This document shows positions 1-32,747 of a stretch of DNA of 32,747 nucleotides, piece after piece. The notes under the pieces are model-generated. The model saw nothing but the letters and a program-made list of their open reading frames with translations, was not told the DNA's origin and did no database searches. The stretch is from an uncultured Clostridium sp. (GTDB lineage Bacteria > Bacillota > Clostridia > TANB77 > CAG-508), in contig CAMCQH010000020.1 of the NCBI GenBank assembly GCA_945877035.1, positions 1 through 32,747 of the forward strand, read 5' to 3'. Each line of letters opens with the position of its first letter. The first letter of the stretch is position 1. Position numbers and translations under genes: made by a program.

Positions 1-3
1 GAT

Positions 4-43
4 TAATCAATTAAATAGATTAATATTTCTATATAATTGATTA
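4..43 (+). promoter_or_regulatory. Leader hairpin before pilin-like gene
   Basis: A perfect 9-bp inverted repeat (4-12 with 35-43) lies immediately upstream of the Shine-Dalgarno sequence (ACGAGG, about 45-50) of the first pilin-like gene. The promoter must lie outside the window. The second pilin-like gene at the other end of the window also has a hairpin just before its ribosome binding site, which hints at shared post-transcriptional control; this is inference. Confidence 0.4.
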
Positions 44-59
44 TACGAGGAAAAATAAG

Positions 60-1265
60 TTGAAAAAATTAAAAAAGCAAAATGCTATAACATTAGTAGC
101 ACTCATTATCACAATAATTATATTGTTGATCTTAGCAGCAATATCAATACAAGCACTAACAAACCAAGGATTATTCACACAAGCACAAAATGCAAAAAAT
201 TTAACAGAGGAAAAAGCAGCAGAGGAAAATGCAATATTGACAAATTATTTAGAACAAATGAATGCAATAATAGGAGGGCAAGTAACAGAATCAGTTCCAG
301 ATGGAACAGTAGTAACGCCAATCAATGATATAACAACGTGGCTCAAAACGGCTCGAATATCAGAACAATATTCATATACAACTATAGAACAAGTAATAAC
401 AGATAGTGCTTGTACAGAAAGTTTGATGAATAATGAAAACGCAATGAAATATCTTGCTCGTTCAACAGAATTTGCAAATGCAATATGTGCAAGTGAAACG
501 GCAATGACATATTTAGGACAGTCTGTATATGTAGATGATACTGTGCTAAATAGTGATTTATGGAAGCAGAAAATACCAATGTCGCCATATTGGAATGAAG
601 TATCTAATATAACAGTAACATTGCACGGTGGAGCATTAGAAACCATCACAATTACCGGACTATATGGTTCACCAACAGTTACCACAAATTCGGATGGTAA
701 TGTAAATTATCAACTTCCAATAGGTACATTCACGTTTGCAGGCGCAATTTCTGGTAAATCATTTGAAAGAACTGTAAATAAAAACACATCAGATGTTTAT
801 GCTATGCCAGAAAGTGCAGTATATTGGTATGGGAATTTATGTACTGAATTTACTGGTGGATTAAGGTCAACAACTACACGATGGGGTGAAGATACAAAAA
901 CATGTAATCCGATTATTACAACCAAAACAAATAGTTATTGTTTATCTTATTCTGCTAGTTCTTACACATACGAATATCAGTATGGAAGTGTTAGAAAAAT
1001 AGACTTAACAGCATATACTAAATTAAAAGGAATAACAACGACTTCGGATACTGGAGTATACGGCGGTTGCTGTTTTGCAATTATGGATACAGATAAAGTA
1101 GTTGAATGGCCTAACAAATATGTGGAAGTTGAAAATAATGCAGGTGTAAAAGAATACGAAAGTGATATATCTGGTTTGACTATTGAGAAAAATGTTGTAT
1201 TTTGTTTCAGACCTAGTAGTCACGCAACGTTAACGGCAGAATTATATGCATTATGGTTAGAGTAG
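60..1265 (+). CDS. Pilin-like surface protein with phage-tail-like head
   Basis: 401 aa from a TTG start, preceded by ACGAGG at 45-50. Residues 1-9 are basic, followed by a prepilin-like hydrophobic helix (ITLVALIITIII, about 9-33) and a polar helix rich in E, N and A. In canonical type IV prepilins a Gly-Phe cleavage site is followed by Glu at mature position 5; here the sequence reads NA-ITLVA, so Glu5 is replaced by Ala. Residues about 118-157 hold two imperfect 20-residue repeats built on NENAMKYLARS and SETAMTYLGQS, a pattern I associate with Firmicute phage tail and adhesin proteins. Further on comes a beta-rich region including SDVYAMPESAVYWYGN, also reminiscent of phage structural proteins. 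It is probably exported and anchored by the N-terminal helix. The pilin-like class is fairly sure; the role of the head is unknown. It is followed by no co-transcribed gene. Confidence 0.8.
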   Translation: MKKLKKQNAITLVALIITIIILLILAAISIQALTNQGLFTQAQNAKNLTEEKAAEENAILTNYLEQMNAIIGGQVTESVPDGTVVTPINDITTWLKTARISEQYSYTTIEQVITDSACTESLMNNENAMKYLARSTEFANAICASETAMTYLGQSVYVDDTVLNSDLWKQKIPMSPYWNEVSNITVTLHGGALETITITGLYGSPTVTTNSDGNVNYQLPIGTFTFAGAISGKSFERTVNKNTSDVYAMPESAVYWYGNLCTEFTGGLRSTTTRWGEDTKTCNPIITTKTNSYCLSYSASSYTYEYQYGSVRKIDLTAYTKLKGITTTSDTGVYGGCCFAIMDTDKVVEWPNKYVEVENNAGVKEYESDISGLTIEKNVVFCFRPSSHATLTAELYALWLE

Positions 1266-1361
1266 CACTGTATCAAATCACTATTTAGTATATTAACAGG
1301 ATATCCAGTTGCTTATAACTTTACATCAAAAACATATATTCCATGAAAGGAGGTTTTCGAC

Positions 1362-1442
1362 ATACCTAACCTTGAAACAAGAGTACCAAAACTTAGTAAC
1401 TTTAGTATTAAATTGCTGCAGAGCAGCAGCGGTATAAATTAA
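1362..1442 (+). other. Possible 26-codon ORF with ATA start
   Basis: AAAGGAGG at 1346-1353 is followed after 8 nt by ATA CCT AAC CTT..., an open frame of 26 codons ending in TAA at 1440-1442. The frame has no ATG, GTG or TTG at the right place. An alternative is ATG at 1343, which overlaps the Shine-Dalgarno sequence and gives only an 8-codon peptide. The perfect ribosome binding site suggests a decayed gene start or a leader peptide. The product is not recognised. Confidence 0.25.
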
Positions 1443-1495
1443 TAAATATGAAAATTAAAAATTTTGCAATGAAAAATGATGTAAATGGTATTTAT

Positions 1496-1556
1496 AAAAG
1501 CAATTATATGTGTTATTAATAAAATAATCTATTTAGCACATATAGTTGCTTTTTAT
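1496..1556 (+). terminator. Terminator-like hairpin downstream of pilin-like gene
   Basis: 1496-1512 pairs with 1537-1553 over 17 positions with a single T-G wobble, enclosing a 24-nt loop, and the descending arm ends in a T-run (1550-1554). It is the first strong plus-strand termination signal after the pilin-like gene, so it probably ends that transcript. Confidence 0.5.
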
Positions 1557-1726
1557 AATTCATAAAATTTTGTTCAAAAATTTATTCTTAAAAAATCTAG
1601 GTTATATGGTGTTAGAATAGATATATAGACACAAAATTGAGTGTTAAAATCTAACTGTGTAAACTTGCTAACAAAAGCCAATAGTTTTTTAAAAAAATTT
1701 TAAAAAATTTTTTGTGCATGATTAAT

Positions 1727-1752
1727 AAGCAGTACTAATAATACTGCTTTTA
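1727..1752 (+). terminator. Short U-tailed hairpin
   Basis: AAGCAGTA (1727-1734) pairs with TACTGCTT (1742-1749) over a 7-nt loop and is followed by T residues. It is a weak rho-independent terminator candidate in a gene-free stretch. Confidence 0.3.
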
Positions 1753-1822
1753 ACATTTTTTGGTACCAAATTCAAAAATTGAAATTTTTGAATTTATACA
1801 GTTAAATTTTTTTCAAAGCAGT

Positions 1823-1865
1823 AAGCACTCAATAACAAGAATATTTATTGAGAGCTTATTTTTTA
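1823..1865. terminator. Terminator between pilin-like region and asd
   Basis: 1823-1835 pairs with 1845-1857 (8 bp, one A-A mismatch, 4 bp), followed on the plus strand by ATTTTTT. It lies directly beyond the asd stop, so it probably ends asd transcription on the minus strand as well as blocking plus-strand read-through. The T-run is clear only on the plus strand. Confidence 0.5.
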
Positions 1866-1873
1866 AAATAAAA

Positions 1874-2863
1874 TTAAGAAACCAATTTCTCCAAAATCTG
1901 TACAGCATTAGAAGCAGCACCTTTACGCAAATTATCAGCTACAACCCACAAATTAATACCATAAGGAACACTAAAATCACGCCTAATTCTACCAACAAAA
2001 ACATCATCATAACCATCAGCTTTAGTAGCCAAAGGATAATAATTTTTCTCAACATCATCAACCAATATAATTCCGGGAGAATTTTGTAGCAACATTTTAA
2101 CATCATAAATATCAAAATTAGTTCTAAATTCAATATTTATACTCTCGCTATGGCAATTTTTAACAGGGACTCTAACACAAGTTGCTGTTATAGGAAGATA
2201 AGGTTTATTCAAAATTTTTCTAGTTTCATTAATCATTTTATATTCTTCCTTCGTATAACCATCAGGCATAAAAACATCAATATGTGGTAAGCAATTATTA
2301 TAAATAGGATGTGGGAATTTTTGTGGAGCTAATCCTTTAATACCATTTTCTAAATCTTCAACACCAGCTTTTCCAGCTCCAGAAACTGCCTGATATGTTG
2401 AATAAACAATTCTTTTAATTTTATATTTATCATCTAATGGCTTTAAAGCCACAACAGCTTGAATTGTTGAACAATTAGGATTTGCAATAATTCCTTTATT
2501 TTCAAAAATTTTTTCAGGATTTACTTCAGGCACAACTAAAGGAACATCTTTATCCATTCTAAAAGCGCTACTATTATCAATTACTACACATCCTTTAGAA
2601 ATTGCAATAGGAGCAAATTTTTCTGAAACACTACCTCCGGCACAGAAAATTGCATAATCAAAATGAGAATTAAAAGAATCTTCTGTAAGTTCTTGAATTA
2701 TATAATTTTGACCTAAAAATTGTAATTTTGTTCCAGCTGATTTTTTAGAAGAAAATAATGTATATGTACAATTTGTGAAATTTTTCTCTTCTAGTACTTT
2801 TAGTACAGTTCTTCCAACTAATCCTGTACTACCAATAATAGCAACTTTATAACTAGTTTTCAT
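1874..2863 (-). CDS. asd: Aspartate-semialdehyde dehydrogenase
   Basis: Reduces aspartyl phosphate to aspartate semialdehyde with NADPH, the branch step toward lysine/diaminopimelate, threonine and methionine; cytosolic. The 329-aa product is the usual family length. The N-terminus reads KVAIIGSTGLVGRTVL, the Rossmann glycine motif, and NPNCSTIQ holds the catalytic Cys at about residue 131. I chose the ATG at 2863 because GGAGG (about 2871-2875 in plus coordinates) lies 7 nt upstream; the ATG two codons earlier would have only 1 nt spacing, and the long upstream extension of the open frame lacks a site. It is transcribed divergently from the glycosyltransferase gene and stands alone, not in an operon with dapA. 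Confidence 0.95.
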   Translation of the reverse strand: MKTSYKVAIIGSTGLVGRTVLKVLEEKNFTNCTYTLFSSKKSAGTKLQFLGQNYIIQELTEDSFNSHFDYAIFCAGGSVSEKFAPIAISKGCVVIDNSSAFRMDKDVPLVVPEVNPEKIFENKGIIANPNCSTIQAVVALKPLDDKYKIKRIVYSTYQAVSGAGKAGVEDLENGIKGLAPQKFPHPIYNNCLPHIDVFMPDGYTKEEYKMINETRKILNKPYLPITATCVRVPVKNCHSESINIEFRTNFDIYDVKMLLQNSPGIILVDDVEKNYYPLATKADGYDDVFVGRIRRDFSVPYGINLWVVADNLRKGAASNAVQILEKLVS

Positions 2864-2914
2864 ATTCATACCTCCATGATTTTTATAATAATATATTAAA
2901 AATTTCAAAAAAAG

Positions 2915-2943
2915 TTGCATTTTTTTACCAATAATAGTATAAT
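2915..2943 (+). promoter_or_regulatory. Sigma-A-type promoter for glycosyltransferase
   Basis: TTGCAT (2915-2920), 17-bp spacer, TATAAT (2938-2943), about 45 bp before the start codon of the glycosyltransferase gene. The same -35 hexamer and spacer length recur at 4259-4287. Confidence 0.75.
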
Positions 2944-2988
2944 AGAAAAGGTGAAATAATAATATAAAATAAAAAGAGAGGTAAAAAA

Positions 2989-4251
2989 ATGGATTATATT
3001 TATATACTAAGAGAAGCATTAGTATGGATTGTAACAATATTTTGGCTATATCAAATAGTCATCAGTTTATGCTCATTAGTAAAATTAAAAGAAAAACCAT
3101 TAAAAGTAAAAAAAGACCACAGATTTATGGCAATAATACCAGCACATAATGAAGAAGCAGTAGTAGGAAACCTTATAGAAAGCTTAAAAAATCAAAATTA
3201 CAATAAAGAACTATATGATATATATGTAATTGCAGATAACTGTACAGACAGCACAGCAAGAGTCGCAAAAAATGCAGGTGCAATTATATATGAAAGATAT
3301 GATGAAACAAATAAAACAAAAGGAGCTGCACTAGACTGGTTTTTACAACAAAAAATAAAAGAAGATGCACCATATGATGCAATATGTGTATTTGATGCAG
3401 ATAATATAGTTGATAAAAATTTTATAAAAGCAATGAATAAAAAACTATGTCAAGGAGAAGATGTTGTTCAAGGATATAGAGATATCAAAAATCCAACAGA
3501 TAACTGGATAACATCAGGATATGCATTATTCTATTGGACTAATCACAGATTTTATCATTTAGCTAGATACAATTTGGGATTATCAACAATGTTAAATGGA
3601 ACAGGATTTATGGTAAACTTTAATATAATAAAAGAAAATAATGGATGGAAAACAGTAACATTAACAGAAGATATTGAATTTTCATTACAAAGAATATTAA
3701 AAGGAAAAAAACTAGGATGGGCAACAGATGCCATAGTATATGATGAACAACCAATAGGATTTAAACAAAGTTGGTCACAAAGAAGCAGATGGACAGTAGG
3801 ACATATGCAATGTATTAAAGAATATACAGGAAAAATGTTTGATTCAGTTAAAGAGAAAAAATCAATGATAACTATTGATGGGTTACTATATATATTAGGA
3901 AGTACACCAATGTTTATATTGACAATACTATTGCTATTATCAAACTTTGCTTTATATGCTTTAGATGGAATGACAAAATTAGAATTAATTTCAAACTTAA
4001 TAATGTATTTAATACCAACTTTTGTATTGCCATCAGCTACTGCAGCATTTGTAATGTTTTTAGATGGAAAACCAATTAAACCTATGATAAAAGGATTTTT
4101 CACATATCCACTATTTTTAGGAAGTTGGATAATAATCAATATTAAATGTTTATTTAAAAGAGAAACAACATGGGAGAAAATTACTCATAATAGAAGTATA
4201 AAAATTGATGATGTAGAGCAAAAAGAAATTGTTGAAACAGAAAAAGTTTAA
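2989..4251 (+). CDS. Membrane glycosyltransferase, family GT2
   Basis: 420 aa, start ATG at 2989 behind GAGAGG. It has an N-terminal membrane helix (about 9-29), then a GT-A fold: PAHNEE (51-56), DADN (136-139, the metal-binding DxD), TED (226-228, catalytic base) and QRSRW (264-268), the QxxRW set of processive beta-glycosyltransferases such as cellulose, hyaluronan and poly-N-acetylglucosamine synthases. Several hydrophobic segments follow (about 295-385), so the enzyme sits in the membrane with its active site in the cytoplasm and could extrude a polysaccharide. No PilZ domain or partner genes are visible, so the sugar and product cannot be named. It is monocistronic: promoter at 2915-2943 and a new promoter right after its stop. 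Confidence 0.85.
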   Translation: MDYIYILREALVWIVTIFWLYQIVISLCSLVKLKEKPLKVKKDHRFMAIIPAHNEEAVVGNLIESLKNQNYNKELYDIYVIADNCTDSTARVAKNAGAIIYERYDETNKTKGAALDWFLQQKIKEDAPYDAICVFDADNIVDKNFIKAMNKKLCQGEDVVQGYRDIKNPTDNWITSGYALFYWTNHRFYHLARYNLGLSTMLNGTGFMVNFNIIKENNGWKTVTLTEDIEFSLQRILKGKKLGWATDAIVYDEQPIGFKQSWSQRSRWTVGHMQCIKEYTGKMFDSVKEKKSMITIDGLLYILGSTPMFILTILLLLSNFALYALDGMTKLELISNLIMYLIPTFVLPSATAAFVMFLDGKPIKPMIKGFFTYPLFLGSWIIINIKCLFKRETTWEKITHNRSIKIDDVEQKEIVETEKV

Positions 4252-4258
4252 AAAAAGC

Positions 4259-4287
4259 TTGCATTTTTCCCAAAAATTGGGTATAAT
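4259..4287 (+). promoter_or_regulatory. Promoter of the rimP-nusA-infB operon
   Basis: TTGCAT (4259-4264), 17-bp spacer, TATAAT (4282-4287). The -35 box begins 8 bp after the glycosyltransferase stop. The spacer carries a small inverted repeat, CCCA/TGGG (4269-4281). Confidence 0.8.
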
Positions 4288-4311
4288 AGATATATCAATA
4301 TAAGAGAAGCT

Positions 4312-4345
4312 GGAGAGTGGGAACAAATCCCACTCTCTATATTTT
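4312..4345 (+). promoter_or_regulatory. Leader hairpin (attenuator candidate) before rimP
   Basis: GAGAGTGGGA (4313-4322) pairs perfectly with TCCCACTCTC (4328-4337) over a 5-nt loop, and a short T-rich stretch follows. It lies in the 5' leader, about 20 nt after the expected transcription start and 45 nt before the rimP start. It could terminate a fraction of transcripts or stabilise the mRNA; the T-run is weak, so true attenuation is not certain. Confidence 0.45.
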
Positions 4346-4382
4346 GAAAAATAAATATTAAAGGAGGGAATGGTGGTAAAAG

Positions 4383-4841
4383 TTGGCAAGTATAGAAGAA
4401 AAAGTTGAAAAACTAGTAAAGCCTATAATAGAAAAAATAGGATATGAACTGTATGATGTAGAATATGCAAAAGAAGGAAAAAACTATTTCTTAAGAATAT
4501 TCATAGACAACGAAAAAGGAATAGACTTAAATGACTGCGAAAAAGTAAACGATAGAATAACAGACATTTTAGACGAAGAAAATTACATTAAAGAGCAATA
4601 CTTCTTGGAAGTCTCATCACCAGGAATAGAAAGAGTTTTAAGAAAAGATAAACATTTAAAACAAAACATTGGTGAACAAATAAATATTAAATTATTTAAA
4701 AAAGATGAAAATGGCAAAAAAGAATATTTAGGAAAGTTAAAAGAATTTGATGATTTTAAAATTGTAATTGAGCAAGATGAAAATGAAATACAAATTGAAA
4801 GAAAAAATATATCACAAATAAAAACTGTTTATAATTGGTAA
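4383..4841 (+). CDS. rimP: Ribosome maturation factor RimP
   Basis: Cytosolic factor for assembly of the 30S subunit. 152 aa, normal for the family, with the signature LEVSSPGIERVL near residues 75-86 linking the N-terminal alpha/beta domain to the C-terminal SH3-like domain. The start is TTG at 4383: no ATG or GTG is available in frame after the stop at 4377-4379. GGTGG lies 7 nt upstream; a stronger AAGGAGGG at 4361-4368 is 14 nt away. First gene of the operon, as in most Firmicutes. A dispersed inverted repeat begins on the base after its stop codon and separates it from nusA. Confidence 0.95.
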   Translation: MASIEEKVEKLVKPIIEKIGYELYDVEYAKEGKNYFLRIFIDNEKGIDLNDCEKVNDRITDILDEENYIKEQYFLEVSSPGIERVLRKDKHLKQNIGEQINIKLFKKDENGKKEYLGKLKEFDDFKIVIEQDENEIQIERKNISQIKTVYNW

Positions 4842-4951
4842 TGTCCAAAAGGAACGGTTCTATTTGGACATTTTGTCCAATTGGGACACATCCTAAATAA
4901 GAATGGGAAATTTTGGACATTTTGTCCAAAAAGAACCGTCCCTTTTGGACA
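4842..4951. repeat. Inverted-repeat element, GGGACGGTTCT family, copy 1
   Basis: A 110-bp element: left arm 4842-4879 and right arm 4914-4951 are inverted copies matching at 33 of 38 positions. It starts on the base after the rimP stop and ends 6 nt before the nusA Shine-Dalgarno sequence (4958-4967). The right arm, read on the minus strand, holds GGGACGGTTCTTTTTGG; a related single arm and a full pair occur at 25847 and 29669. It has no coding capacity, so it is a non-autonomous, MITE- or REP-like element. Confidence 0.85.
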
Positions 4952-4975
4952 AAAAATAAAGGAGGAATTTTAAAA

Positions 4976-6073
4976 ATGAAAGCTATTGATAACAAAGAAT
5001 TAATATTAGCATTGGAGGAATTAGAAAAAGAAAAAGGAATAAAAAAAGAATATGTATTAGAATCAATAGAAACAGCCTTAGTTACAGCATATAAAAGAAA
5101 TTTTGATGCATTAGAAAATGTAAGAGTTGATATAGACCAAAAAACAGGTGCAACACATTTGTATTCAATTAAAGACATTGTTGAAAATGCAAATGATGAA
5201 GTTACAGAAATAAATTTAAAAGATGCACATAAAATTAATAAAGACTTAAAATTAGGAGATACAGTAGAAGTAGAAATAGTACCTAAAGATTTTGGAAGAA
5301 TAGCAGCACAAACTGCAAAACAAGTAATTGTTCAAAAATTAAGAGAAGTTGAAAGAGATTTAATATTTGATGAGTATAGCCAAAGAAAAGGTGAAATTGT
5401 TTCAGGTATTATTCAAAAAGCTGATAGAAATATAGTAGTTGTAGATTTAGGAAGAATTGAAGGAATAATGCTTTCTAAAGAGCAAGTACCAACTGAAAAA
5501 TACAAAGTAAATGATAAAATAAAAGCATACATAGTAGATGTTGAAAGAGGATTAAAAGGAGCTCCACAAGTAATGATTTCTAGAAGTCATCCAGACTTTG
5601 TTAGAAAATTATTAGAATTTGAAATACCAGAAATATATGAAGGAGTAATAGAAATAAAAAGTGTATCAAGAGATGCAGGTTCAAGAAGTAAAGTAGCAGT
5701 ATATTCGCCAGACCCTAATATAGACCCAGTTGGTTCTTGTGTAGGAGCAAAAGGTGTAAGAATTCAAAATGTTATAAATGAATTAAATGGAGAAAAAATT
5801 GATGTAATAGAATGGGATGAAGATCCAAGCATATATATAGCATCAGCATTACTTCCAGCACAAATATTAGCAGTTGATATAAAAGAAGAAGAAAAATTTG
5901 CAGAAGTAATTGTACCAGATGATCAATTATCATTAGCAATAGGAAAAGCAGGACAAAATGCTAGATTAGCTGCAAAACTTACAAATTGGAAAATAGATAT
6001 AAAATCAGAATCTCAATTTAGAGAAATTTTACAACAACAACAAGAAAATGATGAGGAGAATGCAGAAGACTAG
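4976..6073 (+). CDS. nusA: Transcription termination/antitermination factor NusA
   Basis: Binds RNA polymerase and nascent RNA and modulates pausing, termination and rRNA antitermination. 365 aa, the short Firmicute form lacking the C-terminal acidic repeats of enterobacteria. Order: N-terminal polymerase-binding domain (1 to about 125), S1 domain (about 135-200, GEIVSGIIQKADRNIVVVDLG region), KH1 with VGAKGVRIQ, KH2 with AIGKAGQNARLA, then a short acidic Gln/Glu tail. Start ATG 4976, with AAAGGAGGAA 8 nt upstream. An open frame reaches back to 4913, but those codons lie inside the repeat element and have no binding site. The TAG stop (6071-6073) is also the first three bases of a heptamer repeat tract. 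Confidence 0.96.
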   Translation: MKAIDNKELILALEELEKEKGIKKEYVLESIETALVTAYKRNFDALENVRVDIDQKTGATHLYSIKDIVENANDEVTEINLKDAHKINKDLKLGDTVEVEIVPKDFGRIAAQTAKQVIVQKLREVERDLIFDEYSQRKGEIVSGIIQKADRNIVVVDLGRIEGIMLSKEQVPTEKYKVNDKIKAYIVDVERGLKGAPQVMISRSHPDFVRKLLEFEIPEIYEGVIEIKSVSRDAGSRSKVAVYSPDPNIDPVGSCVGAKGVRIQNVINELNGEKIDVIEWDEDPSIYIASALLPAQILAVDIKEEEKFAEVIVPDDQLSLAIGKAGQNARLAAKLTNWKIDIKSESQFREILQQQQENDEENAED

Positions 6074-6131
6074 AAGTCAGAAGTCAGAAGTCGGATGTCA
6101 GACATCTACTTCACCGACCTCCGACCTCCTA
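6071..6131. repeat. Heptamer repeat tract at the nusA stop, copy 1
   Basis: Five 7-bp units of consensus YRGARGT/YRGATGT run from 6071 to 6105, starting with the TAG stop of nusA. A pyrimidine-rich arm of the same units in inverted orientation follows (6106-6130), centred on the palindrome GATGTCAGACATC (6094-6106). The tract lies between nusA and ylxR and ends about 10 nt before the ylxR ribosome binding site. Confidence 0.8.
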
Positions 6132-6152
6132 CAAAAAAGGAAGGTGGATACC

Positions 6153-6413
6153 ATGAAAAAACAACCACAAAGAACATGCATGGGATGTAATGAAAAAAAA
6201 GACAAAAAAGATTTGATAAGAATAGTAAAAAGCAAAGACAACGAAATATCAATAGATAGAATAGGAAAAAAAGAAGGACGCGGAGCATATATCTGTGATG
6301 ATGAAAAATGTTTAGAAAAAGTTATAAAAAGTAAAAGATTAGAAAAAGTCTTTGAAATGCAAATAACACAAGAAATTTATGAAAGTTTAAGAGGTGTAAT
6401 TCTTGATAAATAA
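6153..6413 (+). CDS. ylxR: YlxR/RnpM-family RNA-binding protein
   Basis: 86 aa. The protein has CMGCNEKKDKKDLIRIV near the N-terminus and GRGAYICDDEKCLEKVIK, the RGAY signature of the YlxR fold, next to nusA as usual. Studies in Firmicutes link the family to modulation of RNase P (hence RnpM) and to nucleoid or RNA binding; which applies here is not visible. Start ATG 6153 after AGGAAGGTGG; the longer frame from 6048 runs through the end of nusA and the heptamer tract and is not credible. It overlaps ylxQ by 11 nt, suggesting translational coupling. Confidence 0.92.
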   Translation: MKKQPQRTCMGCNEKKDKKDLIRIVKSKDNEISIDRIGKKEGRGAYICDDEKCLEKVIKSKRLEKVFEMQITQEIYESLRGVILDK

Positions 6414-6723
6414 CAATATATTAGGATTAATTGGATTAGCAATGAAAGCTGGAAAAATATGTTTTGGGGCAGATAGTGTTGAAGAAAATTTAGTTAAACA
6501 CAAAGTAAAATTATTAATAATTTCGGAAGATAGTTCTGAAAGAACAAAAAATAAATTTACAAAACTATGTGAAAAATTTAATGTACCAGTAATCATAGAT
6601 GGAGATATTGAAACATTAAGTAAATCTATTGGAAAAAGTAATAAAGCAATAATAGGTATAAAAGATATAAACTTTGCAGAATCAATACAAAAAAAGTATA
6701 ATGGGGGTGATGTTATTGGGTAA
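6403..6723 (+). CDS. ylxQ: L7Ae/L30e-family ribosomal-like protein YlxQ
   Basis: 106 aa of the L7Ae/L30e RNA-binding fold (kink-turn binders). Visible marks are [27 protein letters not shown]-type helix 1 and loop, [17 protein letters not shown] and the closing [17 protein letters not shown] start at 6403 with GAGGTG 6 nt upstream; the gene begins inside the end of ylxR and itself overlaps infB by 8 nt. Its place between ylxR and infB is conserved in Firmicutes. Biochemical role in bacteria is poorly defined. Confidence 0.9.
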
Positions 6724-9610
6724 GATAAAAATATATGAAATAGCAAAAAAGCTAGACTTAACCAGTAAAGAAGTATTAGAAATGGCACAAAAACTAAATA
6801 TAGACGTAAAAAGTCACATGAGTGGTGTAGATGAAGAAGAAGCAAAAAAAATAGAGAATAGTTTTTCAAAAAATCAGAAACAAGAGCAACCAGCAAAACA
6901 AAAACAAGCTGTAAAAGAAAAACAGCCAGCTAAACAAGAACAAACAGTAAAAACAACAACTGCGTCAAAAAAAGAAGAAAAAGCGCCAGTTATTATAAGA
7001 AGGGAAGTTATAGTAACAGATGAAGAAAATGATAAAAAACATGAAGACAAAAAACAAGAAAACAGAAATAGCAATATAGGTTTTGTTGAAAGAAAACAAA
7101 ATAAAGATTTCAATATAGTATATAGAAATAAACCAAATAAACCAAAAACCGTTAATGAATTATTTGGATTAAATAAAACAGAACCAAAAAAAGAGTCAGT
7201 AAAAGAAGAAATAAAAGAACAAGGGGATAATAGCGCAAAAATGCAAACAGAAACAGCGGTAGTTGAAGAACAAGTAAACAATAAGAAAAGTGTAAACGAA
7301 AATAAATTTAATAATCAAAATAAAAATGCAAAAAGACCAAATAATTTCAACAACAGAAATAATGACAATAGAAATAATGAAAACAGGAATAATAGAAATA
7401 ATAATTATAATGGTAATTCAAATAACAACTTTAAGAAAAACAACAATTTTGGTAATAGAAATAACTACAATGGAAATAATAATTACAATAAAAACAATAC
7501 AAATAAATTCAATAACAGAAGACCATTAGATGAAAGAGGAATAGAAAAAAATATCAAAAACATAATGACTGTTGAAACTGTAGAAAAAGAAGTTGTAAGA
7601 GATTATAGTAAAAATATTGATAAACAAAAAGCAAACAATAAATTTGAAGAAAACAAAAATAAAAAGAGTAAGTCAAGAAGAAACGATAATGGTTTTGATG
7701 AAGGAAAATTAAAATCATTAAAACAAGCAAATAAATTATCAAATATGTTTGAAGACCAAGATGGCGGAATGTTAGATTACTATGATTTAACAACTCAAAG
7801 AGGAAGAAAAGGCAAAAAGAAAGCTAGAGACGAAGAAAGAAATAAACAAAAAATATTTGAATTAACAGAAATTGAAATTTCAGATTCAATAACAGTAAAA
7901 GATTTAGCTGCTGAAATGAAAAAGACAACAGCTGATGTAATTAAAAAGCTATTAGGATATGGAATAATGGCTACAATAAATCAAGAAGTTGATTTTGATA
8001 CAGCTTTCTTAGTTGCTGGAGAATTTGGAATTACAGCTAAAAAGAAAGAAACAGTAACAGATGAGGATATTTTATTTGATGATTCTGAAGATAATGAAGA
8101 AGAATTAGAAACAAGACCACCAGTAGTTGTTGTAATGGGACACGTTGACCATGGTAAAACATCATTATTAGATACAATAAGAAAAACAAATGTAATTGGT
8201 GGAGAAGCAGGTGGAATTACACAAGCAATAGGTGCATATAAAGTTAAAGTAAATGATAGAGAAATAACATTTTTAGATACACCAGGACATGAAGCATTTA
8301 CAGCAATGAGAGCTAGAGGTGCACAAATAACAGATATTGCAATATTAGTAGTAGCTGCAAATGATGGTATAATGCCACAAACAATAGAAGCAATAAACCA
8401 TGCTAAATCAGCAGGAATACCAATAATAGTTGCAATAAACAAAATAGATTTACCAGATGCTAATCCAGATAAAGTAAAACAAGAATTAATGACATATGAA
8501 TTAGTTCCAGAAGAATGGGGGGGAGACACTATATGTGTTCCAATATCAGCTAAAAACGGAACTAATATAGACCAATTACTAGAAATGGTGTTATTAGAAG
8601 CGGATGTACTAGAATTAAAAGCAAATCCACATAAACAATCAAAAGGTGTTGTTATAGAAGCAAGACTTGACAAAAACAAAGGTGCAATAGCAACAATGCT
8701 TGTACAAAGGGGAACATTAGATGTTGGAGATACAATAATAGTAGGCTCTTCAATTGGTAGAATAAGAGCAATGGCAAATGAAAATGGTAAAAAAGTAAAA
8801 TCAGCAGGACCATCAACACCAGTAGAAATAATGGGATTAACAGAAGTTCCAGAAGCAGGAGATATTTTCTATGAAGTAAAAGACGAAAAAACAGCAAAAC
8901 ACTTAATAGAAAAGAGAAAACGTGAAGCAAGAGAAAAAGCAATAAACTCAGGAACAAAAGTTACATTAGACAACTTATTTAGCCAAATGGAAGAAGGAAA
9001 CCTAAAACATCTAAACTTAATTGTAAAAGCAGATGTACAAGGTTCTGTTGAAGCTGTAAAACAATCAATGGAAAAATTACAAAATGAAGAAGTAAAAGTA
9101 AAAGTTATACATGCAGCACCAGGAGCAGTAAACGAATCAGACGTAACACTTGCAAAAGTATCAAATGCAATAATAATAGCATTTAATGTAAGACCAATAC
9201 CAGCAGCAAAAGAAATGGCAGAAAAAGAAGAGGTAGAAATAAAACAATATTCTGTAATATATCAAGCAATAGAAGAAGTTGAAGCTGCTATGAAGGGAAT
9301 GCTTGCACCAAAATATGAAGAAAAAGTAATAGGAAATGCAGAAGTAAGACAAACATTTAGAATCTCAAATGTTGGAACAGTTGCAGGAGCATATGTATTA
9401 ACAGGAAAAGTAGAAAGAAATGCCGGAGTTAGAATTATAAGAGATAATATTGTAATTCATGAAGGAAAACTTGCTACATTAAAGAGATTCAAAGATGAAG
9501 CTAAAGAAGTAACAAAAGGATTTGAATGTGGTATTCAAATTGAAAATTACAATGATATCAAAGAAGGAGATATTATTGAAGCTTTTGTTATGGAAGAAAT
9601 TAAAAGATAG
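6716..9610 (+). CDS. infB: Translation initiation factor IF-2
   Basis: GTPase that places initiator fMet-tRNA on the 30S subunit and promotes subunit joining. 964 aa. Order: N-terminal IF2_N helix bundle (1 to about 50, [18 protein letters not shown]), a long charged linker, an extreme Asn-rich stretch (about 185-272), a second IF2_N domain (about 390-440), the G domain with GHVDHGKT (475-482), [12 protein letters not shown] and SAKNG, then beta-barrel II, domain III and the fMet-tRNA-binding C-terminal domain. Start TTG 6716, 6 nt after GGGGGTG; an ATG at 6710 is too close to that site. It overlaps ylxQ by 8 nt and is followed by rbfA with 11 nt spacing. Confidence 0.97.
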
Positions 9611-9621
9611 GAGGTATGAAA

Positions 9622-9984
9622 ATGCCTAATAAAAACAACAATAGAATAGGTCGTATTGATGAAGAATATAGAAAAGAATTAAGTCAAATAATTGGCTATG
9701 AATTAAAAAATCCAAATGTAACAGGAATGATAAGTGTCACAAAAGTAAAAGTAACACCAGACTTAAAATATGCAAAAGTTTATGTAAGTATATTAAATTC
9801 TAAAAACATAAAAGAAACAATGGATGGACTAAAAAAATCATCAGGATTTATAAGAAGTGAACTGGCAAAAAGAATAAATTTAAGAAACACACCAGAATTA
9901 GTATTTGAAATAGATGATTCAATGGAATATGGTGCAAAAATTGATTCTATTTTAAAAGAAATATTACCAGAAAATGAAAAATAG
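9622..9984 (+). CDS. rbfA: Ribosome-binding factor A
   Basis: 120-aa KH-fold protein that binds the 30S subunit during 16S rRNA maturation. Recognisable by RIGRIDEEYRKELSQII at the N-terminus, ISVTKVKVTPDLKYAKVYVS in the middle and the late ELVFEIDDSMEYGAKIDSIL. Start ATG 9622 with GGAGG 7 nt upstream; an ATG at 9616 would leave 1 nt. The TAG stop (9982-9984) is the first three bases of a heptamer repeat tract, as with nusA. Confidence 0.95.
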   Translation: MPNKNNNRIGRIDEEYRKELSQIIGYELKNPNVTGMISVTKVKVTPDLKYAKVYVSILNSKNIKETMDGLKKSSGFIRSELAKRINLRNTPELVFEIDDSMEYGAKIDSILKEILPENEK

Positions 9985-10085
9985 AGGTCAGAGGTTAGAA
10001 GTTAGAAGTTAGAAGTTAGAAGTTGGAGGTTGGAAGTTAGAGGTTAGAAGTTCTACTTCACCAACCTCCACTTCACCAACCTCTA
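9982..10085. repeat. Heptamer repeat tract at the rbfA stop, copy 2
   Basis: Ten contiguous 7-bp units (9982-10051), mostly TAGAAGT with TGGAGGT and CAGAGGT variants, beginning with the rbfA stop codon. A pyrimidine arm follows (10052-10085) that is the inverted form of the same units, with the 14-bp phrase CTTCACCAACCTCC-like repeated. The arms could pair in the transcript, and the tract ends a few nt before the nrnA ribosome binding site. Confidence 0.85.
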
Positions 10086-10105
10086 TATAAAGAAAGGGAA
10101 TGAAT

Positions 10106-11062
10106 ATGACTTTAGATAATATATTAGAAGAAATAAAAAAAGCTGAAACAATAGTAATATTAGCACATGAAACACCAGATGGAGATGCAATAGGAAGTTG
10201 CCTGGCTATGAAAGTAGCATTAAAACAATTAGGAAAAAATGCAGATGTAATAATTAGAGAAATTCCAAAAATATTTGATTTTTTACCAGCTAGAGAAGAA
10301 GTAAAAAAAGACTCAGAAATAGAAAAATATGATTTAGCAATTGCATTAGACTGTGCAGATTTAAAAAGGTTGGTAGGAAAAGAATACTTTGAAGAAGCAA
10401 AACAAACAATTGTAATAGACCATCATGGAAGTAATAAAATGTATGGAGAAATTAACTTTGTAAATCCGGTTGCACCAGCATGTTGCCAAATATTAATAGG
10501 TATGTTCCAATATTTTGATATAAATATAGATAAAGAATTAGGAACATGTATATTAACTGGAATAATAACAGATACAGGAGGATTTAAATATTCAGGAGTA
10601 ACACCAGAGACTTTTGAATTTACAGCTGATTTATTGCAAAAAGGTGTAAATGTATCAGACATATATAAAAGAGTTTTAGACACAAAAACAAAAGCAAATT
10701 TTGAATTAATGAAAAGAACAATAGACAGAATGGAATTTTTAGAAGAAGGAAAAGTTACATTTACATATATAACAAATAAAGACTTAGAAGAAGTAAATGC
10801 TGGAATAGGTGACCATGAAGGCTTAGTTGAAACAGGTAGAGATGTTGAAGGTGTTGAAGTTTCAGTGTTTATTAGACAAAAAGATGGGGATGAAAATACT
10901 TATAAAGTATCTATGCGTTCTAATAATTATGTTAATGTTTCAGATGTATGCTTGATGTTTGGCGGTGGCGGACATGAAAAGGCTGCTGGAGCTGTTGTTC
11001 AAGGTGATATTGAAACAGTAAAACAAAAAATTATGAATGAATTAAAAAAAGTGCTAAAATAA
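10106..11062 (+). CDS. nrnA: DHH/DHHA1 phosphoesterase, NrnA-like
   Basis: 318 aa. The N-terminal DHH domain has HETPDGDAIGS (21-31), LDCAD (81-85) and VIDHHG (103-108), the Mn2+-binding residues; the C-terminal DHHA1 domain ends with FGGGGHEKAAGAVV. Family members degrade short oligoribonucleotides (nano-RNA) and dephosphorylate pAp; many also cleave linear pApA from cyclic-di-AMP breakdown. Start ATG 10106, 7 nt after GAAAGGG; ATG 10100 is too close. Sits between rbfA and truB as in other Firmicutes. Confidence 0.92.
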   Translation: MTLDNILEEIKKAETIVILAHETPDGDAIGSCLAMKVALKQLGKNADVIIREIPKIFDFLPAREEVKKDSEIEKYDLAIALDCADLKRLVGKEYFEEAKQTIVIDHHGSNKMYGEINFVNPVAPACCQILIGMFQYFDINIDKELGTCILTGIITDTGGFKYSGVTPETFEFTADLLQKGVNVSDIYKRVLDTKTKANFELMKRTIDRMEFLEEGKVTFTYITNKDLEEVNAGIGDHEGLVETGRDVEGVEVSVFIRQKDGDENTYKVSMRSNNYVNVSDVCLMFGGGGHEKAAGAVVQGDIETVKQKIMNELKKVLK

Positions 11063-11105
11063 AAAAATTAGGGATTGGGGGCAAGGTCTTTAATCCCTAA
11101 TTTTT
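11063..11105 (+). terminator. Strong hairpin between nrnA and truB
   Basis: A perfect 14-bp stem, 11063-11076 with 11092-11105 (core TTAGGGATT/AATCCCTAA), 15-nt loop, ending in TTTTT. It is a convincing rho-independent terminator directly after the nrnA stop, yet truB starts 15 nt later with no clear promoter between, so partial read-through is likely. Confidence 0.7.
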
Positions 11106-11119
11106 AAGAGAGGTAATTT

Positions 11120-11995
11120 ATGAACGGAATAATAATTGTAAATAAACCAAAGGGCTGTACATCACATGATATCGTTTACAAAGTAAAGAAACTGTTTAAT
11201 GAAAAAGTTGGACATACTGGTACATTAGACCCAATGGCAGAAGGAGTTTTGCCGATTTTGATAGGAAAAGGAACATTACTATCAAAATATTTAATAAATC
11301 ATGATAAAAAATATATTGTTAAACTCCAATTAGGTATAAAAACTGATACCGCTGATTCAGAAGGAAAAATTATTGAGGAACAACAAGTAGACACAGAATT
11401 GTTAAATGAAAAAAATATTATAAAAGTCTTAAAATCTTTTATAGGAAAACAAGAACAAATTCCACCAATTTATTCAGCAATAAAAGTAAATGGTAAAAAA
11501 CTATATGAATATGCAAGAAAAGGACAAGAAGTAGAACTACAACCAAGACAAATAGAAATATGCGATATAAATTTAATTAAATATTCAGTAGAAGATAAAC
11601 AAATTGAATTTGAAGTCTTTTGCGGAAAAGGTACATATATAAGGAGTTTGTGTGAAGATATTGCTGAAAGATTTGATACTGTTGGATATATGAAAAACTT
11701 AAAAAGAATTCAAGTTGGAGGCTTCAAAATAGATGATAGTATAACAATTGATGATTTAGAAAAAAATATCAATAATGAAGAATTTATTAACAACAAAATA
11801 ATTTCGATAGAAAAACTATTTTGTGAAAAAAACAGTATTAAATTAGATGATATAAAGTTACAATTGTTTTTAAATGGTGTTAAATTAACACAAAAATATG
11901 ATGATGCTATATATAAAATTTATGATAAAAATAACAAGTTTATAGGTATAGGTACTATTGAAAATCAGTTATTAAAAAGAGATATAGTTTTATAA
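11120..11995 (+). CDS. truB: tRNA pseudouridine-55 synthase
   Basis: Isomerises U55 of the T-arm in most tRNAs. 291 aa. GIIIVNKPKGCTSHDIV at the N-terminus and GHTGTLDPMAEGVLPI, where Asp37 is the catalytic aspartate, followed by YIVKLQLGIKTDTADSEG and GTYIRSLCEDI. The C-terminal portion is PUA-like. Start ATG 11120 with GAGAGG 7 nt upstream. No ribF follows, unlike many Firmicutes; a strong terminator closes the gene. Confidence 0.96.
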   Translation: MNGIIIVNKPKGCTSHDIVYKVKKLFNEKVGHTGTLDPMAEGVLPILIGKGTLLSKYLINHDKKYIVKLQLGIKTDTADSEGKIIEEQQVDTELLNEKNIIKVLKSFIGKQEQIPPIYSAIKVNGKKLYEYARKGQEVELQPRQIEICDINLIKYSVEDKQIEFEVFCGKGTYIRSLCEDIAERFDTVGYMKNLKRIQVGGFKIDDSITIDDLEKNINNEEFINNKIISIEKLFCEKNSIKLDDIKLQLFLNGVKLTQKYDDAIYKIYDKNNKFIGIGTIENQLLKRDIVL

Positions 11996-12016
11996 AAAAC
12001 TAAACATAAATATTAA

Positions 12017-12060
12017 ACCACTTCATATACTTAAATAAAAGTATATGAGGTGATTTTTTT
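12017..12060 (+). terminator. Terminator of the translation operon
   Basis: A 14-bp stem with one G-T pair, 12019-12032 with 12039-12052, 6-nt loop, followed by a run of seven T. Confidence 0.85.
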
Positions 12061-12133
12061 CTATTGTGTAGGAAAAATCGACTAAAAGGAGATTTTGACT
12101 TACAGAATAGTTATACGGAACGGGAGTGGAGTT

Positions 12134-12973
12134 ATGTTTTATATAGAAAAAACTGACAAGCCTAGCTGGCTAGAAAGAAAATTGAATTTAATAAAAGTTC
12201 AAGAAAATACAATAATATTGCCAATTGATAAAAATACAAATGAAAAACAAATAGAAAAAATAGCAACAAAAACTAATAAAATAATAAAAAAATATTCAAC
12301 TAGTAAGAAAATAGTTTTAAGCAAAGAAATGTGTAAAGAGCAAAAATACATAAATTACTTAAATACATATGGATTAGAAATTCAAGATGGAAAATGGCTA
12401 TTTGAAATTTTATTACCTGAAATAACAGAATATATAGTAAATAAGAAAAAAATAGAAAAAACAAATATATCAATAATGATAAATGATTTAACAGACTTAG
12501 AATTTGAAAACATAAAAATTTTAGCTAGAAAATATAAATCAATAAATATAGTAACAAATCATATTGAAAAGTTTAAAAAGTTAGAAGAACAATTACAAGA
12601 AAATGAAGGGATAATAATAACAATAACAAACAATAAAAAGAGAAGTTTAATGAAATCACAAATTATTTTAAATATCGACTTTCCAAAAGAATTAATAAAT
12701 AAATATAATATGCAAGACGAAGCAATAATTGTTAATGTAAGAGGAAATGTAAAAATAAATAAAAAAAGATTTAATGGATTAAATATAAATGATTATGAAA
12801 TAGATTTTAGAGATGATAAAAAGAATAATAAGGCACTTAATGATAAATTTTATTTAAAAGATTTGTATCAGGCAGGATTATATAAAAAACAAAGAATAAG
12901 TGAGATAAAGAAAAAAATACAAGTAGATAAAGTGATTATTAAAAAATTAATTTTAAATAATGGAGAATTATAA
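12134..12973 (+). CDS. Conserved-looking protein of unknown function
   Basis: 279 aa, very Lys/Asn/Ile-rich, without signal peptide or membrane helix, so probably cytosolic. I do not recognise a family. Features: KPSWLERKL near the N-terminus followed by LIKVQENTIILPID; a central alternating strand/helix pattern (KKIVLSKEM, ISIMINDLTDLEFENIKILARKY, SINIVTNHIEKF, GIIITITNNKKR) that looks like a Rossmann-like fold; then SQIILNIDFPKELINKY, NVRGNVKINKKRFNGLNINDY and a basic helical tail. Start ATG 12134 behind CGGGAG (7 nt); a TTG at 12095 is possible but has only 3 nt from its site. It lies between the truB terminator and the PBP gene. Confidence 0.7.
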   Translation: MFYIEKTDKPSWLERKLNLIKVQENTIILPIDKNTNEKQIEKIATKTNKIIKKYSTSKKIVLSKEMCKEQKYINYLNTYGLEIQDGKWLFEILLPEITEYIVNKKKIEKTNISIMINDLTDLEFENIKILARKYKSINIVTNHIEKFKKLEEQLQENEGIIITITNNKKRSLMKSQIILNIDFPKELINKYNMQDEAIIVNVRGNVKINKKRFNGLNINDYEIDFRDDKKNNKALNDKFYLKDLYQAGLYKKQRISEIKKKIQVDKVIIKKLILNNGEL

Positions 12974-13061
12974 TAAAAAATTACTCTAAACTCTTTCATT
13001 TTTATAAAAAATATAATATAATAAATATGTTAATTTAAAAGATAGGCAAGGAGGTATAAAA

Positions 13062-15638
13062 ATGCCAGATAGCAATAAACATACAAAAAAAAGAAAAACA
13101 AATGTAGCAGAAAATAAAAAAGTGACCAAAAAGAAAACTAAAAAAAGTCAAAAAACAGACAATAAAAAGAAAAAAATGAATCCAAAATTAAAAATGTTTT
13201 TAAAAATATTACTAGTAATATTTTTACTACTATGTGTTGTAGGAGCAGGAATAATAGCAGCAATGTTTTTTGGACTATTTGGTGATGAATTTGAAATAAC
13301 TAAAGAAGAACTTACAGCAGGTTCATCAAACACTATTGTACTAGATTTACAAGGTAATGAAATAGCAAGTTTAAATGTGGAAGAACAAAGAAAAACAATT
13401 TCATTAAGTGAAATGCCACAATATTTACCTAAGGCATATATTGCAATAGAAGATAAAAGATTTTATTCTCATAATGGTGTAGATATTAAAAGAACAGCAG
13501 GTGCCATATTAGGTGCTGTTACAGGTAATTCATCATATGGAGGAAGTTCAATTACTCAACAATTAGTTAAAAATATAACTAATGATAAGGAAAGATCAGG
13601 ACTTGCTGGTATAACAAGAAAATTAAAAGAATGGACAAAAGCAATTCAAATAGAAAGAATGATTTCAAAAGACCAAATATTAGAATTATATTTAAATATA
13701 ATTTTTGTTGGAGGACCTGAATTACATGGTGTAGAATTAGGTTCAATATATTATTTTAATAAAAGTGCAAAAGATTTAGACTTAGCAGAATGCGCATTTT
13801 TAGCGGGAATTAATAATGCACCAAATTCATATAACCCATATAATGAAGATTTAGACCAAGAAAAAGTTGCAAAATTAATAAAAGATAGAACATTAACTGT
13901 TCTAAATGAAATGAAAGACCAAGGATTAATTGAAAATGAAGAAGAGTATAATGCAGCAGTTGCTAAAGTAGAAGAAGGTCTAAAATTTGAAAAAGGAAAT
14001 ATTGGTGGAAAATACCAATATTCATATCATACAAAGGCAGCAATAGAACAAGTTGTAGAACAAGTAATGGAGGAAAAAGGAATTAGCAAAGATTTTGCTG
14101 AAAATTATGTATATGGTAGTGGATTAACAATATACACTACACAAGATTCAACAATTCAGGCTAGAGTTGAAGAAGAATTTGCTAAAGAAAAATATCAAAT
14201 ATCTGGTAGAGAAAAAAATGAAGATGGAACATTAAAAAATGAACATACGCAAGCAGCAATTGTAATAATTGATAATGAAACAACACAAGTAGTTGCAGTA
14301 GGTGGAGAATTAGGAAATAATATGGCAACAGGTTTAAACAGAGCTACTGATGCAATAAGACAAACAGGTTCATCTATGAAGCCATTAGCTGATATTGTAC
14401 CAGGCTTGCAAGAAAAAATAATAACAGCTGCAACAGTATATGATGATACTAAAACTAATTTTGGAGGAAATTATACACCAGGAAATTCAGGTAATAGTTA
14501 TTTAGGATTAATTAATATAAGAACTTGTATAAAAGTATCTCATAACATTCCAATGGTTAAAATTATGACAGAATTAACACCTAAAAAAACTGTAGAATAT
14601 CTAGAAAAAATGGGAATAACATCATTAGGTGATGAAACATTACCTTTAGCTATAGGAGGAATGAATAAAGGAATTACTCCATTAGAGATGGCTGGAGCTT
14701 ATGCATCAATTGCAAATGATGGTGTGTATACAAAACCAAAATTTTATACAAAAGTTGTAGACAGCAATGGAAATACAGTATTAACACCAGAACAACCAAA
14801 AACAAAAGTAATTTCTGAACAAAATGCTTATATAGCAAGGTCAATAATGAAAGAGCCAACTCTATCAGGAGGTACTGCAACATATTGTTCAATAACTGGA
14901 ATGGAAACTTGTGCAAAAACTGGTTCAACAGATAATTATGTTGATAGATGGTTATGTGGTTTTACGCCATATTATACAGCAGCTTGTTGGTTTGGATTTG
15001 ATAATGATAAAGCAGATAATCCAGAGCCACTAACATATGCAAATGGAAAAGTATATAGCGTAGATGGAAGAAACCCAGCAGGACAATTGTGGTCATCAAT
15101 TATGAAAGACATACACAAAGATTTACCAAATAAAAATTTTAATAAGCCATCAACAGGATTAACACAAGCAAAAGTATGTAAAATTACAGGATGTTTAGCT
15201 ACAGATTCTTGTACAGATACATACACAGAGACATTTACAACAGATAATTTACCAAGTAAGTGTGAAGGACATGGAAAACAAAAAATATGTGAAGTATCTG
15301 GAAAAGTAGCTAATGAATATTGTCCAGCAGGAAGTGTTAAAGAAGTAACCTATGGAGGAGTAATACCAAAAGAAAAATTGGGATTATGGAAAACATTAAA
15401 TCCATCAAACATAGGAAATGAAGAAGTAACAGAAAAATGTGATGTTCATAAGAAACCAGAAGAAAAGCCAGTTGAAAAACCAGTTGAGAAGCCTACTGAA
15501 AAACCAAAAGACAACACAATTACTAATAATACAATAGAAAATAAAAATAATACAGTAGATAAATCTAATACAGTAAATAATAATACAACAAATACTTCAA
15601 CAGTTAAAAATGAGACTACAACAAACAAGAAAAATTAA
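13062..15638 (+). CDS. Class A penicillin-binding protein
   Basis: Bifunctional peptidoglycan synthase, 858 aa, anchored by one helix (about 45-69) after a Lys-rich cytoplasmic tail. GT51 glycosyltransferase: EDKRFYSHNG (130-139, catalytic Glu130), GGSSITQQLVKN (160-171), RKLKEWTKAIQIER and KDQILELYLN. Transpeptidase: SSMK (437-440, nucleophile Ser437), SHN (493-495), KTGS (619-622). After the catalytic domains comes a Cys-rich segment (about 705-790, eight or so Cys, including KVCKITGCLATDSC and KICEVSGKVANEYC), a KPVEKPVEKPTEKP linker and a Asn/Thr-rich low-complexity tail likely to lie in the wall. AAGGAGG precedes the ATG. Equivalent to PBP1a/PonA-type enzymes. Confidence 0.95.
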   Translation: MPDSNKHTKKRKTNVAENKKVTKKKTKKSQKTDNKKKKMNPKLKMFLKILLVIFLLLCVVGAGIIAAMFFGLFGDEFEITKEELTAGSSNTIVLDLQGNEIASLNVEEQRKTISLSEMPQYLPKAYIAIEDKRFYSHNGVDIKRTAGAILGAVTGNSSYGGSSITQQLVKNITNDKERSGLAGITRKLKEWTKAIQIERMISKDQILELYLNIIFVGGPELHGVELGSIYYFNKSAKDLDLAECAFLAGINNAPNSYNPYNEDLDQEKVAKLIKDRTLTVLNEMKDQGLIENEEEYNAAVAKVEEGLKFEKGNIGGKYQYSYHTKAAIEQVVEQVMEEKGISKDFAENYVYGSGLTIYTTQDSTIQARVEEEFAKEKYQISGREKNEDGTLKNEHTQAAIVIIDNETTQVVAVGGELGNNMATGLNRATDAIRQTGSSMKPLADIVPGLQEKIITAATVYDDTKTNFGGNYTPGNSGNSYLGLINIRTCIKVSHNIPMVKIMTELTPKKTVEYLEKMGITSLGDETLPLAIGGMNKGITPLEMAGAYASIANDGVYTKPKFYTKVVDSNGNTVLTPEQPKTKVISEQNAYIARSIMKEPTLSGGTATYCSITGMETCAKTGSTDNYVDRWLCGFTPYYTAACWFGFDNDKADNPEPLTYANGKVYSVDGRNPAGQLWSSIMKDIHKDLPNKNFNKPSTGLTQAKVCKITGCLATDSCTDTYTETFTTDNLPSKCEGHGKQKICEVSGKVANEYCPAGSVKEVTYGGVIPKEKLGLWKTLNPSNIGNEEVTEKCDVHKKPEEKPVEKPVEKPTEKPKDNTITNNTIENKNNTVDKSNTVNNNTTNTSTVKNETTTNKKN

Positions 15639-15647
15639 AAACAATAA

Positions 15648-15674
15648 AATTGGCAGATATTTTATCTGCCAATT
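15648..15674. other. Hairpin after PBP gene
   Basis: AATTGGCAGAT (15648-15658) pairs perfectly with ATCTGCCAATT (15664-15674) over 5 nt. It is followed on the plus strand by AAAATAAAAT rather than a T-run, so it may be an RNA-stability or processing site rather than a terminator. Confidence 0.5.
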
Positions 15675-15699
15675 AAAATAAAATAGGAAAGGAGACAAA

Positions 15700-17094
15700 A
15701 TGGATATATATTTTTACAATACTTTAACAAAGAAAAAAGACAAGTTCGAGCCAATCGACCCAAATGAAATAAAAATATATTCATGTGGACCAACTGTATA
15801 TAAAGATGCAACAATTGGAAATATGAGAACAAATATATTTCAAGATGTTTTAAGAAGAGTATTACGTTATAATGGATACAAAATAAAACATGCAATGAAT
15901 ATTACAGATGTCGGACATTTAGTATCAGATGGTGATGATGGAGAAGACAAAATGCTAAAATCAGCAAGAGAAGAACATAAAACTCCTTTACAAATTGCAG
16001 AACACTATACAAAACTATTTTTTGATGATTTAGCAAGTTTAAACATAGAAATACCTGAAATTGTATGTAAAGCAACAGACCATATAAAAGAAATGCTTGA
16101 ATATGTTGAAAAATTAGTAGAAAATGGATATGCATATGAAACATCAACAGCAATATATTTTGATATATCAAAATTAGACAAGTATCCAATATTGTCAAAT
16201 TTAGATATAGAAAATCAAAAAGCAGGTGCAAGAGTAGAAATTGATACAGAAAAAAGAAATCCAACAGATTTTGCACTTTGGATAAAAGCACCAGAAAATC
16301 ATTTAATGAAATGGGATAGCCCATGGGGACCAAGTTATCCGGGTTGGCATATAGAATGTTCAGCAATGGGACAAAAATATTTAGGAAACCAATTTGATAT
16401 ACATACAGGTGGTATAGATTTAATATCAACACATCATGAAAACGAAATAGCACAAAGTAAAGGAAAATGTGGTAAAATACCAGCAAATTACTGGATGCAT
16501 GGAGAATATTTGCTAATTAATGGCGGAAAGATGTCAAAAAGCTTAGGAAATGTTTATCTAGTAAAAGATATAAAAGAAAAAGGATATGACCCAATAGTAT
16601 ATAAATTATTCAGTTATTCATGCCATTATAGAAATAAAATGAATTTCACTTGGGAAGGAATAGATGCTAGCTCAAAATCATTAGAAAGATTACGTAATAG
16701 TTATCAAATGAATTTGAATGGAGCTGATGAATTAACAGTAGAGGATAAAGAAAAATTAAATCAAATAGAAGAAAATTTCCATAAGGCAATAAATGATGAT
16801 TTAAATATGCCACTTGCAATGAGCTTTGTATGGGAGGCAGCTAGGTTTGAAAAGAAAAATCCAGAAGTTGCAAAATTGCTTGTAAAATTTGATACTGTTT
16901 TAGGTATTAAAATAGATGAAATATCTTCGCAAAAAGACGATATACCACAAGAAATTTTGGATTTAGTGGAACAAAGAAAAGTTGCAAGAGAAAATAAAGA
17001 TTGGACAAAATCTGATGAATTAAGGGATTTAATTGCTAAAAAAGGATATAGTGTTAAAGACACAAAAGAAGGTCAAAAAGTGTACCATATATAA
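15700..17094 (+). CDS. cysS: Cysteinyl-tRNA synthetase, variant HIGH motif
   Basis: Charges tRNA-Cys. 464 aa, normal length, with CGPTVY (Cys29 of the zinc site), WHIECSAMG, HTGGIDLISTHHENEIAQS (further zinc ligands) and a perfect KMSKS (GGKMSKSLGN). The HIGH signature reads TIGN (residues 38-41): the first histidine is Thr, where most CysRS have HIGH or HIGN. All other catalytic elements and the DALR-type anticodon region are intact, so the enzyme is likely active. Start ATG 15700, AAAGGAG 6 nt upstream. It forms a pair with the next gene, 22 nt on. Confidence 0.94.
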   Translation: MDIYFYNTLTKKKDKFEPIDPNEIKIYSCGPTVYKDATIGNMRTNIFQDVLRRVLRYNGYKIKHAMNITDVGHLVSDGDDGEDKMLKSAREEHKTPLQIAEHYTKLFFDDLASLNIEIPEIVCKATDHIKEMLEYVEKLVENGYAYETSTAIYFDISKLDKYPILSNLDIENQKAGARVEIDTEKRNPTDFALWIKAPENHLMKWDSPWGPSYPGWHIECSAMGQKYLGNQFDIHTGGIDLISTHHENEIAQSKGKCGKIPANYWMHGEYLLINGGKMSKSLGNVYLVKDIKEKGYDPIVYKLFSYSCHYRNKMNFTWEGIDASSKSLERLRNSYQMNLNGADELTVEDKEKLNQIEENFHKAINDDLNMPLAMSFVWEAARFEKKNPEVAKLLVKFDTVLGIKIDEISSQKDDIPQEILDLVEQRKVARENKDWTKSDELRDLIAKKGYSVKDTKEGQKVYHI

Positions 17095-17116
17095 TTAAGA
17101 TAGAAGGAATAATGAA

Positions 17117-18274
17117 ATGAAAGAAAATAAAATAATATTTCCAAATTATGAACATAGTATTTTAAATTTAATAAATACAATATTAAAACATTATAAAGTA
17201 GAAACAAAATATAAAACATTACCAGATTTAGAAAAGATATTAGAAAAAAACTATAAAAATATAGTACTAATTATATTAGATGGTATGGGAGAACATATAT
17301 TAAAATCGATTACACCTAATGAATTTTTTATAAAAAATAGGATTGATATATTAACATCAGTATGTCCATCAACAACAACTGCAGCAATAACTACATATTA
17401 TTCAGGTAAACCACCAATTGAAACTGGTTGGATAGCAATGTCACAATACTTTAAAGAATATGGAAGAGCAATAGAAATGCTTAGAAAAACAGATTCGTAT
17501 ACAGGTGAAAAAATAAATACTTCAAGAATGGATGTATTTGAATTGGTTAATTATGTAAAAATATATGAGCAAATAGAAAATTTACAACCAGAAATAAAAG
17601 CCTATGAAATAAATCCAACTTTTTGTGAAGCCAGAAGCAAAAGAAATGTAAAGGCTGATAATATTGATATGTTATGTGATTCAATTAAAACAATATGCAA
17701 CAATAATGACAAAAACTTTATATTAGCATATAGTGAACAGCCAGATGCATTGTTGCATAAATATGGATGTGAATCATCAGAAGTAAAAGAATTTATAACT
17801 CAAACAGAGAAAAAAATAGAAAAAATGTGTAATGAATTAAAAGAAAGTAATACATTAGTCATTGTATCAGCAGATCATGGACACAAAGATATTAAAAAAA
17901 TATATAATATTTTAGATTTAAAGGAAGTTCAAGATTGCATTATAATGCCACCAAGCTTAGAATCAAGAATGGTAACATTTTGGGTTAAAGAGGATAAAAA
18001 AGAAAAATTTGAGAAATTCTTTAAGGAAAGTATGAAAGATGAGTTTATATTATTTACTAAAGAAGAATTCCTAGAAAAAAATTTATTAGGATATGGAAAA
18101 AAACATCCCAAAATTGATGATTTTATAGGAAATTATATTGCTGTTGCAATAGGTGATGCTATTATAAAATTAGAAACAAATATATCTAAAGAAAAGTCTA
18201 ATAAAAAATCTACTCATTGCGGTTTTACACCTAATGAAATGGAAGTACCATTAATAGTTATAGACTGTAAGTAA
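17117..18274 (+). CDS. Alkaline-phosphatase-superfamily phosphodiesterase
   Basis: 385 aa. Matches the type I phosphodiesterase/nucleotide pyrophosphatase group: ILDGMG (Asp55, metal), CPSTTTAAITTYYSG (83-97, Thr nucleophile), YSEQPDALLHKYG (second Asp and His), SADHGH (metal pair) and STHCGFTP near the C-terminus (last metal His). There is no signal peptide, so unlike many relatives it probably works in the cytoplasm. Substrate unknown. Start ATG 17117, AGAAGGA 8 nt upstream; an ATG at 17112 stops after two codons. Closed by a strong terminator. Confidence 0.85.
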   Translation: MKENKIIFPNYEHSILNLINTILKHYKVETKYKTLPDLEKILEKNYKNIVLIILDGMGEHILKSITPNEFFIKNRIDILTSVCPSTTTAAITTYYSGKPPIETGWIAMSQYFKEYGRAIEMLRKTDSYTGEKINTSRMDVFELVNYVKIYEQIENLQPEIKAYEINPTFCEARSKRNVKADNIDMLCDSIKTICNNNDKNFILAYSEQPDALLHKYGCESSEVKEFITQTEKKIEKMCNELKESNTLVIVSADHGHKDIKKIYNILDLKEVQDCIIMPPSLESRMVTFWVKEDKKEKFEKFFKESMKDEFILFTKEEFLEKNLLGYGKKHPKIDDFIGNYIAVAIGDAIIKLETNISKEKSNKKSTHCGFTPNEMEVPLIVIDCK

Positions 18275-18315
18275 AAGGGGATACTATCTCAAGTCAGAGA
18301 TAGTATTCCCTTTTT
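18275..18315. terminator. Strong bidirectional terminator
   Basis: A 16-bp stem with one G-T pair, 18275-18290 with 18297-18312, 6-nt loop, followed by T-run. It starts on the base after the phosphodiesterase stop. On the minus strand an A-to-T tail is also present, so it may terminate the convergent HIT-domain gene too. Confidence 0.85.
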
Positions 18316-18329
18316 GGTTTCAATATACT

Positions 18330-19397
18330 TTAATAACACAAGTAATCTTTTGTATTCTCTTTAATCCTTGAAGGTAGAGAATCCCAGTTTCTTATCAATG
18401 CATTCTGAATATCTTTGCAAGTAGCCTGAATCAGATTTTTAAAAGGATGTGTTCTCCAATTCCAAGTATCACTAGATAGACCATATTCATCTGCAATAAG
18501 TTGGCGTACATATTGGCGAGGAATATATAAATTCGGGTTATCATTAATCCACCATTCATCATTGTTGACACCTTTAACAAGTAAGTAAGAATGCTTTCCA
18601 TATAAAGATAAATCATTAAAGGAAATTTTATGCAAAGGAAAGCCAGAAAGTTTCTGGATTTCAAAAGCATTTAGCTTGCTAGGAGCAATATGAACATGAG
18701 AATGTACAACTGAACTTTTAGCTTTGCCAATTCCTCCATTACCAGTACCATTTTCCCAAACTAAGAAATCTTGAACAGGGTACGTCAACTTTAAAATTGT
18801 AACTGCATCATCAAGAACTTCCAAAAATTCTTGCTTTAAATCAGGAGAAAGTTCTGAGATTGATGTAACATGCTCATTTGGAATAATGAGAAGATACCCC
18901 TTGATAAATTCTCCCAGAGTAGGCATCATAAAAAAATTCTTACTCCTGTATACAGTCCGATGGATTTTTAAATCAAATGTTCCTAATTCATTACTGTTAA
19001 TATAAACACAGTAAGGACAATCGGCAATACTAGGAGCACCATTTAAACCAGAACTATCTGATTTGTGGTCACCAATATCACAGCCATAAGCATCTGCAAT
19101 AGCTTTGAATTGCTTTGAAAAATCTCCAGCTACAACATTAATGAAATTTCCATTCCCATTAAGATTGATATTGTTAGAAGTAATAACATTAATCTTAATA
19201 GCATCTGCTTCAAGCTCTTTAGGAAGATTTGAACACACAACGCTTTTGTTATTGTGAAATTCATTTAAAACATCCTGCATAGTTAATTGGACTGAAGAGG
19301 GAAACACTGTCAACCCTTTAAATTGCAAATTAGTAAGTACCAAATCAAGATATGAATTCTTACCATTTAGAACAAATAAATTCCGTGTTTTTTGCAT
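18330..19397 (-). CDS. HIT-domain protein with novel N-terminal region
   Basis: 355 aa. The middle carries a histidine-triad domain: CPYC (127-130, zinc-type pair), FIKGYLLIIPNEHVTSISEL, then WENGTGNGG and HSHVHIAP (232-239), the HxHxHxxP nucleotide-hydrolase/transferase motif. Residues 1-120 form a domain I do not recognise, with Asn-rich NINLNGNGNFINVVAG, and a C-terminal region (about 240-355) rich in Trp and Tyr follows (NDEWWINDNPN, TWNWRTHPFKN). Family members act on nucleoside phosphoramidates, dinucleotides or adenylated ends; the substrate is unknown. Codon use is visibly less AT-biased than the neighbours, suggesting transfer. Start ATG at 19397 with AAGGTGA 5-6 nt upstream; divergent from galE. 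Confidence 0.8.
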   Translation of the reverse strand: MQKTRNLFVLNGKNSYLDLVLTNLQFKGLTVFPSSVQLTMQDVLNEFHNNKSVVCSNLPKELEADAIKINVITSNNINLNGNGNFINVVAGDFSKQFKAIADAYGCDIGDHKSDSSGLNGAPSIADCPYCVYINSNELGTFDLKIHRTVYRSKNFFMMPTLGEFIKGYLLIIPNEHVTSISELSPDLKQEFLEVLDDAVTILKLTYPVQDFLVWENGTGNGGIGKAKSSVVHSHVHIAPSKLNAFEIQKLSGFPLHKISFNDLSLYGKHSYLLVKGVNNDEWWINDNPNLYIPRQYVRQLIADEYGLSSDTWNWRTHPFKNLIQATCKDIQNALIRNWDSLPSRIKENTKDYLCY

Positions 19398-19443
19398 ATA
19401 TTCACCTTTTCCTTTCTAAAATTATGTTTACAAAGATATACTG

Positions 19444-19471
19444 ATTATAACATAAAATTGAAATAAATCAA
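19444..19471 (-). promoter_or_regulatory. Promoter of the HIT-domain gene
   Basis: Minus-strand TTGATT (19466-19471) and TATAAT (19444-19449), 16-bp spacer. It stands back to back with the galE promoter, the two -35 boxes only 9 bp apart. Confidence 0.6.
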
Positions 19472-19480
19472 GATTTTTTA

Positions 19481-19509
19481 TTGAAAAAGATAAACATGTT
19501 TGATATAAT
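19481..19509 (+). promoter_or_regulatory. Promoter of galE
   Basis: TTGAAA (19481-19486), 17-bp spacer, TATAAT (19504-19509), about 40 bp before the galE start. Confidence 0.8.
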
Positions 19510-19549
19510 TATTACAATTAATTATTTAAATTTATGGAGGGAGATAAAT

Positions 19550-20560
19550 ATGGCAATATTATTACCAGGAGGAGCTGGATTTATAGGAAGTCACACAGCA
19601 GTTGAATTATTAAATAAGGGGAGAGAAATAGTTATAATAGATAACTTTTCAAACAGTACACCAAAAGCTTTAGAGGCAATCAAAAAAATAACAGGAAAAG
19701 ATTTTAAATTTTATGAAATGGACTATTTAGACAGAGAAAAATTAGAAAAAGTATTTGAAGAAAATGAAATTGAAGCTGTTATAAATTTTGCAGGATATAA
19801 AGCAGTTGGAGAATCAGTACAAAAACCAATAGAATATTATACAAATAACATTTCAGGAGCATTAGTATTACTAGACACAATGAGAAAATATGGATGTAAA
19901 AAATTCATATTTAGTTCATCAGCAACAGTATATGGAGAACCTGAAAAAATGCCAATAACAGAAGACACACCAACAGGAGGAACAACAAATCCATATGGAA
20001 CAACAAAATTATTTATTGAACAAATATTAAAAGATATATATAAATCAGATAATACATGGGATATATGTATATTAAGATACTTCAATCCAGTAGGAGCACA
20101 TGAAAGTGGATTAATTGGAGAAGAACCAAAAGGAATACCAAATAACTTAATGCCATATGTAGCAAGAGTTGCAGCTGGAACATTAAAAGAATTATCAGTA
20201 TTTGGAAATGACTATAATACACCAGATGGAACAGGTGTAAGAGATTATATACATGTAGTTGATTTAGCAAAAGGACATATAAAAGCATTAGAAAAATTAG
20301 AAAAAGAACAAGAAGGATTATATATTTATAATTTAGGAACAGGGCATGGAGTAAGCGTTTTAGATATGGTAAAAGGATTTGAAAAAGCAACAGGAAAGAC
20401 AGTTACATATAAAATAGCTCCTAGAAGACCTGGAGACATTGCTGTATGTTATGCAGACCCAACTAAAGCTAAAGAAGAACTAGGATGGGTAGCAGAAAAA
20501 AATATTGATGATATGTGCAAAGATAGTTGGAATTATATAGAAAAAAGTCAAACTGAATAG
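19550..20560 (+). CDS. galE: UDP-glucose 4-epimerase
   Basis: Interconverts UDP-glucose and UDP-galactose with NAD+; supplies galactosyl donors and feeds the Leloir pathway. 336 aa, extended SDR family: GGAGFIGSH (glycine-rich NAD site), [31 protein letters not shown], and NPYGTTK with the Tyr-xxx-Lys catalytic pair. The residue before the glycines is Pro (LLPGGAG) where Thr (VTGGAG) is typical. Start ATG 19550 with GGAGGGAG upstream; the longer frame from 19481 begins inside the promoter. Monocistronic; its terminator overlaps the stop codon. Confidence 0.95.
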
Positions 20561-20571
20561 TTTGACTTTTT
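20542..20571 (+). terminator. Terminator overlapping the galE stop codon
   Basis: AAAAAGTCAAACT (20542-20554) pairs with AGTTTGACTTTTT (20559-20571) over a GAAT loop containing part of the TAG stop. The descending arm contains the -35 box of the next promoter. Confidence 0.8.
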
Positions 20572-20590
20572 AGCTTGTTTCGACTATAAT
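20562..20590 (+). promoter_or_regulatory. Promoter of the MNT/HEPN pair
   Basis: TTGACT (20562-20567), 17-bp spacer, TATAAT (20585-20590). The -35 box is inside the galE terminator stem and starts 2 bp after the galE coding sequence. Confidence 0.8.
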
Positions 20591-20620
20591 AGTTATGTAT
20601 TATATGAAGGGAGAAATCCT

Positions 20621-21013
20621 ATGGAAGGTAAAATAGTAAAAATATTGTTAGATAATTTAGAGTGTGAAGCTATAGTTCTATTTGGAAGTTATTCTCGTGG
20701 TACACAAAATGCTGAAAGTGATATAGATATAGCAATAAAAGTAAAAGAAAAAATAGATAAAAAAGAATTATATAGATTATCAAACTTATTAGCAGATGAA
20801 TTTAATAAAGAGGTTGATTTAATTAATTTAGATGAAATTGGAGATACATTTAGATATGAAATACTAATTAATGGAAAAAAATTATATTGTAAAGATGAAC
20901 TTCAATTTGAACTGTATAAATTAGATATGTATAGGGAATTTTTAGAGTTAAATGAAAGCAGGCAAGAGATAATAAGTAATATAAAAAAAGGAGGAGATAT
21001 ATATGGAAAATGA
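20621..21013 (+). CDS. mntA: MntA-type nucleotidyltransferase antitoxin
   Basis: 130 aa. The N-terminal half is a minimal nucleotidyltransferase: LFGSYSRGTQNAESDIDIAI has the GSx10DxD metal/nucleotide motif, and a third acidic residue follows in VDLINLDEI. MntA antitoxins neutralise HepT by adenylylating a tyrosine next to the HEPN active site. It overlaps the HEPN gene by 11 nt, the standard layout. A start at ATG 20621 with GAAGGGAGA upstream. Own promoter at 20562-20590. Type VII toxin-antitoxin assignment is by motif and gene order; activity is not shown. Confidence 0.88.
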   Translation: MEGKIVKILLDNLECEAIVLFGSYSRGTQNAESDIDIAIKVKEKIDKKELYRLSNLLADEFNKEVDLINLDEIGDTFRYEILINGKKLYCKDELQFELYKLDMYREFLELNESRQEIISNIKKGGDIYGK

Positions 21014-21416
21014 GGCGGTATTGATAAACAAATATGAAAGTATTGAAAGATGCATAAATAGAATAAATGAAGAATATGAAAATAATCCAGAAAATTTAGA
21101 AGATTATAGAAAAATGGATGCTATTGTTCTAAATTTACAAAGAGCATGTGAAATGGCAACAGATGTTGCAATGTATATTGTTTCTACTAGAAAATTAGGA
21201 ATACCTCAAACTAAAAAAGAAGCATTTGAAAAATTAAATGAAAAAGGCTTAATATCTAATGATATGTGTGCAAAAATGAAAGGTATGGTTGGATTTAGAA
21301 ATATAGCTATACATGAGTATAAAGAAATTGATGATGGGATATTAAAAGATGTTATAGAAAATCATTTAGATGACATAAAAGAATTTGTAAGAGAAATGAT
21401 TAATTTAAAAAGATAA
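21003..21416 (+). CDS. hepT: HepT-type HEPN RNase toxin
   Basis: 137 aa, all helical in appearance, DUF86/HepT family. GFRNIAIHEYKEID contains the RX4HXY motif: Arg and His form the RNase site and the Tyr is the AMPylation target in characterised pairs. AAAGGAGGA precedes ATG 21003, and its first codons overlap the end of mntA. Expected to cleave RNA when free of MntA. No terminator separates it from argS 37 nt downstream, so argS may be co-transcribed from the toxin-antitoxin promoter. Confidence 0.9.
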   Translation: MENEAVLINKYESIERCINRINEEYENNPENLEDYRKMDAIVLNLQRACEMATDVAMYIVSTRKLGIPQTKKEAFEKLNEKGLISNDMCAKMKGMVGFRNIAIHEYKEIDDGILKDVIENHLDDIKEFVREMINLKR

Positions 21417-21453
21417 ATTTAATGCTATTGTTAAGGAGTTGAGAAAATATAAA

Positions 21454-23172
21454 ATGATAAATTTTAAAAAAATAATTGCAGAACAAATATCAAAAGCAAC
21501 ACAAATAAATGAAAAGGAATTAGAAACATACATAGAAACACCAAAAGATACAAAAAATGGAGACTATTCTTTTCCATGTTTTAGACTAGCAAAAGAACTA
21601 AAAAAAGCACCACCAGTTATAGCAAATGAAATAAAAGAAAAGCTAGAACAAGAAATAGAAGAAAATAAAGAAATAGAAAAAATAGAAGTAGTGGGAGGAT
21701 ACTTAAACTTTTTTGTGAATAAAATCATTTTAGCAGGAGAAGTTTTAGAAGAAGTATCAAAAATACAAGAATATGGAAAATCAGAAATAGGAAAAGAAAA
21801 AAACATAGTAATAGACTATTCAGCGCCAAATATTGCAAAACCATTTCATATAGGACATTTACGCTCAACTGTTATAGGAGGAGCATTATATAATATATAT
21901 AAATATTTAGGATATAATGTAACAGGAGTAAATCATTTAGGAGATTATGGAACACAATTTGGAAAATTAATAGAAGGATATAAATTATGGGGAGAAGAAT
22001 ATAATATTGACGAAGAACCTATAAATGAATTAACAAAAATCTATATCAGAATTAATGAAGCATGTAAAGAAGATGAACAAATATTAGAAAATTGCAGAAA
22101 TAACTTTAAAAAGCTAGAAGATGGAGACCCATATTGTGTAGAAATTTGGAAAAAGTTTAGAGAACTAAGCTTAAAAGAATTCCAAAAAGTATATGATTTA
22201 TTAGGAAGCAAATTTGATTCATGGAATGGAGAATCGTTTTATTCAGATAAAATGCCTGAAATAATAGATATATTAAATAAATCAGGAAAATTAGTAGAAT
22301 CACAAGGTGCTAAAATAATAGATTTAGATGATAAAGGAATAAACACACCATGTATAATAGAAAAATCAAATGGTTCTACGACATATGCAACAAGAGACTT
22401 AGCAGCAATAATATATAGAGCAAGAACATATAATTTTGACAAAGCATTATATGTAACATCATATGAACAAACATTACATTTTAAGCAAGTATTTGAAGTA
22501 GCAAAACTTTTAGGATTAGATGAAAAATATACAAATGGATTAGAACATGTATCATTTGGAATGGTATTATTACCAACAGGAAAAATGTCAACAAGAGAAG
22601 GAAATATTGTTAAGTTAGAAGAATTATTGAATGAAGCAATATCAAGAGCTAAAAACATAATAGAACAAAAAAATCCAGAATTAGAAGACAAAGAAGAAGT
22701 AGCTAAAAAAGTTGGTATTGGAGCTGTAATATTTAATGATTTATCAGGTGCAAGAATAAAAGATGAAATATTTGACTGGGATACAATATTAAACTTCCAA
22801 GGAGAAACAGGACCTTATATCCAATATACTTATGTACGTACAAGAAGTGTATTAGAAAAAGCAGGATACACACCAAAATTTGAAGATGTAAAAGTAGAAA
22901 ATTTATTAGATGAATATTCTTTGGAAATTTTAAAATTAATTTATAATTTTGAAGATACATTAATTCAAGTTACAGAAAAAAATGAACCATCAATACTTTC
23001 AAGATATTTAATTGATTTAGCAAAAGCTTATAGTAGTTTTTATAATGAAAATAAAATAATTGTTGAAGATAAAGAGGTTCAAAATGCTCGTGTTTATTTA
23101 ACATTTACAACAGGAAAAGTTTTAAAACAAGGGGCAGAATTATTAGGAATGCAAATGCCAGAGAAAATGTAA
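21454..23172 (+). CDS. argS: Arginyl-tRNA synthetase
   Basis: 572 aa class I synthetase. N-terminal Add1 domain (1 to about 100), SAPNIAKPFHIGHLRST (HIGH at 132-135), GVNHLGDYGTQFG, KMSTREG in place of KMSKS as is normal in ArgRS, and a DALR anticodon-binding domain at the C-terminus ending LGMQMPEKM. Start ATG 21454; AAGGAG at 21433-21438 is 15 nt away, longer than usual, while the in-frame TTG at 21439 abuts it directly. The exact start is therefore slightly uncertain. Confidence 0.95.
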   Translation: MINFKKIIAEQISKATQINEKELETYIETPKDTKNGDYSFPCFRLAKELKKAPPVIANEIKEKLEQEIEENKEIEKIEVVGGYLNFFVNKIILAGEVLEEVSKIQEYGKSEIGKEKNIVIDYSAPNIAKPFHIGHLRSTVIGGALYNIYKYLGYNVTGVNHLGDYGTQFGKLIEGYKLWGEEYNIDEEPINELTKIYIRINEACKEDEQILENCRNNFKKLEDGDPYCVEIWKKFRELSLKEFQKVYDLLGSKFDSWNGESFYSDKMPEIIDILNKSGKLVESQGAKIIDLDDKGINTPCIIEKSNGSTTYATRDLAAIIYRARTYNFDKALYVTSYEQTLHFKQVFEVAKLLGLDEKYTNGLEHVSFGMVLLPTGKMSTREGNIVKLEELLNEAISRAKNIIEQKNPELEDKEEVAKKVGIGAVIFNDLSGARIKDEIFDWDTILNFQGETGPYIQYTYVRTRSVLEKAGYTPKFEDVKVENLLDEYSLEILKLIYNFEDTLIQVTEKNEPSILSRYLIDLAKAYSSFYNENKIIVEDKEVQNARVYLTFTTGKVLKQGAELLGMQMPEKM

Positions 23173-23175
23173 AAC

Positions 23176-23204
23176 AAAGGAGTAGCAATCAGCTACTCCT
23201 TTTA
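23176..23204 (+). terminator. Terminator of argS
   Basis: AAAGGAGTAGC (23176-23186) pairs perfectly with GCTACTCCTTT (23192-23202), 5-nt loop, followed by T. Confidence 0.8.
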
Positions 23205-23218
23205 GGGTGTAGAAATCA

Positions 23219-23247
23219 ATAAAAAAGCAGGCTTAATGCCCACTTTT
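23219..23247 (-). terminator. Terminator of the SPFH/NfeD operon
   Basis: On the minus strand, 23247-23238 pairs with 23232-23223 (10 bp, two G-T pairs) over ATTAA, followed by TTTTATT. It lies just beyond the SPFH stop and faces the argS terminator. Confidence 0.65.
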
Positions 23248-23251
23248 ATTA

Positions 23252-24154
23252 CTATTTCTTTTCATCCTTCATAACTTCTTTAATAGCACCTAAACTTGAA
23301 AGTGCGCTAGTTGCTTCAAAAGGAATAAATACTTTATTAGCTTCACCTTCAGCAACTTTCTCTAAAGCTTCCAAAGATTTTAATTGAACTAATTTTTCAT
23401 CTGGATCTGCATTTTTGATAGCTTCATAAACCATTTGAATTTCTTTAGCTTTAGCTTCAGCAACTTCTTTAATAGCTTGTGCTTCACCGGATGCTCTAGT
23501 AATTTTTGCTTCTCTATCAGCTTCAGCCTCTAAGATAGCAGCTTGTTTTTTACCTTCAGCAATTGTTATAGCAGATTGTCTTTGAGCTTCAGATTCTAGA
23601 ATTAAAGCTCTTTTATTTCTCTCTGCATTCATTTCTTTTTCCATTGCATCTCTGATATCAGCAGGTGGAGTAATATCTTTAATTTCAACTCTGTCTACTT
23701 TACATCCCCATCTATCAGTAGCTTCATCTAAAACAATTCTTAATTGATTATTAATACCATCTCTTGAACTAAATGTTTCATCTAGTGACATTTTACCAAT
23801 AATATCACGAATTGTTGTGATAGCTAGGTATTCAATACCTTTCTTTAAACTTTGAATTTCATAAACTGCTTTTGCAGGATCTGTTATTTGATAGAAAACA
23901 ACAGTATCTATTGTTATTGTAACATTATCTTTTGTAATAACTCCTTGAGGTGGAACATCCATTGTTTGTTGTTTTAAGCTTACAACACTTCTAACACGGT
24001 CAAAAAATGGAATTATAATTGTAAGACCAGCATCTGCAACTTTGTAGAATTTACCTAATCTCTCAATTACATAAACCTCAGCTTGTTTAACGATTTTAAT
24101 TGATTTAAATGCTATAATTAATATAATAGCTAATACAACTAATAAAAATACCAT
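23252..24154 (-). CDS. SPFH-domain (stomatin/QmcA-like) membrane protein
   Basis: 300 aa. One N-terminal membrane helix (about 2-17), then an SPFH domain (KQAEVYVIERLGKFYKVADAGL..., DVPPQGVITKDNV, FYQITDPAKAVYEI), and a long Ala/Glu-rich coiled coil (about 165-250: EMNAERNKRALILESEAQRQSAITIAEG). Such proteins oligomerise into membrane microdomain scaffolds. The partner NfeD gene precedes it on the same strand, the classic pairing. The function in this group is not settled; links to membrane protein quality control are known for relatives. Start ATG 24154 with GGGAGG close upstream. Confidence 0.9.
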   Translation of the reverse strand: MVFLLVVLAIILIIAFKSIKIVKQAEVYVIERLGKFYKVADAGLTIIIPFFDRVRSVVSLKQQTMDVPPQGVITKDNVTITIDTVVFYQITDPAKAVYEIQSLKKGIEYLAITTIRDIIGKMSLDETFSSRDGINNQLRIVLDEATDRWGCKVDRVEIKDITPPADIRDAMEKEMNAERNKRALILESEAQRQSAITIAEGKKQAAILEAEADREAKITRASGEAQAIKEVAEAKAKEIQMVYEAIKNADPDEKLVQLKSLEALEKVAEGEANKVFIPFEATSALSSLGAIKEVMKDEKK

Positions 24155-24212
24155 AAAAATTCCTCCCTTTTTATTATATATATATAAATACTTAAAAAAG
24201 TAATACTAAAAA

Positions 24213-24317
24213 CTAATTTCCAACATCCGACATCTGACTTCTAACCTCCAACTTCTAATTTCTGACCTCCGACATCTGACATCCAATTTCTAACCTCTAA
24301 CTTCCAACCTCCAACGT
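24213..24317 (-). repeat. Heptamer repeat tract over the nfeD 3' end, copy 3
   Basis: Exactly 15 consecutive 7-bp units (105 bp; plus-strand consensus CYRAYNT, minus-strand YRGARGT-type). All are in one orientation, without the inverted arm seen in copies 1 and 2. The first 21 bases on the minus strand encode the last six residues and TAG stop of NfeD (24297-24317). Confidence 0.85.
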
Positions 24318-24740
24318 CTTTTTCACACCCTTAACAATTGTCTTAACCCCATTAATCTTCACAATTTCAACTTCTGAACCCTCTGTAATAGTTTCATCAT
24401 TTTCAGCCTCTGCAGACCAAACTTCACCATTGATTTTAATTTGTCCAACAGAATGTGAATTAATTTCTTTAATAACTAAAGCCTTTTTACCAATTATTGA
24501 AAAAGCATTTGTTTTTGTAGATTTAACATCAACAAATTTTTTAACAAAAGGTTTAGTTACCAATAATAAAATTGTAGAAGATATTATAAATACAGTAGTT
24601 TGAATAATTACATTTGAAGTGAAGAAACTAGTAATCATTGCAAGTAAAGCTCCAACTCCAAACCAAAAAACTAAAAATCCAACTGTAATTATTTCACCTA
24701 TAAAAAATAATCCAGCAATTATTAACCAAACTTGCCACAT
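24297..24740 (-). CDS. NfeD-family membrane protein
   Basis: 147 aa. Three membrane helices (about 4-22, 25-45, 50-68) followed by a C-terminal OB-fold domain (about 85-140: IGKKALVIKEINSHSVGQIKINGEVWSA, EGSEVEIVKINGVKTIV). This is the short NfeD form that partners SPFH proteins. Start: ATG at 24740 with GGAG 8 nt upstream; the ATG at 24758 gives six more residues but lacks a good site. The last residues T-L-E-V-G-S and the TAG stop are encoded by the heptamer repeat, so the native C-terminus may have been replaced. Confidence 0.88.
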   Translation of the reverse strand: MWQVWLIIAGLFFIGEIITVGFLVFWFGVGALLAMITSFFTSNVIIQTTVFIISSTILLLVTKPFVKKFVDVKSTKTNAFSIIGKKALVIKEINSHSVGQIKINGEVWSAEAENDETITEGSEVEIVKINGVKTIVKGVKKTLEVGS

Positions 24741-24841
24741 AAAAACATCTCCATTCATAAGAAACTTACATCTTAATTATACTATAAATTGATGAAAAAA
24801 TAAAGTATTTAGAACAAATTTAATTAATTAAGTCTTAAACA

Positions 24842-24870
24842 TTGTTTTTTTAACAAAAAAATGATATATT
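24842..24870 (+). promoter_or_regulatory. Promoter of murB
   Basis: TTGTTT (24842-24847), 17-bp spacer, TATATT (24865-24870), about 55 bp before the murB start. Confidence 0.6.
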
Positions 24871-24925
24871 ATAACAGTAAAAAATATAATGGTATTAGAA
24901 AAAATTAAGAAAGTGAGTGTGAAAA

Positions 24926-25846
24926 TTGGATAACAAAGAAATATTAAATAATTTAGAAAAAATTATTTCAAAGGAAAAAATAAAACAAAATGAACCAATG
25001 AAAGAACACACTTCATTAAAAATAGGAGGACCTGCTGAATTTTTTGTAAAAGTAAATTCAGTAGAAGAACTAAAAAAAGTATTACAATTTAGCAAAATTA
25101 ATAAAATACCACTAACAGTAGTTGGAAATGGAAGCAATTTACTAGTACTAGATAAAGGAATCAAAGGAATTGTTATAAAAACCGAACTAAAACAGATTCA
25201 AATAGAAAATATTAATGAAGAAAAAGTAGAAGTAATAGTAGATGATGGGGTACAATTAGGATTACTAGCACAAAAATTGCTAAAAGAAGAAATTACAGGA
25301 TTTGAAGAATTATCAGGAATTCCAGGTACAATAGGTGGAGCTGTTGTTATGAATGCAGGTGCACATGGAAAAGAGATAAAAGATGTAGTTACAGAAGTTA
25401 CAGCAATAGATTATGATGGAAATATGAGTATTTTTACAAATGAACAATCAGAATTTCAATATAGACACAGCAGATTTTCTGATGGAGAGTACATAATTTT
25501 GCAAGTAAAATTATTATTAGAAAAAGGCAAAAAAGAAGAAATAAAATCTAAAATGGAGGAATATGCACAATATAGGAAAGAAAAGCAACCTATCGAATAT
25601 CCATCTGCAGGAAGTACATTTAAAAGAGGAACAGATTTTATAACAGCAAAACTAATAGATGAGGCAGGATTAAAAGGATATTCAATCGGAGGAGCTAAAA
25701 TCTCAGAGAAACATGCCGGTTTTGTAATAAATACAGGTAATGCAACTGCACAAGATGTTTTAGATTTAGTTAAATATGTGACAGATAAAGTTTATGAAAA
25801 ATTTGGTAAAAAAATAGAATTAGAAATTAAAGTTTTGGGAGAATGA
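24926..25846 (+). CDS. murB: UDP-N-acetylenolpyruvoylglucosamine reductase
   Basis: FAD enzyme that makes UDP-MurNAc, the second step of peptidoglycan precursor synthesis. 306 aa, type II MurB. Visible: HTSLKIGGPAEFFV, VVGNGSNLLV (FAD pyrophosphate), SGIPGTIGGAVVMNAGAHG, YRHSRF, PSAGSTFKRG with the catalytic Ser, KISEKHAGFVIN. TTG start at 24926. A single arm of the GGGACGGTTCT repeat starts on the base after the TGA stop. Its neighbour yvcK is also a cell-wall gene. Confidence 0.95.
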   Translation: MDNKEILNNLEKIISKEKIKQNEPMKEHTSLKIGGPAEFFVKVNSVEELKKVLQFSKINKIPLTVVGNGSNLLVLDKGIKGIVIKTELKQIQIENINEEKVEVIVDDGVQLGLLAQKLLKEEITGFEELSGIPGTIGGAVVMNAGAHGKEIKDVVTEVTAIDYDGNMSIFTNEQSEFQYRHSRFSDGEYIILQVKLLLEKGKKEEIKSKMEEYAQYRKEKQPIEYPSAGSTFKRGTDFITAKLIDEAGLKGYSIGGAKISEKHAGFVINTGNATAQDVLDLVKYVTDKVYEKFGKKIELEIKVLGE

Positions 25847-25904
25847 TGTCCAAAAGGGACGGTTCTTTTTGGACATTTTGTCCAATTGGGACACATCTTG
25901 GACA
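25847..25904 (+). repeat. GGGACGGTTCT repeat, single-arm copy 2
   Basis: 58 bp of the family, closely resembling the left arm of copy 1 (TGTCCAAAAGG, then GACGGTTCTTTTTGGACA and TTTTGTCCAATTGGGACAC), but with no right arm. It begins immediately after the murB stop and ends 3 nt before the yvcK ribosome binding site. Confidence 0.85.
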
Positions 25905-25918
25905 CTGGGGGTAAAAAA

Positions 25919-27643
25919 ATGAATGGATTTATAAAATGGTTTGATTCAAAAAGTAAATTAAAAAGATGGATGTTATTAATATTAATAGGAGTAATATTAA
26001 TGTGCTATGGAACAGCAGAGGTATTAGTTTTAAAGGAACTATCATTTACAGAATTAGCAAAAATAATAGTTGTTTTTATAATTGGAGTTGTATCAATAAT
26101 ATTGGGATTAGTATTTATTAATAAAAGAACATTGGAAATCCTAATTGAATCAACAGATGATAGAATGAATGACAAAAATAATGTAAATATAAAATCATTA
26201 ATATTTAATAAAAAAGTATATCATCAAGGTCCTAATATTGTAGTAATTGGAGGTGGAACAGGCTTAAATACTGTTCTTTCAGGCTTAAAAAAATATACTG
26301 ATAATTTAACTGCAATTGTTACAATATCTGATTATGGAGAAGTTGAGACAGAGTCAAGAAAAGAATTGCAAACTATGCCATTAGATGATGTAAGAGATAG
26401 TATGATAGCACTTTCAACTCAAGATGGACAACTTGACAAATTATTGAATTATAAATTTACAGATGGAAAGTTAAGAAATTTAACTTTTTCAGATATTTAT
26501 TTTAGTGCAATGAAAAATGTAAATAATGATTTTTCTGACTCAATAATTAAGAGTAATGAAGTATTAAATATAGTTGGAAAAGTTATACCTGTAACACTAG
26601 ACAAAATGAATATAACGGCTGAACTTGACAATGGATATGTAGTAACAGAAAAATCTAAAATACCAGAAGTGACATATGAAAAGGTAACAAAAATTAATAG
26701 AATTTATTTAAATCCTTCAAATTGCAGACCAGCTCCAGGAGTAATCGAAGCAATAAAAGAAGCTGACTGTATAATAATTGGACCAGGAAGTTTATACACA
26801 AATGTCATACCAAATCTTTTAGTAAATGGTGTGGCAAAAGCAATAAAGGAAAATACAGGATTAAAAGTATATATAAGCAATATAATGACAGAGCCTGGAC
26901 AAACAGATGAATATAGTGTATCAGACCATTTGAATGCTATTATAGAACATTGTGGAAAAGGAATTGTAGATTATTGTATATTTGATACAGGGGAAGTTGT
27001 TCCTGAATTTATAAAAAGATATAATTTAGAAGGACAAGACCTAGTTATTCCTGATATTGATAAAGTTAAAGGAATAACATTTTTACAAAGAAACTTATCA
27101 ATGATATCAAATGACTGTATCAGACATGATCCGGAATTAGTAGCTGAATCAATTATAGAACTTATATGTGATGATTTGAAATATCAAGATAAACAAAATG
27201 ACCCACAATATTTAATGTTGAATAATAAATTAAGAGAAGATAAAAGAATAAATAAAATAAAGAAACAAATGAAAAAAGATGAGAAAAAAGGTAAAAAGAA
27301 TAACAAAAATTCTCGTAAAAAGGGTAGCAAGTTTAGCAGCAAATATAGTGATAGAATAGAATCAATAAAACAAGCTGATGAAATGGTAAAACTTAAAGAA
27401 CAAAAAATGAAGAAAGAAGCTAAAAGAATAAAAAAAGAGCAAAAAATAAATACTAAAATTACTAAAGAAAATGAAGAAGTTTTAGAGTTTAGAAAAGAAT
27501 ATGAAAAGAGTATGAAACAACCTGCTAAAACAAAGAGTAAACCAGCTTCTCTTCCTAAAAGTCAAAGAGGCAAAAAAAGAAGATCTCCTCAAGAAATAAG
27601 AGAAGAAATGTTGAAGAAGTTAGATGATAGTAATTTAAAATAA
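25919..27643 (+). CDS. yvcK: YvcK/CofD-like protein with membrane helices
   Basis: 574 aa. Two membrane helices (about 17-38 and 47-66), a YvcK/CofD-like domain (about 105-430: IVVIGGGTGLNTVLSGLKKYT, GPGSLYTNVIPNLL, YISNIMTEPGQTDEYSVSDHL) and a Lys/Arg/Glu-rich coiled tail (about 455-574). YvcK binds UDP-GlcNAc and is needed for wall growth on gluconeogenic carbon. The normally conserved DDGGSSGRLR stretch reads DYGEVETESR (138-147), and PPGDIRN reads PLDDVRD (154-160), so ligand binding may differ. Start ATG 25919 after GGGGGT; the frame upstream lies in a repeat. rapZ and whiA, its usual neighbours, are absent. Confidence 0.85.
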   Translation: MNGFIKWFDSKSKLKRWMLLILIGVILMCYGTAEVLVLKELSFTELAKIIVVFIIGVVSIILGLVFINKRTLEILIESTDDRMNDKNNVNIKSLIFNKKVYHQGPNIVVIGGGTGLNTVLSGLKKYTDNLTAIVTISDYGEVETESRKELQTMPLDDVRDSMIALSTQDGQLDKLLNYKFTDGKLRNLTFSDIYFSAMKNVNNDFSDSIIKSNEVLNIVGKVIPVTLDKMNITAELDNGYVVTEKSKIPEVTYEKVTKINRIYLNPSNCRPAPGVIEAIKEADCIIIGPGSLYTNVIPNLLVNGVAKAIKENTGLKVYISNIMTEPGQTDEYSVSDHLNAIIEHCGKGIVDYCIFDTGEVVPEFIKRYNLEGQDLVIPDIDKVKGITFLQRNLSMISNDCIRHDPELVAESIIELICDDLKYQDKQNDPQYLMLNNKLREDKRINKIKKQMKKDEKKGKKNNKNSRKKGSKFSSKYSDRIESIKQADEMVKLKEQKMKKEAKRIKKEQKINTKITKENEEVLEFRKEYEKSMKQPAKTKSKPASLPKSQRGKKRRSPQEIREEMLKKLDDSNLK

Positions 27644-27657
27644 AAATGGAGGAAAAT

Positions 27658-29679
27658 ATGAAATTTACAAAAGAGGATTTAGATGTTGAAAATGGATTAA
27701 CAAAAGAATGGTTAATAACAAATGGGTTAGGAGGATTTGCAAGTTCTACTATAATTGGTGCTAATACAAGAAAATATCATGGACTATTAATTGCACCACT
27801 AACTCCTCCTGCAAGAAGATTTCTAATATTATCAAAAGTTGATGAAAGTATTCAAATAGGTGATAATAAATATGATTTATACACAAATGTAGGAGAAAAT
27901 TATATTTCACAAGGATATAGATATCAGGTTTCATTTGAAAAAGAATACTTTCCAACATATAAGTATGAAGTCGAAGGTGTAGAAATATCAAAAACAATTT
28001 GTATGGAAAGAGGAAAAGAGGTTGTAGGTGTATATTATAAAATTAAGAACACAAATAAGCCATCAAAATTGACAATAGCACCAATAGTCAATTTTAGAGA
28101 TTTCCATACAATGAGTACTGACCATATTTTTGATGTAAAACAAATAATAAATGGAACTAAAGTTAAATTAGTAATAGATAAAAGAGCAGATTTTCCAGTA
28201 TATATGAATTTATCTGAAGGAAAATATATTAAGCATGAAAATGATATATATAAAGATATGTTTTATATAGAAGAAGAAAAACGAGGATTTTATCCAAAGG
28301 AAAATCATAGTGTTACAGGTGTATATGAAGTAGAGTTGGAGCCAAATGAAGAAAAAGAAATTTCATTTGTTTGTGGATTTGAAGAAAATATAGAAGAAAT
28401 AAATCTTAAAGATACACTAAAAAAAGAGATGCAAAGAACAGATAAATTGATAGAAAAAACAGAATTGTTAGATGAAACAAGTGAACTACCAAAAGAAAAG
28501 ACAGAATTATTAAAAGAATTGGTAAAAGCAACAGACCAATTTGTTGTATATAGACCATCATTTGGATTACATACAATTATAGCAGGATACCCATGGTTTT
28601 TAGACTGGGGTAGAGATAGCTTAATTGCATTTGAAGGCTTGCTATTAAAAACAAAAAGATATGATATAGCAAAAGAAGTAATATTAACAATGGTAAGAGA
28701 CATTAAATATGGATTAGTTCCAAATGGATATTCAGGATTTGATAACAGACCATTATATAATAGTGTAGATGCATCATTATTACTTTTTGAGCAAATACAG
28801 AAATATCTTAACTATACAGGTGATTATGAATTTGTAAAAGAAAATGTATATGAAAAATTAGAAAAGGTAATAGACAATTATATAAAAGGGATAGACATTG
28901 ATAATAATAATATATATTTAGATGAAGATTATCTTATATCATCTGGAACAGAAAATACACAAAATACATGGATGGATGCCAAATGTTATGATATAGCAGC
29001 AACACCTAGAAATGGAAAAGCAGTAGAAATAAATAGTTTATGGTATAATAGTTTAATGATAATGGCAGATTTAACAGATAAATTAGGAAATAAAGCAGAT
29101 GTAAAAAAATACAAAGATTTAGCAAGAAAATGTAAAAAATCATTTAATGAAAAATTCTATAATCCAAAAAGAAAATGCTTATATGATGTATTAGGAGACA
29201 ATAAAATAAGACCAAACCAATTATTTAGCCTAAGTCTAACATATCCTGTTATTGAGCCAAATTCAGAAGAAGCATATAATATTGTAAATGTTGTAGAAAA
29301 GAAATTACTAAATAATTATGGTCTAAAATCATTAGCAAAAGGAGAAACAAACTATATAGAAATATATGAAGGAGATAGCTTTAAAAGAGATATGAGCTAT
29401 CATCAAGGAATAACTTGGACTTGGTTACTTGGACTATATTATGATGCATTAAGAAATATGATAAAGGCAGAAAAAAGAAAAACATATAAAGTAAAATTAG
29501 AAGAAAAACTAAAAACTTTTGTAGAAAAAACAACAAAAACATTTGAAAAAGAAGTTGAACAAAGAGGCTGTATAGGAAGTATAGCTGAAATATATGATTC
29601 AACAAAACCATATGCTCCAAAAGGAGCGATTGCACAAGCTTGGAGTGTGGCAGAAATTTTAAGGATAGTGTCCCACTAG
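27658..29679 (+). CDS. Glycogen-debranching amylo-alpha-1,6-glucosidase
   Basis: 673 aa. The N-terminal domain (GLTKEWLITNGLGGFASSTIIGANTRKYHGLLIAP-type opening) and the C-terminal (alpha/alpha)6 glucosidase domain (YPWFLDWGRDSLIAFEGLLL, YNSVDASLLLFEQIQKY, NTWMDAKC, EINSLWYNSLMIMADL, SYHQGITWTWLLGLYYDAL) match the bacterial/archaeal GDE group (GH133). It would hydrolyse alpha-1,6 branches of glycogen or imported oligosaccharides in the cytosol. Start ATG 27658 with GGAGG 5 nt upstream; the ATG at 27646 precedes that site. The last codons, GTG TCC CAC TAG, come from a repeat. No other glycogen genes are in the window. Confidence 0.9.
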   Translation: MKFTKEDLDVENGLTKEWLITNGLGGFASSTIIGANTRKYHGLLIAPLTPPARRFLILSKVDESIQIGDNKYDLYTNVGENYISQGYRYQVSFEKEYFPTYKYEVEGVEISKTICMERGKEVVGVYYKIKNTNKPSKLTIAPIVNFRDFHTMSTDHIFDVKQIINGTKVKLVIDKRADFPVYMNLSEGKYIKHENDIYKDMFYIEEEKRGFYPKENHSVTGVYEVELEPNEEKEISFVCGFEENIEEINLKDTLKKEMQRTDKLIEKTELLDETSELPKEKTELLKELVKATDQFVVYRPSFGLHTIIAGYPWFLDWGRDSLIAFEGLLLKTKRYDIAKEVILTMVRDIKYGLVPNGYSGFDNRPLYNSVDASLLLFEQIQKYLNYTGDYEFVKENVYEKLEKVIDNYIKGIDIDNNNIYLDEDYLISSGTENTQNTWMDAKCYDIAATPRNGKAVEINSLWYNSLMIMADLTDKLGNKADVKKYKDLARKCKKSFNEKFYNPKRKCLYDVLGDNKIRPNQLFSLSLTYPVIEPNSEEAYNIVNVVEKKLLNNYGLKSLAKGETNYIEIYEGDSFKRDMSYHQGITWTWLLGLYYDALRNMIKAEKRKTYKVKLEEKLKTFVEKTTKTFEKEVEQRGCIGSIAEIYDSTKPYAPKGAIAQAWSVAEILRIVSH

Positions 29680-29773
29680 GGACGGTTCTTTTTGGGACAC
29701 ATAAATGTTTAAAGAAATTATTATAATTTTATTTGATAAAAATGTCCCAAAAAGAACCGTCCCCAATGGGACA
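29669..29773. repeat. GGGACGGTTCT inverted-repeat element, copy 3
   Basis: 31-bp arms, 29669-29699 and 29743-29773, match in inverted orientation at all but two positions and are separated by 43 AT-rich bp. It reads TGTCCC...GGGACA at both arm ends. The left arm supplies the stop codon of the debranching-enzyme gene; the right arm ends at the holA Shine-Dalgarno sequence (AAGGAG, 29773-29778). Confidence 0.9.
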
Positions 29774-29784
29774 AGGAGAGAAAA

Positions 29785-30807
29785 ATGACAATAGAAAATT
29801 TAGAAAAAGAATTAAATTCAAAAAAATTAAATAGTTTGTATCTATTATATGGCGAGGAATTATTCTTGTTGGAAAGCAATTTAAAAAAGATAAAAACATT
29901 ATTTGGAGAGTGTGTAAAAGGAATAAATTACATTATGATAGATGAACAAAACATTTCAGAGATTATTTCAGATATAGAAACACCAAGTTTTGGCTATGAA
30001 AAAAAATTAATTATAGCAAGAAATACAGGACTATTTGGAAAAGATACAAAGAAAAAAACAGGTGATATTTCTAAATTAAAGGATAAATTAACACAATATA
30101 TAGATGAAAATATAAAAATTATAAATGAATCAGTTGTTTTAGTTTTTATTGAAGAAGAAGCAGATAGCAAATCAGAACTTTATAAAACTATTGAGAAAAA
30201 TGGTACTGTATGTAAATTTGATTTCCAAAAGCCTATTCAAATAGAACAAAGAATTAAAGCAATTTGTAATGGGTATAAGGTACAAATTGACACACAAACT
30301 ATCAAATATTTTATTGAATGTTGTGGAACCAATATGCAGGACTTAATAAATGAAATTAGAAAACTTATTGAATATGCTGGAGAAAATGGAACTATAAAAA
30401 AAGAAGATATTGATAAATTATCAATTAAAAAATTAGAAAGTGTTATATTTGATTTAACAGATAATTTAGGTAAAAAAGACATAACAAGTGCTTTACAAGT
30501 TTTAAAAAATTTAATTTATGCAAAAGAACCGTTGGCAAAAATTTTAGTAACATTATATAATCATTTTAAAAAATTATATATAACAAAAATGGCATTGAAT
30601 ACTAATAAAGAATTAACTTCTAGTTTGAATTTAAAGCCAAATCAAATGTTTTTAACTACTAAATATAAAGTGCAATCAAAATATTTTAGTGAGCAAGATT
30701 TAAGATGTATTTTACAAGAATTGTGTGATTTAGACTATAATTTTAAAACTGGTAAAATTGATTTACAAGTTGGATTAGAAACTATTTTGTGTAGATATTG
30801 TTCATAA
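29785..30807 (+). CDS. holA: DNA polymerase III delta subunit
   Basis: Clamp-loader subunit that opens the beta ring. 340 aa: domain I starts with NSLYLLYGEELFLLESNLKKI, a typical holA opening, and the domain III region reads LENVIFDLTDNLGKKD-like (KLESVIFDLTDNLGKKDITSALQVLKNLI) with the C-terminal collar helices ending GLETILCRY. Start ATG 29785 with AAGGAG 6 nt upstream. It lies between the debranching enzyme and the SleB-like hydrolase without a promoter I can identify. Confidence 0.9.
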   Translation: MTIENLEKELNSKKLNSLYLLYGEELFLLESNLKKIKTLFGECVKGINYIMIDEQNISEIISDIETPSFGYEKKLIIARNTGLFGKDTKKKTGDISKLKDKLTQYIDENIKIINESVVLVFIEEEADSKSELYKTIEKNGTVCKFDFQKPIQIEQRIKAICNGYKVQIDTQTIKYFIECCGTNMQDLINEIRKLIEYAGENGTIKKEDIDKLSIKKLESVIFDLTDNLGKKDITSALQVLKNLIYAKEPLAKILVTLYNHFKKLYITKMALNTNKELTSSLNLKPNQMFLTTKYKVQSKYFSEQDLRCILQELCDLDYNFKTGKIDLQVGLETILCRYCS

Positions 30808-30874
30808 TAAAATGTATAAAAAATATAAATTTAGATAAAACTAATTATAAATTTTAAATTAACAGGTGGTAAAT

Positions 30875-31567
30875 ATGTTTAAAAATAGAAAATTTATAAT
30901 TAGTTTTATTTTTTTAACAATAATAATTTTAGCATCAATAGGATATTTTTTATATAAGAAAAACAATGATACAATAGAAGCGTTATCAAAATACGGTTCA
31001 AGAGGGTCAGAAGTAACACAAATACAAACAAAATTAAAAAGATGGGGATATTATACAGGAAATATAGATGGAATATATGGAACACAAACAGTAAATGCAG
31101 TAAAATATTTTCAAAGAAAAAATGGACTAACAGTAGATGGCATAGCAGGTCCAGCAACATTAAGAGCAATGGGTATAATGACATCAACATCTAGTAGTAG
31201 TTCTTCATCAAGCTATAATAGTAATCTAAATTTGTTATCACGAGTAATCTATGGAGAATCCAGAGGAGAACCTTATACTGGACAAGTTGCAGTTGGAGCA
31301 GTTGTAATGAACAGAGTAAGAAGCAGTTCATTTCCAAATACAATATCAGGAGTAGTATATCAGTCAGGAGCATTTGATGCAGTAAGAGATGGACAAATAA
31401 ATTTAACGCCAGACTCAACAGCGAGAAAAGCGGCACAAGATGCTTTAAATGGATGGGATCCAAGTTATGGAGCAATCTATTACTTTAATCCATCTACTGC
31501 AACAAATAAGTGGATTTGGTCTAGGCCTATGACTGTAACAATTGGTAAACATAGATTTTGCAAGTAA
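30875..31567 (+). CDS. sleB: SleB-like spore cortex-lytic / cell wall hydrolase
   Basis: 230 aa. An N-terminal membrane or signal helix (about 8-26), a peptidoglycan-binding domain (about 37-98: GSRGSEVTQIQTKLKRWGYYTGNIDGIYG...), a Ser-rich linker (103-113) and a Hydrolase_2/SleB catalytic domain (about 120-230: LLSRVIYGESRGEPYTGQVAVGAVVMNRV, Glu128 likely catalytic; INLTPDSTA, GWDPSYGAIYYFNP, KWIWSR). In spore-formers this muramic-lactam-specific lytic transglycosylase opens the cortex at germination; paralogues also act in vegetative walls. Start ATG 30875, AGGTGG 5 nt upstream; GTG 30866 overlaps that site. Two lines of context (sporulation genes) are absent, so a role in germination is inference. 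Confidence 0.9.
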   Translation: MFKNRKFIISFIFLTIIILASIGYFLYKKNNDTIEALSKYGSRGSEVTQIQTKLKRWGYYTGNIDGIYGTQTVNAVKYFQRKNGLTVDGIAGPATLRAMGIMTSTSSSSSSSSYNSNLNLLSRVIYGESRGEPYTGQVAVGAVVMNRVRSSSFPNTISGVVYQSGAFDAVRDGQINLTPDSTARKAAQDALNGWDPSYGAIYYFNPSTATNKWIWSRPMTVTIGKHRFCK

Positions 31568-31600
31568 TTATATTTAGACATAAATAACTAAAAATCGCTA

Positions 31601-31629
31601 TTGAAATATATCAATAATGATGCTATAAT
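31601..31629 (+). promoter_or_regulatory. Promoter of the orphan-gene cassette
   Basis: TTGAAA (31601-31606), 17-bp spacer, TATAAT (31624-31629). Transcription would start near 31636, leaving a leader of about 104 nt before the 104-aa gene. Confidence 0.8.
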
Positions 31630-31645
31630 GTAAAATACAAAAGGC

Positions 31646-31732
31646 AAATAGGCCTTTCGAAAAGTTTCGGAGGCCTATTTTGAAAATAAATAGCCTCCGG
31701 ATGTAAATAATAATTTATCAATTTTAGGAGGC
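31646..31732 (+). promoter_or_regulatory. Leader with mutually exclusive hairpins
   Basis: Four segments can pair in alternative ways. A (31646-31655) pairs perfectly with B (31671-31680), 10 bp, with an inner 4-bp extension. B, extended to 31668-31680, can instead pair with C (31688-31699): 7 bp, one bulged C, 5 bp. C (GCCTCC, 31693-31698) can also pair with D (GGAGGC, 31727-31732), which is the Shine-Dalgarno sequence. A-B pairing would free C to mask the ribosome site; B-C pairing would expose it. The pairing is seen directly; the switching and any ligand are inference. Confidence 0.55.
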
Positions 31733-31739
31733 GATAAAA

Positions 31740-32054
31740 ATGAAAAACACGAGAGTTGATTTTCAGTGGACAGAAGGAGGAAAAGAGCATAACAAAATAC
31801 TAGATCGCCAAAAGATGTATTCCATTTTTAACGGCCTGGCAGAAGGATATGCGGGAGATGATAATGAGATTTCTACTAAAATGGTTGAAGACATTATTCC
31901 ATATGTAGATAAAATTTCTATAAACAAGGATTATAACGAAACGCAAGACACTCCCATGATTTCCTACGAGACAGAGAGAAACACAAAAGTGTTGAAAATC
32001 AAACGGTGTCACAAGATTGTTTGGGCGATACTTGATAGGTATTGCACTGAATAA
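31740..32054 (+). CDS. Orphan 104-aa protein in switchable cassette
   Basis: 104 aa, no signal or membrane helix, mildly charged. I do not recognise it. Sequence landmarks are DFQWTEGGKEHNK, LDRQKMYSIFNGLAEGY, VEDIIPYVDKISI and RCHKIVWAILDRYCTE. Start ATG 31740 with TTAGGAGGCGAT, 7 nt spacing. Base use is less AT-rich than the neighbours (GATCGCC, GGCCTGGCAG, GCGGGAG), suggesting recent acquisition. It has its own promoter, leader and terminator, so it is an independent transcription unit of about 460 nt. Confidence 0.7.
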   Translation: MKNTRVDFQWTEGGKEHNKILDRQKMYSIFNGLAEGYAGDDNEISTKMVEDIIPYVDKISINKDYNETQDTPMISYETERNTKVLKIKRCHKIVWAILDRYCTE

Positions 32055-32060
32055 CACGAA

Positions 32061-32098
32061 AAGGAGAGCCTCTTTAATTAGTAGGCTCTTCTTTTTTG
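32061..32098 (+). terminator. Strong terminator of the orphan-gene cassette
   Basis: AAGGAGAGCCT (32061-32071) pairs with AGGCTCTTCTT (32083-32093), 11 bp with one G-T, 11-nt loop, followed by TTTT. It begins 6 nt after the stop codon. Confidence 0.9.
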
Positions 32099-32192
32099 GT
32101 TCGACAGGAATGTCGTTTTGCTAATCGGTGAAAGTCCGTAGTGGAGGAAGTGTGCATCAAAGTTCTGACTCGAATTTGGGACTAGACTGGTA
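32099..32192. ncRNA. GC-rich structured island, candidate RNA
   Basis: In 32101-32190 42 of 90 bases are G or C, about twice the surrounding level, without an open frame. CGACA-GGAA-TGTCG (32102-32115) is a perfect 5-bp hairpin with a GNRA loop, and CGG...CCG (32126-32138) encloses TGAAAGT. The phrase GGTGAAAGTCC resembles a stretch found in group II intron domain I, so an intron remnant is possible; I could not place it in a known riboswitch class. Strand and function are not certain. Confidence 0.35.
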
Positions 32193-32380
32193 AAAAAGAA
32201 AAATATTAATATTACAAATATGTGACAAAATAATTACAAAAATAAAACATTTTTTAAATGATATGAATAAGAATAATTGTAACATGACCGAAAATTAGTT
32301 TTGATATCATAAAAGCATGAATTAAAATAATTACTAAAATAAGGACACACAAGACACTGAAAATAAATTCATAAAATGTA
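32193..32380. other. AT-rich spacer, nothing recognised
   Basis: About 190 bp between the GC-rich island and the pilin-like promoter. I see no open frame, clear hairpin or repeat. Confidence 0.5.
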
Positions 32381-32409
32381 TTGACATTTATTTTTGATAA
32401 ATGTAAAAT
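32381..32409 (+). promoter_or_regulatory. Promoter with operator-like palindrome before second pilin-like gene
   Basis: TTGACA (32381-32386), 17-bp spacer, TAAAAT (32404-32409). An 8-bp perfect inverted repeat, ACATTTAT (32384-32391) and ATAAATGT (32397-32404), fills the spacer and overlaps both boxes, as a repressor site would. A repressor is inference. Confidence 0.65.
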
Positions 32410-32437
32410 CAAAAGCGAGATAGAAATTTATTTATAA

Positions 32438-32470
32438 ATTATGTATAAATTGCATTATTTTATACATAAT
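32438..32470 (+). promoter_or_regulatory. Leader hairpin before second pilin-like gene
   Basis: A perfect 12-bp stem, 32438-32449 with 32459-32470, 9-nt loop, about 14 nt before AAAGGAGG (32484-32491). It parallels the hairpin before the first pilin-like gene. Confidence 0.5.
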
Positions 32471-32500
32471 AAATAAAAATAACAAAGGAGGAATTAAAAA

Positions 32501-32747
32501 ATGCAACAATTAAAACGAGCAAAAGGTATAACGCTAGTAGCGTTAGTAGTAACAATTATAGTGTTATTAATACTAGCTGGAATATCAATACAAGCACTAA
32601 CAAACACAGGAATATTTGGACAAGCAGAAAATGCAAAAAAAGCATCAGAGATAGCAAGCATAAAGGAAAAAATATCATTGGATATTTATGAGAAACAATT
32701 AGAACCACCATTAGGAACTATAACAGATGAAGAATTAAAAGGCATAT
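32501..32747 (+). CDS. Second pilin-like protein, 3' end outside window
   Basis: 82 codons visible from ATG 32501, AAAGGAGG 9 nt upstream; the gene continues past the window. A basic start (QQLKRAKG) is followed by ITLVALVVTIIVLL and ISIQALTNTGIFGQAENAKKAS. This is nearly the same N-terminal module as the 60-1265 protein: ISIQALTN, the G-F/L-F/G-QA pair and NAK are shared. A Gly precedes the Ile, so prepilin-peptidase cleavage is plausible (G before I), but mature position 5 is Ala instead of Glu. The head domain is not visible. Confidence 0.75.
   Translation, partial: MQQLKRAKGITLVALVVTIIVLLILAGISIQALTNTGIFGQAENAKKASEIASIKEKISLDIYEKQLEPPLGTITDEELKGI

Follow-up and report, generated by a model that had tools for sequence, protein, structure and literature searches.

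Upstream of a gene for a 104-aa protein lies an RNA leader whose sequence suggests a chain of five arms (Z, A, B, C and D), neighbors pairing in turn and so hiding or exposing the ribosome start site. The recurrence of this chain suggests a shared switch upstream of many small genes in related gut bacteria, apparently undescribed so far. As its mechanism we favor an intrinsic kinetic gate, with a probability of about 0.5. The DNA analyzed (the window, 32,747 nucleotides) comprises one entire contig from a 1.70-Mb assembly of 65 contigs, and the features under study are the following:

31601..31629, + strand: promoter TTGAAA-17-TATAAT, sigma-70 type, extended -10, 11/12 consensus matches
31640..31645, + strand: arm Z, AAAGGC, pairing with GCCTTT (31652-31657) in arm A
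31646..31661, + strand: arm A, partner of Z or B
31666..31680, + strand: arm B, partner of A or C
31680..31706, + strand: possible upstream frame of 8 codons, TTG to TAA, with GGAGG 6 nt ahead; not conserved
31688..31701, + strand: arm C, partner of B, its sub-stretch 31693-31698 being the partner of D
31727..31732, + strand: arm D, the Shine-Dalgarno site GGAGGC
31740..32054, + strand: gene for the 104-aa protein, the one controlled; one Pfam match below cut-off (15.6 of 27 bits)
32065..32097, + strand: likely terminator, stem AGAGCCT/AGGCTCT and a T run, found by inspection and absent from the scanner list (loop limit 8)

A preliminary description of this DNA had proposed the mutually competing pairings A-B, B-C and C-D, and all three are present. 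The core of A-B, AAATAGGCCT (31646-31655) with AGGCCTATTT (31671-31680), is a perfect 10-bp helix as claimed, to which the MFE structure adds CGAA (31658-31661) with TTCG (31666-31669). B-C, in which 31666-31674 and 31676-31680 pair with 31688-31701, has the single bulge described but is 14 bp long rather than 12. C-D had correctly been given as 6 bp across the Shine-Dalgarno site: GCCTCC (31693-31698) with GGAGGC (31727-31732). Two points are new, namely, the fifth arm, Z, which sits a few bases downstream of the expected transcript start, and the service of the leader to many different genes. Judging from the promoter position, the transcript should start near 31636, which fits the leader length of about 104 nt given before. 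Folded with ViennaRNA, which leaves pseudoknots and proteins outside its model, the leader (31636-31760) reached an MFE of -30.6 kcal/mol versus -17.86 ± 2.93 for 200 shuffles (z = -4.35).

In agreement with the earlier statement that no known aptamer consensus is recognizable, the window gave no Rfam 15 match at the gathering threshold (below it, the best match overlapping the leader had E 0.83 and lay on the opposite strand), and no description of this leader was found among the matches listed in the open-licence literature. Relatives were searched for with covariance models, whose E-values are rough, in genomes that include drafts. A model of 16 leaders (R1) matched 30/210 genomes of the genus at E ≤ 0.1, in several of which a different gene follows the leader. 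A second model (R2), made of 27 cores and covering Z to C only, was run on overlapping samples of 210 genus, 292 family, 287 order and 196 class genomes. Its raw tallies of 62/210 genus and 52/292 family genomes do not equal counts of true leaders; at E ≤ 0.02 it matched 74 places in the genus and 60 in the family, 34 of which were read in each sample, the weaker remainder being left out. In the order sample 34/287 genomes matched at E ≤ 0.001, the true leaders belonging to the window's own family and one other (L192, L193 and L194), and in the class sample the own genome alone did (1/196, E ≤ 0.0005). A further batch of 27 covariance loci was read, with a frame behind the leader in 15 and none in 12.

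A pattern scan of genomes returned 55 stretches, 45 of which were set aside as likely chance; the 10 with a local GC under 0.45 were read and proved to be nine true leaders and one locus without a gene (L083). The nine carriers go by the names uncultured Clostridia bacterium, Clostridia bacterium or uncultured Clostridium; goat gut is the source of three. Pattern scans of viral contigs gave five matches: one true leader (L208) and four that were not leaders (L137, L209, L210 and L211). A leader was counted when it had both B and C, a Shine-Dalgarno site and a gene, which gave 46 leaders, of which 36 are less than 80% alike; the gene of L067 is only a 36-aa frame. Outside the counts stand L201, the gene-less remnant L056, L075 (near-identical to L074), L165 (chain present, frame failing the filter) and L177 and L181, which have a gene. 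Eleven loci (L178-L180 and L183-L190) as well as L195, L205, L206 and L207 look like chance and were rejected.

By eye, conservation in our alignments A2 and A4 lies mainly in the pairing arms, and leaders without those letters retain the chain. Indeed, L018, L067, L073 and L175 have arm and loop letters replaced and the pairing kept. On fixed columns, A:B was paired at 82.0% in A2, where most measures were no better than shuffles and a one-column slide scored higher, and at 83.1% in A4, where 5/500 shuffles attained the covariation score; on such columns A:B is therefore weak. Because a bulged U shifts the arm, A:B was judged by a swap test instead. In the first swap comparison, arm C had been picked by fit to its own B, and B:C was therefore repeated with C freely searched in every pair; since the leader-finding models contained B:C pairs, B:C is partly selected for. 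A GTAACT word recurs between C and D (e.g., in L010, L012, L018, L073 and L081), often in a small hairpin. The comparison of 36 leaders supports the translational on/off logic of the preliminary description, whose interpretation as a whole is borne out in part.

Because the arms change letters while the pairing parity stays, we favor the intrinsic kinetic gate. The form existing just before D is made would leave the site free, the settled fold would hide the Shine-Dalgarno site, and the outcome would be set by whether a ribosome occupies D before the chain closes. The computed folds agree with kinetic control of the MS2 kind, the site being hidden at equilibrium and the open form a metastable intermediate; in the full-length leaders the hidden form is dominant in 30/36. 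Against the gate stand the leaders in which the open form is favored (4/36; L013, L018, L168 and L198), those that fall short of C:D > 0.5 (6/36), the weakness of A:B on fixed columns and the homologues of the gene without the chain (15/33), several with a site computed to be open.

The nearest precedent is the leader of the maturation gene of MS2 (Leviviridae). According to the excerpted text of PMC6071253, this gene is translated only from newly made RNA, its settled fold hiding the site and a transient shorter hairpin leaving it open. The likeness lies in this pair of forms, as far as that excerpt describes them; however, MS2 concerns one gene of an RNA phage, whereas here there are five cis arms, DNA-encoded single-gene units and 17 protein clusters. 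For the type I toxin mRNAs aapA3 and hok, excerpts of PMC6733600 report cotranscriptional hairpins that control Shine-Dalgarno access, with compensatory changes, and for aapA3 a proposal, on genetic evidence, of sequential metastable hairpins over the Shine-Dalgarno site. These mRNAs, as there described, resemble our leader in that sequential hairpins formed during transcription govern access to the site, but the transient hairpins of aapA3 hide it early, whereas the form preceding D here would leave it free. With translational riboswitches the leader has the anti-/anti-anti-Shine-Dalgarno logic in common, except that no aptamer is recognized.

The main rival to the intrinsic kinetic gate is a trans-acting protein, small RNA or ligand that would bind Z, A or the A-B loop and choose the pairing, the chain being the read-out. 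Most aligned leaders do have letters like CUUUCG...UUUCGGAGG in common, and a common signal would account for different genes sharing the leader. However, the letter changes in L018, L067, L073 and L175 leave pairing intact, and neither an unpaired core common to all leaders, seen by eye and including the most divergent-armed ones, nor an Rfam match was found. The ligand aptamer or protein site offered in the preliminary description finds no support, although one may exist, and we regard a trans factor as less likely than not.

Leader-peptide attenuation of the ermC kind, in which the stalling of a ribosome on a short frame ahead of the gene would break a hairpin and free the site, appears improbable. 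The erm/cat translational attenuators also have a chain of competing arms that runs to the Shine-Dalgarno site, but with four arms rather than five. In the window, GGAGG-6 nt-TTG opens 8 codons over arm C, L057 reads ATG CCT TTC GGA..., and a closed frame of at least 4 codons behind a Shine-Dalgarno-like word exists in 8/36 leaders. A conserved leader-peptide frame with its own ribosome site was nevertheless not found: there is no such frame in 28/36 (frames that continue into the gene, like that of L062, uncounted), the frames begin in differing arms and measure 7 to 15 codons, and the very similar L003 and L004 differ by one base in the loop. Nor did the leaders look like intrinsic terminator attenuators, at least 5 T of the 8 nucleotides right after C occurring in 8/36 leaders, with a maximum of 3 of 8 in the window by inspection.

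About as doubtful is the view that the gene is merely kept low by a hidden site, the upstream arms only aiding the hiding hairpin and no switch being involved; the dominance of the hidden form speaks for it. An RNA thermometer, proposed earlier and suggested by the hidden ribosome site, is very improbable, since the computed Shine-Dalgarno opening in the window stays negligible from 15 to 70°C (0.001 at 37°C, 0.010 at 70°C) and the 36-leader mean rises only from 0.10 at 37°C to 0.14 at 55°C.

The controlled gene looks like the sole gene of its unit, as described before, with the terminator found by inspection behind it; in the window this unit stands behind a cell-wall hydrolase gene. It had also been called an orphan, which is not strictly so: 33 homologous genes, the window's own included, are now known. 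They surfaced only in whole-genome searches, the 104-aa protein having no match in the genome-contig, viral-contig, plasmid or phage collections. A profile of 20 proteins matched 29 of 210 genus genomes at E ≤ 0.001; removing L042, L043 and L044, which match only inside longer, unrelated-looking frames, left 26 genomes and 27 genes, window's included, and the family sample (292 genomes) contributed 6 more, from two further genera. The chain is complete upstream of 17/33 homologues (15 in the genus, L078 and L081), partial in L005 and missing in 15. Homologues losing the pairing had been named beforehand as the observation that would speak against the switch, and this is thus partly what was found. 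When 14 of the 15 chainless homologues were folded, other pairings covered the site in L006 and L041, where 0.11 and 0.06 remained unpaired, and the others had it 0.29 to 0.97 unpaired.

The 104-aa product is, by eye, not hydrophobic. Profile databases searched with 20 members gave best E-values of 0.004 (Pfam), 0.0093 (NCBIfam) and 0.029 (PHROGs), with no family common to more than two members, and a PDB sequence search with the 104-aa protein gave nothing below E 0.14. Among homologues such as L001, L011, L013, L015, L040 and L045, many are preceded by a gene whose end resembles that of the window's cell-wall hydrolase, and others adjoin a gene that we take, from its peptide, to be dnaE-like; these sites may be insertion spots. 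At what is apparently the same site, L056 has a leader but no gene and L038 a shortened gene but no leader, which looks like piecemeal decay of the unit.

Together with viral L208, the 46 leaders serve 47 proteins in 17 clusters (blastp, E 0.001). The largest of these are the 104-aa family with 17 members, a group of small CxxCxGxG zinc-finger proteins with 6 and the L057 family with 5; the remaining 14 are smaller. An hhalign comparison of the 104-aa and L057 families gave E 0.00039 but a probability of 35%, so the clusters may conceal remote kin. Most products are, by eye, not small hydrophobic peptides. None of 10 proteins scanned against Pfam reached the cut-off; the zinc-finger protein of L171, the single one of its cluster to be scanned, had DnaJ_CXXCXGXG and Anti-TRAP matches below it. 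This protein had no match among viral contigs and eight weak ones to helicases in the phage collection (E 0.007), where the 313-aa protein of L192 had none.

Gene GC exceeds flank GC in 43/46 cases (mean +0.068, a figure biased upward by intergenic DNA in the flanks). L196 has a pair of zinc-finger genes, both with a leader of their own, between genes that by eye look like host core. L208 lies in a 31.7-kb viral contig, where tail, holin and amidase genes (PHROGs E 1.1e-14, 2.6e-14 and 6.9e-5) are followed by the leader and an 82-aa gene, whose protein matched only its own contig among viral contigs. In this the leader-gene units resemble phage morons. Upstream of 14 leaders outside the 104-aa family (L057, L060, L062, L066, L158, L164, L166, L170, L173, L174, L176, L192, L193 and L194), the promoter hexamers have a TTTACATAA- or TTATGTAA-like word between them or close by. 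The TTTACATAA-like word was counted in 15/46 leaders overall, a raw count with a loose word set and no chance level, and may be a shared operator.

Directly behind the terminator lies an element of about 52 nt (32099-32150, GGTTCGACAGGAATGTCG...GGTGAAAGTCCG), which recurs at 83-92% identity in other genomes of the genus, in several copies in some and often near contig ends. A DNA search with this region matched 21/55 genomes, own included, some via other parts of the query. It could be one end of a mobile repeat that possibly resembles a group II intron (Rfam E 1.6); five relatives had no Rfam match. Farther on, the gene at 32501-32747, cut by the contig end, has a prepilin-like N-terminal motif (N_methyl, below cut-off).

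It is conceivable, if somewhat short of an even chance, that these leaders form a new class of regulatory RNA without an aptamer. Each would be a relay of five arms that acts as a ribosome-held latch, open in use and shut when idle, its information in pairing parity rather than letters, and would serve as a ready-made control part that self-contained, moron-like genes carry as they move among gut Clostridia and their phages. The kinetic gate would be a regulatory RNA family outside Rfam 15 in which mutually exclusive helices arranged in a chain are selected for more than sequence is, and a natural setting for testing whether strand exchange during transcription can switch translation. The leader also points to single-gene units in uncultured gut bacteria with what may be a common mode of expression, and it offers a handle for finding more.
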